Assembly: GCF_016031655.1 (NCBI RefSeq)
Contig: NZ_JACCHQ010000005.1
Location: 186,001 to 250,000 of the forward strand
Reading direction: 5' to 3'
Source of the DNA: Bradyrhizobium glycinis
Lineage (GTDB): Bacteria > Pseudomonadota > Alphaproteobacteria > Rhizobiales > Xanthobacteraceae
DNA length: 64,000 nt
Shown here: positions 1 through 64,000 of the stretch, one piece after another
How positions within the stretch are numbered: position 1 is the stretch's first letter
Layout: every line of letters starts with the position of its first letter
Notes under the pieces: generated by a model
Told to the model about the DNA's origin: nothing
Database searches by the model: none
What the model saw: only the letters and a program-made list of their open reading frames with translations
Position numbers and translations under genes: made by a program

Positions 1-1442
1 TCCGCATCCGGCGGCTGGAAGCGCCCCGCGAGTCCGCCGCGTTTCTGCTGCTTCGCGCCGATGTCGGCCATCAACTCGTCGAAATGGCGGTAGTGATAGG
101 GGGCGACGCACAGGCCGCCGTACACGCCGGCGGCCGGTCGCTCGACGCGCTTGAAGTGCAGCATCATCTCGATGTTGTCGCGCATCGCCTGCGCCGTCGG
201 CTGGTTGGCGAGCTGGCCGTCGGCATAGCGCACCAGCCAGTTCGCGGCGAGGTCGGCGCAGAGCACGGTGCAGAACGAGGAGTTGAAGCCGACGAAGCCG
301 AGCTCCGGCAGATCGGGGTTGGCAATCAGGCGATACAGCCGGTACTGCCCGTCGGCATCGACCAGCTTCGCTTGATAGGCCTCGGGCAGGAAGGGCACGC
401 CGAGCTTGTAGCCGATCGCGAGCACGGCGACGTCGGCGCCCACGCGCTCGCCGCCGCTCATCACGATGCTGTCGCCTTCATAATGGTCGAACGTGCCGAA
501 CACGGCCTTGATGCGGCCGTCGGCGACCATCGGATAGAAGCCCGGCGTTGCGATCGGCACCGAACAGTTGACGCCGTCCTCGATCCGCTCCTTCGGCACC
601 ATGTTGCAGCGGCCGAGCTTGAGCTGCGCCTTCAAGAGGCTCTCCAGCCCGCGCCAGTTGGCCCAGACCAGCGGCGCGGCGATGCGATGCGCGAGCCGCC
701 CCATCGCGCCGATGCCCCAGCCCGGAAACATCTCCTCCTGCGCGCGGATGTAGAGGATGCGCTTGAAGTTCACGAGACCGCCGATGAAATAGGGAATGCG
801 CCAGACCGGCTCCCGCATCACGATCGTGACCTCACGGGCGCCTGACTTCACCGCATTCACGGCGATGTCGGTTGCGGACTTCGAGCCGCCGAGCACGACG
901 ACGCGGCGTCCCTTCGCCAGTGTCGGATCACCGTATTTCGACGAGTGCAGGATCTGGCCGCCCTGCGCCAGAAAGCCGTCCTCGCCGGGGCAGTGCAGCT
1001 CGCGCGGCTCGTTGAACTGGCCGGTGCAGACCGCGACGAAATCGAAATCCTCGCTCGTGGTCGTGCCGTTGTTGCCCTTCGAGGCAAGCGTCCATCCCGG
1101 CCTGCCGTCGGCACGGCGCGCCATGCCGGCGACCTCGGTGTTGAGCCGCAGCATGCGGTCGAGGCCGAAGCTCTTGGCATAATCGGCGAGGTAGGCGTGG
1201 ACCTGCGGCCCGGTCGGCCATTCCGGATAGGCCTCCGGCATGGCGCGGTCGGTGTAGCGGTAGAGCTCCTTCGGGCTCTGGGTCTGCACCTCGGGGTAGG
1301 AGCGCGCCGGCTCCCAGACGCCGCCGAGATCCGAGCTGCGCTCGACGATCGTGACGCGGTGGCCTCGGGTGGAGAATGCTTTCGCGGCGGCAAGGCCGGA
1401 GACGCCGGCGCCGATCACGCAGACATGTTTTGGGCTGACCAT
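1..1442 (-). CDS. Flavin-containing monooxygenase (NAD(P)/FAD), 3' end outside window
   Basis: The reading frame starts with ATG at 1442 and runs off the left edge, giving about 480 visible residues. An N-terminal FAD-binding GAGVSG motif lies at residues 11-16. An FMO-type signature ending in GGQILHSSKY follows in the middle, then a second dinucleotide-binding turn (LGGSKSATD). These are the hallmarks of class B flavoprotein monooxygenases, which insert one oxygen atom into an organic substrate using NADPH. The substrate cannot be read from the sequence. The gene is transcribed in the same direction as the cupin gene just upstream (gap about 100 bases), and both are divergent from an AraC regulator, which suggests a small catabolic unit under that regulator. 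Confidence 0.85.
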   Translation of the reverse strand, partial: MVSPKHVCVIGAGVSGLAAAKAFSTRGHRVTIVERSSDLGGVWEPARSYPEVQTQSPKELYRYTDRAMPEAYPEWPTGPQVHAYLADYAKSFGLDRMLRLNTEVAGMARRADGRPGWTLASKGNNGTTTSEDFDFVAVCTGQFNEPRELHCPGEDGFLAQGGQILHSSKYGDPTLAKGRRVVVLGGSKSATDIAVNAVKSGAREVTIVMREPVWRIPYFIGGLVNFKRILYIRAQEEMFPGWGIGAMGRLAHRIAAPLVWANWRGLESLLKAQLKLGRCNMVPKERIEDGVNCSVPIATPGFYPMVADGRIKAVFGTFDHYEGDSIVMSGGERVGADVAVLAIGYKLGVPFLPEAYQAKLVDADGQYRLYRLIANPDLPELGFVGFNSSFCTVLCADLAANWLVRYADGQLANQPTAQAMRDNIEMMLHFKRVERPAAGVYGGLCVAPYHYRHFDELMADIGAKQQKRGGLAGRFQPPDA

Positions 1443-1541
1443 GGGATTGCTCGATGTGTTTGGCGCGCAAGCGGCCGCGTTCGGCCGCAAGGCGCGGCCG
1501 GCCGGGCTGCAGGCAGATGAAAGCGGAGGAAGCGGCGACGG

Positions 1542-1991
1542 CTAGTCGTTGGCCTCGGGCGGCAGGAAGTCGACCTCATGCAGCGCCGAGATGCGCACGA
1601 CTTCCGCTGGGTCGGTCAGATTGTGCAACTGGTTGAACAGCGCCTCCAGCTTCTGCATCGGCGAGACCCAGAACAGCGCGCGGCACGGCTTGTCGGACTT
1701 GTTGAAATAGCCGTGCGGAATGCCGCGGGGCATGCGCACGAGGTCGCCGGCATGAGCCTTGACCCATTGGCCGTCAAGCTTGAGATCGAGCGTACCCTCC
1801 TGCACCAGGATGAACTCGTCCTGTGTCGGATGGATGTGCACCGGCACGAACTGGCCGGGATCGCTGTTGGTCTCGAAAGCGAAGGTGGAGTCGGTGACGG
1901 CCTTGGGGAAATAGACCTGGCCCAGAATGTTCCAGCTCTTGCCGCCGTAGCCTGTGCCGTTAGCGGTGATGCCTTTTTCGAGTGCAGTCAT
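1542..1991 (-). CDS. Single-domain cupin protein
   Basis: A 149-residue cytosolic protein with one cupin barrel. Metal-ligand candidates are His52 and His54 in the VHIHPTQDEF segment, the following Glu, and His93 in GIPHGYFN. Such small cupins act as dioxygenases, isomerases or ligand sensors; no substrate is indicated here. It precedes the flavin monooxygenase gene on the same strand, so it may process the same compound. A GAGGAGCAA-like ribosome site sits just before the ATG. The function is family-level only. Confidence 0.8.
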   Translation of the reverse strand: MTALEKGITANGTGYGGKSWNILGQVYFPKAVTDSTFAFETNSDPGQFVPVHIHPTQDEFILVQEGTLDLKLDGQWVKAHAGDLVRMPRGIPHGYFNKSDKPCRALFWVSPMQKLEALFNQLHNLTDPAEVVRISALHEVDFLPPEAND

Positions 1992-2179
1992 GGCTTGCTC
2001 CTCATGGATTCCGGCGGGGACGGAGCATCGGCCGAGGACGGGCCGCCTGTCTATCCGCTAAACGAATCCGGATGCGCCTATTGCCCTGCAGCACGACGAA
2101 TTTGCGAACTATGGCCCTTTTCGCCTCCGCGGAGCTATTATAGGCTTAAAGGAATTCCGGGCGCGAAGCATGGTCGACG

Positions 2180-3205
2180 ATGTCCGCAGCCGAGCTGGAA
2201 ATGAGCGCAACAGCCTCTGCAGCCGAACGGCTTGCGGCGTTCGCCCGCGTCACCACTGATGACGTCGACGAGGCCGCCGAGCAGATCGGGCGCATCTTCT
2301 GCCCGCATGATCTCAAGCCGACACAGGCGCGGGCGGCCGGCTTCTCGGCCCGGCACAATTGCGCAGCCTTCGACGGCTTTTCCATCAACTACGTCGCCTA
2401 TGGCGGATCGGTCAGCATCGATCCGGGCTGTCTCGAGCGTTTCTTCCTGGTGCAGGTCCCGCTTGCTGGGAGCGCCCGCATTCGCGCTGGCTGTCGCGAG
2501 CTCGATGCGGCCCCGCGCCGGATCGCCTCGCTGCTGTCGCCGACGATTCCGACCCGGATGATGTGGAGCGATTGCGCGCAGGCGATCTTGCTGCTCGACC
2601 GCCGCATGGTCGAGCAGCGCGCCGCGGCATTGTCAGGCAGAGCGGCCGGGGTGGTCGAATTCGATCCGGTGATCGAGCTGGATGCGCCGTCCGGACGGGC
2701 CCTGCTGACGAGGCTCGCCGAGTTGATGACGCTCGCCGAGCGTCTCGGGCCGTCAGGCCGGCTCTCGCCGGCCGCGATGGCCGATTGGCGCGAAGCGCTG
2801 CTCGATCATCTGCTCAACGGGCAGCGGCATGGCCTGTCGGATGCGATTGAAACGTTCTCAGGGCAGGCCGAGCGTTTGCCGCGTGCCCTTCGCGCCGCGC
2901 GCGATCACCTCGCCGACAATGCCGGCGAGCCGCTCGACCTCGCGCAGCTCGCCTGTGCGTCCGGCATCGGCATCCGCGCGCTGCAGCTCGGCTTCCGCCG
3001 TCACTTCGGCGTGTCGATCTCGCAGATGCTGCTCGACATGCGCCTCGCTGGCCTTAACGCGCGCCTGGCGCAAGCCGCTCCCGATGCCTCCATCACCGAG
3101 ATCGCCTTCGATCTCGGCTTCACTCATCTCGGCCGCATGGCCGGCGCCTACCGCGAAAAGTTCGGCGAGACGCCATCGGCCACGCTGCGGCGAAGGATGA
3201 GCTAG
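2180..3205 (+). CDS. AraC-family transcriptional regulator
   Basis: A 341-residue protein. Residues about 20-215 look like the AraC_binding_2 type sensor domain. Residues about 235-340 form the double helix-turn-helix, with the typical ITEIAFDLGFTHLGRMAGAYREKF-like second helix-turn-helix (split here by ordinary substitutions). It is divergent from the cupin/monooxygenase pair, with the shared promoter region at 1992-2179, and is therefore the likely activator of those genes. Its TAG stop at 3203-3205 coincides with the TA and first G of the left terminal inverted repeat of the element that follows. The alternative downstream junction would also give TAG, so the C-terminus need not have been altered. 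Confidence 0.88.
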   Translation: MSAAELEMSATASAAERLAAFARVTTDDVDEAAEQIGRIFCPHDLKPTQARAAGFSARHNCAAFDGFSINYVAYGGSVSIDPGCLERFFLVQVPLAGSARIRAGCRELDAAPRRIASLLSPTIPTRMMWSDCAQAILLLDRRMVEQRAAALSGRAAGVVEFDPVIELDAPSGRALLTRLAELMTLAERLGPSGRLSPAAMADWREALLDHLLNGQRHGLSDAIETFSGQAERLPRALRAARDHLADNAGEPLDLAQLACASGIGIRALQLGFRRHFGVSISQMLLDMRLAGLNARLAQAAPDASITEIAFDLGFTHLGRMAGAYREKFGETPSATLRRRMS

Positions 3206-4215
3206 GGCATGTACTCTTAAATCCGGGATGTCCGCTCATCCCCCAACCGCGGCGCAGAAACGGACATTGCATGAGGTCCGAGTTGGGCCAAGAGCGGGAA
3301 CATCCGACACGCAGCCCTGGAAGCCCTCAGTACAGCCTTTCCTTGTTGCCTCGCTCGATGATGGTCTGCATCTGGTCGACACTTTTCTCGGGCTTGGCGT
3401 GGGCGACCAGCGTTTCCGCAAAAGAGGGTACAGCTGTCGGATCGCCCCACGTATCGGGCTGCCAGAGGCCTGATCGGATCATGCACTTCGGGCAGTGTGC
3501 AAAGACCTTTTCCACCCCTACCACTAGGACGTGATCGGGCGCCTTGCCATTTACCTTCATTGTATCTCGGAGGAAATCGTCTCTCACGATGATGGCTTTC
3601 CCACTAACCCGAAGTGTGTGCGTCACGCCCGGAATGAGGAAGATTATTCCGACGTTCGGATTGCGCAGCACGTTGTGAAAGGTATCCAGGCGGCGGTTGC
3701 CGAGCCGGTCAGGAATCGCAAGGGTGTGCTCGTCAAGCACTTTCACAAAGCCGGCAGGGTCGCCCTTGGGTGAAACGTCCAGCAGACCAGCTTCGCCTGC
3801 GGAGGCGACGAAGGCGAATGGCGCGTGCTCAATAAACGTGCGCGCGATGCGGTCGATAGCGGTGATGACTTTAGCTACCGAGTGCCGGGGAGGCTCGCCG
3901 ACAACGGCTCGGAGCTCCTCTTCGCTCGAGATCACCTCGCGGAAACGTCCCCGGAGCTCACTGATCGAAGCCATGGCGTAATTTCCATTTCCGAACTACT
4001 TGCATGCCGCAGCCTATCCCAGGGAAGCGAGAACGTCTCAGACTTTCTGCCGCGCGGCCTCGCCCCACGAAAGACGAGGCAAATCGCGGCAAAGTCCACG
4101 AAAGCGGGCAGCTCTTGCCGTGTCCGCAACGCGTCAAAACCGGCAATACTCTGATTGAGAAGATTTCTGCTTAAACCCAAAAGCCGACATAACGCTTTTA
4201 TGAGTACACGCCCTA
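3203..4215. mobile_element. 1-kb element with terminal inverted repeats and TA flanks
   Basis: The left end GGGCATGTACTCTTAAA (3205-3221) and the complement of the right end (4197-4213, GGGCGTGTACTCATAAA) match at 15 of 17 bases. Both are flanked outside by TA (3203-3204 and 4214-4215), the target duplication expected of IS630/Tc1-mariner-type transposition. No transposase is encoded inside. The only convincing gene between the ends is the PPOX-family gene at 3327-3974. I read it as a non-autonomous element with a passenger gene, or two solo ends framing it by chance. Confidence 0.6.
3327..3974 (-). CDS. Pyridoxamine 5'-phosphate oxidase (PPOX) family flavoprotein
   Basis: A 215-residue protein with the split-barrel FMN-binding fold: a conserved block DVSPKGDPAGFVKVLDEHT, then IPDRLGNRRLDT, then the IPGVTHTLRVSGKA strand pair. 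This arrangement is typical of the MSMEG_1061-like subfamily of unknown substrate. A clear paralogue lies at 46664-47266 with the same block order (DASPRGG, MPDRSGNNRIDS, VPGIDETLRV). It is not expected to be a true PdxH. The gene sits alone inside the inverted-repeat element 3203-4215, so it may be a passenger gene. Confidence 0.82.
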   Translation of the reverse strand: MASISELRGRFREVISSEEELRAVVGEPPRHSVAKVITAIDRIARTFIEHAPFAFVASAGEAGLLDVSPKGDPAGFVKVLDEHTLAIPDRLGNRRLDTFHNVLRNPNVGIIFLIPGVTHTLRVSGKAIIVRDDFLRDTMKVNGKAPDHVLVVGVEKVFAHCPKCMIRSGLWQPDTWGDPTAVPSFAETLVAHAKPEKSVDQMQTIIERGNKERLY

Positions 4216-4225
4216 GCGCGGACGC

Positions 4226-4716
4226 TTACCTCCGCGGTCGCTTCGTGCCACTATCTTCCGCGGCCTGCCTGCGCAGAAAAGCTTCGACATCGGCCTGCAC
4301 CGAGTAGGGCGTCGGGATGGCATCGCCGGCGGAATCGACTGCGGTGTCGAGGCTGCGCCGCAGCAGGCGTGCTAGCTCGGCCGCGCCTCCTGCTGCGTCC
4401 ATCCGGTCAGCGCCTCCGCCTGAAAGCTCCACTCCAGCACGATGCCGCTCTCGTCGATGTGAATGAAGGCATCGAGCGCGGTCTTGATGACGGCTTGCAT
4501 CATCTGCGCGTTGGTCTGCGCCTGCCCGGCCAGCAGCTCAGCGGTGCGTGTTTGCCGCGACGTCTCGATGGCACGGGTGCAGACGGCGGCGAGCAATACC
4601 GCCACGGCGGCGCTGACCAAGAAGGCGAGGAGCTGGGCCGTGCCGAATTCCGCACTGCCGATCGCCAGAGAAAAGGCGAGGAAGGCTGCAGCAGTCACGA
4701 CGGCCTGTGCGGCCAA
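4226..4716 (-). pseudogene. Truncated membrane-anchored PAS sensor protein
   Basis: A TTG start at 4716 with an AGGAGG ribosome site upstream opens a 114-residue frame that holds two hydrophobic segments (residues about 3-22 and 27-45). The start of a PAS domain follows, with the segment ALDAFIHIDESG and TGWTQQEA. The frame stops right after the first PAS strand-helix, and the bases down to 4226 continue in a different frame without a recognisable domain. Full-length relatives continue into a PAS core and a histidine kinase or GGDEF output, so this is most likely a remnant. It abuts the right end of the inverted-repeat element, which may have contributed to its loss. Confidence 0.55.
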
Positions 4717-4862
4717 CGCGAGTGAAGCCTCCTGAGTTTCATGATCTCACACCAAGGACGCCGGCCGCCCGGCCGCTTCGCGAGCTTCGGGCATCATGTG
4801 AGCTACAGAGTAGGCGCGGCGGCGTCGAGGGGCAATTTCCGGTGGTGCGGGACGGTGCCGCC

Positions 4863-5495
4863 TCAACCGGCCAGCGAATCGGTCTGGCGCAGCGTCGTCA
4901 CCCAGATCACGCGCGCCACCTGCTGGGTCGGGTTGTCGAACATGTGCGGCACGATGCTCGGAAAACGAAAGCTGTCGCCGGCTTCCAGCACATGGGCCTG
5001 GTTGTCGAGCCACAGCCGCAGGCTGCCCGAGAGGATGTAGCCCGCCTTCTCGCCGGTGTGCTGCAGGAAGTCGGTGCCGGAGGAGGCGCCGGGGTTGAGC
5101 GTGAGCTCGTAGAGCTCGAGCTGGCCTTTGCCTTCCGGCGTCAGCGCTTCCTTGACGACGCCGCTGGCGGTGAGCCGCAGCAGCCGCCGGTTGGTCTTGC
5201 GCACGATATAGCGCTGCCCGTCGGCGGGATCGCTGCTCTCGAAGAAATAGGAGATGGGGACGTCGAGCGCGATGCCGAGCAGGCGCAGCGTGCGGATCGA
5301 CGGCATCGCGCGCGCGCGTTCGAGCTGGCTGATCATGCCGGTCGACAGGCCGGTCTTGTTGGCGACGTCCTGGATCGAGAGGCCGGCGCGCTGACGCAGC
5401 AGCCGCACGGTTTCACCCAGGCGCTGGTCGACCGCATCGTCAGCTTCGATCGCCGAAGCGTCCTTGGTGCCGTTGGTATTGCCGCGACCATCCAT
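4863..5495 (-). CDS. XRE-family regulator with C-terminal cupin sensor
   Basis: A 210-residue protein. An N-terminal lambda-repressor-type helix-turn-helix (residues about 25-80, with QDVANKTGLSTGMISQLERARAMPS split across its helices) is followed by a cupin_2 domain (about 125-205, PGASSGTDFLQHTGEKAGYILSG region). Proteins of this layout commonly repress or activate transport and catabolic genes for amino acids, polyamines or related compounds. The gene is divergent from the ABC transport operon that begins at 5715 and is the obvious local regulator. TTTAGT-type half sites in the shared intergenic region are its candidate targets. Confidence 0.87.
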   Translation of the reverse strand: MDGRGNTNGTKDASAIEADDAVDQRLGETVRLLRQRAGLSIQDVANKTGLSTGMISQLERARAMPSIRTLRLLGIALDVPISYFFESSDPADGQRYIVRKTNRRLLRLTASGVVKEALTPEGKGQLELYELTLNPGASSGTDFLQHTGEKAGYILSGSLRLWLDNQAHVLEAGDSFRFPSIVPHMFDNPTQQVARVIWVTTLRQTDSLAG

Positions 5496-5543
5496 GTCGC
5501 TCTCCCATGCATCATCTCAGCCTCAGGCATCGAGGCCCGTGGC

Positions 5544-5640
5544 TTTAGTCGGAGTGAAAAGCTGGCGCATTCTAGCAATGCGATTGACACCTGTATTTAG
5601 TCGTGATGAACTTTTGCCAGAAAAATTTAGAAGCACTAAA
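5544..5640. promoter_or_regulatory. Intergenic operator candidates between the XRE-cupin gene and the ABC operon
   Basis: TTTAGTCGGAGTGA (5544-5557) and TTTAGTCGTGATGA (5596-5609) are near-identical direct repeats. A palindrome, TTTAGAAGCACTAAA (5626-5640), ends in the inverted half site. A TTGACA-like -35 lies at 5584-5589 with only a weak -10 partner. The spacing and repetition suggest binding sites of the divergently encoded XRE-cupin regulator. This is an inference from the pattern only. Confidence 0.45.
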
Positions 5641-5714
5641 GCCCACTCCTGTCCCTTTGCCGGGGTGTCGGGGGCGCGGGAGATGGTGCCGCGTGCGGAA
5701 ACGGAGAGTGGGTC

Positions 5715-7406
5715 ATGGCGGACGACACCGGCAAGTTCGGCGTTGGGGCAGGGCATCTCGGCATTCCGAATCGCCGTCAATTCTTCCAGCTTGGCGCGGG
5801 CGCAGCCGCAGGCTGGACGCTTTCAGGGAGCGCCTTTGCACAGACCGAGCGTCCCACCAATCCGCCGGACAAGCCGCGCGGCCAGGTGATCGCGGCGCTG
5901 TCGCAGGAGCCGACCGTCTTTCATCCCTTGATGCCGGGCATCGAGGTCGATCAGGGCATCTGGTGGCAGGTGTTTTCGCCGCTCTGGTACATCGATCCCA
6001 ACGGCAAGTTCGTCCCAGACCTCGCTCGCGAAGTCCCGACCCTCGAGAACGGCGGCCTGTCAGCCGACGGGTTGACCTGGAAGATCAAGCTCCGCAGCGA
6101 CGTGAAGTGGCACGACGGCACGCCGTTCACGGCGGAGGATGTCAAATTCTCCATCGAGCTGATCAACAATCCCAGTTTCCGCGCGCGCAGCCGGGTCGGC
6201 CATAGCCTCGTCAAGGACATCACCGTCGTGGCGCCCGACGAGATCCATTGGCGGATGGAAGCGCCCTATTCGCCCTATATGTCGATCCTGGCGTCGTTCA
6301 CCTTCATCGTGCCCAAGCACATCCTGGAGAAGGTGTCCGATCCGAACGCCTCGCCGTTCCACAATGCGCCTGTCGGGACTGGCCCGTTTCGCTGGGGCGA
6401 GCGCGTGCCCGGCGACCATATCCAATTGAACGCCCACACCGGCTATCATGGCAAGGGACCCTACCTCGAACGCGTAGTCTTCAAATACATCCCTGATCTC
6501 ACCGTGCTCTACACCCAGTTCCGCACCGGTCAGGTCGACTACACGGGCCTGCAAGGCATCCTGCCGAACTTCGTGCAGGAGGCAAAGACGCTGAAGGGCC
6601 GCAAGATTTTCGTCTCTTCGACGTCCTCGGTAGAGCATATCGCGCCGAACCTGGATTTTGGCCCTTTCACCGATCGCGCCGTGCGCGAGGCGCTCTATCT
6701 CGGCATCAACAAGCAGGCGATCATCGACGCGCTCTATTACGGTCTGCCGACGCAGACCGAGAGCTTCGTGCCGCAACAGGCCTGGTCGTTCCAGCAGGGG
6801 CTGCCGCAGCACAAATACGATCCTGCCAAGGCCAATGCGCTGCTCGACGCCGCGGGCTGGGTTCGCGGCTCCAGCGGCATTCGCGAGAAGGGTGGCGTCA
6901 AGCTCGAGTTCGCCAACTCGACGACGGCGGGCAGCGCCGTGCGCGAACAGTGCCAGCAGCTCCTGATCCAGGATTGGCGGGCCATTGGCGCGGCAATGCG
7001 CGTCAGCAACATGCCGGCTGCCGTGATCTGGGGCGACTTCTGGCAGCAATCGAAGTTCAATTCGGTGATCGTCGGCGTGAACTTCATGCTGGGCAGCGAT
7101 CCCGACGTGACGCCGCGCTTCGGCTCCGGCGCCATTCCCGCCAAGGGCGGCCGCGGCTTCAACACCTATCAATATCAGAGCGCGGAGGCCGACCGGCTGT
7201 TGTCTGAAGGCGCCAAGCAATTCGACCTGGCGCAGCGCAAGGCGACCTATGGCGAGCTGCAAAAGCTGATCCGCAACGACCTCGCCATCCTGCCGCTGTT
7301 CCAGGGCTTCATCGCCGAGGGCCTCAAGGAGGGGCTGCAAGGCTTCCGTCCCAACATCAACATGTCGATCAATAGCTGGAACATGCGCGAATGGTATTGG
7401 GCGTGA
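5715..7406 (+). CDS. ABC transporter substrate-binding protein, family 5 (peptide/opine type)
   Basis: A 563-residue periplasmic binding protein of the SBP_bac_5 family. The N-terminus has a twin-arginine signal (NRRQFFQ at about residues 19-25, a hydrophobic stretch, then AFAQ). The usual family landmarks follow: DLTWKIKLRSDVKWHDGTPF split around residue 120, VKFSIE, GTGPF, and the C-terminal FNTYQYQSAEAD block. It captures small peptides, opines or modified amino acids for import. It is the first gene of a six-gene run, followed 28 bases later by the first permease. Confidence 0.92.
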   Translation: MADDTGKFGVGAGHLGIPNRRQFFQLGAGAAAGWTLSGSAFAQTERPTNPPDKPRGQVIAALSQEPTVFHPLMPGIEVDQGIWWQVFSPLWYIDPNGKFVPDLAREVPTLENGGLSADGLTWKIKLRSDVKWHDGTPFTAEDVKFSIELINNPSFRARSRVGHSLVKDITVVAPDEIHWRMEAPYSPYMSILASFTFIVPKHILEKVSDPNASPFHNAPVGTGPFRWGERVPGDHIQLNAHTGYHGKGPYLERVVFKYIPDLTVLYTQFRTGQVDYTGLQGILPNFVQEAKTLKGRKIFVSSTSSVEHIAPNLDFGPFTDRAVREALYLGINKQAIIDALYYGLPTQTESFVPQQAWSFQQGLPQHKYDPAKANALLDAAGWVRGSSGIREKGGVKLEFANSTTAGSAVREQCQQLLIQDWRAIGAAMRVSNMPAAVIWGDFWQQSKFNSVIVGVNFMLGSDPDVTPRFGSGAIPAKGGRGFNTYQYQSAEADRLLSEGAKQFDLAQRKATYGELQKLIRNDLAILPLFQGFIAEGLKEGLQGFRPNINMSINSWNMREWYWA

Positions 7407-7433
7407 TGCGTCCTATACGCTGGATCGCCTGAG

Positions 7434-8384
7434 TTGGCCCGCTACGTCGTCAACCGCCTGGCGCAGGCGATCATGCTGCTGGTGATCGTCTCGGGAATCG
7501 GCTTTGCCATCCTGCATCTGGCGCCCGGCGGGCCGCTGTCGCAGTTTGCCGTCTCAGGCCAGATGACCCAGGAGGATCTCGACCGCGTCACCAGGCAGCT
7601 CGGGCTCGATCGGCCACTGCCGATCCAATATCTCGACTGGTTCGGCCGCATGGTACGGGGTGATTGGGGCAAGTCGTATCGCGACGGCGAGTCGGTGCTG
7701 TCGGTGATCTCCTCGCATCTCGGCGCCACGCTGGAGCTGATGGCGACGGCGACGATCATTGCGGTGCTGCTCGGCTGCTGGATCGGCATCCTGGGCGCGC
7801 TGCGCCGCTACTCGCTGTTCGATACGCTCGCCACCGTCGGCGCCATGATCGCGCTGTCGATCCCGACCTTCTGGTTCGGCCTCGTCACCATTTACGTCTT
7901 CTCGGTCAAGCTCGGCTGGCTGCCGGCGGGCAACCGGCACACCATTGGCGACGGCTCCTTCCTCGACCTTCTGCATCATCTGATCGCGCCGGCCATGGTG
8001 CTGGCGCTGGTTGAGACCGCGATGTGGGGCCGTTTCATGCGCTCCTCGATGCTCGAGGTGATCAACCAGGACTATATCCGCACTGCGCGCGCCAAGGGCA
8101 TGCCGGAATGGCGCATCCTCACCGTCCATGCGCTGCGCAACGCGCTGCTGCCGATGATCACGGTCGCGGGCCTGCAGTTTCCGACGCTGCTCGGCGGTGC
8201 GCTGGTGGCGGAGACCGTGTTCACCTGGCCGGGCATGGGCCGCCTGTTCCTGGATTCGATTGGCTATCGCGACTATCCCGTGGTGATGGGCATCCTGATG
8301 TTCTCGGCGACGATGGTGCTGATCGGCTCGCTGCTCGCCGACATCCTCTATGCCGTCGTCGATCCGCGCATCCGGGTGGGCTGA
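7434..8384 (+). CDS. ABC transporter permease (DppB/OppB type)
   Basis: A 316-residue inner-membrane protein with six predicted membrane segments, starting at TTG 7434. The N-terminal segment plus the LxLAPGGPL loop is typical of DppB-type permeases. The EAA loop (YIRTARAKGMPEWRIL and the following ALRNALLP) that docks the ATPase is intact. It pairs with the next gene to form the channel of the operon's importer. A TTG start is assigned because no ATG lies nearby in frame. Confidence 0.92.
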   Translation: MARYVVNRLAQAIMLLVIVSGIGFAILHLAPGGPLSQFAVSGQMTQEDLDRVTRQLGLDRPLPIQYLDWFGRMVRGDWGKSYRDGESVLSVISSHLGATLELMATATIIAVLLGCWIGILGALRRYSLFDTLATVGAMIALSIPTFWFGLVTIYVFSVKLGWLPAGNRHTIGDGSFLDLLHHLIAPAMVLALVETAMWGRFMRSSMLEVINQDYIRTARAKGMPEWRILTVHALRNALLPMITVAGLQFPTLLGGALVAETVFTWPGMGRLFLDSIGYRDYPVVMGILMFSATMVLIGSLLADILYAVVDPRIRVG

Positions 8385-8388
8385 AGCG

Positions 8389-9264
8389 ATGGCGACAGCA
8401 GCCCTCTCCACCGCTCAGCTCGCGCCCGGCCAGGCCGCGTGGCGGCGCTTCCGCCGGCACCGGCTAGCGCTCGCGGGCGCATTGATCATCCTGGTGCTCG
8501 TGCTCGGTTCGGCCTTCGGTCCCTACCTGCTGCCGTTCGACGACACCTATATCGACATCATGAAGCGGTTCGCGCCGCCGCTCTCCGGCGCCCACATCCT
8601 CGGCACCGACGAGCTCGGCCGCGACGTGCTGGCGCGGCTGATGATGGGCGGCCGCGTCTCGCTCTCGATCGGCATCGTCGCGATGGTGATCGCCATGGCA
8701 GTTGGCATTGCCGTCGGTGCCTTCGCCGGCTTTTATGGCGGCGTGGTAGGCGCAGTGCTGATGCGGCTCGTCGACGCCGTGCTGTGCTTTCCGACGATCT
8801 TCCTCTTGCTCGCGCTCGCGGCGCTCACCGAGCCCGGCCTCGTCACCACCACCGTGCTGATCGCGGCGACGGCCTGGATGGCGGTCGCGCGCGTCGTCGA
8901 GGCCCAGGTGCGCTCGTTGCGCGAGCGGGAATTCGCAGTCGCCGCGCTCGCGTTCGGTTCCTCGAACCTGCGCATCATGTTCCGCGAGCTCGTGCCCAAC
9001 GCGATTGCGCCGATCGTGGTTGCCGCGACGTTGAACGTCGCCAAGGCGATCCTGCTCGAATCCTATGTCAGCTATCTCGGCTACGGCATCCAGCCGCCGG
9101 CGGCGAGCTGGGGCAACATGCTCAACAATGCGCAGATCTATCTCACCAGCGCGCCCTGGCTTGCGATCGCGCCGGGCGTCGCCATCACGCTCGCGGTAAC
9201 CAGCTTCAACTTTCTCGGTGACGGCCTGCGCGACGCGCTCGATCCGCGAATGAACATCCCGTGA
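8389..9264 (+). CDS. ABC transporter permease (DppC/OppC type)
   Basis: A 291-residue membrane protein. I place the start at ATG 8389 rather than at 8350, which would overlap the preceding gene. Landmarks are the HILGTDELGRDVLARLMMGG segment of DppC proteins (residues about 65-84) and an EAA loop at about residues 190-210. Six membrane segments are predicted. It forms the heterodimeric pore with the permease at 7434-8384. Confidence 0.92.
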   Translation: MATAALSTAQLAPGQAAWRRFRRHRLALAGALIILVLVLGSAFGPYLLPFDDTYIDIMKRFAPPLSGAHILGTDELGRDVLARLMMGGRVSLSIGIVAMVIAMAVGIAVGAFAGFYGGVVGAVLMRLVDAVLCFPTIFLLLALAALTEPGLVTTTVLIAATAWMAVARVVEAQVRSLREREFAVAALAFGSSNLRIMFRELVPNAIAPIVVAATLNVAKAILLESYVSYLGYGIQPPAASWGNMLNNAQIYLTSAPWLAIAPGVAITLAVTSFNFLGDGLRDALDPRMNIP

Positions 9265-9315
9265 CGCGCAAGACCTCTGATGCGCAAGACCTCGAACTGA
9301 ACTCCAGGAGTGCCC

Positions 9316-10644
9316 ATGTCCCCGCCGCTCAACCGTATCAACAGCGATGAACGCCTGCCGGCGCAGGTGGATGTCGTCGTCATCGGAGGCGGCGTTATCG
9401 GCGTGTCCGCGGCCTATCATCTGGCGAAGAAGGGGCACTCCGTCGCGCTGGTCGAGAAGGGCCATGTCGGCGGCGAGCAGTCGAGCCGCAACTGGGGCTG
9501 GTGCCGCCAGCAGGGCCGCGCCCGCGAGGAGATTCCGCTCGCGCGCGAGGCGCTGCTTCTGTGGGAGGACATGCAGAACGATGCCGGCGTCGATGCCGGT
9601 TTCCGCCGCACGGGCGTCTTGTTCCTGACCAAGAGCAAGGACGAGCTCGCCGGCTGGGAGCGCTGGGCGGCGGTCGCGCGCGAGATGCAGGTCCACTCCA
9701 CTGTCTTGACGCCGGCCGAGGTCGCCGAGCGTATGCCGGGCAATGCCGACACATGGGTCGGCGGCCTGCACACGCCAAGCGATGGTCGCGCCGAGCCGTC
9801 GATGGCTGTCCCTGCGCTCGCCACCGCCGCACGTAAGCACGGCGTCACCATCCACCAAGGCTGCGCCGCGCGCGGGCTGGAGACGATAGGTGGACGCGTC
9901 AGCGCCGTCGTCACCGAGAAGGGCACCATCCGCACGCAATCCGTGCTGCTGGCGGGCGGCGCGTGGTCGTCGCTGTTCTGCCGTCGCCACGGCATCGAGC
10001 TGCCGATCGGCCTCGTCAACGCCACCGCGTGCCGGACCACGCCGGGACCGGAGATCACCTCCGGCGCGCTCGGCACCGACTTCTACTGCATCCGCCGCCG
10101 CCTCGACGGCGGCTTCACGTTGGCGCTGCGCAACCGCGGCACGGTCGAGCTATCGCCTGATCTGCTGCGTTATGCCTGGACGTTCTGGCCCACCTATCAG
10201 CATCGCAAGAATGGCCTGAAGCTGTCCTTCGGCAAATCGTTCTTCGATCAGCTCATGCGCGGCACCAGCTGGACTTTCGACAAGCCGTCACCCTTTGAGG
10301 CCGAGCGCGTACGCGATCCCGCGCCCGACATGTCGCTGGTCAATTCGGCGCTGGCGGCGCTGATCAAGTCGAATCCGGAACTGAAGGACATCAAGATCGC
10401 CGAAGCCTGGGGCGGCACGATCGACTGTACGCCCGATACCATTCCGGTGATCTCGCCGGTCGATGCGCTGCCGGGATTCTACCTCGCGACCGGCTTCTCC
10501 GGCCACGGCTTCGGCATCGGTCCCGCCGCCGGCAAGCTTGCGGCCGACCTCGTGACGGGCGCGACGCCGCTGGTCGATCCCGCCGCTTACAGCCACAAGC
10601 GCATGATCGACGGCCGTCGTCTCGCGCCGGTCAGCCCGTTCTGA
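9316..10644 (+). CDS. FAD-dependent oxidoreductase, DAO family
   Basis: A 442-residue protein. ATG 9316 is preferred over the in-frame GTG at 9310 because the AGGAG at 9306-9310 is then correctly spaced. An N-terminal Rossmann FAD motif (GGGVIGVSAAYHLAKKG) is followed by the SSRNWGW segment, and a C-terminal GFSGHGFGIGPAAGKL block completes the DAO fold. Family members oxidise amines of D-amino acids, sarcosine-like N-methyl amino acids or opines to keto acids. Its place between importer genes and a 2-hydroxyacid dehydrogenase suggests that it acts on the imported compound. Confidence 0.88.
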   Translation: MSPPLNRINSDERLPAQVDVVVIGGGVIGVSAAYHLAKKGHSVALVEKGHVGGEQSSRNWGWCRQQGRAREEIPLAREALLLWEDMQNDAGVDAGFRRTGVLFLTKSKDELAGWERWAAVAREMQVHSTVLTPAEVAERMPGNADTWVGGLHTPSDGRAEPSMAVPALATAARKHGVTIHQGCAARGLETIGGRVSAVVTEKGTIRTQSVLLAGGAWSSLFCRRHGIELPIGLVNATACRTTPGPEITSGALGTDFYCIRRRLDGGFTLALRNRGTVELSPDLLRYAWTFWPTYQHRKNGLKLSFGKSFFDQLMRGTSWTFDKPSPFEAERVRDPAPDMSLVNSALAALIKSNPELKDIKIAEAWGGTIDCTPDTIPVISPVDALPGFYLATGFSGHGFGIGPAAGKLAADLVTGATPLVDPAAYSHKRMIDGRRLAPVSPF

Positions 10645-10651
10645 GGCTGGC

Positions 10652-11578
10652 ATGACGGTTCTCTACAAGGCCAACATGGTGCGGGGCGCCGAGTGGGCGC
10701 GCTTCTTCGCGGAGCGCGCGCCCGACGTGCCGTTCCGGCTCTGGCCTGATGTCGGCGACCCCACCACGGTGCGTTATCTCGTGGCCTGGGTCCCGCCGGA
10801 CGACATCGCGACGACCTTTCCCAATCTCGAGCTCGTCTTCTCGGTGGGCGCGGGTGTCGATCAGTTCGACACCACGAAAGTCCCAGCGCACATCCCGCTG
10901 GTCCGCATGCTGGAGCCCGGCATCGCCGAGACCATGGTCGAATACGTCACCATGGCCGTGCTGGCCCTGCATCGCGATCTCCTCGATTTCATCGGCCAGC
11001 AGAAGCAGCAGGTCTGGCGCGAGATCCGCATCACACCGGCCAGGCGTCGTCGCGTCGGCGTGATGGGGCTCGGCCAGCTCGGCCAAGCAGTGCTGGAGCG
11101 GCTCAAGACGTTCGGTTTCCCGCTCTCGGGGTGGAATCGTTCGCCGCGCGAGATCGAAGGCGTTACCTGCTACGCGGGCGCCGACACTTTGCCGGAGTTT
11201 CTGGCGCAAGCCGACATCCTCGTCTGCCTGCTGCCGCTGACGGATCAGACACGCGGCATTCTCAATGCCGAGCTGTTCGCACGCCTGCCGCGCGGGGCAG
11301 GGCTCGTCAATGTCGGACGCGGCCCACATCTTGTCGAGGCCGATTTCCTCGCAGCCCTCGACAGCGGCGCGCTGTCGGGTGCGGTGCTCGACGTCACCGA
11401 TCCCGAGCCGCTGCCGGCAGGCCACCCGTTCTGGCGCCATCCGCGCATCCTGCTGACGCCGCACAATGCCAGCATGACCACGCCCGACACGGCGGTCGAT
11501 TTCGTGCTCGACGTCATCGCGCGGCATCGTCGCGGCGAGGCGCTGCCGGGGCTGGTCGATCGCAGCCGGGGGTATTGA
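10652..11578 (+). CDS. D-2-hydroxyacid dehydrogenase (GhrA-like)
   Basis: A 308-residue NAD(P)-dependent enzyme, starting 7 bases after the oxidoreductase stop. The NAD-binding loop reads VGVMGLGQLGQAVLE (about residues 131-145). The catalytic Arg lies in NVGRGPHLVE and the catalytic His in LTPHNASM, as in glyoxylate/hydroxypyruvate reductase A. It would reduce a 2-oxoacid to the D-2-hydroxyacid, possibly the keto product of the upstream flavin oxidase. It is co-transcribed with the ABC genes on both sides. Confidence 0.87.
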   Translation: MTVLYKANMVRGAEWARFFAERAPDVPFRLWPDVGDPTTVRYLVAWVPPDDIATTFPNLELVFSVGAGVDQFDTTKVPAHIPLVRMLEPGIAETMVEYVTMAVLALHRDLLDFIGQQKQQVWREIRITPARRRRVGVMGLGQLGQAVLERLKTFGFPLSGWNRSPREIEGVTCYAGADTLPEFLAQADILVCLLPLTDQTRGILNAELFARLPRGAGLVNVGRGPHLVEADFLAALDSGALSGAVLDVTDPEPLPAGHPFWRHPRILLTPHNASMTTPDTAVDFVLDVIARHRRGEALPGLVDRSRGY

Positions 11579-11619
11579 GGGCAAGATCGTGATGGTGACA
11601 CCGGTGCAGCCACGAACTC

Positions 11620-11750
11620 CTCTTACCTCTCCCGCTTGCGGGAGAGGTCGGCGCGTAGCGCCGGGAGAGGGCTCTCTCCTCTGGGGGAGCCTTCGTTGCC
11701 GAGACACCCTCTCCCCAACCCTCCCCCGCAAGCGGGGGAGGGAGCGCACC
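11620..11750. repeat. Interspersed palindromic repeat (CTCTCCC family)
   Basis: Inverted CTCTCCCGCTTGCGGGAGAG and a second CTCCCCCGCAAGCGGGGGAG arm frame a short core. The same theme recurs at 29854-29926 and 52921-53075. It lies between the dehydrogenase and ATPase genes of the operon, where it could form a hairpin in the transcript. Confidence 0.75.
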
Positions 11751-11779
11751 TTCTTCGCGGCAACCCTTGAGGTCTACCT

Positions 11780-13636
11780 ATGACCAGCGCCGCGACCAAA
11801 CCCGTCGTTGTCGAAGCGCCGGTGCTCTCCGTCGCCGGCCTCACCACCTCCTTCATGCTTGAGCGGCAATGGATTCCCGTCGTTCGCAACGTGTCGTTCG
11901 ACATCGCAGCCCGCGAGACCGTCGCGATCGTCGGCGAGTCCGGTTCGGGCAAGAGCGTGACCGCACTGTCGATCATGCGGCTCATTCCGAACGAGATCGG
12001 CCGGGTCGAGGGCCGCGTCATGCTGGCGGGGCGCGATCTGCTCGCGCTGCCCGAAGCGAGCATGAAGGACATCCGCGGCAATGACGTCGCCATGATCTTC
12101 CAGGAGCCGATGACGAGCCTCAATCCGGTGCTCACCATCGGCTTCCAGATCGCAGAGGCGCTGATCCAGCACCGGGGCCTGTCGCGCGCGGCGGCGGAGA
12201 AAGAGACCATCCGTCTGCTCGATCGCGTCCGCATCCCTGCGGCTTCATCGCGCTTCCACGAGCATCCGCACCGCTTCTCCGGCGGCATGCGTCAGCGCGT
12301 GGTGATCGCGATGGCGCTGGCCTGCAAGCCGAAGCTTTTGATTGCGGACGAGCCGACCACCGCACTCGACGTCACCATCCAGGCGCAGATCCTCGAGCTC
12401 TTGAAGGAGCTTCAGCAGGAGGAGGGGATGTCGATCCTCTTCATCACCCACGACATGGGCGTGGTGGCCGAGATCGCGGACCGCACCGTCGTGATGTATG
12501 GCGGGCAGGCGGTGGAGACCGACGCCACCGCGCGCATTTTCGCCATGCCTGCGCATCCCTATACGCGCGCGCTGCTCGCGGCCGTGCCGCGGCTCGGCTC
12601 GATGGACGGGCGGACGCGGCCGATGCGTTTTCCGATCGTCGACAAGGTGACCGGGACCTCGGACGAGCCGGCCGAGACGCCCGATACGGTCTCGCCCGCC
12701 GAGCGGCCTTTGCTCGAAGTCTCAAACCTCACGACGCGCTTTCCGATCCGCTCGGGCCTGTTCGGCAAGGTCTCGGGTCGCGTCCATGCGGTCGAGAACG
12801 TCTCCTTCACCTTGCGCGCCGGCGAGACACTGGCGCTGGTCGGCGAATCCGGCTGCGGCAAGTCGACCACCGGCCGCTCCATCCTGAAGCTGACCGAGCC
12901 GGACAGCGGCACCGTCCTGATCGACGGCCAGGACGTGCTGGCCATGAACGGCCGGGCTTTACGCGATGCGCGCAAGCACATGCAGATCGTGTTTCAAGAT
13001 CCGTTCGCGAGCCTCAATCCGCGGATGTCGGTGGGAACGGCGATCGCCGCGCCCTTGCTTGCCAATGGACTCGCGACGGCGTCGCAGGCGCGGGACAAGG
13101 TCGCCGACCTGCTCGTCCGTGTTGGCCTGTCCGCCGACATGGCCGCGCGCTTTCCGCATGAATTCTCCGGCGGCCAGCGCCAGCGCATCTGCATCGCGCG
13201 CGCGCTCGCGCTCGGGCCGAAGCTGATCGTCGCGGACGAGGCGGTCTCCGCGCTCGATGTCTCGGTCAAGGCGCAGGTCGTCAACCTGATGCTCGACCTG
13301 CAGGCCAGCATGGGCCTCGCCTATCTCTTCATCTCCCACGACATCGCCGTGGTCGAGCGCATGAGCCACCGCGTCGCCGTGATGTATCTCGGCGAGATCG
13401 TCGAGATCGGCCCGCGCGCATCGGTGTTCGGCAACCCGCAGCATCCCTACACCAGGAAGCTGATGGCGGCTGTGCCGGTGCCCGATCCGTCACGCCGCGG
13501 CTCGCGGCGCCAGGCCTCCAACGACGAGATCAGAAGCCCGGTCCGCGCGCCGGATTATCAGCCCCCGGTGCGGCAATATCGCGAAGTGTCGCCCGGCCAC
13601 GTCGTGCAGGTGTGGGGCGAGGAATGGTCGGCCTGA
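11780..13636 (+). CDS. ABC transporter ATP-binding protein, fused DppD-DppF type
   Basis: A 618-residue protein containing two complete ATPase domains. Domain 1 has Walker A GESGSGKS (about residues 52-59) and signature FSGGMRQR. Domain 2 has Walker A GESGCGKS (about 355-362) and signature FSGGQRQR. Each is followed by the oligopeptide-permease C-terminal extension ([12 protein letters not shown] and [12 protein letters not shown]). It energises the two permeases encoded upstream. Being last in the operon, behind two enzyme genes and a palindromic repeat, is less usual than directly following the permeases. Confidence 0.93.
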
Positions 13637-14079
13637 GGCTGCGAGCTAAAGCAAGCGCTGGTTTTTGATTTCGGCCCGACGCCGGCAGCTTGCTGGCTAA
13701 CCGGGCGCTGCGGATCCAGCGTGTTCGCCGCCCCGGTCATCGCGACAATGCAGACGCGTCCTCCGGAAGTTTGTATTCGGATAGAGCGACAGGAAAGAGC
13801 AGTGTGTGAACGGCTTCATAGTCAATCGCTCTCATTCTGAATTACCACTCTCGCAACGAAATTGCCGCACCCGGATCATTTCAAACACGGGTGAGATGCA
13901 ATGCCTGCGCAGCCGCATGCTCGCAGCTTTGGATTGGTTCCATCTTGCTCATGAGCAAAGCCAATCCCCATCACTCAGCAAAGATCCTTCAGAAATTGGA
14001 ATGAAAGGGCATCGCGCAACTCACGCAGCTTCTGTTCGGGGTCGGCCGGTAGGCTGCTACTTACTCAGAAGGAGCTCCT
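13637..14079. other. Intergenic stretch, no supported gene
   Basis: About 440 bases between the ABC operon and a small membrane protein gene. Short open frames are present but show no ribosome site, no codon bias and no recognisable domain. An AAGGAGCTCCT ribosome site at the very end belongs to the next gene. Confidence 0.6.
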
Positions 14080-14595
14080 ATGAAGATAAGCAGCGCAATT
14101 TCCAGCGCCTTCTCTGCAACAAGGCGCGTCAGCAATCTTCGGATCGCCCGTTCCAGTCTGATCAAATCGGCCCATCTTCTTGAAAGAATCGGGCTGGCCG
14201 CCGTTGGCGCCTCGGGCGGCCTCTATGTTGGTGCGACTCTGTTGCGTCAGAAAGCCGGACTGTTTGAAAGCGGCTGGATCGTCCTGATGACGATGCTCTA
14301 CGGAGCTCTCGGTTATTATCTGGGAATTGATTTGTCCGGCAATGTCGCACGGAGGTCGACATCGAACAACGCGGAAGAATGGAACGGTTCGGAGCCGGTC
14401 GAGATCATGAGCGCAGCCGGAACGTTCGGCGCGGCAATCGCTGCAACTCTGTCCGTCAGCATCCTTGTCCTTGATCAAAATCTGCCTAACGGCCTGATCG
14501 GCTTTGTTGCCGGATGCTGGGTGATTGGTTCTTCGCTCCAGGTCGCGGCGGGCACGATCGCCCGCAACTATGAAGCGCCGGTCAGTGAGCAATGA
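14080..14595 (+). CDS. Small integral membrane protein, unknown function
   Basis: A 171-residue protein with an AAGGAG ribosome site eight bases before the ATG. After a basic N-terminal 40 residues there are about four hydrophobic segments (around residues 37-55, 65-85, 108-127 and 135-158). I do not recognise the family. It stands alone between the ABC operon and the cyclase gene, with long spacers on both sides. Its composition is less GC-rich than its neighbours, and it may be an accessory gene. Confidence 0.6.
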   Translation: MKISSAISSAFSATRRVSNLRIARSSLIKSAHLLERIGLAAVGASGGLYVGATLLRQKAGLFESGWIVLMTMLYGALGYYLGIDLSGNVARRSTSNNAEEWNGSEPVEIMSAAGTFGAAIAATLSVSILVLDQNLPNGLIGFVAGCWVIGSSLQVAAGTIARNYEAPVSEQ

Positions 14596-14877
14596 AGGAG
14601 CTGCCGTTGCGGAAACATCCGCTTGGCACAAGCCGTACTGTTGGTTCGATATTAGTTCGAAACGACCGCAATGACTTATCGCAACCTCTGCTGTCAAATG
14701 CTGCGTGCCAGCGATGTTTGGTAGCAAAGACGTTCGCATCGAGCAACGTCACTGCTTGAATGAGGCCTAGGTCATCGCGCAACAAACAAGACGTGCCATC
14801 ATGGTGTTGTTGGTATATCGTCCACGCGCCGTGGTCCAAAATTCTGCTAATCGCCAACCACACGACCGGTGGAGCCA

Positions 14878-17800
14878 ATGCAGATTGCGGAGTGGCTCGA
14901 TAAGCTGGGGCTTGCGCAATACGCCGAGCGTTTTGCCCAGAATGGGATCGACATAAGCGTCCTTCCCGAATTGATGGATGAGGACTTCGACAAGCTCGGA
15001 GTCCTGCTCGGCCATCGCCGCAAAATGCTCCGCGCTATCGCTGACCTCGATCCGGCCGCGTTGATTGCGTCGCCCGTTCCTCGTCAGGACGCCGAGCGGC
15101 GTCACCTCACCGTCATGTTTTGCGATCTGGTCGGCTCGACTGCGCTCTCGGCGCGGCTCGATCCCGAGGATATGTGGGAAGTGATACGAGCCTATCGCGC
15201 AGCCTGCGCGAGCGTGATTTCCGCTTATGATGGCAGGATAGCCAGATTCGTCGGCGACGGAATACTCGTCTATTTCGGCTATCCGCGCGCCCACGAAGAT
15301 GATGCCGAGCGCGCGGTGCGCGCCGGCCTCGACATGATTTCCGCAATACGCCAGCTCAAAATGGGGGCTGGCGAACGAGCCGAACTGCGAATCGCAATTG
15401 CGACTGGACTTGTAGTGGTCGGCGACCTCATCAGCGGAGACGCGTCGGAGGAGCACGCAACCATCGGCGACGCGCCGAACATCGCCGCTCGGCTCCAGAG
15501 CCTGGCGGAGCCGGGGGTCGTCGTCGTTGCTTCATCGACGCGCCGGCTGCTTGGCGATCTCTTCTCCTTTCGCAATCTTGGCCGCCGGGAAGTCAAGGGA
15601 ATGGCAGAACCCATCGCAGTCTGGGCGGTGGAAGGAGCGACCGCATCCGAGAGCCGCTTCGAGGCAGTCCGTGCCGCACGTTCGATCGGTTTCGTTGGAC
15701 GCAAGAACGAGATTGAGTTCATCATCTCGCGCCAGCGGGAGGCATGGCAGGGTCGGGGCCAGATCGTCTTGATTTCCGGCGAAGCGGGCATTGGCAAGTC
15801 GCGTATTGTGGCAACGCTGTCCGAAAGCCCCTCGTTGGGGACGCACCGCCGCGTGCGATATCAGTGTTCGCCTTACCACACCAACAGTGCGCTTCATCCC
15901 TTTGTCGCGCAGCTCGAGCGCGCCGCCGGAATTCGCTCGCATGACACGCCGGATCAAAAGCTCGACAAGCTCGAGGCGATGCTGGCAATAGGAACCCAGC
16001 AGGTCGCCCGGGCGACACCGCTCATTGCGGCTCTGCTTTCGATTCCCACCGGCGACCATTGCCCGCCCCTCGGCTTGAGCCCGGCGCAGCAGCGGCGACA
16101 GACATTTGCCGCCCTTCTCGATCAGCTTGAGGGACTGGCGCGAGACCAGCCGCTGCTGATCATCTGCGAGGATATGCATTGGGCCGATGCCACGACACTT
16201 GAGCTGTTCGATCTCGCGGTCGATCGGATCAGAGGACTGCCGATACTCGTGCTCTTGACCTCCCGGCCGGAGTTCGAGCCCTCCTGGTCGGGCCTTGCCA
16301 ACGTCAGTCTGTTGCGGCTGGACCGGCTCGATCGGCAGGACACGCGCGCGCTGGTCGAGCAGATTGTCGTCGGCCGCCAGCTGCCCCGCGAGATGATGAA
16401 GCAGATCATCGACAAGACCGATGGCATCCCGCTATTCGTCGAGGAGTTGACCAAGATGGTGCTGGAGTCCGGGCTACTTGTCGAAGATGCCGGGCGCTAC
16501 CGCCTGAATAGTCCGTTGCCGCCGCTTGCTATCCCTGCGACGCTGCACGATTCGCTGATGGCGCGGCTTGACCGGCTCGCTCCGGTAAAGGAGGTGGCCC
16601 AGATAGGCGCGGCCATTGGCCGTGACTTCTCATACGCGCTCTTGAAAACCGTGGCGGGACGCGATGATTTGACGCTGAACGCCGCGCTTCTTCAGCTTGA
16701 AGAGGCCGAATTGCTGTTGCGTCGTGGAACGCCGCCCGAAGCAAATTATAGTTTCAAGCACGCCCTTGTTCAGGAAGCGGCCTACGAGAGTCTGCTCAAG
16801 AGCAGACGGCAGGTGCTTCACACTCGAATTGGCAATGTCCTGCGCGAGACCTTTCCAATCGTCGCCGAGACCGAGCCAGAAGTTCTGGCGCACCACTTCA
16901 CCGAGGCGGGGCTGAGCGAGATCGCCCTCGAATGGTGGCGCAAGGCGGGCCAGCAGGCGTTGAAACGCTCGGCCTATTCCGAGGCGATCGCGCATCTCGG
17001 CAAGGCCATTGCGATTGCCGATCGATTGCCTGACGAGCCCCGCCGGATGATGAGCAGGCTGCATCTTCAAATCGCATATGGCCGTGCCTTGCGGGGCAGC
17101 CTCGGTCACAGCGCTCCGGAAACGGTCGCCGCATGGACGCGCGCGCGACAATTCGCGGCCGGTATCGATGATCCCGTTGAACTTGCGCCGGTTCATTCCG
17201 GCCTCTTCAATGCCTGCCTGACGCATGGCGAACTTGCTCCGATGCGAGAGCTGGCGGATGCCATCAGGAGCGCCGCAGACCGACGGCCAGAGTCGCCGGT
17301 GACCGCCGTCGTGGCCCATTGGACCGGCGGCGTTACCTGCTGGTTCGCCGGCGAGTATTTGAACGCGCGTACGCATCTCGAGCGGGCGCTGGCGATCTAT
17401 CGGGCCGAACCGGAGCCCGCGACCTTCAGGGCTTCGGCACTGGATCTCCCGTTCGTGATCATGCGATTTCTCGCCCTGGTGCTCTGGCCGCTCGGTAGCA
17501 CCGCTCGCGCGCGCAAGCTCGCCGCGGACGCGGTGGGTACTCCGGGAGAAAAACGGGCGCTGTCCCAGGCCAATGCGCTGGTTCATCGCGCCGTGTTCGA
17601 CGGGGTATGCGGGGGCATGTTGCAGCAGACAGAGACGATCCTGGCGCTCGGTCTCGCACGCGACCATACGATGCCGCTGTACGTGGCCGCCGGCACCTAC
17701 CTGAATGGCCTCGCCAAGTGGCGTGCTGGAGACCGAATGGCTGGTTTGGCAGATATGCGCCACGGCTGGACCTTGCTGCACGAGAACGATTGCTACCTCT

Positions 17801-18207
17801 GCGAACCGTTCTGGGGGATGCATGTCGCCATGGCGGACGCCGAGGTGGGCCAGGTCGAGACCGGGCTGGAAATCCTGAGTGAGCTGATTGCATGGGCGCG
17901 ACAGTCCGGTCAGCGTTGGCTTGACGCCGAGCTGCACCGCGTCCACGGCGAGCTTTTGTTGCGGCAAGACCCCGCGGACGATTCCGGTGCCGAGGAGGCT
18001 CTCACGCGAGCGCTAGAAATCGCACGAGGCCAGCAGACGAAGACTTTCGAGCTGCGCAGCGCCCTTGGACTTGCACGCCTGCTCAAGAGGCGTGGTCGCG
18101 CGGGCGCGGCATCCGAAGTGCTCGCTCCCGTGCTCGCCCAATTCGATGCCGAGCGAAGTCTTCCCGAAGTCGAGGAGGCGACAGAGCTGCTCAGGCAGGA
18201 GCATTGA
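14878..18207 (+). CDS. SAM domain / class III adenylate cyclase / AAA ATPase / TPR protein
   Basis: About 1109 residues; ATG 14878 follows GGTGGAG, so I prefer it to the upstream GTG at 14869. Residues 1-60 form a SAM domain (EWLDKLGLAQYAERF). Residues about 75-240 are a class III nucleotide cyclase homology domain with FCDLVGST (metal Asp near 82) and VGDGILVYFG (about 124-133). An AAA/STAND ATPase follows, with Walker A GEAGIGKSR (about 301-309) and Walker B IICEDMHWAD (about 429-438). The C-terminal 500 residues are helical TPR-like repeats. Such proteins probably couple protein binding to cAMP formation; the ligand is unknown. It is a single-gene unit. Confidence 0.9.
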   Translation: MQIAEWLDKLGLAQYAERFAQNGIDISVLPELMDEDFDKLGVLLGHRRKMLRAIADLDPAALIASPVPRQDAERRHLTVMFCDLVGSTALSARLDPEDMWEVIRAYRAACASVISAYDGRIARFVGDGILVYFGYPRAHEDDAERAVRAGLDMISAIRQLKMGAGERAELRIAIATGLVVVGDLISGDASEEHATIGDAPNIAARLQSLAEPGVVVVASSTRRLLGDLFSFRNLGRREVKGMAEPIAVWAVEGATASESRFEAVRAARSIGFVGRKNEIEFIISRQREAWQGRGQIVLISGEAGIGKSRIVATLSESPSLGTHRRVRYQCSPYHTNSALHPFVAQLERAAGIRSHDTPDQKLDKLEAMLAIGTQQVARATPLIAALLSIPTGDHCPPLGLSPAQQRRQTFAALLDQLEGLARDQPLLIICEDMHWADATTLELFDLAVDRIRGLPILVLLTSRPEFEPSWSGLANVSLLRLDRLDRQDTRALVEQIVVGRQLPREMMKQIIDKTDGIPLFVEELTKMVLESGLLVEDAGRYRLNSPLPPLAIPATLHDSLMARLDRLAPVKEVAQIGAAIGRDFSYALLKTVAGRDDLTLNAALLQLEEAELLLRRGTPPEANYSFKHALVQEAAYESLLKSRRQVLHTRIGNVLRETFPIVAETEPEVLAHHFTEAGLSEIALEWWRKAGQQALKRSAYSEAIAHLGKAIAIADRLPDEPRRMMSRLHLQIAYGRALRGSLGHSAPETVAAWTRARQFAAGIDDPVELAPVHSGLFNACLTHGELAPMRELADAIRSAADRRPESPVTAVVAHWTGGVTCWFAGEYLNARTHLERALAIYRAEPEPATFRASALDLPFVIMRFLALVLWPLGSTARARKLAADAVGTPGEKRALSQANALVHRAVFDGVCGGMLQQTETILALGLARDHTMPLYVAAGTYLNGLAKWRAGDRMAGLADMRHGWTLLHENDCYLCEPFWGMHVAMADAEVGQVETGLEILSELIAWARQSGQRWLDAELHRVHGELLLRQDPADDSGAEEALTRALEIARGQQTKTFELRSALGLARLLKRRGRAGAASEVLAPVLAQFDAERSLPEVEEATELLRQEH

Positions 18208-18255
18208 CAACGTGTCGCGTCCCTAGCCGATGGCCTGCGATTCAGGGGACGCCGG

Positions 18256-18366
18256 TCACGAATTCACGTGGACGAAATCGCGCAGCAGCGGATAGATCTC
18301 GTTGTTCCAGCGCTTGCCGGAGAACACGCCGCAATGGCCGACGCCGGCCTGCATGTGGTGGACGCG
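18256..18366 (-). pseudogene. Extra copy of the phaZ 3' end (C-terminal 36 codons and stop)
   Basis: These 111 bases match 21175-21285, the end of the intact phaZ gene, at roughly 93 percent. Most differences are silent, one changes Tyr to Cys, and the stop codon is kept. The copy begins and ends abruptly and lies in the same orientation as phaZ. Together the two copies frame the TetR / NmrA-like / hydrolase cassette. Confidence 0.9.
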
Positions 18367-18370
18367 CTCC

Positions 18371-19000
18371 TCAAGCCCCATGACGTTCGATCAGGACTGT
18401 CGACGCCTCGCCTGCCCGTCGTGCGATGTCGGCGGTACTCGGCCGATCGATGGTCTGGAGCAGAAGACCCGTCATCAGGTCTCCCCATAGCACGCCCAGG
18501 AAAGTATCAGTCATCACCTCCGGCTCTCCGGTCAGCAGCCCTGCCGATACCGCGTTCGCCATGATGGTCCGCAATGCTTCGCGGATCGGCTTGCGTGCCA
18601 TCGTCTCCAGGGTTTGCGCGACTTTCGGCGCGTTGAGGGTTTCGGATATCGCCAGCCGGAATACGGCGACGACGACCGGGTCGGTCGTTTCCGTCAGGAG
18701 CTTCGTTCCAAACGCGGTGAGCACGCCGGCGAGCGTTTTCCTGTCGCGCAGTGCGGGCAGATCGACCGGCGCCTGGAGCCGTTGGGCGCGCTCGGAGATG
18801 CATGCGACGAGCATCGCTTCCTTGTTGCCGAACAGCGTGTAGAGATCCCGCTTCGAAACGCGGGCACGCGTCGCGATCTCGAGCGTGCTGGTCTGCGCAT
18901 AACCTCCCTCCATGAAGGCCGACAGGGCCGCACCAAGGATTCGTTTTCGGATCCCGGGGCCCTCCGCCTCCTTAACCGGCGGCTTGATCTTCGCGCTCAT
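18371..19000 (-). CDS. TetR/AcrR-family transcriptional repressor
   Basis: A 209-residue protein. I choose ATG 19000 because the upstream ATG at 19030 falls inside a candidate operator. The N-terminal helix-turn-helix is clear (STLEIATRARVSKRDLYTLFGNKEAM region, residues about 30-60). The C-terminal ligand domain resembles TetR_C proteins of the AefR type. It is divergent from the NmrA-like reductase gene, and two matching palindromes in the 100-base gap are its likely binding sites, so it probably represses itself and the reductase/hydrolase genes. Confidence 0.9.
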   Translation of the reverse strand: MSAKIKPPVKEAEGPGIRKRILGAALSAFMEGGYAQTSTLEIATRARVSKRDLYTLFGNKEAMLVACISERAQRLQAPVDLPALRDRKTLAGVLTAFGTKLLTETTDPVVVAVFRLAISETLNAPKVAQTLETMARKPIREALRTIMANAVSAGLLTGEPEVMTDTFLGVLWGDLMTGLLLQTIDRPSTADIARRAGEASTVLIERHGA

Positions 19001-19022
19001 CGACAAACTTTCCGCTTGACTT

Positions 19023-19071
19023 GGTACCACATAGTACCATATTTCGATTTCATCAGGTACCGATCAGTACC
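19023..19071. promoter_or_regulatory. Twin TetR operators
   Basis: GGTACCACATAGTACC (19023-19038) and GGTACCGATCAGTACC (19056-19071) are two 16-base palindromes sharing the arms GGTAC and GTACC. Their starts are 33 bases apart, about three helical turns. They lie between the divergent TetR and NmrA-like genes, the usual place for autoregulatory sites. The assignment to this repressor is an inference from position. Confidence 0.8.
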
Positions 19072-19103
19072 AAGGGGCGTCACAACGGTAAAGGACCATT
19101 CTG

Positions 19104-20033
19104 ATGTCGAACACAGTTCTCGTGACCTCCGCGGCCGGCGGTACGCAGGGAAGGACAGGCAGGCATGTTGCGGAAATGCTGCTCGAACGCGGTGTCGGCG
19201 TCCGCGCCTTCGTACGCCAGCGCGACGAGCGGTCCGATCGCCTGAAGTCGCTCGGTGCTGACATCGTCGTCGGCGACTTCCTCGATGCGAGATCGGTCGA
19301 CGCGGCCGTACAGGGCGTGTCATCGATCTATTTCGCCTATCCGGTTCAGGACGGGCTGGCGGATGCGACGGCTGCGATGGCGCTCGCAGCGCGCAGGCAT
19401 GGCGTCTCCCGCCTTGTCAACCTCGTCATGTATCAATCCTCGCTCGATGCGCCCACGCCGCGAATGCGGCAGAACTACCTGTCCGAGCAGGTGTTCGAAT
19501 GGGCCGGCGTCAGCCCGGTCCATATCCGCGCCACCGTCTTCTATGAAAACGTCGCGCGTCTCGTTGGGGCGAACCTGCCTGCGAAGGGAGCCATCCGGCT
19601 GCCGCTCGGGCACGAGAATACGCTTCTCCCACTGATCGCGGCCGAGGACGTCTCGCGGATCGCTGTCGGCCTGCTGACGGCGCCCGCGCTGGAGGCTGGA
19701 GCCGCCTATCCCGTGATCGGAAGCGTGATCTCCGTCCGCGATGTCGTCGAGACGTTTGCGCGCGTCCTCAAGAGAGACACGCACTACGAGGAGATCACCG
19801 ACGAGCAGTGGCGAGACGAAGCGCTCGCGCGGGGCTGGAACGCGCACGCGGTCGAACATCTCTCCTCGCTCTGGAAGTCGCTGCGTGCTGCGAGTGCTAC
19901 GGCGGAGGCAGCGCGCTTCAGCGCAAGCGACACGATCGAGACGATCGGTGGCGCCAAGCCGAAGACCTTCGAGCAATTCATCCGCGAGCGCGGGGCCGAA
20001 CTGGCCTCGCCGGCGGTACGCGCAACGGCCTGA
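19104..20033 (+). CDS. NmrA-like NAD(P)-binding oxidoreductase
   Basis: A 309-residue atypical short-chain dehydrogenase. The nucleotide-binding loop is TSAAGGTQGRTGRHVAEML near the N-terminus, slightly longer than the usual GxxGxxG. The rest follows the NmrA/HSCARG pattern (ADIVVGDFLDARSVDAAVQGV, then MRQNYLSEQVFEWAGVSPVHIR). Such proteins act as redox sensors or as quinone/aldehyde reductases. It is divergent from a TetR gene and 15 bases upstream of an epoxide-hydrolase-like pseudogene, a pairing common in xenobiotic or electrophile response cassettes. Confidence 0.85.
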   Translation: MSNTVLVTSAAGGTQGRTGRHVAEMLLERGVGVRAFVRQRDERSDRLKSLGADIVVGDFLDARSVDAAVQGVSSIYFAYPVQDGLADATAAMALAARRHGVSRLVNLVMYQSSLDAPTPRMRQNYLSEQVFEWAGVSPVHIRATVFYENVARLVGANLPAKGAIRLPLGHENTLLPLIAAEDVSRIAVGLLTAPALEAGAAYPVIGSVISVRDVVETFARVLKRDTHYEEITDEQWRDEALARGWNAHAVEHLSSLWKSLRAASATAEAARFSASDTIETIGGAKPKTFEQFIRERGAELASPAVRATA

Positions 20034-20048
20034 CCGGAGGCAGAGCTC

Positions 20049-21161
20049 ATGAACAGGCGTCAGTTGCTGACGGGGACAATGGGGGCGCTCGCATTTCGGG
20101 CGATGCCCGAGCTTCCTTCATCGAACGCATTCGCCGCAACTCCGGAACGAGATCGACAAATGAGCAAGACGACGCAACGGATCATCGCCTGCAACGGCAT
20201 CCACATCAACATCGCCGAGCAAGGCGAGGGGCCGCTGGTGCTTCTGGTGCACGGCTTCCCGGAATCCTGGTATTCCTGGCGACGCCAGATCGACGATCTC
20301 GCGGCAGCCGGCTTCCGAGTCGTCGCGCCCGACATGCGTGGCTATGGCAAGAGCGATGCGCCGCAAGCGATCGATCAGTACACCATCCTTCACCTCGTGG
20401 GTGACATGGTCGGCATTCTCGATGCCCTGGGCGAATTGCATGCAGTCATCGTCGGTCATGATTGGGGCGCCAGCGTTGCCTGGCAGGCGGCGCTGACGCG
20501 GCCCGATCGGTTCAGGGCCGTCGCCGCACTGAGCGTCCCATTCCGTCCGCGTGGCAAGACGCTGCCGACCAGTCTTATGCCGCGGACCGAGGACGCCCAA
20601 TTCTATCAGCTCTATTCCAGGAGCCGGGAAAGGCCGAGGCAGAGCTGGGACGCGATCCGCGCGCCACCATTCGCAACATGCTGTTCGGTGCGTCCGGGGA
20701 TGGCGTCGCCGCCGCACGTGCAGCCGCCGCGGCGGGTGGATCTGTGCCGAACCTCGGCATGGTTCCGAAGGGCGGCGGATTCCTGCAAGGCCCCGGTGCG
20801 CCGGCAACGTTGCCGTCCTGGATCAACGAAGCCGACATCGATTTCTACGGAGAACAGTTCAAGCGCAGCGGCTTCCGGGGTGCACTGAACTATTACCGCA
20901 ACATCGATCGCAATTGGGAGATCACCGGTGCGCTGTCCGGCCTGCAAGTAAACGTGCCGGCTCTTTATATCGCCGGCGACCGCGATTTCATCGTCGCCTT
21001 CCCGGGCACTGACCAATTGCTCGCGAACATGAAAGGCCTCGTCCCGGTCTGCGCGGGATCAGGATGCTTCCCGGTTGCGCCACTGGACCCAGCAGGAGCG
21101 GCCGAACGATATCAGTGCGGCGCTGATCGAATTCGTTCGTGCCTTGCCGAGCCGCTCGTGA
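20049..21161 (+). pseudogene. Alpha/beta hydrolase (epoxide hydrolase-like), frameshifted
   Basis: The N-terminus has a twin-arginine-like leader (MNRRQLLTG) followed by a normal epoxide hydrolase core: HGFPESWYSW oxyanion motif and nucleophile motif GHDWGAS. Near 20614 (LYF to LYS) one base is missing and the frame shifts into the one reading FQEPGKAEAELGRDP. Two further single-base losses near 21048 and 21074 are needed to reach LRGIRMLPG and then WTQQERPNDISAALIEF before the TGA at 21159-21161. All three losses lie in or beside short runs of like bases, so real decay or assembly error are both possible. Neighbouring genes read cleanly, which favours decay. Confidence 0.85.
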
Positions 21162-21174
21162 TGACCGGGCCGCC

Positions 21175-22398
21175 TCACGAATTGACGTGCACGAAATCCC
21201 TTAGCAGCGGATAGATCTCGTTATTCCAGCGCTTGCCGGAGAACACGCCGTAATGGCCGACGCCGGCCTGCATGTGGTGGACGCGGCGATAGGCGCGCAC
21301 GCCGGTGCAGAGGTCCTGGGCGGCGAGCGTCTGACCGATCGAGCAGATGTCGTCCTTCTCGCCCTCGACCGTCATCAGCCCCATGCGGCTGACGGCCCTG
21401 GTGTTCACGGGGCGGCCGCGATGCATCAGCTTGCCTTGCGGCAGGAGGTGCTCCTGGAACACGTCGCGCACGGTCTCGATGTAGAACTCGGCCGGCAGGT
21501 CCATCACGGCGAAATATTCGTCGTAGAAAGTCTTGATGGTCGCGGCCTTCTCCTTCTCGCCCTTGGCGATGTGGTTGGCGAGGTCGAGATGCTGCTTGAT
21601 GTGGCGCTCGAGATTCATCGAGACGAAGGCGGTGAGCTGCACGAAGCCGGGATAGACCTTGCGCAAGGCGCCGCGACACTGCACCGGCACGTAGTTGATC
21701 AGATTGCGCTCGAACCATTCGATCGGCTTGCTCTTGGCGAACTCGTTGACCCGGGTCGGCTGGATCCGCGTGTCGATCGGGCCGGCCATCAGCGTCAGCG
21801 TCGCCGGGCGCGAGGGATGGTTGTCCTCGCACATGATCGCGGCGGCCGCGAGCGCCGACACCGAGGGCTGGCAGATCGCCACCATGTGCGGGCGCGGCCC
21901 GAGTTGCCCGAGGAAATCGATCAGGTGCTCGGTGTAGTCGTCGAGCCCGAAGCGGCCCTCGCTGCGCGGGATGTCGCGCGGATTGTGCCAGTCGGTGATG
22001 TAGACGTCGTGGTCCTGCAGCAGCGTCTTCACGGTGCCGCGCAGCAGCGTCGCGAAGTGTCCGGACATCGGCGCCACCAACAGCATGCGCGGCTGCTCGG
22101 CCACGCCGTCCTTCTTGAAGTGCAGCAGCGAGCCGAATGGTGTCGCGTAGGCGATCTCCTCGCTGACCGCGACCTCGCGGTTGCCCACCATGACGCTGTC
22201 GATGCCGTAGGCGGGACGGTCATAGGTGAGGGTGGAGCGCGAGATCAGCTCCAGCGCGGCCGACAGCCGGCCGACCACCTGGTCCGATACGCCCTGAGGC
22301 ACCAGGTTGAGGAATTTGAGCGCGGACGAAGCCCCCGCGCGCCATGGCGCCGTCAGGTCCATGTGGTTCTGAAAAGCCTGATAGTACATCGACATCAT
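21175..22398 (-). CDS. phaZ: Intracellular polyhydroxyalkanoate depolymerase
   Basis: A 407-residue protein of the intracellular PHB depolymerase family that mobilises storage granules. The nucleophile is a cysteine rather than serine, in the segment MVAICQPSVSALA (Cys176), as in Ralstonia-type PhaZa. The N-terminal MYYQAFQNHMDL and the C-terminal HYGVFSGKRWNNEIYPL are typical. The stop lies 13 bases from the end of the hydrolase pseudogene, and the last 111 bases are duplicated at 18256-18366. It is divergent from the GST gene. Confidence 0.93.
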   Translation of the reverse strand: MMSMYYQAFQNHMDLTAPWRAGASSALKFLNLVPQGVSDQVVGRLSAALELISRSTLTYDRPAYGIDSVMVGNREVAVSEEIAYATPFGSLLHFKKDGVAEQPRMLLVAPMSGHFATLLRGTVKTLLQDHDVYITDWHNPRDIPRSEGRFGLDDYTEHLIDFLGQLGPRPHMVAICQPSVSALAAAAIMCEDNHPSRPATLTLMAGPIDTRIQPTRVNEFAKSKPIEWFERNLINYVPVQCRGALRKVYPGFVQLTAFVSMNLERHIKQHLDLANHIAKGEKEKAATIKTFYDEYFAVMDLPAEFYIETVRDVFQEHLLPQGKLMHRGRPVNTRAVSRMGLMTVEGEKDDICSIGQTLAAQDLCTGVRAYRRVHHMQAGVGHYGVFSGKRWNNEIYPLLRDFVHVNS

Positions 22399-22553
22399 AC
22401 TGAAATGCCCATCCGTCCCGTGCTGCTATGCAATAAGGACGCCAGACGGCGATCGGGCTCCGCGTAAAACTGGCACGTCGCTTGCTGTTCAGGCGGTGGA
22501 AGCACGAGGCCACGGGCAGGCCGGGCCGATGTCGGGACCAGGGAAAGGGTCAT

Positions 22554-23210
22554 ATGGCGAAGGCGACACTGACCATCAGCAGCAAGAACTACTCGTCCTG
22601 GTCGCTGCGTGGCTGGCTGCTGACGAAATTCTCCGGGCTCGACTTCGAGGAGATCGTGACCGCGCCGGACGATCCGTCGGCGCGTGCCGAAATCCTGCTG
22701 CTGTCGTCGTCGATCCTGGTGCCGTGCCTGCGGCACGAGGGCGCCGTGGTCTGGGACACGCTGGCCATTGCCGAATATCTCAACGAGGTCATGCCGGACG
22801 CCGGCCTGTTGCCGGCCGACCGCATCCAGCGCGCCCATTGCCGCTCGATCTCAGGCGAAATCCATTCCGGCTTCACCACGCTGCGCGCCTCGCTGCCGGT
22901 CAACCTGAAGGGACACTTTCCCGGCTTCAAGATCTGGTCGCGGGCGCAGGCCGATATCGATCGCGTCTGGTTCATCTGGCGCGACTGCCTGGAGAAATCG
23001 GGCGGTCCCTTCCTGTTCGGCGAGAAGCGCACCATGGCGGATGCGATGTACGCTCCCGTCGTGACGCGCTTCGTGACCTATGACGTCAAGCTCGCACCGC
23101 CGCTGAAGGCCTACGCCGACACCATCATGGCCATGCCCGAGATGCAGGAATGGATCGCGGCGGCGAAGGAGGAGCCGGCCGAGATCGAGGAGCTCGAGGT
23201 CGAATATTAG
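22554..23210 (+). CDS. Glutathione S-transferase family protein
   Basis: A 218-residue protein starting at ATG 22554 after an AAAGGG ribosome site. The N-terminal thioredoxin-like domain contains SSKNYSSWSLRGWLL (about residues 10-24), a serine-type active site region, and the cis-proline-like loop SSILVPCL. The C-terminal helical domain ends with PEMQEWIAAAKEEP. It conjugates or reduces electrophiles using glutathione; the substrate is unknown. It is divergent from phaZ. Confidence 0.87.
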   Translation: MAKATLTISSKNYSSWSLRGWLLTKFSGLDFEEIVTAPDDPSARAEILLLSSSILVPCLRHEGAVVWDTLAIAEYLNEVMPDAGLLPADRIQRAHCRSISGEIHSGFTTLRASLPVNLKGHFPGFKIWSRAQADIDRVWFIWRDCLEKSGGPFLFGEKRTMADAMYAPVVTRFVTYDVKLAPPLKAYADTIMAMPEMQEWIAAAKEEPAEIEELEVEY

Positions 23211-23490
23211 GCAGGCGTTGCACGGCCCTGCCTGTTTCGGGGGCGAGGGCCCTTCCGCTGCGACCGCAGCGCTATGCCTTTGCAACAATTAACCTTTGGT
23301 ACCGATGACTGGCGCCTGCGATCCGGCCGGCTGCGCAGATATTGTGCGCGCCTGCCGAACCGCAGCGAGATCTAGTCGTGAACAGATGCGTACGGGGCGT
23401 TTCGGCTGATTCGGACGTGATTCGTTCGAGCCGCGTTCCGAAGGTTAAAGTGCAGCGCGGCCCCGTCGCATTTTGAAACAGACGCCGCCT

Positions 23491-23715
23491 TCAGGCGGCC
23501 CCGCGCTGCTTCACGCGCGGCAGGCGCCAGCCGATCACGGTTGCTTCCACCGCAATGCCGGCCTCGTGGTTCTGCCAGCGTCCCTCGACATAGCGGCAGG
23601 CGAACGGCAGTTGATATGTCCCGCTGTGATCTTCGCACAGCACTTCGAGCGGCAGGCCCGGCGGTGGTTCTCCGGCGCCGTCGAATTCCGCCAAACGTCT
23701 ATCGCGCGTTGCCAT
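23491..23715 (-). CDS. Conserved hypothetical protein, 74 residues
   Basis: A small soluble protein with a GGGGAG ribosome site upstream of the ATG and GC-rich codon use like its neighbours. The core YQLPFACRYVEGRWQNHEAG looks like one folded beta unit. No catalytic motif is visible. I do not recognise a named family. Confidence 0.6.
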   Translation of the reverse strand: MATRDRRLAEFDGAGEPPPGLPLEVLCEDHSGTYQLPFACRYVEGRWQNHEAGIAVEATVIGWRLPRVKQRGAA

Positions 23716-23895
23716 TCCAAAAATCTCCCCTAAACAAAGCCGCGGAGAGCGCCCACTTCTTCCGCATGCGGTTCACTGCTCCCCGTCCAGGGAACGAGCC
23801 CAAGCTCAACGCGAGAATGCGGTACGAGTGTGGTAGCTTCACGCTGCAGCGCGCAAACAGCGCACATTGATGTGATCGACTGGCGAGGAACTTTC

Positions 23896-24252
23896 ATGCT
23901 GCTTCGAAACGCCGGCATTTGTTTCGCGATGTTGCTGCTCGCCACGCTGGCGCCTCTGGCGGTGCACGCGCAGGACGTGCCCGGCATCGAGATCTGCACG
24001 GTCGAGAAGACCATGGAGCGCCGCACCAGCTGCCTCCAGAGCAATGTCGACTTCCTGCAGAAGACGATCACCAAGCTCACCCTCGATCATCAGCAGAAGC
24101 TGGATGCGGCGGGTCGCCAGATCGATGCGCTGAAGACGGCCATCGCCGGCCTGCACAAGACGCTTCTCGATCTTCAGGCCGCGCAGGCGAAGACCGCCGA
24201 GGATCTGAAGAAGAAGCAGGACGCGCCGCCGGCGAAGGACGCAACGAAATAA
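23896..24252 (+). CDS. Exported coiled-coil protein
   Basis: A 118-residue protein with a Sec signal peptide (hydrophobic core, cleavage after VHAQ near residue 26). Two cysteines (ICTVEK, TSCLQ) lie in the mature N-terminus, where they could form a disulfide. Residues about 50-105 form a heptad-rich coiled coil, followed by a lysine/alanine tail. ATG 23896 is preceded by GAGGAA. The role is unknown; it may be a periplasmic structural or scaffold protein. Confidence 0.65.
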   Translation: MLLRNAGICFAMLLLATLAPLAVHAQDVPGIEICTVEKTMERRTSCLQSNVDFLQKTITKLTLDHQQKLDAAGRQIDALKTAIAGLHKTLLDLQAAQAKTAEDLKKKQDAPPAKDATK

Positions 24253-24261
24253 GTGCGCCGG

Positions 24262-25365
24262 TCACATCACGCGATAACGCTCCATCACGCCACGATCGGG
24301 CTCGTAGCCGAGCCCGGGTCCCGCCGGCACCGCGACATGGCCGCTTGCATCGACATCGGCGCGGCCGCCCCAGAGGCAGGCTTCGCGTTTCAGATAGAAC
24401 ATCTCGACCAGCCCGTCGTCGCGCGTTGCGAGCAGATGCAGCGTCGCCAGCAGGCCCGGACCAAAGTAAGGAGAGTGCGGGACGATCTTGATGCCGAGCC
24501 GATCGGCCAAGCCTGCGACCTTCAGGAATTCCGTGACGCCGCCGACCTTGATCACTGACGGCTGGGCGTGGCTGACCGCGCCCGCCTCCATCATCTGGCG
24601 GAATTGGTACTCGGTGCAGGCATTCTCGCCGGCGGCAATGCCGAGCCCGCTTTTGCTGCGCACCTCGGCCAGCGCGGCGAAGTCTTCCGGCGGCCAAACC
24701 GGCTCTTCCAGGAACATCGGCTGTGCGTCGCGGCATGTCGTCGCAAACGCGATCGCCTGCTCGGCCGTGAGGGGACAGTTCATGTCGACCATCAGCGGAA
24801 TGCTCGGGCCGATCGCCGCGCGCGCGGCGAACACCGCAGGCGCCGTGGTCTCGTGCAGCTTGATCGCGCCATAGCCGAGCGCGAGCGCCTTCCTGCATTC
24901 GGCGGCGATATCGTCGGGCGAGCCGATCCGGAGTAGGCTCGCGTAAGCCGGTATAGCCGTGCGCCTGATCTCGCCCAGCAGGCGATGCACCGGCACGCCC
25001 GCGATCTTCGCGGCGAGGTCCCACAATGCGATATCGAGCCCGGAGATCGCGAACATGGTGATGCCGTAGCGGCCGAACAGATGCAGGTTGCGCTGGATCT
25101 GCTCCATGACGGCCGGAATGCCGGCCGCATCGGGCACCTTCAGCCCGCGGGCCTGCGGCGCGATCATCTCCTCGACCGCGCTGCGCGTGGTGCGCGGACA
25201 GACATAGGCGAAGGCATCGCCCCAGCCGGTCAGTCCGGCATCGGTCGTGACCTCGACCAGGACCATGTCGAGGGCTGTGATGGCGGAAGCACCCTGGCGG
25301 AAGCTCGCGACACCGGAATCATAGGGGATGCGGATATGGTGCGCCCGCACATCGGTGATTTCCAT
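24262..25365 (-). CDS. Mandelate racemase / muconate lactonizing enzyme family protein (enolase superfamily)
   Basis: A 367-residue protein starting at ATG 25365 with GAGGA upstream. Metal ligands are Asp194 (VDMN), Glu220 (FLEEP) and Glu247 (AGENA). Lys169-x-His171 replaces the usual KxK, Lys273 (VIKVGG) sits on the other face and His297 (PHSPYFGPG) is present. It abstracts a proton alpha to a carboxylate, so it is a racemase, cycloisomerase or acid-sugar dehydratase. The KxH variant leaves the substrate open. It is transcribed alone, divergent from the AraC-GyrI regulator. Confidence 0.9.
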   Translation of the reverse strand: MEITDVRAHHIRIPYDSGVASFRQGASAITALDMVLVEVTTDAGLTGWGDAFAYVCPRTTRSAVEEMIAPQARGLKVPDAAGIPAVMEQIQRNLHLFGRYGITMFAISGLDIALWDLAAKIAGVPVHRLLGEIRRTAIPAYASLLRIGSPDDIAAECRKALALGYGAIKLHETTAPAVFAARAAIGPSIPLMVDMNCPLTAEQAIAFATTCRDAQPMFLEEPVWPPEDFAALAEVRSKSGLGIAAGENACTEYQFRQMMEAGAVSHAQPSVIKVGGVTEFLKVAGLADRLGIKIVPHSPYFGPGLLATLHLLATRDDGLVEMFYLKREACLWGGRADVDASGHVAVPAGPGLGYEPDRGVMERYRVM

Positions 25366-25537
25366 GATCCGGTTCCTCTTTCTGGTGAGCGGTTCTGACG
25401 AGTGTAGCCACGAACGCCGGGGCGTTGCCAGCTTGCATTGGCCGCCTATCCTCATGCGAAGGACAGCAATGCCGATCAAGCAGAGCGATAGAGACCGGCG
25501 GATCATCGCCGCGCTTCGAACGAGGGTCTGAACCACC

Positions 25538-26371
25538 ATGAATCCAGCCCAGCGTGCGCTCTGGTACATCGAGAGCCATCTGGCCGAGCCGATGACGCTC
25601 GATGAGATCGCTGCGATCTCGGGCGTGTCGCGGTTCCACATCGTGCGTGCGTTTGCCGCAGCCGTAGGTCTGCCGGTGATGCGCTACGTGCGCGCGCGGC
25701 GGCTGACGGAGGCGGCGCGCAGTCTGGCAAAGGGCGCACCCGACATCCTGTCACTGGCGCTGGAGGCGGATTACGGCTCGCACGAAGCTTTCACCCGCGC
25801 GTTCCGCGACCAATTCGGCACCACGCCCGAAGCGGTGAGGGCGGCAGCGTGCACTGGCCAGCTCAGGCTACAGGAGCCGATCCTCATGGACTCCACCATG
25901 CTCGACCATCTTGCCCCGCCGCGTTTCGAGACCGCCAAGGCCTTCCTCGTCGCCGGTCCCGCCGAGCGCATCGCCTGCGACAACGGTGCCATGATCCCCG
26001 GTCTGTGGCACCGCTTCCATCAGGAGGTTGCCGACATTCCCGCGCGCGTGGGTCACGTCGCCTACGGCGTCTGCTGCAACGGCGATGATGCCGGCAATTT
26101 CGATTACATCGCCGGCGTCGAGGTCGCCGATTTCTCCGACCTGCCGCGCCGCTTCGGCCGCATCCGCATTCCGGAGCAGCGCTATGCGGTGTTCACGCAC
26201 AAGGACCACGTCGCCTCGATCCGCCGCACCGTCAACACGATCTGGAATCAGTGGCTGCCGGCGTCCGGCCTAAAAGCCGCGGATGCGCCGAACTTCGAGC
26301 GCTATGACGAAAAATTCGATCCCGCGACCGGCCATGGCGGTTTCGAGATCTGGGTGCCAGTGCGGGAGTAA
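25538..26371 (+). CDS. AraC-family regulator with GyrI-like effector-binding domain
   Basis: A 277-residue protein. The AraC double helix-turn-helix is N-terminal (about residues 8-105, with DEIAAISGVSRFHIVRAF). The C-terminal 150 residues form a SOUL/GyrI-like small-molecule domain (MIPGLWHRF, YAVFTHKDHV, GGFEIWVPV at the end), the layout of Rob/SoxS-like multidrug-responsive regulators. It is divergent from the enolase-superfamily gene, and the next gene downstream on the same strand is the SMP-30 protein. Confidence 0.9.
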   Translation: MNPAQRALWYIESHLAEPMTLDEIAAISGVSRFHIVRAFAAAVGLPVMRYVRARRLTEAARSLAKGAPDILSLALEADYGSHEAFTRAFRDQFGTTPEAVRAAACTGQLRLQEPILMDSTMLDHLAPPRFETAKAFLVAGPAERIACDNGAMIPGLWHRFHQEVADIPARVGHVAYGVCCNGDDAGNFDYIAGVEVADFSDLPRRFGRIRIPEQRYAVFTHKDHVASIRRTVNTIWNQWLPASGLKAADAPNFERYDEKFDPATGHGGFEIWVPVRE

Positions 26372-26506
26372 GCTGCAAGGCTGGCATACCATCCCGCTTG
26401 CTTGGCAAGCCCGGGTGACTTTGTCATAACCACAGGCAAATCTTGCGTGTGGGGCCCGTGCCGGACATCCCGTGCAAGCCATAACAAGCAGCCGGGAGGG
26501 TCCCAC

Positions 26507-27433
26507 ATGTCCAACGTCCGCGTTCTCGCCACCGACCTCGAATTTCCCGAAGGGCCGGTCGTGATGCCGGATGGCTCGGTCGTCCTCGTGGAGATCCGCG
26601 GCCAGCGCCTGACGCGCGTTTATCCCGACGGCCGCAAGGAGATCGTCGCGAAGGTTCCGGGCGGCCCAAATGGCGCCGCGCTCGGGCCCGACGGTAAGAT
26701 CTACATCTGCAACAATGGCGGCTTCTCCTGGATCCCGGCCGGCAAGATGGTCATGCCGGGCCCGCAGCCGGACGATTATCTCGGCGGCGCGATCCAGCGC
26801 GTCGACCTGCAGTCCGGCAAGGTCGAGACCGTCGTGACCAAATGCGGCGCGCACGATCTGCGCGGGCCGAACGACCTCGTCTTCGACAAGCACGGCGGTC
26901 TCTGGTTCTCCGATCTCGGCAAGCGCCGCGCGCGCGACATGGACGTCGGCGGCATGTATTACCTCAAGCCCGGCATGAGCGAGATCGTCGAGGTCGTGCA
27001 TGGCATCTTGCCGGCGAACGGCATCGGCCTGTCGCCGGACGAGACTACGGTCTACATTGCGGAAACGCCGACCGGGCGGCTCTGGGCCTATGAGCTCTCG
27101 GCGCCAGGTACGCTCAAGCCGCGCGATCCGATCTATCGCGGCGAGCGCGGCCAGCCGATCTGCGGCCTCGGCGGCTACCAGATGTTCGACTCGCTCGCGG
27201 TGGAAGCGAACGGCAATGTCTGCGTCGCCACGCTCGTCTCCGGCTGCATCTCGGTGATCGCGCCCGACGGCACCCTGGTGGAACAGGTCCCGACCGGCGA
27301 CCGCGTCACCACCAATATCGCCTTCGGCGGCCCAGAGCTGAAGACAGCCTACGTCACGCTCTCGGGCAAGGGCGAGCTGATCGCGATGGACTGGCCGCGC
27401 GGCGGATTGCCGTTGAATTTTCTGAACAAGTGA
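26507..27433 (+). CDS. SMP-30/gluconolactonase-type lactonase
   Basis: A 308-residue six-bladed beta-propeller. I start at ATG 26507, which follows GGGAGG. Metal-site markers are FPEGPVV (Glu), the Asn in GPNGAA, and the later NDLVFDKHGGLWFSDLG and LSPDETTVYIAE blades. Family members hydrolyse sugar or aromatic lactones. It may act with the nearby enolase-superfamily enzyme in acid-sugar breakdown, but that is only suggested by proximity. Confidence 0.88.
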   Translation: MSNVRVLATDLEFPEGPVVMPDGSVVLVEIRGQRLTRVYPDGRKEIVAKVPGGPNGAALGPDGKIYICNNGGFSWIPAGKMVMPGPQPDDYLGGAIQRVDLQSGKVETVVTKCGAHDLRGPNDLVFDKHGGLWFSDLGKRRARDMDVGGMYYLKPGMSEIVEVVHGILPANGIGLSPDETTVYIAETPTGRLWAYELSAPGTLKPRDPIYRGERGQPICGLGGYQMFDSLAVEANGNVCVATLVSGCISVIAPDGTLVEQVPTGDRVTTNIAFGGPELKTAYVTLSGKGELIAMDWPRGGLPLNFLNK

Positions 27434-27463
27434 ATGTATCTGGACAATCCGTGCCAATACATC

Positions 27464-27573
27464 CGTCGTCATTCCGGGATGCGTGCGCCAGCACGTAGGC
27501 CCGGAATCCATAACCCCAGGCGGTGGTTATGGGTTCCGGGCTCGCGACTTCGTCGCGCCCCGGAATGACGGCA
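27464..27573. repeat. Interspersed palindromic repeat (GTCATTCCGGG family)
   Basis: A long imperfect palindrome beginning GTCGTCATTCCGGGA and ending CCCCGGAATGACGGC, with an inner CCATAACC / GGTTATGG arm pair. A related copy is at 35681-35787. Confidence 0.8.
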
Positions 27574-27591
27574 GTCATTATGGAGTGAGAT

Positions 27592-28185
27592 ATGCCCTGG
27601 CCCGACCCCATCACCCTGCGCGGACAGCACGCCCGTCTCGAGCCGCTGTCGCATGATCATCGCGAGGGGCTGGTCGAGGCTGTCAAGGACGGCGAGCTGT
27701 CGAAGCTGTGGTACACCGCGATCCCGCTGCCGGAGAACATGAGCAAGGAGATCGACCGCCGCTTGGGCCTGCAGGCGGCGGGCTCGATGCTGCCCTTCAC
27801 CGTGTTCGACGCCGGCGGCCGGATCGTCGGCATGACCACTTACATGAACATCGATGCCACGAACCGCCGCGTCGAGATCGGCTCGACCTGGTATGGCAAG
27901 AGCGCGCAGCGCGGCCCGCTCAACACGCAGTGCAAGCTCCTGCTGCTGCGCCATGCCTTCGAGCCCCTGAATTGCATCGCGGTCGAGTTCCGAACGCATT
28001 TCTTCAACCACCAGAGCCGCCGCGCCATCGAACGCCTGGGCGCCAAGCAGGACGGCATCCTGCGCAGCCACCAGGTCGCGCCGAACGGCACGTTGCGCGA
28101 TACTGTCGTGTACAGCATCACCGCCGCCGAATGGCCGACGGTGCAGGCGCATCTGGAATTTCAACTCAACGACAAGCCGCGCTAG
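27592..28185 (+). CDS. GNAT-family N-acetyltransferase (RimJ/RimL-like)
   Basis: A 197-residue enzyme with GTAGAT-like strand order: a RLEPLSHDH N-terminal segment, EIGSTWYGKSAQRGPLNTQCKLL as the acetyl-CoA loop region, and NHQSRRAIERLGAKQDGILR as the C-terminal helix typical of RimJ/RimL-type acetyltransferases. The acceptor is probably a protein N-terminus, amino acid or aminoglycoside-like amine, but it cannot be told. The start follows a GGAGTGAGAT ribosome site, which lies directly behind a palindromic repeat. Confidence 0.88.
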   Translation: MPWPDPITLRGQHARLEPLSHDHREGLVEAVKDGELSKLWYTAIPLPENMSKEIDRRLGLQAAGSMLPFTVFDAGGRIVGMTTYMNIDATNRRVEIGSTWYGKSAQRGPLNTQCKLLLLRHAFEPLNCIAVEFRTHFFNHQSRRAIERLGAKQDGILRSHQVAPNGTLRDTVVYSITAAEWPTVQAHLEFQLNDKPR

Positions 28186-28201
28186 GCGCGGCCGAGGAAC
28201 C

Positions 28202-29848
28202 ATGGATAGATTTGATTATGTGATCGTCGGCGCGGGCTCCGCCGGTTGCGTGCTCACCAGCCGGCTCAGCGAGGATCCCAACACCACCGTCTGCGTGCTC
28301 GAGGCGGGCCCTTCCGACTGGCATCCCTACATCCATCTGCCGGCCGGCTTCATCAAGACCTTCCATATGAAGAGCATCAACTGGGCCTATCAGCAGGAGC
28401 CGGGGCCGTGGACCGGCGGGCGCAGCATCTACGCGCCGCGCGGCAAGACGCTCGGCGGCTCGTCCTCGATCAACGGCCACATCTACAATCGCGGCCAGCG
28501 CATGGATTTCGACACCTGGGCGCAGATGGGCAATCGCGGCTGGGGCTATGCCGACGTGCTGCCCTATTTCCGCCGGCTGGAGAAGCGGATCGGCGAGGGC
28601 GAGGACACCTATCGCGGCCGCGACGGCAACCTCATCGTCACCACCATGAACTGGCGCGATCCGCTCTGCGAGGCCTTCATGGAAGGCGCGGTCTCGCTCG
28701 GCATTCCCCGCAACCCCGATTACAACGGCAAGACCCAGGAAGGCGTCTCCTACTGCCAGCGCACCATCAACAACGGCCTGCGCGTCTCCGGCGCCACCGC
28801 GTTCCTCAAGCCCGCGATGAAGCGGCCCAACGTGCATGTGCGCACCCATGCCCACGCGACCGAGATCATCTTCGAGGGCAAACGCGCGGTCGGCGTGCGC
28901 TACACCAAGGGCGGCCGCGGCGGCCAACCCGTCGAAGTGCGCGCGAACAAGGAGGTGATCCTCTCCGGCGGCAGCTATAATTCGCCGCAGCTCCTCCAGC
29001 TTTCCGGCATCGGCTCGCCGGATCTGCTGCAGCAGCACGGCATCGCCGTGCGTCACGCGCTGCCCGTGGGCGAGGGCCTGCAGGACCACTACGCCCCACG
29101 CACGGTGGCGCGCGTAAAAGACATCAAGACCATCAACGAGCTCCGCCGCGGCTGGCGTCTCTGGGTCGAAGCGGCGAAATGGGCGACCGCGCGCCGCGGC
29201 CTGCTGTCGCTGTCGCCGACCATGGTCTATTGCTTCTGGCATTCCGGCGAGAGCGCCGAGAGCTCCGACCTGCAGCTCACCTTCACCCCCGCGAGCTACA
29301 AGGAAGGCGTGCAGGGCCAGCTCGAGGACGAGCCCGGCATGACCGTGGCGTCCTGGCAGCAGCGCCCCGAGAGCCGCGGCTATGTCCGGATCCGCTCGAG
29401 CGATCCGTTCGCGCCGCCGATCATCCAGACCAATTATCTCGACGCCGAGCTCGACCGCCGCGTCATCGTCGGCGGCATGAAGCTGGCGCGCAAGCTTTTG
29501 AAGAGCGCGCCGCTGTCACCCTATTACGCCTACGAGGATTTCCCCGGCCCCAACGTCAACACCGACGACGAATTTTTGGCAGCCGCCACCCAGCGCGGCA
29601 CCACCACCTTCCACCCCGGCTGCACCTGCCGCATGGGCCCGGCGGATTCGACGTGGGCCGTCGTCGACGACCAGCTCCGCGTCCACGGCCTCGAAGGCCT
29701 CCGCGTCATCGACGCCTCCGTGATGCCGCGCATGATCTCGGCGAATTTGAATGCGTCGACCATGATGATCGCCGACCGCGCCTCCGACCTGATCCGCGGC
29801 AAGCAGCCGCTGGAAGCCGCAAGGATTCCGGACGCCGCGGTGGCGTGA
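28202..29848 (+). CDS. GMC-family FAD oxidoreductase (choline/alcohol dehydrogenase-like)
   Basis: A 548-residue flavoprotein starting 17 bases after the GNAT gene. The FAD motif VGAGSAGCVLTSRLSED is at residues about 8-24, and the two GMC signatures appear as PRGKTLGGSSSINGHIYNRG and SGGSYNSPQLLQLSGIG. The C-terminal active-site region contains HPGCTC (His) and the Asn in MISANLNAS. It oxidises a primary alcohol with an unknown electron acceptor. The name betA is not assigned because the glycine betaine context is absent. Confidence 0.9.
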   Translation: MDRFDYVIVGAGSAGCVLTSRLSEDPNTTVCVLEAGPSDWHPYIHLPAGFIKTFHMKSINWAYQQEPGPWTGGRSIYAPRGKTLGGSSSINGHIYNRGQRMDFDTWAQMGNRGWGYADVLPYFRRLEKRIGEGEDTYRGRDGNLIVTTMNWRDPLCEAFMEGAVSLGIPRNPDYNGKTQEGVSYCQRTINNGLRVSGATAFLKPAMKRPNVHVRTHAHATEIIFEGKRAVGVRYTKGGRGGQPVEVRANKEVILSGGSYNSPQLLQLSGIGSPDLLQQHGIAVRHALPVGEGLQDHYAPRTVARVKDIKTINELRRGWRLWVEAAKWATARRGLLSLSPTMVYCFWHSGESAESSDLQLTFTPASYKEGVQGQLEDEPGMTVASWQQRPESRGYVRIRSSDPFAPPIIQTNYLDAELDRRVIVGGMKLARKLLKSAPLSPYYAYEDFPGPNVNTDDEFLAAATQRGTTTFHPGCTCRMGPADSTWAVVDDQLRVHGLEGLRVIDASVMPRMISANLNASTMMIADRASDLIRGKQPLEAARIPDAAVA

Positions 29849-29853
29849 GGTTG

Positions 29854-29926
29854 TCTTCGCCTCTCCCCGCTTGCGGGGAGAGGCCGGATCGCATCATAGA
29901 TGCGATCCGGGTGAGGGGGACTCTCC
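29854..29926. repeat. Interspersed palindromic repeat (CTCTCCC family)
   Basis: CCTCTCCCCGCTTGCGGGGAG forms one hairpin, and CCGGATCGCA / TGCGATCCGG forms a second. A related copy is at 52921-53075. It separates the GMC gene from the orphan-gene patch. Confidence 0.75.
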
Positions 29927-29945
29927 ACGTGTCGGGAGGCAGCCG

Positions 29946-30257
29946 TTGGACACTGGTGCAATCGTTGAACGGCTGGAGGTCGAATGGGGTACGAACGGCT
30001 TCTTTGATGGCGTCCGCAACGGCGACTACGACGTCGTCCGCGGGCAAGCGGTCCTCGCGACCTTGCGCGCAATCAGCATTGGCGATGAAGATACGGTGCC
30101 AAAGCGCTTGCTATCGTTGCTCTGGTATCTGCCGTCCTTTCTGTCTTGGCAGACCGAACGGATAGTCGAGAAGGGCGGAGACCGAGCCGCCTACGAGCGT
30201 TTCGTGACTGAGGTTTTCAATACCCTGGAAGAAGTCCTCGGCGTGCCCCAAGGTTAG
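29946..30257 (+). CDS. Hypothetical protein, 103 residues, TTG start
   Basis: The frame is open upstream into a repeat, but GGGAGGC at 29934-29940 places the likely start at TTG 29946. The product is small, acidic and helical, with an aromatic-rich middle (LWYLPSFLSW). I do not recognise it. The gene is bounded on both sides by palindromic repeats and is the first of a run of orphan genes. Confidence 0.5.
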   Translation: MDTGAIVERLEVEWGTNGFFDGVRNGDYDVVRGQAVLATLRAISIGDEDTVPKRLLSLLWYLPSFLSWQTERIVEKGGDRAAYERFVTEVFNTLEEVLGVPQG

Positions 30258-30262
30258 CTGCG

Positions 30263-30336
30263 TGTATTAGCGTAACCCGCCGCTTCTCTGAACGCCGAGA
30301 CAAAAGAGGGAGGTTACGCTGGCGCTAATCCACCTT
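30263..30336. repeat. Palindromic repeat (TTAGCGTAACCC family)
   Basis: Arms TTAGCGTAACCCGCC and GGTTACGCTGGCGCTAA surround a GAGACAAAAGAGG loop. A perfect version lies at 31723-31810. Its right arm overlaps the end of the gene on the minus strand and supplies that gene's stop codon at 30325. Confidence 0.8.
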
Positions 30337-30648
30337 ACCTTCCGCAAGCAACGAATGCACTTGGCCCGACTGCACCAGCTCCGTGGCCGCGCTTTCCATA
30401 TTGGCTCGCGTTACGGCGCTTACGATGACGAGGTTGGGTTCAAAGAAGATTCCGCCCCGCGCGATCTCAACCTGAATTTCCTGACTGAGGCGCGCCTGAT
30501 CATAGAAGTTGATCCGGTAGCGAACCCCTGACGCAATGATCCGGGCTTCGGAAAACCATCCCTTTGCTTCGACTTCCCAGCCGTAGTCTTCAAAGTCTGC
30601 GGGTAGCTCGAGATAGGAAGCTCGCACGTTGACTTCCTTTCGGGCCAT
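30325..30648 (-). CDS. Hypothetical protein, about 107 residues
   Basis: Starting from ATG 30648 (an alternative start is 30654) the frame encodes a compact alpha/beta protein with the segments SYLELPADFEDYGWEVE and IFFEPNLVIVSAVTR. It looks folded, without signal or membrane segments, and I do not recognise the family. The stop lies in a palindromic repeat arm. It is the only minus-strand gene in the orphan-gene patch. Confidence 0.5.
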   Translation of the reverse strand: MARKEVNVRASYLELPADFEDYGWEVEAKGWFSEARIIASGVRYRINFYDQARLSQEIQVEIARGGIFFEPNLVIVSAVTRANMESAATELVQSGQVHSLLAEGKVD

Positions 30649-30790
30649 TTGCACGGACTATGAGACGGCCCACCGCCACGCTATAAGGCGCCATTTAAGT
30701 TGTCAAAGAGCGCGATAATTTTGTTTGCTCCCGATCGAGACGAAGCGAGATGTTCTCGGCGTTGGCGGCCTTGGATGATCGAGCAGAACG

Positions 30791-31204
30791 ATGAACTTTG
30801 ATCATATTTGTTCGGCAATTGCGAGCACGGGCGTGCAAGCCGCCGTGCTGAGTGAAGCGGAGAGACGGAGCGCCGTGATCAGAGTGCTGGAGCGGCTTGG
30901 TGTCGACGTAACAGGCCGTGCGCCATGGGATAGAGCCTCATCCTCATCCGAAGGCAGACATAGGCCCGACGGTTGGGAGCTCATCCCGAAGTACGTGGGC
31001 ATGAGCCGGTGTTTGATGTTTCTCGAAGGCGCCGGGTCGATCTGGAAACTCGCGTGCGGCGTGGACCTGCTTCGCGTTTTGGAGGATTGCCCGCCGTTCG
31101 AATTCTATGTCTGCGACGAGGAGGCGAGCTATCTCCTTTGCTGCAATCACCATGACTTCATCGTGGGCTGGGGGGCAGCGCTGCCATGGGTGGCACGATG
31201 CTGA
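30791..31204 (+). CDS. Hypothetical protein with C-terminal NHHD motif (possible immunity-type fold)
   Basis: A 137-residue soluble protein. The C-terminal segment YLLCCNHHDFIVGWG, after FEFYVCDEEAS, is the most conserved-looking part and recalls DUF6756-type proteins often found beside toxin or immunity genes. I make that link from memory of the motif only. Three nearby cysteines in this block are unusual. It overlaps by four bases or so the start of the next gene, so the two are translationally linked. Confidence 0.55.
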   Translation: MNFDHICSAIASTGVQAAVLSEAERRSAVIRVLERLGVDVTGRAPWDRASSSSEGRHRPDGWELIPKYVGMSRCLMFLEGAGSIWKLACGVDLLRVLEDCPPFEFYVCDEEASYLLCCNHHDFIVGWGAALPWVARC

Positions 31205-31635
31205 ATGTCGACGAAGAGATCCTGTTGAACCAATTGGCGCAGGAGATCGTAAGCTCTTCCGAGGGGGAGGCTTGGTTCGGCGCGCAGAGCGAGGACGACA
31301 AGCGCAGGCTGCTTCGTGGCTTGAACAACTTCATATTGCAGGCAAGACCCAAGCCCGAAGATGTGGCAGTCGCAATCGCGGAGTCGCAGCTGAAGCCGAC
31401 GCTTACGCCGTATGTCTTGATCGCAATGCCCAATCTCCGGGTTCAATTGGCGAAGCTCGCGACGCTTCCGGAGTTTGAGCTGCCTCGCGCGTTTCGGCTC
31501 CTCATCAAGTTGCTCGCCGCTGCAGACGGCAGGCGGCGAAAGGAGCAGCCGCTGGATCTCATCAATCATTGGTGGCACAGGGACTTGAGCGACCCGGACG
31601 TCGTGAACGACATCAAGCGAACGCGTGGGACATGA
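31201..31635 (+). CDS. DUF5958-like protein
   Basis: About 144 residues from ATG 31198-31201 (an earlier start at 31186 is possible). The pattern NQLAQEIVSSSEGEAWFGAQSEDDKR, then LKPTLTPYVL, then the C-terminal AADGRRRKEQPLDLINHWWHRDL matches what I know of DUF5958 proteins. These are small soluble proteins of unknown role, often seen near secreted-toxin immunity genes. It overlaps the preceding gene and probably shares its transcript. Confidence 0.6.
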   Translation: MNVDEEILLNQLAQEIVSSSEGEAWFGAQSEDDKRRLLRGLNNFILQARPKPEDVAVAIAESQLKPTLTPYVLIAMPNLRVQLAKLATLPEFELPRAFRLLIKLLAAADGRRRKEQPLDLINHWWHRDLSDPDVVNDIKRTRGT

Positions 31636-31722
31636 TTCGATTACGTGCCGCATGCTGGCTTGCAGTCTCGTCCGTTGCCGTCGGGCAAAACACCCTGAGG
31701 CCCGTCAACCCTTTCCAGGGTG

Positions 31723-31810
31723 GTAGGGTGGGTTAGCGTCAGCGTAACCCACCACTTCAGTTGACGCGGAGACAAGAGAGTTGGGTTACGCTGACGCTAA
31801 CCCACCCTAC
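31723..31810. repeat. Perfect 29-bp inverted repeat
   Basis: The left arm (31723-31751) and right arm (31782-31810) are exact reverse complements, with the motif GTGGGTTAGCGTCAGCGTAA, and a 30-base loop between them. Diverged relatives are at 30263-30336 and at 55744-55790. Two copies bracket the 30.3-31.7 kb genes. Confidence 0.85.
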
Positions 31811-31849
31811 GAGCTATTCATCACCGCACGCGGAGGATGGTCCTTAGCA

Positions 31850-32341
31850 ATGAGCGAAAGTCCGAGTGATCTCAATGAGGCAGTTCCAGCCATACGAGCC
31901 GTGGACGCAATTCGCGCTTGGCCTGGTATGTATGTCGGCGATTTTCCGACCGGCGCGCTGCTAATGGCACGCCTCGTAGAGAGCTTAATCCTGCTGAATG
32001 TCGGACCTCTGAAGATCGAGGGCACGGGCGCCTGGTACTCCATATATGCGGATAGGGATTGGCTGGTGATGGAATCTGGAGCCGTTTCTCTCGACCCATT
32101 CCAGCGTTTGGTGCCGAGCGGTGGCCGGTTCTACGACAGGGCGGAGGTCATATTGACCGTACTCGCCGATGCTGTCGTAACATCTGACGAGACCGGAGTT
32201 ACCTGGATCACCGGTGAACCCGGCAAATGGCCTCTGCCTGCGGATTTCGACTTGTCATTACCTCAAGCGAGGAGGCGGATCGTCGCCTTTCGCCACTCCG
32301 AGCTCGATCCTTCCCGGGCGCAGGTGTTGAGACGTGAGTAG
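31850..32341 (+). CDS. Small protein with GyrB-like PGMYVG motif
   Basis: A 163-residue protein. ATG 31850 is preferred, with CGGAGGA some 12 bases upstream. Near the N-terminus AVDAIRAWPGMYVGD matches the start of GyrB/ParE ATPase domains (LEAVRKRPGMYIGD). The following N-box glutamate/asparagine and the later ATP-lid motifs of GHKL enzymes are not visible, and the protein ends where GyrB would only have begun. It is therefore a stand-alone domain, possibly a regulator or immunity-like protein, rather than a topoisomerase fragment in decay, since the frame is intact. It lies between palindromic repeats. Confidence 0.55.
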   Translation: MSESPSDLNEAVPAIRAVDAIRAWPGMYVGDFPTGALLMARLVESLILLNVGPLKIEGTGAWYSIYADRDWLVMESGAVSLDPFQRLVPSGGRFYDRAEVILTVLADAVVTSDETGVTWITGEPGKWPLPADFDLSLPQARRRIVAFRHSELDPSRAQVLRRE

Positions 32342-32411
32342 ACTAATGGTGACTCGTGTTGCCTGAGGAATTTGGGGGAGAGCTAGACTTTTTTGTTGGT
32401 GGAATGACGCG

Positions 32412-33057
32412 GACCTGACCCGTCGGGCAAAACACCCCGCACCCCGTCAACCCCTTCCAGCAAAAATATTCCACTTTACCGAAATTCGGAATTGCGGCAT
32501 AAGTCGCGGCAGCCCGGCCCGACGAAGAGGGGCGGTTCGCGAGTCGTTCGAAACGCGGCCCGGGTTGCGATGGACGCGGCAGCGTCGGCACGAGATGGTA
32601 GCGGGCAGGGCGGGTAGTCCCTGTGAGTCCGCGGCCACGTGTAGACGGACGGCGCTGAACGCGTACGGCAAAACCGTGTGGTCCTGGCCGTCGTTGCTAC
32701 GGTCAAGCCTTTCGAAGATGCGCGCGAGCCCAACCGGGCGGACGGCATCGTCAACTCGAACGGCGAGGGAGGCCAGAGGGAAAGTTCGGCTCCCGGGAGA
32801 GCACGGCATAAGCCGTCCGACCATCGCGCAGGGAAGGCCGTGTGTTCGGCACCACCTGTATGCTGCTGTGCGGTTTTCTGCGTGTGCTTTTTGCGCAGCA
32901 GACCGCGGGTGCCTGCCGGCACCCGGCCTTCCCTGCGCCCTCTTCTTCGGAGAGCGAGGAATGACGCAAAGCTCGGGCGGGATGAGCCGCGAGAATGCAA
33001 GCGTGCGTCTGCGATTTGAAGTGCAAGCTGAAAGAGCGAAGCCCGTGCCACATGCTC
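32412..33057. repeat. Long interspersed repeat, non-coding
   Basis: This stretch starts with CCGTCGGGCAAAACACCC (also at 31678-31695 and, shortened, at 52876-52890). It continues through the AAAATATTCCACTTTACCGA box and ends with a GCAGGGAAGGCC / GGCCTTCCCTGC inverted pair. I recall closely similar text scattered in Bradyrhizobium and Rhodopseudomonas genomes. Long frames across it have no codon bias and read into antisense of moxR, so I treat them as spurious. Confidence 0.65.
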
Positions 33058-33137
33058 CGTCATTGCGAGCGCAGCGAAGCAATCCAGAGTCTTTCCGCGG
33101 AGGGATTCTGGATTGCTTCGCTGCGCTCGCAATGACG
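33058..33137. repeat. Perfect 31-bp inverted repeat (CGTCATTGCGAGCG family)
   Basis: Arms at 33058-33088 and 33107-33137 are exact reverse complements, and the loop is 18 bases. A diverged copy is at 58840-58927. The hairpin could act as a transcription barrier between the repeat block and the moxR 3' end. Confidence 0.85.
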
Positions 33138-33182
33138 GGGGAGGGAGTGTGCGCGTTGCAGCGCGTCCGGGACACGAGTAGC

Positions 33183-34025
33183 TCACACTTCCCGTCGGCT
33201 CAAGAATGCCAGTCGCTCGAACAGATGCACGTCCTGCTCGTTCTTCAAGAGCGCGCCGTGCAGCGGCGGGATCAGTTTTCGCGGGTCGCGCTCGCGCAGC
33301 TGCTCGGCGCTCATGTCCTCGTTGAGCAGCAGCTTGAGCCAGTCGAGCAGCTCCGAGGTGGACGGCTTCTTCTTCAGGCCAGGCACCTCGCGCACCTCGA
33401 AGAAGATGCGCAAGGCTTCCTCGACCAGGCGCTTCTTGATGCCGGGGAAGTGGACGTCGACGATGCGGCCCATCGTGTCGGCGTCAGGGAACTTGATGTA
33501 GTGGAAGAAGCAGCGGCGCAGGAACGCGTCCGGCAGCTCCTTCTCGTTGTTGGAGGTGATCATCATGATCGGGCGCTGCTTGGCCTTGATCGTCTCGCCG
33601 GTCTCGTAGACATGGAATTCCATGCGGTCGAGCTCGAGCAAGAGATCGTTGGGGAATTCGATGTCGGCCTTGTCGATCTCGTCGATCAGCAGCACCGGGC
33701 GCTGCTCGCTGGTGAAGGCCTCCCACAGCTTGCCGCGCTTGATGTAGTTTCTGATGTCGGACACGCGCTCATCGCCGAGCTGGCTGTCGCGCAGGCGCGA
33801 CACCGCGTCGTATTCGTAGAGGCCCTGCTGCGCCTTGGTGGTGGATTTGATGTGCCAGGTCAGAAGCGGCGCGTTCAGCGCCTTTGCGACTTCCTCCGCC
33901 AGCACCGTCTTGCCGGTGCCCGGCTCGCCCTTCACCAGCAGCGGGCGCTCGAGCACGATCGAAGCGTTGACGGCGACCTTGAGGTCATCGGTCGCAACAT
34001 AGTCCTTGGTGCCGGTAAATTTCAT
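33183..34025 (-). CDS. MoxR-family AAA+ ATPase
   Basis: A 280-residue ATPase. Walker A GEPGTGKT is at residues 33-40, Walker B VLLIDEIDKAD at 109-119, sensor-1 Asn in MITSNNEKELPDAFLRRC, and an arginine finger follows. Family members act with VWA-domain partners as chaperones that insert cofactors or assemble complexes. The VWA protein is encoded divergently at 34498-35673, about 470 bases away, with a GlsB-type gene between. Start ATG 34025 removes a long upstream extension that reads through the GlsB gene. Confidence 0.92.
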   Translation of the reverse strand: MKFTGTKDYVATDDLKVAVNASIVLERPLLVKGEPGTGKTVLAEEVAKALNAPLLTWHIKSTTKAQQGLYEYDAVSRLRDSQLGDERVSDIRNYIKRGKLWEAFTSEQRPVLLIDEIDKADIEFPNDLLLELDRMEFHVYETGETIKAKQRPIMMITSNNEKELPDAFLRRCFFHYIKFPDADTMGRIVDVHFPGIKKRLVEEALRIFFEVREVPGLKKKPSTSELLDWLKLLLNEDMSAEQLRERDPRKLIPPLHGALLKNEQDVHLFERLAFLSRREV

Positions 34026-34129
34026 CGCGCGTCCTTGTTGGTCGTCGTTGCGGGGATTGCCAATTGCATCGCCCCGGTCGCGACATGGGAACGGCCGCGC
34101 AGGGCGGCCGTTCCTGGTTCGGTCAGGCT

Positions 34130-34375
34130 TCAGACCCGTCTTATCAGCGAAAGGATGACGAGCACAATCACCGCGCCGATGGTGGCGTCCACGATGGCGC
34201 CGATTGTGCCGGTAGCGAGCTGGATGTGCAGCTGCGGCAGCACCCAGCTCGCGACCAGCGCGCCGATGATGCCGACGACGATGTTGCCGACCAAGCCAAA
34301 TCCCGCCCCGTGGACAATCTTGCCGGCCAGCCAGCCGGCGATCGCGCCGATGATGAGCGCTGCGACAATTCCCAT
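34130..34375 (-). CDS. GlsB/YeaQ/YmgE-family membrane protein
   Basis: An 81-residue protein with three hydrophobic segments and glycine-rich turns (AIAGWLAGKIV, GNIVVGIIGALVASWVLP, ending LIRRV). This is the transglycosylase-associated protein family, induced under stress in many bacteria; the molecular role is unknown. The start is set at ATG 34375. A GGAACGGCCGC / GCGGCCGTTCC hairpin follows at 34088-34115, without a T-run. Confidence 0.88.
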   Translation of the reverse strand: MGIVAALIIGAIAGWLAGKIVHGAGFGLVGNIVVGIIGALVASWVLPQLHIQLATGTIGAIVDATIGAVIVLVILSLIRRV

Positions 34376-34497
34376 TGCAAACGTCCCCAAACAACCCCGT
34401 GAGGCCCGCAATTCTAGAGCAAAAAGCCTGCCGGTCCAGCGTTCCGCAGCGGTCTCCGCCCCTTGACGCCAGCCACCCGACGGGCAATCTGTCAGCC

Positions 34498-35673
34498 ATG
34501 TTCCTGCAATTCTTCACCTCTCTGCGTGATGCGCAGGTCCCTGTGACGCTGCGTGAATACCTCACGCTGATGGAGGCGCTCGACGCCGACCTTGCCGACT
34601 ACACGGTCGAGAATTTCTATTACCTGTCGCGCGCCTCGCTGGTGAAGGACGAGCGCAATCTCGACAAGTTCGACCGCGTCTTCGGCACCGTCTTCAAGGG
34701 GCTGGAAAGCCTGCTCGACGCCATGGAGAAGGCGGAGATTCCCGAGGAGTGGCTGAAGAAGCTCGCCGAGAAATACCTCACCGAGGAAGAGAAGAAGCAG
34801 ATCGAGGCCATGGGCTGGGACAAGCTCATGGAGACCTTGAAGAAGCGCCTCGAGGAGCAGAAGGGCCGGCACCAGGGCGGTTCGAAATGGATCGGCACCG
34901 CCGGCACCTCGCCGTTCGGCGCGCACGGCTATAACCCCGAAGGCGTGCGTATCGGCCAGGAGAAGAACCGCAACAACCGCGCCGTGAAGGTGTGGGACAA
35001 GCGCGAGTTCAAGGATTTGGACGGCAATGTCGAGCTCGGCATTCGCAACATCAAGGTGGCGCTGCGGCGCCTGCGCAAATTCGCGCGCACCGGCGCGCCC
35101 GACGAGCTCGATCTCGACACCACCATCCGCGAGACCGCCAATCACGGCTATCTCGACGTGCACATGCGCCCCGAGCGGCGCAATGCGGTGAAGCTCCTGG
35201 TGTTCTTCGACATCGGCGGCTCGATGGATGCGCATATCGAGCAGGTCGAGGAGCTGTTCTCGGCGGCCAAGAGCGAATTCAAGCACATGGAGTATTTCTA
35301 CTTCCACAATTGCCTCTATGAGGGCGTGTGGAAGCAGAACAAGCGCCGTTTCACCGACCGAACGCCGACCTGGGACGTGCTGCACAAATACCCGCACGAC
35401 TACAAGGTCGTGTTCGTCGGCGACGCCTCGATGTCGCCTTATGAGATCATGGTGCCCGGCGGCTCGGTCGAGCACGTCAACGAGGAGCCGGGCTCGGTCT
35501 GGCTCGACCGCATCATCCGCACCTATCCGCACACCGTGTGGCTGAACCCGGTGCAGCAGAAGCACTGGGACTATTCGGAATCCACCACCATCATCAAGCG
35601 CATCTTCGCGAACCGGATGTATCCGATCACGATCGAGGGGCTGGAAGCTGCGATGAAGGAATTGACGCACTAG
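34498..35673 (+). CDS. VWA-domain protein (CoxE-like), partner of MoxR ATPase
   Basis: A 391-residue cytosolic protein from ATG 34498. The N-terminal half contains a helical region rich in Lys/Glu (about residues 80-130). The C-terminal half is a von Willebrand A domain whose MIDAS-like motif reads DIGGSMDAH (about residues 238-246), with the usual Ser-x-Ser partly replaced (GGS). Such proteins bind client complexes and recruit the MoxR ATPase. The ATPase gene is divergent, just upstream. Confidence 0.88.
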   Translation: MFLQFFTSLRDAQVPVTLREYLTLMEALDADLADYTVENFYYLSRASLVKDERNLDKFDRVFGTVFKGLESLLDAMEKAEIPEEWLKKLAEKYLTEEEKKQIEAMGWDKLMETLKKRLEEQKGRHQGGSKWIGTAGTSPFGAHGYNPEGVRIGQEKNRNNRAVKVWDKREFKDLDGNVELGIRNIKVALRRLRKFARTGAPDELDLDTTIRETANHGYLDVHMRPERRNAVKLLVFFDIGGSMDAHIEQVEELFSAAKSEFKHMEYFYFHNCLYEGVWKQNKRRFTDRTPTWDVLHKYPHDYKVVFVGDASMSPYEIMVPGGSVEHVNEEPGSVWLDRIIRTYPHTVWLNPVQQKHWDYSESTTIIKRIFANRMYPITIEGLEAAMKELTH

Positions 35674-35680
35674 CTCCCGC

Positions 35681-35787
35681 CGTCATTCCGGGGCGATGCG
35701 AAGCATCGAGCCCGGAATCCATCGGGCCGCAGCGCGTGTAGAGAAATGGATTCCGGGTTCGCGATGCGCGCGCCCCGGAATGACAAG
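35681..35787. repeat. Interspersed palindromic repeat (GTCATTCCGGG family)
   Basis: Begins CGTCATTCCGGGGCGATGCG and ends GCGCCCCGGAATGACAA, with inner arms CCCGGAATCCAT / ATGGATTCCGGG. Same family as 27464-27573. Confidence 0.8.
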
Positions 35788-35799
35788 AGGGAGAACCAT

Positions 35800-36213
35800 A
35801 TGCCCCAGACCATCACCCGCGGCATCAAGGCGCTGATCGACGAGGCCAATGCCGAGATCGAGACGCTCTCCGCAAAGGACGCGATCGAGATCTCCAAGAA
35901 CGGCGACGTCGTCATCGTCGACATCCGCGACCCCCGCGAGATCGAACGCGACGGCCGCATCCCCGGCGCCTTCGCCTGCACGCGCGGCATGCTCGAATTC
36001 TGGATCGATCCGCAGAGCCCCTACGCCAAGCCGATCTTTCAGGAGGACAAGAAGTTCGTGTTCCATTGCGCGGGGGGCCTGCGCTCCGCGCTCGCGGCCA
36101 AGACCGCGCAGGACATGGGCCTCAAGCCCGTCGCCCACATCGCCGGCGGCTACGCCGCCTGGCGCGACGCCGGCGGGCCCACGGAGAAGTGGGAGCCGAA
36201 GAAGAAGGGGTGA
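35800..36213 (+). CDS. Rhodanese-like domain protein
   Basis: A 137-residue single rhodanese domain from ATG 35800, with AGAGGGAGA upstream. The active-site loop is HCAGGLRSA with Cys90, and IVDIRDPREIERDGRIPGA is the N-terminal CH2A-like motif. It carries sulfane sulfur as a persulfide. It is followed 97 bases later by a two-domain sulfurtransferase, a sensible pairing in sulfur transfer or cyanide/thiosulfate handling. Confidence 0.9.
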   Translation: MPQTITRGIKALIDEANAEIETLSAKDAIEISKNGDVVIVDIRDPREIERDGRIPGAFACTRGMLEFWIDPQSPYAKPIFQEDKKFVFHCAGGLRSALAAKTAQDMGLKPVAHIAGGYAAWRDAGGPTEKWEPKKKG

Positions 36214-36215
36214 AC

Positions 36216-36292
36216 TTGTCACACGCGGGCTTGACCCGCGTGTCCATCATCTCAAGAAAGATGGATGGCCGGGTCAAGCTCGGCCATGACGA
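36216..36292. repeat. Short palindromic repeat (CACGCGGGCTTGACCCGCGTG type)
   Basis: ACACGCGGGCTTGACCCGCG forms a stem and loop, followed by a CATCTC / GATGG core and GGCCGGGTCAAGCTCGGCC. A related half is at 46535-46575. Confidence 0.65.
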
Positions 36293-36309
36293 CTGGAGAG
36301 TACAGACGC

Positions 36310-37164
36310 ATGACCGCCACCGACCCCCTCGTCTCCACCGAATGGCTCGCCGCGCACATGGACGATGCCAACGTCAAGATCCTCGACGCCAGCTTCAAGC
36401 TGCCGGGCGTGCTGCCGCTGCCGAAGGACGATTATCTCGCCGCGCATCTGCCGGGCGCCGTGTTCTTCGACGTCGATGCGGTGTCGGACCATTCCAACCC
36501 GTTGCCGCACATGTTTCCGAGCGCCGAGCAGTTCGGCCGCGACGTCGGCAATCTCGGCATCGGAAACAGCGACACCGTCGTGCTCTACGATGCCGGCGGC
36601 TGGGTCGCAGCGCCGCGTGCGTGGTGGATGTTCCTGTCCTACGGCCACAGCAATGTGCGCATCCTCAATGGCGGTTTGAAGAAGTGGCGCGCCGAGGGAC
36701 GCGCGACCGAGAGCGGCGAGGTCAAGCCGAAGCCTGCGACCTTCACGGCGAGCTATGATGCAAACCGCGTGCGCAGCATGCAGCAGCTGATCGCCAACCT
36801 CGAAAGCCGCAAGGAGCAGGTGATCGACGCGCGCGCAGCCGATCGCTTCGAAGGCCGCGCGCCCGAGCCGCGGCCGGGCATCCGCTCCGGCCACATCCCC
36901 GGCGCCCGCAACGTACCCTACAATCTGCTGTTCGACGCCGCGACCGGCGAGATGAAGCCGCTCGACGAACTCCGCGCCGCCTTCACGAACGCCGGCGTCA
37001 AGCTCGATGCGCCGATCGTGACGAGCTGCGGCTCCGGCGTCTCTGCCGGCGTGCTGACGCTCGCGCTCTACCGCCTCGGCATCACCGACACCGCGCTCTA
37101 TGACGGCTCGTGGTCGGAATGGGGTCAGGCCGGCGGCCCGGCCATCGCGACCGGCCCGGCGTGA
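36310..37164 (+). CDS. sseA: 3-mercaptopyruvate/thiosulfate sulfurtransferase
   Basis: A 284-residue tandem rhodanese protein. The N-terminal domain is inactive (LYDAGGWVAAPR in place of the Cys loop). The C-terminal domain has the catalytic loop SCGSGVSA with Cys240, the CG(S/T)GVT type typical of mercaptopyruvate sulfurtransferases. The start ATG 36310 is preferred over one 45 bases upstream that reads through a palindromic repeat. It pairs with the single-domain rhodanese gene upstream. Confidence 0.9.
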   Translation: MTATDPLVSTEWLAAHMDDANVKILDASFKLPGVLPLPKDDYLAAHLPGAVFFDVDAVSDHSNPLPHMFPSAEQFGRDVGNLGIGNSDTVVLYDAGGWVAAPRAWWMFLSYGHSNVRILNGGLKKWRAEGRATESGEVKPKPATFTASYDANRVRSMQQLIANLESRKEQVIDARAADRFEGRAPEPRPGIRSGHIPGARNVPYNLLFDAATGEMKPLDELRAAFTNAGVKLDAPIVTSCGSGVSAGVLTLALYRLGITDTALYDGSWSEWGQAGGPAIATGPA

Positions 37165-37182
37165 GGTTGTCGAAGTGAAGAG

Positions 37183-37962
37183 TCAGCGCGTGCGTGCGGT
37201 CGTTGTTGTCGCGAAAGCCGGCTGCTGCTGACCGAACGGATCGAGCTGCTGCTGCAGCGGCTGAGGCGGCGGGCGCCGCACCACGCGGTGGCGCTTCTTG
37301 GCCTTCGCCTTGCGCTTGGTCGCCTTGCTGTCCGACTTGCTGCTCTCGGCCTTGCTGTTCTCCGTCCTGGCCTTCGCCGGCGCATCCGTCGTGGCCGTGG
37401 CAGCGTTCAGCGCGGCGAGCCTTGCGGAGGCGACATCGAGCGCCGCGGCGGCGAGGGCGGGGTCAGCCGGTCCCGGCTCGCCGGCGGTTGCGGCAGGCTC
37501 GGCATCGGGAATCGCGGCCCTGGTGTCGGCGGGGGTCAGTGTATCGGTGGCAGCCGGCGCTGCGGCCGCCACGGTCGGTTCGGGCTGGACTGGTTCGGGC
37601 TTCGCTGGTTCGATGGCCGGCACTTCAGCCAGGGGCGCGGCGGCCTCAGGCTGGACTTCGGTCTCGGTCGTGAGTGCGGCAACCTGTTCGGGCTCGCTCA
37701 TGGGCAGAGCGATGGTGGGCACCTGGTCGCGGAGCGATGGCGTGGTCTCGGCGGGCGGCTCCGGTTCGGCCCGCAGCACCGCAAGCGCCGGCTGGGCCGG
37801 CTCGGGCACGAACACCTGCTCCTGCGGCCCGCTCCGCCAGCCGGGGTTGCTGACATATTGCTGATGGGTCGCCCGCAGCAGCGCGGCGGCCCCTAGGCCG
37901 AACACCAGGATGGAGGTTGACAGCAGGATCGCGGCAAACAGGAAGCGAAAGCCGGGAAGCAT
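37183..37962 (-). CDS. Single-pass membrane protein with Ala/Pro/Glu-rich periplasmic or cytosolic region
   Basis: About 259 residues from ATG 37962. A hydrophobic segment at residues about 4-30 is followed by a segment with NPGWRSG, then 150 residues rich in Ala, Pro and Glu that are probably disordered. A basic block (KRKAKAKKRHRVVRR) and a Gln-rich end finish the protein. I do not recognise a family. The composition resembles cell-envelope linker proteins. It is divergent from the L,D-transpeptidase gene. Confidence 0.6.
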   Translation of the reverse strand: MLPGFRFLFAAILLSTSILVFGLGAAALLRATHQQYVSNPGWRSGPQEQVFVPEPAQPALAVLRAEPEPPAETTPSLRDQVPTIALPMSEPEQVAALTTETEVQPEAAAPLAEVPAIEPAKPEPVQPEPTVAAAAPAATDTLTPADTRAAIPDAEPAATAGEPGPADPALAAAALDVASARLAALNAATATTDAPAKARTENSKAESSKSDSKATKRKAKAKKRHRVVRRPPPQPLQQQLDPFGQQQPAFATTTTARTR

Positions 37963-38326
37963 CGAACGGTTGCGAATTTCCGCCCCGGCGGCGGAATGGC
38001 CGGGGCCCAAGAGCCATCTGAACGCGGTGACGGTACTGCTTGCCGCGTTCGCCACGCGGGATCGGAGCTCAAAAAGGTGGCGAATCAGGCTGATTCGACC
38101 ATATCGCAACGCCTCGGGATCGTTCCGTTAAATTCGCGGGCCAACATCGCGTCGATTGACGGTGCGATACGATTTCAGCCCCGTGATGCAATGGGGCAAC
38201 GGTAGTCTTCCGGATCACAAAACGGCAAATCCGGCGCAAATAGGCCTGATATGTCTTGAATGTGCCGCTATCTTCCGTCATCTGGCCGTTAACGGTCCGA
38301 TCGGGCTTGGGGACTATACAAGAGCG
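37963..38326. other. Divergent intergenic region, no gene
   Basis: About 360 bases between the membrane protein gene and the L,D-transpeptidase gene. It should hold both promoters. I see no convincing palindrome or small gene, and the frames that cross it lack codon bias. Confidence 0.55.
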
Positions 38327-39526
38327 ATGATGATCAAACACTTTCTGACGATATGCGCTGCCGCAACAGTCGCTGCGGCGGGAACCTCGCTCGCTCAGGC
38401 TCAGAGCTATCCGATTCAGCAGGTGCCAGGCTATGGCGCACCGGCCGAATATCGGCCCGGTGACCGTGTGCCGAATTTCGATGCGCTCGACGAAGACGAC
38501 GACGCGATGCCGCATGCCTCGCTGCCGCCGCCCGGTCCGGCCGACGATCCGCGTTACGGCCGTCCGATGGGCGCGCCTCCGGTCTATTCGGCCGCCCCGC
38601 CGCAAGGCCCGGTGATGTCGCCGGATGATCCGCGTTATGGGCGCCCGGCTGGCGCCCCGCCGGTCTATTCGGCAGCGCCGCAGGGCCCCGTGATGTCGCC
38701 CGACGATCCCCGCTACGGCCGGCCTGCCGCTCCGCCGGCGGTGATCTACGCCGATCGTCCTCCCCAGCAGGCTCCTGCCAATGATGGCCTGCGTCCGCCG
38801 GAAGCTGTCGGCGGTCCCGCCGCGACCGGAACGGTTCAGGCCGGGCAGCCGCCCGTCGGCACGGATGGCCGCCCAGTGACCTTGGCCGCGCTGCCGCCCG
38901 AGGAGCAGCCCGATGCTGCGCCGGTGCAGCTGCCGCCGAACCTGCGCCGTCAGGAGGTCGCGTTCCAGACCAAGGAGCCGGCCGGCACGCTCGTGGTCGA
39001 TACGCCCAACACCTATCTCTATTACGTGCTCGGAGGCGGCCGCGCGATCCGCTACGGCGTCCGCGTCGGCCGCGACGGCTTCACCTGGACCGGCGTGCAG
39101 AAGATCACCCGCAAGGCCGAGTGGCCGGATTGGCATCCGCCGACCGAGATGATCGAGCGCCAGCCCTATCTGCCGCGCTTCATGGCCGGCGGCCCGGGCA
39201 ATCCGCTCGGCGCCCGCGCGATGTATCTCGGTTCGACTGTCTATCGCATCCACGGCACCAACCAGCCCTCGACCATCGGCAAGTTCGTCTCCTCCGGCTG
39301 CATCGGCATGCTGAACGAGGACGTCTCCGACCTGTTCGATCGCGTCAAGGTCGGCACCCGCGTCGTAGTGCTGCCGGGCGGCCCGCCGCCGGGAACGGCG
39401 ACGGCCTCCGCCGCGCCGACGCAGAGCGCCGCCGGGCCGGCTCCGATATCCGCCCAGGCGGGCCCGGTCCCGGGGACGCAGCCCACCGTTGTGCCGCCGC
39501 TGCCCGCGCCGGTCACCGTGCGCTGA
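38327..39526 (+). CDS. L,D-transpeptidase (YkuD family) with proline-rich N-terminal repeats
   Basis: A 399-residue exported protein. The signal peptide ends near ALAQAQ (residue about 25). A proline-rich region holds three copies of DDPRYGRP followed by GAPPVYSA (residues about 75-140). The YkuD catalytic domain has His309 in HGTNQPSTIG and Cys325 in SSGCIGM. It cross-links peptidoglycan or attaches lipoproteins by 3-3 bonds. The proline repeats probably span the periplasm. A hairpin terminator follows directly. Confidence 0.92.
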   Translation: MMIKHFLTICAAATVAAAGTSLAQAQSYPIQQVPGYGAPAEYRPGDRVPNFDALDEDDDAMPHASLPPPGPADDPRYGRPMGAPPVYSAAPPQGPVMSPDDPRYGRPAGAPPVYSAAPQGPVMSPDDPRYGRPAAPPAVIYADRPPQQAPANDGLRPPEAVGGPAATGTVQAGQPPVGTDGRPVTLAALPPEEQPDAAPVQLPPNLRRQEVAFQTKEPAGTLVVDTPNTYLYYVLGGGRAIRYGVRVGRDGFTWTGVQKITRKAEWPDWHPPTEMIERQPYLPRFMAGGPGNPLGARAMYLGSTVYRIHGTNQPSTIGKFVSSGCIGMLNEDVSDLFDRVKVGTRVVVLPGGPPPGTATASAAPTQSAAGPAPISAQAGPVPGTQPTVVPPLPAPVTVR

Positions 39527-39550
39527 GCGCCTTAACATCAATGAGTTTGC

Positions 39551-39580
39551 GAAGGGCGTGCCGTCGGCACGCCCTTTTCG
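39551..39580 (+). terminator. Rho-independent-like terminator after the L,D-transpeptidase gene
   Basis: AAGGGCGTGCCG and its complement CGGCACGCCCTT form a strong stem followed by TTTTCG. It lies 24 bases after the stop codon. Confidence 0.8.
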
Positions 39581-39582
39581 TC

Positions 39583-40545
39583 TCAGGCCAGCTTGCGCGG
39601 CAGCTCGCCGCCTCTGGTGAAGGCGTCGATCGCCTCGACCATCTGGCCGTAATGGATGCGTAGACCATCCGTCGTGGCGTAGCCCAGATGCGGCGTCAGC
39701 ACGACATTGTCGAGCTTGCGGAAGGGATGGTCGACCGGCAGCGGCTCGACCGAGAACACGTCTAGGCCTGCACCCGCGATCTTGCGCTGCTGCAAGGCTT
39801 CCAGCAGCGCCTGTTCGTCCACGATCGGCCCGCGCGCGGTGTTGATCAGAAAGGCCGTCGGCTTCATCCGCGCAAGATCCGCGCGGCTCACCAGGCCACG
39901 CGAGCGCTCGCTCAAGACCACGTGGATGGTGACGATGTCGGCCTTGGCGAACAGCTCCTCCTTGGTGGCGTAGCCGACGCCAACAGAAGCGCACTTCTCC
40001 GGCGTCAGGTTCGGGCTCCAGGCGATCACGTTCATGCCGAACGCTTTCGCGATCCCAGCCATCTTGCTGCCGAGCTTGCCGAGCCCGATGATGCCGAGCG
40101 TTAGCCCCTCGATCTCGACGCCGGCATAGGTCTGCCAGGATTCGCCCGCATGCATCCGCGCGTTCTCGCGGCCGATGCCGCGGGTCAACTCCAGGATCAG
40201 GCCCATGGCGAGCGGCGCGGTCGGATCACGGGAATATTGCGTGCCGCCGAGGGCGATGCCGCGCGCTTTCGCGGCCTCGATGTCGATGGCAGCGTTACGC
40301 ATGCCCGATGTCAGCAGCAGCTTCAGCTTCGGCAGGCGATCGAACAGGCTCTTGGGAAAGGCCGTCCGCTCGCGCATCGCGCAGATGATCTCGAAGTCGG
40401 CGAGCGCACTCGCTGCGGCCTGCTCGGAGGCGAAGGGATGGCTGAACACGGTGACGTCGACGCGGTCCGACAGTTTCGGCCAGTCGGCGACGTCGAGGGC
40501 GAGATTGAAATAGTCGTCGAGGATTGCGCAGCGCAGCCGGCTCAT
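39583..40545 (-). CDS. D-2-hydroxyacid dehydrogenase family protein
   Basis: A 320-residue NAD-dependent enzyme. The Rossmann motif GIIGLGKLGSKMAG is at about residues 155-168. The catalytic Arg lies in NTARGPIVDE, Glu in SVEPLPVDHPF and His in TPHLGYAT. The closest general class is glyoxylate/phosphoglycerate-type dehydrogenases. It differs in length and active-site sequence from the GhrA-like enzyme at 10652-11578. It is monocistronic, convergent with the L,D-transpeptidase gene. Confidence 0.88.
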   Translation of the reverse strand: MSRLRCAILDDYFNLALDVADWPKLSDRVDVTVFSHPFASEQAAASALADFEIICAMRERTAFPKSLFDRLPKLKLLLTSGMRNAAIDIEAAKARGIALGGTQYSRDPTAPLAMGLILELTRGIGRENARMHAGESWQTYAGVEIEGLTLGIIGLGKLGSKMAGIAKAFGMNVIAWSPNLTPEKCASVGVGYATKEELFAKADIVTIHVVLSERSRGLVSRADLARMKPTAFLINTARGPIVDEQALLEALQQRKIAGAGLDVFSVEPLPVDHPFRKLDNVVLTPHLGYATTDGLRIHYGQMVEAIDAFTRGGELPRKLA

Positions 40546-40675
40546 CAGCGTTCATCCATGGCAAAAGATGAAGGCGCCGGGCGGGCGCCGTCGTCGGAAC
40601 CTGGCCATGGTTGCGCGCAATCGCGCCAGCGCGCAAGCAGCCTGCGTCTTCAAAAGTCCGGTAGGAGATCGTCGC

Positions 40676-40891
40676 TCAGACGTCGCGGGGCCTCAAGCGG
40701 AACGGCGCGTCCATGCCGTGCTTGGCGCGCCAGGCGGGGCCGGGGCCGCGCATGTAATGCAGCTCGGGCCGATAGGGGTTGAAGGCGGTGGCGAAGAAGC
40801 GCTTCCAGAAGGCCTTGATCTCCGAGGCGAACCCGGAGACGCGCCCGGCTCCTGCCGGAACGGGAAGAGAATTGGTCTCGATCAGAGCCAT
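40676..40891 (-). CDS. Conserved small protein, 71 residues
   Basis: A small basic protein with an amphipathic, aromatic-rich middle (EIKAFWKRFFATAFNPYRPEL) that could lie on a membrane surface, then YMRGPGPAWRAKHGMDAPF. It has GC-rich codon use like its neighbours. I do not recognise a named family. Confidence 0.55.
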   Translation of the reverse strand: MALIETNSLPVPAGAGRVSGFASEIKAFWKRFFATAFNPYRPELHYMRGPGPAWRAKHGMDAPFRLRPRDV

Positions 40892-41126
40892 GATGCGGCC
40901 TCGCTGTGCTCCCCGTTCGTTCTGAGCGGGTGGCGCTGTTTCCGCGCGAAACCGAGCTTTGGCCTGCTTTATTAAAAAATGGTTTCAATTGTCCGGATCG
41001 GTGGCCGGATGGTGTCCGTCCCGTATTCATCCGTGGTGAACGGACGGAAAACGTTGCCCTTTGGGGGCGGGATCGTTACATCGCTGGCGAAGCAAATTTC
41101 CTCAAATCGAAGGTTTCACGGGACCG

Positions 41127-42776
<1,650 letters not shown>

Positions 42777-42783
42777 TGGCGGC

Positions 42784-44010
42784 ATGATGCGACGGGCGCT
42801 GATCGCTGCGGGGATCGTCATCGCCTGCGGCTGGTCGCCCGCCCTCGCTGCTGACGCCGCCTTCACGCAGTTCATCGCCTCGCTCTGGCCGGAAGCCCAA
42901 CAGGCCGGCGTCTCGCGTCCAACGTTCGATGCGCAAACGCGTGGGCTCGAGCCCGATTACAAGCTGCCCGATCTGCTCTTGCCCGGGCGGCCGGCGACCG
43001 GCGCGCCGTCGCAGGCCGAGTTCGTGCAGGTGCCGGCCGATTACGTCAAGGAAGCTTCGATCGCGCGGCTTGCCGGCGAGGGACAGCGGCTGCTGCAGAA
43101 ATATCGCACGGCGCTGACCGAGATCGAGAAGAGCTCCGGCGTGCCGGCAACAATGATGCTTGCGATCTGGGGCCGCGAAACCGATTACGGCCGCTACACG
43201 CTCCCCTATGATCTGGTTCGTGTGCTGGCGACGCAGGCCTATGTCGGGCGGCGCAAGGATCAGTATCGCAACGAGTTCATCCTCGCGCTGAAGATCCTCG
43301 GCGAAGGCGTGGTAACGCGCAAGGACATGCGCTCGTCCTGGGCGGGTGCCACCGGGCTCACGCAATTCCTGCCGTCCGAATATTACAAGCATGGCGTCGA
43401 TTTCGACGGCGATGGCCGCATCGACATCTGGCACTCCGTGCCGGATGCGCTGGCCTCGGCCGCGCAGCAGCTCGTCAACAAGGGCTGGCAGAGCGGCGTG
43501 CGCTGGGCTTACGAGGTGCAGGCGCCGGCGAAGGTCGATTGCACGACGGGCGTGCCGGAGGTGACGAAGCCGATCGGCCAATGGCTGCGCGAGGGTTTCG
43601 TCCCGGTACGCGGCCAAAAGCTCAGCGCCGCCGAGCAGGCGCAGCCGGCCTCGCTGCTCCAGCCCGAAGGCATCTACGGCCCGTCGTTCCTGACCACGAA
43701 GAACTACTTTGTCATCAAGGAATACAATTTCTCCGATCTCTACGTGCTGTTCGTCGGCCACCTCAGCGATCGCATGACGAGCCCGCTGCCGTTTGCAACG
43801 CCCTGGTCGGCTTCGAAGCAATTGCGCACGAAGGACGTCGAGACCATGCAGCGCGGCTTGACGCGGATCGGACTCTACAAGGACAAGATCGACGGCAAGG
43901 CCGGCATGCAGACGCGCGCCGCGCTCGGCGCCTATCAGAAGTCAGCAGGGCTCAAGGTGGATTGCTGGCCGAGTGAAGAGGTGCTGCGCGCGATCCAGGC
44001 TGTGCGCTAG
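42784..44010 (+). CDS. Lytic murein transglycosylase, MltB type
   Basis: A 408-residue exported protein that starts eight bases after ettA. A signal peptide covers about residues 1-22. The catalytic Glu132 lies in IWGRETDYGRY, and the SLT fold continues with WAGATGLTQFLPSEYYKHGVDFDGDG split over residues about 185-215. The C-terminal 60 residues are a peptidoglycan-binding domain (MQRGLTRIGLYKDKIDGKAG). It cleaves glycan strands to 1,6-anhydromuramyl products. Confidence 0.92.
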   Translation: MMRRALIAAGIVIACGWSPALAADAAFTQFIASLWPEAQQAGVSRPTFDAQTRGLEPDYKLPDLLLPGRPATGAPSQAEFVQVPADYVKEASIARLAGEGQRLLQKYRTALTEIEKSSGVPATMMLAIWGRETDYGRYTLPYDLVRVLATQAYVGRRKDQYRNEFILALKILGEGVVTRKDMRSSWAGATGLTQFLPSEYYKHGVDFDGDGRIDIWHSVPDALASAAQQLVNKGWQSGVRWAYEVQAPAKVDCTTGVPEVTKPIGQWLREGFVPVRGQKLSAAEQAQPASLLQPEGIYGPSFLTTKNYFVIKEYNFSDLYVLFVGHLSDRMTSPLPFATPWSASKQLRTKDVETMQRGLTRIGLYKDKIDGKAGMQTRAALGAYQKSAGLKVDCWPSEEVLRAIQAVR

Positions 44011-44114
44011 AGCATGATCCGGAAAAGTGTGAAGCGGTTTTCCGAAAAGATCATGCTCAAACAAAGACCTAAAGCGCGATGACGATTCGTCCAAATCTCA
44101 TCGCGCTTTAGACT
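44011..44114. repeat. Compound interspersed repeat
   Basis: GAGCATGATCCGGAAAA and its complement-like TTTTCCGAAAAGATCATGCTC form one stem, and TAAAGCGCGATGA / TCATCGCGCTTTA a second. The pair is a familiar rhizobial interspersed unit. It sits between the transglycosylase gene and a minus-strand gene terminator. Confidence 0.75.
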
Positions 44115-44126
44115 AGCGTGCGACCA

Positions 44127-44162
44127 AAGAAAAAGCCCAGCCGAGGTGCTCGGCCGGGCTTC
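44127..44162 (-). terminator. Terminator of the minus-strand gene at 44197-44478
   Basis: On the minus strand, AAGCCCGGCCGAG and CTCGGCTGGGCTT form a stem, followed by TTTTTCTTT. It lies about 35 bases after the stop codon of the small exported protein. Confidence 0.8.
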
Positions 44163-44196
44163 GATCGTGGCGCGGGATGCGCGCGCAGCGATCAGA

Positions 44197-44478
44197 TCAG
44201 TAGCAGACGCGAACCGGGCGGCTGACCCAGCCGTAGCCGTCCCAATAGCGCTCGCGGCGCCAGTAGCAGGGCGCGGGCGGCGGGGGCTCGGCGATGTAAA
44301 CGGGGCCGCCATAGGCGGGACGGCTGGAGGCGATGGCGCCGCCGACGATGGCGCCACCGATCAGGCCGGCTGCGATACCGGCACCGACGCCGTCATGGGC
44401 CTTCGCGGACGGAGCGGCGGTCACCAGCGAACCGGCGACCGTCGCGACCGTGAGGGCGGCAACTAAAGTCTTGTTCAT
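44197..44478 (-). CDS. Small exported protein with glycine-zipper-like segment
   Basis: A 93-residue protein. A Sec signal ends near SAKA (residue about 27). The segment GVGAGIAAGLIGGAIVGGAIA looks like a glycine zipper, and the C-terminus is CYWRRERYWDGYGWVSRPVRVCY with paired cysteines. A close paralogue is encoded upstream at 44690-45010 in the same direction. These probably insert in the outer membrane or periplasm. The role is unknown. Confidence 0.7.
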   Translation of the reverse strand: MNKTLVAALTVATVAGSLVTAAPSAKAHDGVGAGIAAGLIGGAIVGGAIASSRPAYGGPVYIAEPPPPAPCYWRRERYWDGYGWVSRPVRVCY

Positions 44479-44689
44479 GCTCTTGGCTCTCCTGGGAGAT
44501 GGGTTCCTCCTGTTAGAGGCGCCCGGGTTTCAAAGGTTCACGCACACTCTGATGGAATTGGCCTTGCAGCTAGGAAGCGCGCAAATGGTCAATCCAGGGT
44601 AAACGCACACGGAGCTGTGACGAGAAAAAGCGGTCTTTTTCAGGCCCTGAGGTGAACGGCACATCCGTAGTCGACCGGTTTGGCGCGCC

Positions 44690-45010
44690 TCAGCCGCAGA
44701 CTCGGACGCGACGGACGCGCCAGGCATAGCCATCCCAGAAGCGCTGCTTCTGCCAGACGCAGCCGCCGTAATAGTCGTCAGCAACGTAACCTGGACCTGG
44801 GGCGTAGTAGCGCGGCGGGTAGTAGCCGGGCTCATAGTAGCCATAGCCGGGTCCGTAATAATACGGAGAAGCCAGCGCGCCACCGACAATGGCGCCGCCG
44901 ATGATCCCGGCCGCCACGCCTGCCGCGACACCGCGCTGGGCATGGGCCGGCGGTGCGACCGTCAGGGCCAGGGTGGCGACGGCAGCGACCGCCAGGAGCG
45001 ACTTCTTCAT
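44690..45010 (-). CDS. Small exported protein, paralogue of 44197-44478
   Basis: A 106-residue protein with signal peptide (cleavage near AHAQ), then GVAAGVAAGIIGGAIVGGALA, a Tyr/Gly/Pro-rich stretch, and the end CVWQKQRFWDGYAWRVRRVRVCG. The two ends and the zipper match the neighbour's, while the middle is longer and richer in Tyr. A tandem duplication is likely. ATG 45010 is chosen, the upstream extension lacks codon bias. Confidence 0.7.
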   Translation of the reverse strand: MKKSLLAVAAVATLALTVAPPAHAQRGVAAGVAAGIIGGAIVGGALASPYYYGPGYGYYEPGYYPPRYYAPGPGYVADDYYGGCVWQKQRFWDGYAWRVRRVRVCG

Positions 45011-45136
45011 TGCTTGACCTTTCAGACGAACACGCGGGAACCCTTTGGGCCGCAAGGTTCCATATTCCGCTTGAATGATCAATGAACGGCAGCTTTGCCG
45101 GAGACGACCAATTGGTATGGGTCCCACTGGGAGACG

Positions 45137-45448
45137 ATGATGGGCAACGCGATGGTCAATGCTTTGATTGCGGCCGGCATCGTTTTCGCGATCGGCTACG
45201 GCTGGATCGCACATCTCCAGAACCGCGCACGGCGCTCCCGCGCCACCGCCGACAGCGACGGACGGAGTGGCGGCGGGGACAGCTATTCCGGGACGAGTGA
45301 CGGCTTCTCGCTGGGAAGCTGGTTCTCCGGCGGCAGTTCGGGGAGCTCTAGCGACGGCGGCAACTGTTCGAGCAGCGATAGCGGCAGCAGCAGCGGCGAC
45401 TGCGGAGGCGGTGGCGACGGCGGAGGAGGCGGCGGTGGCGGCGACTAG
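45137..45448 (+). CDS. Membrane-anchored protein with Ser/Gly/Asp-rich low-complexity tail
   Basis: About 103 residues from ATG 45137 (or 45140). One membrane segment (LIAAGIVFAIGYGWIAHL) is followed by 60 residues of Ser, Gly and Asp with three cysteines, ending in poly-Gly. Similar tails occur in small surface proteins. I do not recognise a function. Confidence 0.55.
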   Translation: MMGNAMVNALIAAGIVFAIGYGWIAHLQNRARRSRATADSDGRSGGGDSYSGTSDGFSLGSWFSGGSSGSSSDGGNCSSSDSGSSSGDCGGGGDGGGGGGGGD

Positions 45449-45483
45449 TCCGGCTACAATCTTGATCCAGCGCAACAGCTTGA

Positions 45484-45500
45484 TTTAGAGCCGTTCTAGG
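45484..45500. promoter_or_regulatory. Iron control element (Irr-box-like) upstream of bfd
   Basis: TTTAGAGCCGTTCTAGG is an imperfect palindrome that matches the TTTAGAA-N3-TTCTAAA pattern in 14 of 17 positions. It lies 110 bases before the bfd ATG. In Bradyrhizobium, such elements bind Irr, which controls bfd/bfr expression in response to heme and iron. Confidence 0.75.
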
Positions 45501-45609
45501 CTTTGATCAGGCCAGTTTGGAATAGCTTCAAATACCGGTTTTTCCTTTTGCATCCGGCCGGCCTGTTAAATATCGATGATGGCGCATCACCGAAGGGCCT
45601 GCCGCTTCC

Positions 45610-45882
45610 ATGATCGTTTGTTCCTGTAACGTGCTGAGCGATGACGACATCCGCGCCGCCGTCGCCGAGTCCGACGATGCCGTGCGCCATGCCAAACAGG
45701 TTTATGGGTGTCTCGGCTGTAGCGCCGAATGCGGGCGCTGCGCGCGGACGATCAAGACCATCATCGACGAAGCGCTTGGTCCCTGTGCGCAGTCATGCTG
45801 CGCCGGCTGCCCGCATAGCCACAGCGTGGCCGCCAACGACGAGACCGCCGAGCCCGCCGAGTTCGCCCTCGCGGCCTGCTGA
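45610..45882 (+). CDS. bfd: Bacterioferritin-associated ferredoxin
   Basis: A 90-residue [2Fe-2S] protein. The cluster cysteines are in MIVCSCNVLSDDDI (two) and GCLGCSAECGRC (the others), the standard Bfd pattern. It passes electrons to bacterioferritin heme to release stored iron. The C-terminal tail has extra cysteines (CAQSCCAGCPHSH), beyond the usual 65-residue length, an uncommon feature. It is followed by bfr on the same strand, and each gene has its own Irr-type site. Confidence 0.93.
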   Translation: MIVCSCNVLSDDDIRAAVAESDDAVRHAKQVYGCLGCSAECGRCARTIKTIIDEALGPCAQSCCAGCPHSHSVAANDETAEPAEFALAAC

Positions 45883-45955
45883 AAACTTCCGCGACCCCGC
45901 CTGAGCTTTTCCCCGGCTACGTTCCCGTCGCCGGTTGCTCTCGCTCGCAAAGTGA

Positions 45956-45972
45956 TTTAGAAACGTTCTAAA
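45956..45972. promoter_or_regulatory. Iron control element (Irr box), perfect palindrome upstream of bfr
   Basis: TTTAGAAACGTTCTAAA is an exact 7-3-7 palindrome, matching the alphaproteobacterial iron control element. It lies 45 bases before the bfr ATG, where bound Irr would block RNA polymerase. The site upstream of bfd is a weaker version. Confidence 0.88.
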
Positions 45973-46016
45973 CTCGGTTTCGGGGCCGATTTGGATTGCA
46001 AGAGCTGGAGTGAACC

Positions 46017-46505
46017 ATGCAGGCCGACCCAAAAGTCATCGACTATCTCAACAAGGCGCTGCGTCACGAACTGACTGCGATCAATCAGTACTGGCTGCAT
46101 TACCGCTTTCTCGACAATTGGGGCCTGCTGGACATGGCCAAGGTCTGGCGCAAGGAGTCCATCGAGGAGATGGAGCATGCCGACAAGCTGACCGCGCGGA
46201 TCCTGTTCCTCGACGGCTTCCCGAACATGCAGGTACTCGATCCCCTGCGCATCGGCCAGAACGTCAAGGAGATCATCGAGTGCGACCTCGCCGCCGAGAT
46301 GAGCGCGCGGGCGCTCTATCAGGAAGCGGCGACCTACTGTCACAGCGCCAAGGACTATGTCACACGCGACCTGTTCGAGAAGCTGATGAGCGACGAGGAG
46401 CACCACATCGACTTCCTCGAGACCCAGCTCGATCTGATCGGCCGCATCGGCCTCGAGCTCTACACCCAGAAGCATGTCGGCGGGCTCGAGGGCGACGGGC
46501 ACTAA
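46017..46505 (+). CDS. bfr: Bacterioferritin
   Basis: A 162-residue ferritin-like protein. Ferroxidase ligands are visible in [15 protein letters not shown] (Glu18), [10 protein letters not shown] (Glu51, His54) and [14 protein letters not shown] (Glu127, His130), with Glu94 in the third helix. Met52 in the second segment is the heme ligand. It stores iron as a 24-mer. A perfect Irr palindrome lies just upstream, and bfd is the preceding gene. Confidence 0.95.
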
Positions 46506-46534
46506 GCCTTAAGGTTCCGCTCTCTCCATTCGTC

Positions 46535-46640
46535 TTGGCCGGGCTTGACCCCGGCCATCCACGTGTTTGCCGCACGACGAAGGCATGGCACGGGCCTTCG
46601 CCTCGCCGAAGCGGCTGCGCAGGCGGGTCGGGCATCGCGG
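46535..46640. repeat. Interspersed repeat remnant
   Basis: GGCCGGGCTTGACCCCGGCC forms a stem-loop and a GCACGACGAAGGCAT stretch follows. The first part resembles the repeat at 36216-36292. Confidence 0.5.
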
Positions 46641-46663
46641 TTCGTTTTCGGAACAGCGCCCAG

Positions 46664-47266
46664 CTACAGCTGCGTCTTGTAGAGCTCTTCCACGGCCTCT
46701 TGGCTCGCTGGTTCGCCGAGGCCGGTCTGCTCGTGAATGACCGTGACGATGCTCGGCATCACCGAGCGCTGCATCTTGTCCGCTGACCACAGCTTCGAGC
46801 GCATCAGCGCCTTGCCGCAGTGGAAGTAGACTTCGCTGACGGCGACGTTCAGCACCGCGCGCGGCGGCTTGCCGAATTCGACCATCGAGGCGAGCAGATC
46901 CGGATCGGCCGACAGCGTGCCGCGTCCGCCGACGCGCAGCGTCTCGTCGATCCCCGGTACGAAAAACAACAGATGCACGAAGCCTGAGCCCTCGACGACG
47001 TTGCGAAAACTGTCGATCCGGTTGTTGCCGGAGCGATCGGGCATTAACAGCTGGTTGGGACCGGCAACGTGGACGAAGCCGATGCTGCCGCCGCGGGGCG
47101 AAGCGTCGACGCTGCCGTCCGCTCCCGATGTCGCGAGCACGCAGAACGGCGACATCTCGATGAATTTCTTGGCATGCGCATCGATCGCGGGCCGCGCTTT
47201 CGCGATCACGCGCGGGCTCGGCTTGGCATAGATGGTGGCGAGGTCTTCGGCGCTAAGATCGGTCAA
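46664..47266 (-). CDS. Pyridoxamine 5'-phosphate oxidase (PPOX) family flavoprotein
   Basis: A 200-residue split-barrel protein, paralogue of the gene at 3327-3974. The FMN-site blocks are DASPRGGSIGFV, MPDRSGNNRIDSF and VPGIDETLRVGG. The CGKALMRSKLW segment near residue 155 matches the CPKCMIRSGLW of the paralogue. The substrate is unknown. Unlike the paralogue, it is not flanked by inverted repeats. Confidence 0.85.
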   Translation of the reverse strand: MTDLSAEDLATIYAKPSPRVIAKARPAIDAHAKKFIEMSPFCVLATSGADGSVDASPRGGSIGFVHVAGPNQLLMPDRSGNNRIDSFRNVVEGSGFVHLLFFVPGIDETLRVGGRGTLSADPDLLASMVEFGKPPRAVLNVAVSEVYFHCGKALMRSKLWSADKMQRSVMPSIVTVIHEQTGLGEPASQEAVEELYKTQL

Positions 47267-47342
47267 CGGCGTGCCTCCGCTTCAGCTTGGCTTCACGCTA
47301 CCCGATCGGGCCGCCGCCAGCCAATAGAATTATCAAGAGGCG

Positions 47343-47696
47343 CTACACTGCATCCGCCGGCACGAAGCAGCTGATGATGATGGCGCCGCGGTGGTGGACG
47401 TACCACACCACGGCCTGGCCGATCGGATTGCCCTGGTCGCGGATGATGGCGCGTTCGGGCACCTCCATCCATTGTCCCTCGATCGGCACCCAATAGGCCC
47501 CATTGCGCACGTCGTATTCGGTGCGATGGCCGTCGGAGATGTCGCAGCAGGGCACGCCGTTCGGCGCGATCACGCTCTTGAACCAGGCGCGGATGTCGGG
47601 CGGGACGTGATCATATTGCCCATTGTCGAATGCGAAAGCGGCGCTCGTCAGCGCCGTCATCGCAATTAGCCAAACGCACAGTGCCAGCCTGTGCAT
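47343..47696 (-). CDS. Small exported protein with conserved CC and Trp residues
   Basis: A 117-residue protein with GAGGAGGA upstream of ATG 47696. The signal peptide ends near SAAFA (about residue 21). The mature part has NGVPCCDISDGHRTEYDVR, then WVPIEGQWMEVPERAI, and a C-terminal cysteine in IISCFVPADA. This pattern recurs in small rhizobial periplasmic proteins. No function is known to me. Confidence 0.7.
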   Translation of the reverse strand: MHRLALCVWLIAMTALTSAAFAFDNGQYDHVPPDIRAWFKSVIAPNGVPCCDISDGHRTEYDVRNGAYWVPIEGQWMEVPERAIIRDQGNPIGQAVVWYVHHRGAIIISCFVPADAV

Positions 47697-48019
47697 GCGA
47701 TCCTCCTCGTAGCGTATGGTGCCATTGGCGCGCGATTGTCTTGCGCGTCGATTCGCAATCGTTGGCGCGATTAAGCCCGAGCTGTCAGCGCAATGCATGC
47801 TCAAATAATATGCGGCCGGCCGCTTCGCATATGATGCGCTGCGATATCAATGCACGCGCTTGGCGTTCCTGTTTCCGTTACGCGGTTTCGGATCTGCTGG
47901 CTGCAGGACCTTCCACATCGAGTCCATTCAGGGTTGTCGCCGGCTTAACAGCGGTGCGGGGAAGGATGTAGGATTTCGCCTCCGCCAACCGTCCTAGAGG
48001 AAACACCCGGAGAGACTGC
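47697..48019. other. Intergenic stretch, no supported gene
   Basis: About 320 bases between the small exported protein and the DUF2277 gene. Short frames have no ribosome site or codon bias. I see no clear palindrome except GCGGCCGGCCGC at 47813-47824. Confidence 0.5.
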
Positions 48020-48289
48020 ATGTGCCGCAACATCAAGACGCTGTTCAACTTCGAGCCGCCGGCGACGGAGGATGAGATCCATGCCGGCGCGCTGCAATTC
48101 GTGCGAAAGCTGTCGGGTTTCAACAAGCCGTCGCAGGCTAACGAGGCGGCGTTCGAGCGTGCGGTGGCTGAGGTCTCCGAGGCCGCGCGAAAGCTCCTGA
48201 CCTCGCTGCAGACGAACGCGCCGGCGCGCGACCGCGAGGTTGAGGCGGAAAAGGCGAAAGAGCGTTCGCGGCTGCGCTTCGGTACGTGA
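48020..48289 (+). CDS. DUF2277 family protein
   Basis: An 89-residue soluble protein starting MCRNIKTLFNFEPPATEDEI, which is diagnostic of DUF2277. The middle FVRKLSGFNKPSQANEAAF follows the family, and the end is basic. The family is widespread and its function unknown. A ribosome site CCCGGAGAG lies before the ATG. Confidence 0.9.
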   Translation: MCRNIKTLFNFEPPATEDEIHAGALQFVRKLSGFNKPSQANEAAFERAVAEVSEAARKLLTSLQTNAPARDREVEAEKAKERSRLRFGT

Positions 48290-48382
48290 GCTCAGGCAGC
48301 GTGCTCCGTGATCTGGCTCACGGTATCTGCTGTCTCGCCTTGCGATGGTGGCGGCCGGGGTTTTGATCGCCCGGAGCACGAC

Positions 48383-48598
48383 ATGAGCCGCCCCCTTCTT
48401 CCCTTGAAAGCAGGTGCCATCGTTTTCACGCTGCTGTGGACCGCGTGGATGATGTGGTGGAGCGGATCGTTCTCCAGCGCGAATGTGATCATCCTCGCCC
48501 TGTGCGGCGCGGCGGTCGGCTATCTCTGGTATCGCGCCATGCGCTGGCAATTCGAGCGCATGGGCATGCTGCAGCGGCGCGAGGATCGGCCCGACTAG
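48383..48598 (+). CDS. Small membrane protein, 71 residues
   Basis: Two hydrophobic segments (about residues 8-28 and 33-52) with a Trp-rich end to the first (LLWTAWMMWWSG). The C-terminus is basic. The ATG at 48383 is preceded by CCCGGAG. No family is recognised. Confidence 0.6.
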   Translation: MSRPLLPLKAGAIVFTLLWTAWMMWWSGSFSSANVIILALCGAAVGYLWYRAMRWQFERMGMLQRREDRPD

Positions 48599-48607
48599 AC
48601 TCGTCGG

Positions 48608-49126
48608 CTAATCCTTGCCTTGCTTCTTCTTTTTCTTTTTCTTTTTCTTCTTGTGATCATCGCCGTCATCGCTCTCGTGGTCGACGATTGCCTCGTCGGT
48701 CTCCTGGACGGCGGCTTCGAGCGCTTCGCGCTCAGCGGCTTCGCGCTCGCGCTGGCGACGGCGTTCGTCCCAGGCGTCGAAGAGCTGGTCGAGCCACGGC
48801 AGCACCTGCTCGATCGACGGCAATTGGCCAGGCGGACCCGGCTCGCCGCGCGGGCCTTGCGGCCCTGCCGGCCCCTGGGGTCCGGCAGGTCCCGGCGCGC
48901 CGGCTAGCCCACGCGGACCGGTTTCGCCCTGCTTGCCTTGCGGACCGGGTTTGCCGGGCGGTCCAGCCTTTCCGACCGGGCCCGGCTTGCCCTGCGGCCC
49001 CGGCTTGCCGCGTGCGCCATCGGGGCCGCGCCGGCCCGGATGACCTTGTGGCCCCGGCCGTCCCGGCTCGCCTTGCCGTCCACGGGGACCCTGAGGCCCC
49101 GGCCGTCGTCCCTGGTCGTCTGCCAC
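48608..49126 (-). CDS. Collagen-like protein with poly-lysine C-terminus
   Basis: A 172-residue protein. From about residue 10 there are roughly 31 uninterrupted Gly-X-Y triplets (GPQ, GPR, GKP, GPP types), enough to form a triple helix. A helical segment follows ([18 protein letters not shown], then [14 protein letters not shown]). An acidic stretch (DHESDDGDD) precedes ten lysines in a row and the end QGKD. There is no signal peptide, so a cytosolic or non-classical surface role is open. Bacterial collagen-like proteins usually act at surfaces. The poly-Lys tail could bind DNA or polyphosphate. Confidence 0.85.
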
Positions 49127-49283
49127 GCCACCGCTCCTTTCACCTGGAGCAAGCTACTTAGCGGCGTTTGACGACAGCAGCAATTCTGCCCGCGCATCGT
49201 GCCGGGCTTGATCAACATCAATCGGCGCGTGAGCGGCCGTGTCATCGATCGCGCGCGGCCATAGTCCTTGCGAGGAGCGAGCG

Positions 49284-49526
49284 ATGCGCGCAGCGTGGAC
49301 GATCTTCTGCCTGTTCGCCGTCATTCTCGTCGCCTCGCTCGGCCTCGATCACCTGCTGGTGCCCGACGTCGTTCCGGTCGCATTCGCCGAGGAGCCGCAA
49401 CCGTCATGGGCCGTCATGACGGCCTTCTTCCTCCGTGCGATCGAGCTGATTGCCGGCTCGGTCGCGACGATCGCGCTTGCGGTCATCGTCGGCGGACTGA
49501 TCCAGCGGCGTGTCTTCGCGCGCTAG
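49284..49526 (+). CDS. Small membrane protein, 80 residues
   Basis: Two membrane segments (about residues 4-22 and 50-72), the first possibly an uncleaved signal anchor. GCGAGGAGCGAGCG precedes ATG 49284. Its stop overlaps by four bases that of the convergent Fis-type gene. No family is recognised. Confidence 0.6.
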   Translation: MRAAWTIFCLFAVILVASLGLDHLLVPDVVPVAFAEEPQPSWAVMTAFFLRAIELIAGSVATIALAVIVGGLIQRRVFAR

Positions 49527-49771
49527 TCCTGACAGGCAGGCACCTCGATGCCGGAGGCGGCATAGAGCCTGATCTTGTTGCGCAGCGTGCGCACCGAAAG
49601 GCCGAGCACGCGCGAGGCGCGCGTGCGGTTGCCGTCGCAGCGCGCCAGCGTCTGGAGCACGAGCTCACGCTCGACCTCGTCGACGGTGGCACCTATGAGA
49701 AGCGGAACGATCTGGTTTGGAGCAAGAAATTGTGCGGCCGGTTCGGACGCAGCCACGTGAACAGTGGTCAT
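49523..49771 (-). CDS. Stand-alone Fis-type helix-turn-helix protein
   Basis: An 82-residue protein. The C-terminal part VERELVLQTLARCDGNRTRASRVLGLSVRTLRNKIR (read in order) is a Fis/NtrC-type DNA-binding domain with the TRASRVLG and RTLRNKI recognition helix. The receiver and AAA sigma54 domains of NtrC-class proteins are absent. An N-terminal 30 residues of unknown fold precede it. It may compete with, or be an independent version of, an NtrC-class regulator. It is convergent with a small membrane gene. Confidence 0.75.
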   Translation of the reverse strand: MTTVHVAASEPAAQFLAPNQIVPLLIGATVDEVERELVLQTLARCDGNRTRASRVLGLSVRTLRNKIRLYAASGIEVPACQD

Positions 49772-49951
49772 CGATACACTCCCCGATCAACGCCCGCTTC
49801 CCTCGTCGGAAGCGGATCGAGAACAAACGACCCCCAAGCCGTGAATCTACGGTGGTCCGGTTTGGTTAATGAAGGGTTAACTGGGGCGTGCTGCACCAGA
49901 TTGATCTTGAGAATGCCCAGATGCCGCCGCGATTGGCGGGAGCCTCGCGCC

Positions 49952-50719
49952 TCACACCGTGCGATAGCCGCCGTCCACCATCACGATGGTTCCGGTGACA
50001 TAGGCCGACAGATCGGAGGCGAGGAACACCGCGGGGCCGACGATGTCCTCGGGCTTGCCGGTGCGCGCCAGCGGCGTGTGATCGATGAAGGCCTGCACCA
50101 GCGCCGGATTGGTCGCGCGCACATTGGCGTTGAGGTTGGTCTCGATGAAGCCGGGGCCGATCGCGTTGACGCGCACGCCTTCCTTGCCGAGCTCGACCGC
50201 GAGCGCCTTGGTGAAGCCGAGCACGCCGTGCTTCGAGGTGGTGTAGGCCGCCGAGCTCGGCGTGCGCAGATGCACGAAGGACTGGATCGAGCCGATATTG
50301 ACGATGCGGCCTTTGCTCGCGCGCAAGGGCGCGAGGAACGCCTGCGTCACGTTGAAGACGCCGGTGAGGTTGAGCGAGATGATGTCGTTCCAGTCCTTCG
50401 CCACCGTCTCGGTCTCCGCGGTGAAGGCGTTTCGGCGGGTGATGCCGGCATTGTTGACCAGGATCGAGACCTGCCCGATCTTGTCCGCGACCTGCCTGGC
50501 GAGCGCGAAGCAATCCTCGCGCCTGACAACGTCGAGCGCAAAGCTCTCGGCCTTGCCGCCCGCTGTCCGGATCTCCTGCGCCGCCTCCGCCACCATCTCG
50601 GCGTTGACGTCGAGCAGCACGACTTGCGCGCCCTCGCGCGCATAGCCGGCGGCGATCGCCCGGCCGATTCCGGAACCGGCGCCGGTGATGACGGCGATGT
50701 GGTTTGCGAGCAGCGCCAT
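49952..50719 (-). CDS. SDR-family NAD(P)-dependent oxidoreductase
   Basis: A 255-residue classical short-chain dehydrogenase. TGAGSGIG is at residues 12-19, NNAG at 89-92, and the catalytic Ser144 and Tyr159-x-x-x-Lys163 are intact. The C-terminus is VMVDGGYRTV. Substrates could be 3-oxoacyl-ACP, gluconate-type sugars or alcohols, with no operon partner to decide. It is transcribed alone. Confidence 0.9.
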   Translation of the reverse strand: MALLANHIAVITGAGSGIGRAIAAGYAREGAQVVLLDVNAEMVAEAAQEIRTAGGKAESFALDVVRREDCFALARQVADKIGQVSILVNNAGITRRNAFTAETETVAKDWNDIISLNLTGVFNVTQAFLAPLRASKGRIVNIGSIQSFVHLRTPSSAAYTTSKHGVLGFTKALAVELGKEGVRVNAIGPGFIETNLNANVRATNPALVQAFIDHTPLARTGKPEDIVGPAVFLASDLSAYVTGTIVMVDGGYRTV

Positions 50720-50830
50720 GGCAGTTTCCTCCCGTTTTCGTTTCGAAGTTTCACGAAACGCTAACGCGAAATTAAGGGGTCGGAAACGGCGGCCTTGGCA
50801 TACTGATCCTGATTGCTAAACGTTGCGCGC

Positions 50831-51316
50831 ATGATGGAACGGCTCGAAACCTGGAAACTCGCTCTGGAGCGCCTGCGGTCGGCACAATCGCCGGATTGGG
50901 CCGAGGCCGGCCGGCTGGTGGCCGAGATCGCGCGGATGAGCAGCGACGTCACACTGCGCCAGGCCGCCGAGCAGGCCCTGCCGGTGCTGCGCCAGGCCGT
51001 CGACAATGACGATCACAGCGTGACGCTGGCGGCCCAGCGCCGTCTCGGCGTGGTGCTCGAGGTCGTGCACGATCTGACCGCGCCGCGCTTCGGCCGCCGC
51101 AACGCCGCGCCGAAGCAGCTCTCCAGCGAGGACCGGGCCCGCAAGATGCTCGGCCTGCCGCTCGCGGTGCAGCTCACCTGCGAAGACATCAACCAGGCCT
51201 ATCGCCGCGCCGCCAAGGGCCTGCATCCCGACCAGGGCGGCAGCGCCGAAGCCTTCATCGACCTCGCCGCCGCGCGCGACATCCTGATCCATCCCGGCGC
51301 GCACAAGGACGCGTGA
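50831..51316 (+). CDS. J-domain protein with C-terminal DnaJ-like motif
   Basis: About 161 residues from ATG 50831. The first 90 residues are helical with a leucine-rich pattern. The last 55 contain a J-domain helix II-III region with KGLHPDQGG, the HPD motif needed to stimulate a DnaK partner, preceded by INQAYRRAAK. The rest of a full-length DnaJ (Gly/Phe, zinc and C-terminal domains) is missing. Such short J-proteins adapt Hsp70 to a specific client. No client gene is adjacent. Confidence 0.8.
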   Translation: MMERLETWKLALERLRSAQSPDWAEAGRLVAEIARMSSDVTLRQAAEQALPVLRQAVDNDDHSVTLAAQRRLGVVLEVVHDLTAPRFGRRNAAPKQLSSEDRARKMLGLPLAVQLTCEDINQAYRRAAKGLHPDQGGSAEAFIDLAAARDILIHPGAHKDA

Positions 51317-51345
51317 GCGCGCCACGGCGCGCGTTCACGCAGCAC

Positions 51346-51382
51346 AAAAAAACCGGGCAAGGACGCTGGCGTCCTTGCCCGG
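51346..51382 (-). terminator. Terminator of the minus-strand gene at 51406-51657
   Basis: CCGGGCAAGGACG and CGTCCTTGCCCGG form a near-perfect 13-base stem around a GC core, and on the minus strand it is followed by seven T. The stem is also usable by the + strand gene ending at 51316, but without a T-run there. Confidence 0.85.
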
Positions 51383-51405
51383 CTCTTCGTCCGCCGATCG
51401 AATTG

Positions 51406-51657
51406 TTACCAGGTGCAGCTACCGCTCTTGAGCGCGGCATCCTTCATCGCGAGTGCGTCGAGGAAGGTCGGCACGCTGGCGCTGGCGCGGTGATAGCCGG
51501 CCGGCCACGGCGTGGTCGGGATGCTCTCGTCCCAGATCTGGCAGAAGCCGGTGTCCTGCCAGCGGATCAGATGATAGCTGGCTTCGGCCGGGCTCGCGGC
51601 GACGAACGCGGTGACGGCAAGACCGGCGGCAGCGCACAGCATGGAAATACGACGCAT
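51406..51657 (-). CDS. Small exported protein with WxDTGxCQxW motif
   Basis: An 83-residue protein with signal peptide (about residues 1-26). The mature part begins YHLIRWQDTGFCQIWDE, then two more Trp/Pro blocks and a C-terminal SGSCTW. A tandem paralogue is at 51897-52157 with YYVIRWDNTGICQVWNE. The spacing of cysteine and tryptophan is conserved, so a disulfide is likely. No named family is known to me. Confidence 0.75.
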   Translation of the reverse strand: MRRISMLCAAAGLAVTAFVAASPAEASYHLIRWQDTGFCQIWDESIPTTPWPAGYHRASASVPTFLDALAMKDAALKSGSCTW

Positions 51658-51843
51658 GATCAGCTCCTCAAATGAATGATGTGATGCGCCTCCCGACAAT
51701 GACGGGGAGGGGTGGTGCGGGACGCGCTTGGCATGCGCCCCGGACAAGATGTGAGTAGTTCCACCCGCCGCCGAGGTTCAAAAAATGTGCGCGGGGACAT
51801 GCGCGATTTCGGCCGGGAAACGCTTCAGGTCAGCGCAAAGCAA

Positions 51844-51873
51844 AAGGGCGGATCGCCCGCGCGATCCGCCCTT
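51844..51873 (-). terminator. Terminator of the minus-strand gene at 51897-52157
   Basis: AAGGGCGGATCG and CGATCCGCCCTT form a 12-base stem around a six-base loop, followed by a short T-run on the minus strand. It lies just after the stop codon of the small exported protein. Confidence 0.8.
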
Positions 51874-51896
51874 CAAACGCTGCTCTCGCGTCCGGC

Positions 51897-52157
51897 TCAG
51901 AGGGTGCACTTCCGCTCGGCGCGCATCTTGATCTGCAGGTCGGAGGCCTGCTGGAAGGTCGGGAGCGGCTTGCTGACGACCTTGTAGGTCGAGACACCGA
52001 ACTGGAACGGCTTATACTGCAGGTCCTCGTTCCAGACCTGGCAGATGCCGGTGTTGTCCCAGCGGATCACGTAATAGCCGACCTTCGCGGAGGCGGGCAC
52101 GGCGAACACGGAAGAGGCGATGCCGGCAACGGCACAGAGCGCGAGAAGGCGACGCAT
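51897..52157 (-). CDS. Small exported protein, paralogue of 51406-51657
   Basis: An 86-residue protein. The signal peptide ends near PASA (about residue 24), then VGYYVIRWDNTGICQVWNE, a QFGVSTYKVVSKPLPTF stretch and a C-terminal RKCTL. It shares the core motif with the neighbour at about 50 percent but differs elsewhere. Both genes have their own terminator, so they are separate transcription units after duplication. Confidence 0.75.
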   Translation of the reverse strand: MRRLLALCAVAGIASSVFAVPASAKVGYYVIRWDNTGICQVWNEDLQYKPFQFGVSTYKVVSKPLPTFQQASDLQIKMRAERKCTL

Positions 52158-52336
52158 GAAGTATCTCCTTGTGGGACATGGGACCGAAAAAATTCGTGCG
52201 GTAAAAGCAGGTCCTTTGCAAGCCGGTGAGCCGCCATTCACGGACATGTCAGCCGTGCTCCAAGCATTTCCTTGGGCTGCGTGCCCGATGGGCCACACGC
52301 AGCTTGCTTGGCTCGCACTTGGTGCTTCCTTGGCGC

Positions 52337-52720
52337 TTACTTGGCCAGCGAAGCGACCGCCTCGATCTCGATCAGCATCTTCGGATCGGGCAGCGCCTGC
52401 ACCACGCACGTGGTGCGCGCCGGGTAAGGCGGCGGGCCGAAGGCGCCGGCATAGAGCGCGTTCATGGCGGCGACGTCCGAGGCGCGGGTCAGGAGCACGT
52501 TGACCTTGACGAGATCGTGCATGCCGGCGCCGGCCTCGCCCAGCACGCGCTTGATGTTGACGACGACATTGGCGAACTGCGCCTCGAAGCCCTCGGGCAG
52601 CGCGCCGCCCGCATCGAAGCCGGGAATGCCGGAGACGAACAGGAGGTCACCGATGCGCGTCGCAAAGGACAGCGGCGGCGCCTTGACGTGCGGCGGGGGC
52701 GCGAAATGCTGGATCGGCAT
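52337..52720 (-). CDS. RidA-family protein
   Basis: A 127-residue protein with the RidA/YjgF fold: GDLLFVSGIPG, then VVVNIKRVLGEAGAGMHDLVKVNVLLT, then PARTTCVVQALPDPKMLIEIEAVA containing the catalytic Arg. Such enzymes hydrolyse reactive enamine/imine intermediates made by PLP enzymes. It is monocistronic. The ATG at 52720 is preceded by GAGGTGACCCC. Confidence 0.9.
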   Translation of the reverse strand: MPIQHFAPPPHVKAPPLSFATRIGDLLFVSGIPGFDAGGALPEGFEAQFANVVVNIKRVLGEAGAGMHDLVKVNVLLTRASDVAAMNALYAGAFGPPPYPARTTCVVQALPDPKMLIEIEAVASLAK

Positions 52721-53201
52721 GGGGTCACCTCGTGGACTATCGGGGAGGGGTGAGCGTAGCGGCCGCAGAGAGCCTCGCAAAACGAAAGTGCGAAAACAAC
52801 CCCATGCACAGTAGGCGCCGCACGCAAAACATTGACGTTTTTCAGAATTCGCTAAAGGCGAAGCCTCCGCTTGCTCCGTCGGGCAAAACAGGGGCAGAAT
52901 GGCATGCTGGCGACGGTGGTCTTCGCCTCTCCCCGCGTGCGGGGAGAGGCCGGAATTTGCGGAGCAAATTCCGGGTGAGGGGGAGTCTCCGCGAGTCCGA
53001 CTGCCAGCGCATGTGCGGAGGCGGCCCCTCACCCCAACCCTCTCCCCGTAAGAACGGGGCGAGGGAGCGCACCGTGCTTGCGGGGAATCCTGCCGCTTCG
53101 CCTCGAGCCCTCCACCCCATCATGTTGCCGCCCCGATCGATCAGGTAGATTCGCTCCGTCTGATTCGAATCCCCCCAACAGAACAGCCCCCGGAGACCCC
53201 C
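52721..53201. other. Intergenic region with repeats, no gene
   Basis: About 480 bases between the RidA gene and an exported protein gene. Most of it is interspersed repeat (52876-52890 and 52921-53075). A GGAGACCCCC ribosome site at the end belongs to the next gene. An ATTCGAATC word near 53162 is not a tRNA. Confidence 0.6.
52921..53075. repeat. Interspersed palindromic repeat (CTCTCCC family)
   Basis: CTCTCCCCGCGTGCGGGGAG forms one hairpin, GGAATTTGC / GCAAATTCC a second, and a third arm near 53035-53070 has CCCTCTCCCCG. Same family as 11620-11750 and 29854-29926. Confidence 0.75.
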
Positions 53202-53636
53202 ATGAAGCTCGCATCCACCCTCCGCGCCGCGTGCGTCGTCATTGCCGCCCTGGCTGGCCTCTCGACGACCGCGCGCGCCGACAGCGGCTTCGTGACGCTG
53301 ACGATCTACAAGGCGGGCTGGATCATCGGCGGCTCCGGCGGCTCGGGCGTGCTCAACTTCCGCGGCCGCACTTACGCCCTCTCCACCGGCGGCCTCGACT
53401 ACGGCCTCGTGTTCGGCGGCTCCAAGACCGTGCTCCGCGGCCGCGTCTCCAACATCAACCGCCCCTCCGACGTTGCCGGGGTCTATGGCGCCGCCGGCGC
53501 CGGCCTCGCCGTCGGATCCGGCGCCCGCGCCATCGTGCTGACCAACCAGAAGGGCGCGGTGCTGGAGCTGACCGGCACGCAGGTCGGCCTGATGGCGAAT
53601 GCGGATCTCAGCGGGCTTGCGATCACGATGCGGTAA
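53202..53636 (+). CDS. Exported protein of unknown function (beta-rich)
   Basis: A 144-residue protein with signal peptide (cleavage after ARA, about residue 26). The mature chain is rich in Gly and beta-branched residues: FVTLTIYKAGWIIGGSGGSG, then GLDYGLVFGGSKTVLRGRV. No cysteines are present. It is probably a secreted or outer-membrane beta protein of a family limited to rhizobia. The assignment is by composition only. Confidence 0.65.
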   Translation: MKLASTLRAACVVIAALAGLSTTARADSGFVTLTIYKAGWIIGGSGGSGVLNFRGRTYALSTGGLDYGLVFGGSKTVLRGRVSNINRPSDVAGVYGAAGAGLAVGSGARAIVLTNQKGAVLELTGTQVGLMANADLSGLAITMR

Positions 53637-53808
53637 GGTGGGCAAAGGCGCACAAGCGCCGTGTGCCCACCATTGGTATCGGCACAATCCGAACAGTTGG
53701 CGGGCACGCTTCCGCCTTCGCTCTTCGACTACGGCGGACAAGTCGCTGTGGCCACCCCTACAAACTACGAACGAAATGCCGCGGTGAACACCGCCAGTTG
53801 CGCCTCGA

Positions 53809-54198
53809 ATGAGCTATCTCAAGGGGAAATTTGAGCAGATGTTCGACAGTGATGTCGCGGGGTATGTATTTGTCGACGCATTGTCCAAGATGCTGCAAAC
53901 GAGCGCACTCAGTTCGAATATCTCGTTCGGAATAAACTCGGCCCAAAAGCAGTTCAATGTCATGTACGTTGACGCCGAGCTGACCTTCAGCAACGTTGAA
54001 ATAAGCAATTCCCTCGATCAGTTCTGCACTAACGGCAAAGACAAGGCGGTGACTCTCCGCCGTGAAATATTCTTCGTCAGCTACCCTCAGGAGTCCTATC
54101 TCATTCGAGCGGAGGCGCCAACCTGCGGCGGGAGGAGTGCCGCTTCCGATTGGATCACTCAATGGTTGAGCGGGCTTCGAATTTCAGTAAAGGCTTGA
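53809..54198 (+). CDS. Hypothetical protein, 129 residues, AT-richer than neighbours
   Basis: The frame encodes SSNISFGINSAQKQFNVMYVD and FSNVEISNSLDQFCTNGKD in order. Codon use is visibly less GC-rich than the surrounding genes, which suggests recent transfer. There is no clear ribosome site before the ATG and no recognisable domain. It lies at the left border of the glycosylase/toxin patch. Confidence 0.45.
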   Translation: MSYLKGKFEQMFDSDVAGYVFVDALSKMLQTSALSSNISFGINSAQKQFNVMYVDAELTFSNVEISNSLDQFCTNGKDKAVTLRREIFFVSYPQESYLIRAEAPTCGGRSAASDWITQWLSGLRISVKA

Positions 54199-54201
54199 TG
54201 A

Positions 54202-54747
54202 TCAAAAATCATGAGGTCGGTTGCGCTGCACTTCGTTTACGCACGAATTGATCCATGCCGCCAGCTCGCGCCACGGCTCGATCGTCCAATGTCCGGACGC
54301 CGCACCCGAGGGCGACGGCAGCACGAAGACCTCCGGCAGGCTTGCATCGCGCACCTGCCGCCCCAGCGCAATCGCAGCCGACGGCTTGCCGTAAAACAGG
54401 CTCGCCGCCTTCTTGCCCGTGAACGCAACCGTCCGCGGCCGGTACTTGTCCATCTTCGCCCTGAAGCCCGGCACGTCGATCGTCTCCGCCGCGATCTGGT
54501 GATCCATCCCGGCGCCGGTCTTGCAGAGATCAGTGAAGCCGATTCCGAGTTCGATCAACTCCGCGAACTCGCCCGGCTGATAGCGCCGCGGCGTGATCCC
54601 GGCCTCATGGATCGCGCGCCAGAAGCGGTTGCCGGGATGGGCGTAGTAGTGGCCGACTTCTGCCGAGCGCGCCGAGGCGGCGGTGCCGACGAAGACGAGG
54701 CGGAGGTCGGGACGGAGCTGGTCGGGGAGGCGGTGAGTTGCATCCAA
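54202..54747 (-). CDS. Mismatch-specific uracil-DNA glycosylase (Mug/UDG family)
   Basis: A 181-residue enzyme of the uracil-DNA glycosylase superfamily. The water-activating region reads VGTAASARSAEVGHYYAHPGN, where Mug proteins usually have GINPSARSA. The C-terminal loop LPSPSGAAS is the minor-groove intercalation motif, and KMDKYRPRTVAFTGKKA precedes it. The AA for NP change in the first motif may alter substrate range. The 5' half is duplicated at 55394-55612, beyond a toxin/antitoxin module. Confidence 0.85.
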   Translation of the reverse strand: MDATHRLPDQLRPDLRLVFVGTAASARSAEVGHYYAHPGNRFWRAIHEAGITPRRYQPGEFAELIELGIGFTDLCKTGAGMDHQIAAETIDVPGFRAKMDKYRPRTVAFTGKKAASLFYGKPSAAIALGRQVRDASLPEVFVLPSPSGAASGHWTIEPWRELAAWINSCVNEVQRNRPHDF

Positions 54748-54768
54748 GTCAATCGTCCGTAGCTACGA

Positions 54769-55066
54769 TCACTCGTTCGTCTTCCGGGCTTCGCGGCCGT
54801 GCCATATGCGCGTGATCAGGATGTCTTGCGCTTCCGCCAGGACGGCATACCGCACGATGTAGCCGGACGCGCCAACCAAAGCGAACCACGATCTGGCGAA
54901 GCTCGGGATTTTCGGTCTGCATGCCCAGATTGGGAAACTCCTCCAGCCGCTCGATGGCGCGCCAGATCGGCGCGAGCGCGCGTTGCGCGGCGGTCGGGCT
55001 GTGTTGATCGAGAAAAAGGCGCAATCGCTCGACGTCCTCGACAGCGTCGGGCGAAAGCAGGATCAT
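54769..55066 (-). pseudogene. ParE/RelE-family toxin, frameshifted
   Basis: The N-terminal 66 residues (ILLSPDAVEDVERLRLFLDQ and EFPNLGMQTENPELRQIVV) follow the ParE family. Near 54868-54878 (WRVRL in place of SGYIVRYAV) one base is missing. Beyond it, the in-frame C-terminus YIVRYAVLAEAQDILITRIWHGREA and a TGA at 54769-54771 are found in the other frame. As written, the current frame gives an out-of-frame tail. The module is therefore probably inactive, with the antitoxin intact. Confidence 0.8.
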
Positions 55067-55350
55067 CCGATCTTGCGCGCCAGCGGTCGCGGCAGCTCCT
55101 TCGCCGACCCCCAGCTCGCGACCCAGTCCTTCACCTCATTGAGCGGCACGGCGGCGCCGGTCTCGCGGAAATCATCCAGCCGCCGGCGATCCTCGGCAAT
55201 GTCGGGGCCGGCAATATCGACCACGGAATCGAGCAGCGCCACCGCCTCAGCGAGCACGGCGGCGACATCCTGCCCGCGCTCGTCGGCCATCTCGCGCAAA
55301 CGCGCGTCGGTGTCGGCGTCGATGTCCAGCGTGCGGCGAATGATGTTCAT
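55063..55350 (-). CDS. ParD-like antitoxin
   Basis: A 95-residue protein. The N-terminal MNIIRRTLDIDADTDARLREMADERG is a ribbon-helix-helix segment for DNA binding. The C-terminal part (LDDFRETGAAVPLNEVKDWVASW) is the toxin-wrapping region of CopG/ParD antitoxins. It overlaps the toxin frame by four bases, ATGA-type coupling. The partner toxin is frameshifted, so only the antitoxin and its autoregulation may remain. Confidence 0.85.
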   Translation of the reverse strand: MNIIRRTLDIDADTDARLREMADERGQDVAAVLAEAVALLDSVVDIAGPDIAEDRRRLDDFRETGAAVPLNEVKDWVASWGSAKELPRPLARKIG

Positions 55351-55393
55351 GCCATCAGGATAGGCGCGGAGGGGGAATTTGTCGAGGCGCCCG

Positions 55394-55612
55394 TCTTGGA
55401 GAGATCGGTAAGCCGATCCCGACCTCGATCAGCGCTGCGAACTCGTCCCGGCTGATACCGCCGCCGCGTGACCCCAGCCTCATGGAGCGCGCGCCAGAAG
55501 CGGTTGCCGGATGAGCGTAGTCGTGCCCGGGCTCGGCCGAGCGCGTCGAAGCGGCGGTGCCGACGAAGACGAGGCGGAGGTGGGGGCCGAGTTGGTCGGG
55601 GAGGCCGTGGAG
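55394..55612 (-). pseudogene. Decayed copy of the glycosylase 5' half
   Basis: About 220 bases matching 54520-54739 of the intact glycosylase gene at roughly 83 percent with several small indels. Translation in pieces gives LRLVFVGTAASTRSAEPGHDYAHP and EFAALIEVGIGL. The copy lies in the same orientation, on the far side of the toxin/antitoxin module. It is not expected to be expressed. Confidence 0.85.
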
Positions 55613-55743
55613 GGTGGAGGTGGGAAAATCATCTATCCGCAGAGTTGCAGCCCGCATGAGCGTCAGTGACATGCGGCTCAGCTGTCGATCCCCGATATCG
55701 CTACGCTCATTCAGGCTACGCTTACTGGCGATCACGATGAGTT

Positions 55744-55790
55744 AGGGGTTGCTTAGGTGGTTAGCGAAGCGTACCCCACCAATCGTCCAG
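55744..55790. repeat. Palindromic repeat remnant (TTAGCGAAGCG family)
   Basis: GGTGGTTAGCGAAGCGTACCCCACC, related to the palindromes at 30263-30336 and 31723-31810, forms the last part of the adjacent minus-strand gene's 3' end. A short relative is at 56632-56655. Confidence 0.55.
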
Positions 55791-56543
55791 CGCCCTACGT
55801 GCTGTCACGACCAGCGCCGGGAGCGATCGCCGTTTAACGTTCATGCAGCCAGGGTCGCTCTGCTGTTCTTTTTCCTTGAGGACGCCAGCCGCAACAAACG
55901 CGGCACGGTCATCCGGACAAAACTCGGATGATTTTCGATCCAACTCCTCGAGGCTAAGTGGAGTTGAGAGAATGCAGGCACCCGTGCCGCGATGGCCTGT
56001 GCGGTACGCGATTGATTTGAGAATCAGCTTGTAAGCGCGGGCCGCCGTGATCTCGTGATCCCACGGCGATTGTAGCCACCAATTGCCAGCGACGATCCGC
56101 GCGGTGGAGACGACGCCGACGTGGTAGGACGTCGTTTCGTCGCCAAAGCTCGCGGAAAACGCATAGCGCCAATTCCAGGCCTCGACCTTCAGATCGAACG
56201 GAACAAGAAGATACTTGAACGAAGGCGCATTTCCTTCGTCCGCTGTTCGCTGGATGAACCGGTCCGCCACCTTGGTGGCCTCGAATTGGGTGGGCGTTGC
56301 GAGCAATTCGGATCCGAGCGGAAGGTCTAGAGCTTGCACAGAGACGGGGGCGGTGAGCACGCGCCGAAGCGCACAAACCAGGGGTTGGACGAACTCCGTG
56401 CGTTTCAAGTCTGACTGGATGTAGAGCACGACTTCCGCAGGTGCGATCGGCCGGGCAACCTCGCGAGGCTGCTCCTGCGCCAGCGCGCCCGACGTCCCAG
56501 CGAGCAGGAAGGAAAATATCAGATCGTGCAATCTGTACTTCAA
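55761..56543 (-). CDS. Exported protein resembling archaemetzincin, without the zinc motif
   Basis: A 260-residue protein with a signal peptide (cleavage after ALA, about residue 22). The segment LDRKSSEFCPDDRAAFVAAGVL near residue 205 is the conserved archaelysin C-terminal block, and a Cys-containing GACILSTPLSL precedes it. The HExxHxxGxxH motif expected about 15 residues before that is absent (it reads SIAYRTGHRGTGAC). I read this as a divergent, probably non-catalytic relative of peptidase family M54. The last 27 residues run into a palindromic repeat. Confidence 0.5.
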   Translation of the reverse strand: MKYRLHDLIFSFLLAGTSGALAQEQPREVARPIAPAEVVLYIQSDLKRTEFVQPLVCALRRVLTAPVSVQALDLPLGSELLATPTQFEATKVADRFIQRTADEGNAPSFKYLLVPFDLKVEAWNWRYAFSASFGDETTSYHVGVVSTARIVAGNWWLQSPWDHEITAARAYKLILKSIAYRTGHRGTGACILSTPLSLEELDRKSSEFCPDDRAAFVAAGVLKEKEQQSDPGCMNVKRRSLPALVVTARRALDDWWGTLR

Positions 56544-56723
56544 AGGTGCGATACCGCTCGCCTTAGATGTCTTGTTTTCTACCCTATATCGACATCAAAT
56601 AAACAGGAAACCAAAAGGTGCGGAGGCTTCATAGGTTGGTTAGTGAAGTGCAACCACCATGCAAAAGAAGCAAGCGAATGACCATTTCGCGCTCGCTCAT
56701 CAAACTACTGCCGATTGCCGCAA

Positions 56724-56756
56724 ACAAAAAAAGACCGGGCGCTTGAGCGCCCGGCC
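56724..56756 (-). terminator. Terminator after thiC
   Basis: CCGGGCGCTT and AAGCGCCCGG-type arms (56735-56754) form a stem, followed on the minus strand by seven T. It lies about 30 bases after the thiC stop and ends the thiamine operon. Confidence 0.85.
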
Positions 56757-56784
56757 TGTCGTTTGGCGGGTGCGTGCTACAGTC

Positions 56785-58695
<1,911 letters not shown>

Positions 58696-58723
58696 TTAAT
58701 TCTGGTGTGCGGTGTTCGATCTC

Positions 58724-58823
58724 GTCATCCTGAGGTGCTCGCGGAGCGAGCCTCGAAGGATGAACGAGCCGGGCCGTCGCCCTTCGAGGGCCCCTGAAGA
58801 AGCGGCCACCTCAGGGTGACGGG
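58724..58823. repeat. Interspersed palindromic repeat (CATCCTGAGGTGC family)
   Basis: Starts CGTCATCCTGAGGTGCTCGC and ends GGCCACCTCAGGGTGACGGG, with inner arms CCTTCGAGG / CCTCGAAGG. It forms the first half of the thiE-thiC spacer. Confidence 0.75.
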
Positions 58824-58839
58824 ATGAAGAGTGTGGCTC

Positions 58840-58927
58840 CGTCATTGCGAGCGCAGCGAAGCAATCCAGAAATGCGTCCGTGGAAGCAGTCTGGATTGCT
58901 TCGTCGCAAGTGCTCCTCGCAATGACG
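58840..58927. repeat. Interspersed palindromic repeat (CGTCATTGCGAGCG family)
   Basis: The same element as at 33058-33137, here with a diverged right arm (TCGCAAGTGCTCCTCGCAATGACG). It forms the second half of the thiE-thiC spacer. Confidence 0.8.
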
Positions 58928-58946
58928 GGTGGAGAGAGTGGGGGCA

Positions 58947-59555
58947 TCACGCCGCCTCCGCAGGTAGGCCGAGCCATTGGCGCACGCGGGCATCGGGGTC
59001 GGGGTTCTGGGTGACGTCGGACACGACCGCGATGGAATCCGCGCCTGCGCCAAGGATCTCCGCGGCGTGCTCGAACTTGATGCCGCCGATGGCGACCAGC
59101 GGGATGGTGCCGATGCGCTGCTTCCATTCGGTGATCTTTGGAATGCCTTGCGGCTCGAAGCGCATCGATTTCAGGGTCGTGAAGAAGATCGGGCCGAGCG
59201 CGACGTAATCGGGTTTGGCCGCCAGCGCCGTCTCCAGCTCGGCGTCGTCATGGGTGGAGATGCCGAGCTTGAGGCCGGCTTCGCGGATCGCGCCGAGGTC
59301 GGCGTCGGCGAGATCTTCCTGGCCGAGATGCAGGTATTTCGCACCCGCAACGATCGCCGCGCGCCAATAATCGTTCACCACCAGCTTGGCCTGCGTGCCT
59401 TCAGTGATCGTCAGCGCGTCGGTGACGATCTGCAGCGCCTGCGAGTCGTCGAGCTCCTTCGCGCGCAGCTGGATGGTGCCGACGCCGAGCTTGGTCAGGC
59501 GTTCGACCCAAGCCAAGCTGTCGACGACGGGATAGAAGCGGTCAGGATACGGCAT
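58947..59555 (-). CDS. thiE: Thiamine phosphate synthase
   Basis: A 202-residue TIM-barrel enzyme that joins HMP-PP and the thiazole phosphate. I start at ATG 59555 ([11 protein letters not shown]), overlapping the thiG end by 14 bases, rather than at 59597. Motifs are QLRAKELDD (substrate loop), [22 protein letters not shown] and [12 protein letters not shown]. It is followed by a repeat-filled spacer and thiC. Confidence 0.93.
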
Positions 59556-60324
59556 GCCAGAACGGGGTCCCAACGACAGGGGTGGAGGGCGAGGCAAAGT
59601 CGCGGGCGTTCATCAGCCCGGCCTCGTAAGCGGTGCGGCCGGCCTCACAGCCGAGGCGGAAGGCGTTCGCCATCGCGACGGGATCGGCGGCTTTGGCGAT
59701 GGCGGTGTTGAGTAGCACGGCGTCATAGCCGAGCTCGAACGCCTGCGCGGCGTGGGAGGGGGCGCCGAGGCCGGCGTCGACGACCAGCGTGATGTCGGGC
59801 AGCCGCTCGCGCAGCAGTTTTAGCGCATCGCGGTTGGTAATGCCCTTGGCGCTGCCGATCGGAGCTGCCCACGGCATCACCACCCTGCAGCCGGCATCGA
59901 CGAGGCGATTGGCGACGGAGAGATCCTCGGTGCAATAGGGGAAGACTTCAAAACCGTCCTTGATCAGGATGCCGGCGGCTTCGACCAGGCCGACGACATC
60001 GGGCTGCAGCGTGTCGTTGTCGGCGATGACCTCGAGCTTGATCCAGGACGTGCCGAACAATTCGCGCGCGAGCTTTGCCGTCGTCACCGCCTCGCGCACG
60101 CTGCGGCAGCCGGCGGTGTTCGGCAGCACTGTCACGTCGAGCTCGCGGATCAGCTTCCAGAACGCATCGCCAGTCTTGCCGCCGGCGGATTCGCGCCGCA
60201 GCGACACCGTGACGATGTTGGCGCCGGAGGCGCGGATTGCGTCCTGCATGATCGCGGGCGAAGGATAGAGCGCGCTGCCGATCAAAAGGCGGGAGGCGAA
60301 GGATTTGTTGTAGAAGGTCACCAT
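59542..60324 (-). CDS. thiG: Thiazole synthase
   Basis: A 260-residue (beta-alpha)8 enzyme. The Schiff-base lysine is in [10 protein letters not shown] (about residue 102), after [27 protein letters not shown] and [30 protein letters not shown] (read in pieces) are typical of ThiG. It joins ThiS-thiocarboxylate, the dehydroglycine made by ThiO, and DXP. A palindromic repeat separates it from thiS. Confidence 0.95.
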
Positions 60325-60351
60325 GTGGGAGGTGTCTCCTCGAGTTCAGCT

Positions 60352-60472
60352 GTCATCCCCGCGAAGGCGGGGATCCATACCGCGTGATTTTTCTTGGGGC
60401 ACGCGGGGAGAGACCGACCGCCATAACCGCTCCCTGTGGTTATGGGTCCCCGCCTTCGCGGGGACGACGTGG
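60352..60472. repeat. Interspersed palindromic repeat (CCCCGCGAAGGCGGGG family)
   Basis: TCATCCCCGCGAAGGCGGGG begins the element and CCCCGCCTTCGCGGGGACGA ends it, with inner arms CCATAACC / GGTTATGG as in the 27464-27573 element. It lies in the thiS-thiG spacer. Confidence 0.8.
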
Positions 60473-60490
60473 GGATAGAGTGTGCCATCC

Positions 60491-60688
60491 TCACCCTCCC
60501 TGCCGCGGCGTGATGATCTCGATCTCGTCGCCGGCCTTTAGGCTGGTCTCGGCCCAGCGGCTTTTCGGCACGACGTCGTAATTGAGTGCGATGGCGAAAT
60601 GGCTGCCTTCGTAGTCGAGCTCGGCGAGCAGCGCGTCGATGCTGGCGGCGCTGACCTCGCGCGGCTCGCCGTTGACGATCAGGCGCAT
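60491..60688 (-). CDS. thiS: Sulfur carrier protein ThiS
   Basis: A 65-residue ubiquitin-like protein ending in ITPRQGG. The terminal Gly-Gly is adenylated and thiocarboxylated to supply sulfur to ThiG. The ATG overlaps the thiO end by 10 bases, so the two are translationally coupled. The adenylating enzyme ThiF is not in this window. Confidence 0.92.
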   Translation of the reverse strand: MRLIVNGEPREVSAASIDALLAELDYEGSHFAIALNYDVVPKSRWAETSLKAGDEIEIITPRQGG

Positions 60689-61689
60689 TGCATCACCTCG
60701 TTGTCGATCTGGCCGCGCTCGACATAGGCGAGCGTCAGCTCGGCGAGCGCAGGCGCGATCAGGAAGCCGTGACGGTAGAGGCCGTTGACGCTGATCTTGC
60801 GATCGCGAATGCCGATGCGCGGCAAATTGTCGGGATAAGCTGGCCGAAGCCCCGAGCCGAACTCGAGGATGCGGGCTTCGCCGAATGCCGGATGAACGGT
60901 GTAGGCGGCGCCCAAAAGCTCCAGCGCGGAGCGCACGCTGACGCCGGTGTCTTCCGCCTCGATCGAGGTCGCGCCCAGCATGAACAGCCCGTTCTCGCGC
61001 GGGATCACGTAGAGCGGCCAGCGCGGATGGATCAGCCGCACGGGACGCGCCAGCTGCACCTCGTCCGTCTCGATCAGGATCATCTCGCCCTTGACGCCGC
61101 GAAGCTCCTTCTGCTCGTCGCGGGCACTGATGCCGCGGCAGTCGATCACGATGCCGTCCAGCTCGCTCGCGATGACGTCGCTGCCAAACCTGATGGTGCC
61201 GCCGGCAGCCTTGATGCGCTCGTGCAGCTTCGGCAGCACGCGGCGCGGCTCGACATGGCCCTCGGCCGGGAAGAACAGCGCGTCGCGGAAGCGGCCCTCC
61301 AGCGACGGCTCGAGCGCGGCAAGGCCGGCGGCATCGAGCCGGCGGTGATCCTCGGTCATGCGCGCGAAGCGCTCGAAGTCATTGCGCTCGCGCGGATGGG
61401 CCACGACCAGCGAGCCGTTGAACGGCGTGTCCGGCAGCTCGCGCCGCCAGAGATCGAGCGAGCGCAGGCCGAGGCGGCTGATGATGGGTTCGGCGATTTC
61501 GGCCTCGCAATAGGGCGCGAGCATGCCGCCGGCCCAATGGCTGGCGGCATCCGTCATCGCCTCGTCACCGCGCTCGTGCAAGGTGACGGCGTGGCCGGCC
61601 TGTGCGAACAGCAGCGCCTGCCAGGCGCCCGCGATGCCTGCGCCGATGATGGATACCGGAGAATCCGGTCGCTTGATGGTCTGCAACAT
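60679..61689 (-). CDS. thiO: Glycine oxidase ThiO
   Basis: A 336-residue DAO-family flavoenzyme that oxidises glycine to dehydroglycine for thiazole synthesis. The FAD motif IIGAGIAGAWQAL is at about residues 14-26. The SHWAGGMLAPYCEAE segment and the C-terminal GLYRHGFLIAPA are typical ThiO motifs. Its ATG lies only a few bases behind the TPP riboswitch, whose 3' end contains the ribosome site. The gene leads the operon thiO-thiS-thiG-thiE-thiC. Confidence 0.93.
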   Translation of the reverse strand: MLQTIKRPDSPVSIIGAGIAGAWQALLFAQAGHAVTLHERGDEAMTDAASHWAGGMLAPYCEAEIAEPIISRLGLRSLDLWRRELPDTPFNGSLVVAHPRERNDFERFARMTEDHRRLDAAGLAALEPSLEGRFRDALFFPAEGHVEPRRVLPKLHERIKAAGGTIRFGSDVIASELDGIVIDCRGISARDEQKELRGVKGEMILIETDEVQLARPVRLIHPRWPLYVIPRENGLFMLGATSIEAEDTGVSVRSALELLGAAYTVHPAFGEARILEFGSGLRPAYPDNLPRIGIRDRKISVNGLYRHGFLIAPALAELTLAYVERGQIDNEVMQCA

Positions 61690-61694
61690 CCCTG

Positions 61695-61808
61695 TCCCTT
61701 CGCCGGCATGACCCGGATCAGGTTCAAAGGGTCACCGCGGTCCTGGGCAGCCGGTTTCGGCCGAATTGCCCATTTAGCGGTATCTCAGCTCCTCCTCGGA
61801 GCACCCCT
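61695..61808 (-). promoter_or_regulatory. TPP riboswitch (THI element) controlling the thiamine operon
   Basis: On the minus strand the element starts GGGGTGCTCC, has the CTGAGATACC thi-box strand, and continues to GACCCTTTGAACCTGATCCGGGTCATGCCGGCG and AGGGA in pieces, which is the canonical TPP aptamer. The closing P1 strand AAGGGA is part of the thiO ribosome site (AAGGGACAGGG directly before ATG 61689). Ligand binding would therefore hide the site and block thiO translation. Confidence 0.93.
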
Positions 61809-61847
61809 CGGAACGGTGGTAATGTATGCTAGTGGGACGGGGTGGTC

Positions 61848-62012
61848 AACGCGTGTTGGCCCGGAACCCCACCGTGCCCCGGACGCGATGCAGCGCGCCG
61901 CCTCTCGGCGGCGTGATGCGTCGCAGAGCCGGGGCCCATCGTTGCGGAGATGCTGGGTCCCGGCTCTACGACGCAACGCTCGCGCGTTGCGTCTTGTCCG
62001 GGACACGAGAGC
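61848..62012. repeat. Interspersed repeat with palindromic arms
   Basis: CCCGGACGCGATGCAGCGCG with a related right part, GTCCGGGACACGAG, and inner arms CGCCGCC / GGCGGCG. It lies between the riboswitch and the end of the lytic transglycosylase gene on the same strand. Confidence 0.55.
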
Positions 62013-62557
62013 TACTTCAGCGCCTGCGCCCGCGCATTGCGGACGCGCTGGGCGAGCTTCTTGTGCGTTGGCGCTCCGAACATCGGCTGCGGATTGCCGT
62101 TCGGCTCGAGCCATGGCTGGCCCATGGTCTCGCCCGCATGGGCAACCTGGATGGCCTCCTGCCGCTGGCGCTTTGCAGCGTAGTAATAGCCGCCCGCGAA
62201 ATAACGCACGGCTCGCGCGTGATCGCCATTTGCGGCGCGATAGGCGCCCGCGAGGTACTTCACGGCGTAGGTGAGGTTGGTGTTGGGATCGCGCAGGCCC
62301 GCGGCATCGCCGGTGTAGCCGACCCCGCGGGCGGTCGCGAGCTTGATCTGCATCAGCCCGATGGTGCCGCCGCGGCCGACCAGGTGCGGCTGATAGCGGC
62401 TTTCGCGCATGATGACGCGATGCACCAGCGCTTCCGGCACGCCGTTGGCGCGGGCATGGGCGGCAACCATCTCGGCGTATTCGGCTTCGCCGGCGAAAGC
62501 GGCCTGCGGCAACGTCAAACCAGCCGCGAGCAGCGCGACAACGCGTAAGATTTTCAT
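62012..62557 (-). CDS. Lytic transglycosylase domain protein
   Basis: A 181-residue exported protein from ATG 62557. The signal peptide ends near AFAGE (about residue 24). The SLT domain has the catalytic Glu in VIMRESRYQPHLVG and then GTIGLMQIKLATARGVGY, the order seen in Slt70/MltC-type enzymes. A short basic tail follows. It cleaves peptidoglycan glycan strands. It is a smaller relative of the MltB enzyme at 42784-44010. Confidence 0.88.
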   Translation of the reverse strand: MKILRVVALLAAGLTLPQAAFAGEAEYAEMVAAHARANGVPEALVHRVIMRESRYQPHLVGRGGTIGLMQIKLATARGVGYTGDAAGLRDPNTNLTYAVKYLAGAYRAANGDHARAVRYFAGGYYYAAKRQRQEAIQVAHAGETMGQPWLEPNGNPQPMFGAPTHKKLAQRVRNARAQALK

Positions 62558-62788
62558 CGAAATTTTCCTCGGCAGAACGGACCCGCGCCCCAGCGCGTTA
62601 GGCCGTGGGAACACGGCGATGATGTGGCGAAATGTCACCAGCGGCGATTTTTGCCGGCTCGTCGCTTTTACGACTTAAACCTGGGTTAAGCTCGAAGCTG
62701 GTGGAGCGCCTTAGGCGACAGCGGCCTGTCCATTTCGCGCATTCGCCCAACAAATCGCTACTCAAAACCAGCACTCGGGAGGACGTCC

Positions 62789-62989
62789 ATGACCCCTGCA
62801 GACATCGACGACATTCCCAAGCAGAACCCTTGTGCACAATGTGGCACACCGATCCCGTTCCCTGACTGGATCGAGCCGGGCGAGGGGCGCGTCTCCTATC
62901 TCTGGACCTGCCACGCCTGCAATTACCGCTTCGAGGCGGTGGCGATCTTCCCGCAAGAGGCCATCGAGCACCCGCCGCTCGCGGCGTAA
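62789..62989 (+). CDS. Small zinc-ribbon-like protein
   Basis: A 66-residue protein with two CxxC knuckles (CAQCGTP and CHACNYRF), spaced 28 residues apart, enough for one zinc ion. GGGAGGAC precedes the ATG. It may be a nucleic-acid or protein adaptor, with no partner evident. Confidence 0.7.
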   Translation: MTPADIDDIPKQNPCAQCGTPIPFPDWIEPGEGRVSYLWTCHACNYRFEAVAIFPQEAIEHPPLAA

Positions 62990-63142
62990 GGGCGCTGACG
63001 CAGCGACGGGGTGCGCTGCAAAATGTTCCTGAGTGACGCAGGAACATTCGCGCATGGCGCAACGAAATTGCGGCACGCACGGAACTGCGCTTGATCAAGG
63101 CGGTTTTCTCCGCACGAGTTTTCTGTGAAGGAGAGGACAACC

Positions 63143-63670
63143 ATGTTGATGAAATCGATCGTCACCGGCCTCGCCGGTACCGCGCTGCTTGCGACCGTCG
63201 CATTCGCGCAAACGCCGCCCGCCACCACCGACAAGGCGGCCCCTGCGGCCACCGCAACGACCACGACCGCGCACGATCAGTGGCGCATCTCGAAAATGTC
63301 GGGCGTGAAGGTCTATAACGAGGCCAACGAGAACATCGGCTCGATCAACGACCTCTTGATGGACAAGAGCGGTAACGTCAAGATCGCCGTGATCGGCGTC
63401 GGCGGCTTCCTCGGCATGGGCGAGCATCTGGTTGCGGTGCCCTACGAGAAGCTGAAGTTCGTCAACGAGCCCGTCGCCTATAGCGGCACGGCGGCCACCA
63501 ACCCGCCCGGTCGGCCGGCCACGACCACGACGACGGGCGCAGCGACCGGCACCGACAGGCCTGCGGCGACCGCGACGTCGACCGCGTCGAAATGGTACCC
63601 GGATCACGCCGTGTTCAACGCGAGCAAGGACGAGCTGAAGAACATGCCCGAGTTCAAGTACTCGGAGTAA
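63143..63670 (+). CDS. Exported PRC-barrel domain protein
   Basis: A 175-residue protein from ATG 63143, with GAAGGAGAGG upstream. A signal peptide ends near AFAQ (about residue 23). A Thr/Ala-rich linker is followed by a PRC-barrel (WRISKMSGVKVYNEANENIGSINDLLMDKSG and LVAVPYEKLKF, in pieces) and a second Ala/Thr-rich tail. PRC-barrels in exported proteins of rhizobia often respond to stress. The role is unknown. Confidence 0.85.
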   Translation: MLMKSIVTGLAGTALLATVAFAQTPPATTDKAAPAATATTTTAHDQWRISKMSGVKVYNEANENIGSINDLLMDKSGNVKIAVIGVGGFLGMGEHLVAVPYEKLKFVNEPVAYSGTAATNPPGRPATTTTTGAATGTDRPAATATSTASKWYPDHAVFNASKDELKNMPEFKYSE

Positions 63671-63750
63671 TGCGGCTCGCGTAACTGGCTGAACGAAGCG
63701 CGCCTGGTTTTCACCGGGCGCGCTGTCGTGTCTTCGTCCCTCCCGCGTCC

Positions 63751-64000
63751 TCAACCCCCGCCGCCCTTGAGCCGTTCGTTGCGCCGGCGCAGGGCTTCAA
63801 GAGTGGCAAGGAGGATGACGGAGACCGTCGTCAAAATCACGGCCGCTGCCGTGATGGTCGGGCTGATGTTCTCGCGGATGCCGCTGAACATCTCGCGCGG
63901 CAGGGTGCGCTGCTCGGGACCTGCCATGAACAGCACGATCACCACCTCGTCGAAGCTGGTCGCGAAGGCGAACAGCGCGCCTGACGCCAGACCCGGCAGG
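63751..64000 (-). CDS. ABC transporter permease, 3' end only (PotC-like)
   Basis: The gene enters from the right window edge and ends here. The visible 83 residues contain SGALFAFATSFDEVVIVLFMAG and LPREMFSGIRENISPTITA, which is the last part of spermidine/putrescine- or ferric-type permeases (MetI fold), and a final membrane segment. The rest of the transporter is outside the window. Confidence 0.8.
   Translation of the reverse strand, partial: LPGLASGALFAFATSFDEVVIVLFMAGPEQRTLPREMFSGIRENISPTITAAAVILTTVSVILLATLEALRRRNERLKGGGG

Follow-up and report, generated by a model that had tools for sequence, protein, structure and literature searches.

In the window, the whole 64,000-nucleotide stretch of Bradyrhizobium glycinis DNA analyzed here, a ParD/ParE toxin–antitoxin pair lies between a whole copy of a mug-like glycosylase gene and a second copy of the 5′ end of that gene. 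We propose, with modest confidence, that this fragment–parDE–mug arrangement is a recombination scar around an old ParD/ParE pair linked to thiC. Such a scar leaves mug whole, and parDE could be lost through the flanking repeats. The arrangement is common to several species and is not private to the window genome.

Layout and gene content of the locus

The two glycosylase copies form a 225-bp direct repeat (54511–54735 and 55386–55609; 86.3% identity over 226 aligned bases, E = 1.4e-68), the top-scoring pair in a self-search of the 64-kb window. One arm lies within the intact mug at 54202–54747, which begins with TTG; the other is the 5′ fragment at 55386–55612, which corresponds to approximately the first 79 codons of the 181-codon ORF (44%) and has a broken frame in the window genome. 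Both copies, parD and parE are all on the minus strand. The repeat confirms the sequence-only reading that a whole and a 5′ partial glycosylase copy flank ParD and ParE in the same orientation. The fragment ends given in that reading (55394–55612, 83% identity) were close, the measured values being 55386–55612 and 86%.

Read along the minus strand from thiC (56785–58683; name assigned from its sequence), which anchors the locus, the order is a REP-like interspersed repeat (55613–55745) directly upstream of the mug fragment, the fragment itself, a promoter-like site, parD, parE and the whole mug. The promoter-like site (55357–55385; TCGACA and TATCCT separated by 17 bases) is situated directly 5′ of the parD ATG, and in the window its −35 box starts at the first base after the fragment. 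A promoter scan returned 2 sites in the stretch, compared with 0.1 expected in shuffled sequences. The antitoxin gene comes first: parD (55063–55350) is intact, encodes 95 residues and overlaps the toxin gene by 4 bp. The frameshift previously noticed in parE (54769–55066) was borne out by three-frame translation; frame 0 encodes ParE up to about residue 64, where the frame moves, and the native-frame stop is found at about 54769 (the mechanically called ORF spans 54749–55066). A spacer with the mug leader (54748–54768), nearly uniform among parDE genomes, completes the unit. A terminator scan found no terminator between parE and mug, and mug may be transcribed from the parDE promoter or cotranscribed with the pair.

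Part of the REP-like repeat (55639–55721) matches many places in many of the Bradyrhizobium genomes searched, and several relatives without parDE have repeats related to the whole element directly 5′ of mug. The ORF at 55761–56543, located between thiC and the fragment, has a weak match to archaemetzincin proteases (30.8 bits against a cutoff of 145).

The window glycosylase matches the Pfam UDG family (PF03167, E = 2.6e-20), indicating a mug-like sequence of the UDG superfamily, and its closest solved chains are G/U mismatch-specific DNA glycosylases (2c2p_A, E = 6.6e-36). It scores 85 bits against the 144 required by the NCBI equivalog model NF007570, and we refer to it as mug-like and not as a curated equivalog. 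ParE belongs to toxin family PF05016, for which the broken window copy scores 29.6 bits and the intact copy of G029 (L059) 55.4 bits (cutoff 23); it also matches the solved chain 7etr_C (E = 1.9e-13). ParD gave no match to Pfam, and its profile matched the CopG-type antitoxin 7etr_A weakly (E = 0.0044). The protein is named by context, its position and size fitting the upstream ribbon–helix–helix antitoxin of a type II pair.

No transposase or integrase ORF was seen between the mug copies (inspection by eye; parD and parE were scanned), and the inverted repeats there are short and imperfect. The 64-kb window contains no tRNA gene. With neither a transposase or integrase nor a tRNA site, the mug locus does not qualify as a transposon, an integron or a genomic island. 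Carriage of parDE by plasmids or phages was also considered and rejected, as ParD had no match in collections of 72,556 plasmid and 50,697 phage records.

Distribution and inheritance of parDE

We searched 265 genomes of the genus Bradyrhizobium, including that of the window. Among the matches listed, the whole fragment–parDE–mug unit was found in 10 of the 265 (G000, G232, G092, G286, G029, G108, G026, G034, G211 and G083). Four further genomes carry eroded versions: G121, G152 and G018 have parDE–mug with little or no fragment, and in G145 39 bp of the fragment remain as a tail, parD is shortened and parE is truncated. The 40 mapped loci, which are the parDE–mug genomes plus the best other matches and not a random sample, comprise 9 whole units, 4 eroded ones, 3 with parDE without mug, and 24 with thiC and mug without the parDE block. 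In G195, G234 and G025, parDE lies between thiC and orfE, and mug is absent. Among the 24 parDE-less loci, G118 keeps a 49-bp parD remnant before mug, and G186 has two mug copies. Two genomes mapped under a second label (L282 is G143, and L279 is G506) were counted once each.

The sequence-only reading had proposed a search for sites in their preinsertion state, and sites without the insert exist both at mug (G155) and at phaZ (G286, G092 and G113), a second locus discussed below. The G155 locus (L091) contains thiC, the archaemetzincin-like ORF (96%), the repeat and one intact mug with no parDE, that is, the window layout minus parDE. The rpoB tree places G155, which has no parDE, as sister to the group of G286, G232 and the window genome, all of which have it. 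Across the 30 genomes of this tree, those with parDE and the others alternate, with 10 state changes, at least 9 of which are forced by supported branches; the genomes were hand-picked (14 with parDE and 16 others), making the number of changes a biased count.

The pair is not confined to the neighborhood of mug. It adjoins thiC in at least 19 of the 34 Bradyrhizobium genomes with a parDE match, namely the 14 with whole or eroded parDE–mug together with G195, G234, G025, G212 and G143. The genes of G143 (Bradyrhizobium sp. STM 3843) are arranged as thiC–RidA–parDE–mug–orfE, with parE and mug 1.2 kb apart. Outside the genus, the surroundings of eight genomes with a close ParD were examined. Three of them, from two other genera (G506, G492 and G436), carry parDE 1.4–2.6 kb downstream of thiC in the same orientation; four show no thiC linkage within about 6 kb, and the contig of the last is too short. 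When "beside thiC" is mapped as a label on a 37-row tree of ParD, it requires 4 changes, and none of 500 shuffles needed so few; for several rows, the opposite label was judged from a flank of only 1.5–6 kb.

Pairwise distances were compared for 13 parDE genomes. The sets used for distances and dN/dS exclude G145, in which parE and part of parD are deleted, and G195, G234, G025 and G212, which have no fragment–parDE–mug unit. The parDE distances correlate with those of thiC (r = 0.75, p = 0.0002) and of rpoB (r = 0.53, p = 0.0004), a gene that the window genome carries on a different contig, and show no correlation with those of the adjacent mug (r = −0.07, p = 0.64). The mug distances of the parDE genomes do not follow rpoB (r = 0.13, p = 0.18), whereas those of 15 parDE-less genomes do (r = 0.38, p = 0.002). 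Over all 28 genomes, the correlation with rpoB is 0.35 for mug and only 0.33 for thiC. For the 10 fragments, pairwise distances show no correlation with those of parDE, thiC, rpoB or mug.

The location of parDE beside thiC across lineages and genera, combined with distances that track thiC and rpoB, argues that the pair is an old neighbor of thiC and not a recent capture, and recent capture of the module was rejected on these grounds. The position beside thiC looks ancestral, the direction of change being uncertain, and loss explains most of the patchy distribution of parDE. The earlier picture of a captured cassette trapped in mug is not supported by the linkage to thiC in at least 19 of 34 genomes of the genus and 3 of 8 from other genera. 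The relative age of the two parts, which had been named as a point to check, also favors the pair, the module being the older feature and the fragment the younger.

The dN/dS values are 0.175 for parD (13 genomes), 0.141 for parE (the 10 genomes with intact ParE) and 0.146 for parD among the 3 genomes with broken ParE. Both genes are under purifying selection. ParE is intact in 10 of the 13 parDE–mug genomes, including G232, and broken in the window's genome, G152 and G018; mug is free of stops over the 150 codons checked in all 13. The window copy should not be addictive, its ParE being broken, while parD is intact and, judged from its codon substitutions, under selection across the set.

Junctions, exchange with mug and origin of the arrangement

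All 10 whole fragments end at one identical base of mug and are followed at once by the −35 box of parDE. From that box to the parD start, 35 bp are conserved among all the thiC-linked Bradyrhizobium copies compared; four of these copies have no fragment and differ in what lies upstream (G195, G234, G025 and G212). Since parDE homology starts at the same base despite different upstream DNA, the left junction coincides with the border of the parDE promoter. A decayed fragment tail of about 40 bp precedes the left junction in G145, G018 and B. japonicum SZCCT0231 (L263), the last lying outside the 265-genome set; G152 keeps about 7 bp of the fragment there, and G121 only its first 60 bp, 1.4 kb away (all by eye). 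This constancy bears on one alternative, in which mug underwent an ordinary partial duplication and parDE landed beside the copy later. Partial mug copies without parDE do exist (G214, G273 and G120), but they end elsewhere in mug, whereas in all 10 genomes with a whole fragment its border with parDE falls on an identical base, and we consider such a chance juxtaposition highly improbable.

On the right side, 12 of 13 genomes have 20–30 bp after parE and then a mug leader of almost constant sequence; the region is shortened in G018. Leaders before the fragments vary as much as those of parDE-less genomes. A division into sharply distinct leader types was tried and rejected, many leaders being variants of one sequence; the near-uniformity to the right of parE stands. 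As for short shared sequences at the ends of the duplicate, which the sequence-only reading had suggested looking for, the left mug/parDE junction shares at most 1–2 bp with what precedes parDE in other lineages (by eye), and the right side is too old for this comparison. In 7 of the 10 genomes (L056, L057, L058, L059, L061, L063 and L064), the fragment frame ends in a TGA that overlaps the parD ATG, an overlap absent from the window. Judging from this spacing, the truncated mug could be translationally coupled to parD.

We propose that, in an ancestor of the sampled parDE–mug genomes, a chromosome with thiC–mug was joined to one with parDE–mug. The left join would have connected mug, at about codon 79, to the parDE promoter of a chromosome carrying parDE directly upstream of mug, and the right side would have closed through ordinary homology inside or beyond mug. 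The product would retain mug whole, with the 5′ end of the recipient's mug left on the thiC side as a direct repeat of 225–250 bp. Subsequently, parDE would have been inherited mainly vertically, while homologous recombination would have continued to exchange sequence between mug alleles and both the fragment and mug. The two repeats could also recombine with each other, deleting the fragment and parDE and restoring one intact mug, which would yield clean parDE-less sisters; erosion in place would be a second route of loss, as in G118 and G145. Joining of two such chromosomes is favored by the single junction in 10 of 10 genomes, the clean G155 site, the vertical signal of parDE, the gene order of G143, the codon constraint on the fragment and the mosaic flank of G232 and G118. 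Against it, the proposed donor order (parDE, 30 bp, mug) did not turn up in any genome that clearly never had the fragment, and in G143 parE and mug are 1.2 kb apart.

The same structure would be expected if parDE had entered the start region of mug as a small mobile unit and duplicated a target of about 250 bp. The single-copy site in relatives and the direct repeat that bounds the insert agree with such an entry, as do similar structures with other cargo in G186, G214, G273 and G120 and at phaZ; duplications of the order of 100 bp are described for insertions of this kind in a review (PMC3874152). However, arrival from elsewhere is not needed for a pair that adjoins thiC in other lineages and genera, inspection by eye of the DNA between the mug copies disclosed no transposase ORF, and the plasmid and phage collections held no ParD match. 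Long target duplication cannot be separated firmly from a join of two chromosomes. We prefer the latter because parDE was already in the neighborhood, and we regard the entry of a mobile unit as unlikely.

The codon-position comparison covered 10 fragments, 14 mug sequences from parDE genomes and 25 mug rows from 24 genomes without the parDE block. Fragments diverge from one another by 0.099, 0.088 and 0.175 at positions 1, 2 and 3, compared with 0.049, 0.036 and 0.158 among mug genes from genomes without parDE. Positions 1–2 relative to position 3 give a ratio of 0.53 for the fragments (5–95% bootstrap, 0.41–0.70) and 0.27 for the parDE-less mug (0.16–0.37). Because divergence is unequal among codon positions, the fragment has not simply been drifting since one origin. 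Within it, the 5′ half has a ratio of 0.38 and the half adjoining parDE one of 0.65, and the bootstrap intervals of the two halves overlap. The fragment differs from the mug of its own genome by 4% in G211 and by 9.6–12.9% in the other nine. In its sequence, the fragment appears effectively younger than its neighbors and partly codon-constrained, and it looks refreshed from functional mug alleles. The simplest reading of these substitution patterns is that recombination with such alleles keeps rewriting it, most easily at the end away from parDE.

Mug copies from parDE genomes are scattered among parDE-less ones in trees of both halves, which are weak; resolution is also weak for the 228-bp repeat, whose trees have stars on 3 of 46 inner branches. 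A foreign origin of the whole mug copy was rejected, the copies being intermixed with parDE-less mug in both half-trees. A TGC to TCC change near the junction was considered as diagnostic of fragments and rejected as a common polymorphism of mug.

Exchange is also visible at the left flank. To the left of its fragment, G232 (L056) has the 37-bp 3′ end of parD (oriented positions 5331–5367), a repeat and a mug leader; G118 (L073), which has no parDE, has the same parD remnant (49 bp, oriented positions 4777–4825), repeat and leader, followed by a whole mug. The flank common to the two genomes ends in mug homology, which indicates that it was exchanged at that homology. The remnant in G232 could also be the rest of a first tandem copy, and this brings in another possible origin, in which parDE and the initial 226 bp of mug were duplicated in tandem and the leading parDE copy was then lost. 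The observed junction between base 226 of mug and the parDE promoter is precisely the one expected from such an event, and parDE before mug is an old order. However, the G232 remnant precedes a repeat and leader of the G118 type, which stand before a whole mug in that genome, and exchange explains the remnant as well. A parD remnant is present in only 1 of 10 genomes, and none of the 34 holders among the 265 genomes has two parDE matches (two candidates scored per genome). We consider tandem duplication rather improbable.

With regard to loss under the joining of two chromosomes, clean parDE-less sites may be pop-outs through the repeats. The last 40 bp before mug in G155 differ from those of the window, and replacement by a parDE-less allele would explain this site as well as a pop-out. 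In G118 and G145, parDE was lost through erosion and not by pop-out. It is also conceivable, although we doubt it, that the unit is a transposase-free mobile addiction cassette in which the mug copies serve as homology arms. If so, about 1.4 kb of DNA would contain everything that homologous recombination needs to add or remove parDE while leaving any mug unbroken, and the fragment would stay mug-like through rewriting at each insertion or exchange, the flank of G232 and G118 being one such case.

Duplicated neighbors elsewhere and known systems

A cassette flanked by a duplicated piece of its neighbor had also been noticed at phaZ, and this layout is real. The 3′ end of phaZ on the minus strand (18246–18366) recurs at 21167–21285 (121 bp, 92% in the window self-search), on either side of an insert (18371–21166) with a TetR gene, an NmrA-like oxidoreductase gene and a broken alpha/beta-hydrolase gene. 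The 111–113 bp phaZ segment present twice in the window occurs once in G286, G092 and G113. Part of the insert lies beside phaZ in G062 at 96–97%, where the opposite flank, with most of the duplicate phaZ segment, is found 7.8 kb beyond the insert, and G238 has a related insert about 4.6 kb from an uninterrupted phaZ site. The suggestion that one process produced both cases is not substantiated, the cargo being different and the opposite gene end being duplicated, and we treat phaZ as separate from mug. In the 64-kb window there are two coding repeat pairs, and 400 kb of the same genome contain two pairs of about 100 bp (82–84%, one sequence family); the window was chosen for its repeats, so the two counts do not lend themselves to a significance test.

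Further duplications were observed at the mug locus in relatives, where the number of extra mug pieces is a minimum (among the matches listed, with two candidates scored per genome). G186 (L071) has two whole mug genes in a 560-bp direct repeat (92.7%), about 2 kb apart, around about 1.4 kb with other ORFs, and in both mug trees these copies group most closely with one another. Pieces of mug measuring 213, 162 and 415 bp are present in G214 (L225), G273 (L226) and G120 (L227), respectively, on the thiC side, in mug orientation and before other cargo, with ends elsewhere in mug. The cargo in G214 is a HAD hydrolase; in G120 it is an FRG-domain protein matching the PADLOC candidate PDC-S15, accompanied by a probable IS110-type transposase (named by eye). 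In G212 (L156/L272, the MAG Bradyrhizobium sp. D3_Bin_4), parD lies within a 282-bp direct repeat of orfE (92.6%) with no ParE match at the locus, an independent case of a neighbor duplicated around parD. Taken together, the extra mug copies or pieces in at least four relatives and the orfE repeat of G212 indicate that flanking duplication recurs at this locus.

This is a multispecies case of a toxin–antitoxin pair bounded by direct repeats of an intact host gene, with parDE-less sister species for comparison. With it, one can test how toxin–antitoxin pairs of this type survive with no mobile element, whether an active toxin prevents deletion through the repeats (ParE being intact in 10 of 13 genomes and broken in 3), and how recombination keeps the scars left by gene fragments young. 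In the titles and abstract openings searched, with subscription journals mostly outside the search, we found no paper describing parDE between mug copies.

One close analogy for the mug/parDE unit is insertion with long target duplication (Nobusato et al. 2000), proposed for restriction–modification genes of Helicobacter pylori according to PMC1643837, PMC3031569 and PMC3874152. As in that system, the unit is absent from a relative, is flanked by a direct duplication of host DNA of at least about 100 bp, and carries addiction-type cargo with no transposase; relatives with a single target and no insert are found at mug (G155 and others) and at phaZ (G286, G092 and G113). The differences are that the cargo is parDE and not a restriction–modification system, that many species share the same junction, that parDE is probably ancestral to the locus, and that the duplicate keeps recombining with the whole gene.

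A second comparison is with homology-facilitated illegitimate recombination, by which effector/immunity modules of type VI secretion were displaced in Vibrio cholerae (PMC5361080, PMC3240628). The likeness would consist of one end joined by homology and the other without it, together with a displaced remnant of the resident gene. Our remnant differs in coming from the 5′ end of a gene of which a complete copy is retained, so that it can act as a repeat, and our joining event is deduced from sequence and was not observed. Finally, the pair itself differs from a type II ParDE with a CopG-type antitoxin (PDB ID: 7etr) in its broken window toxin, its linkage to thiC and mug, and the host-gene copies on both sides, and resembles it in the antitoxin gene coming first, the 4-bp overlap, the toxin of the ParE/RelE family and the promoter-like site.
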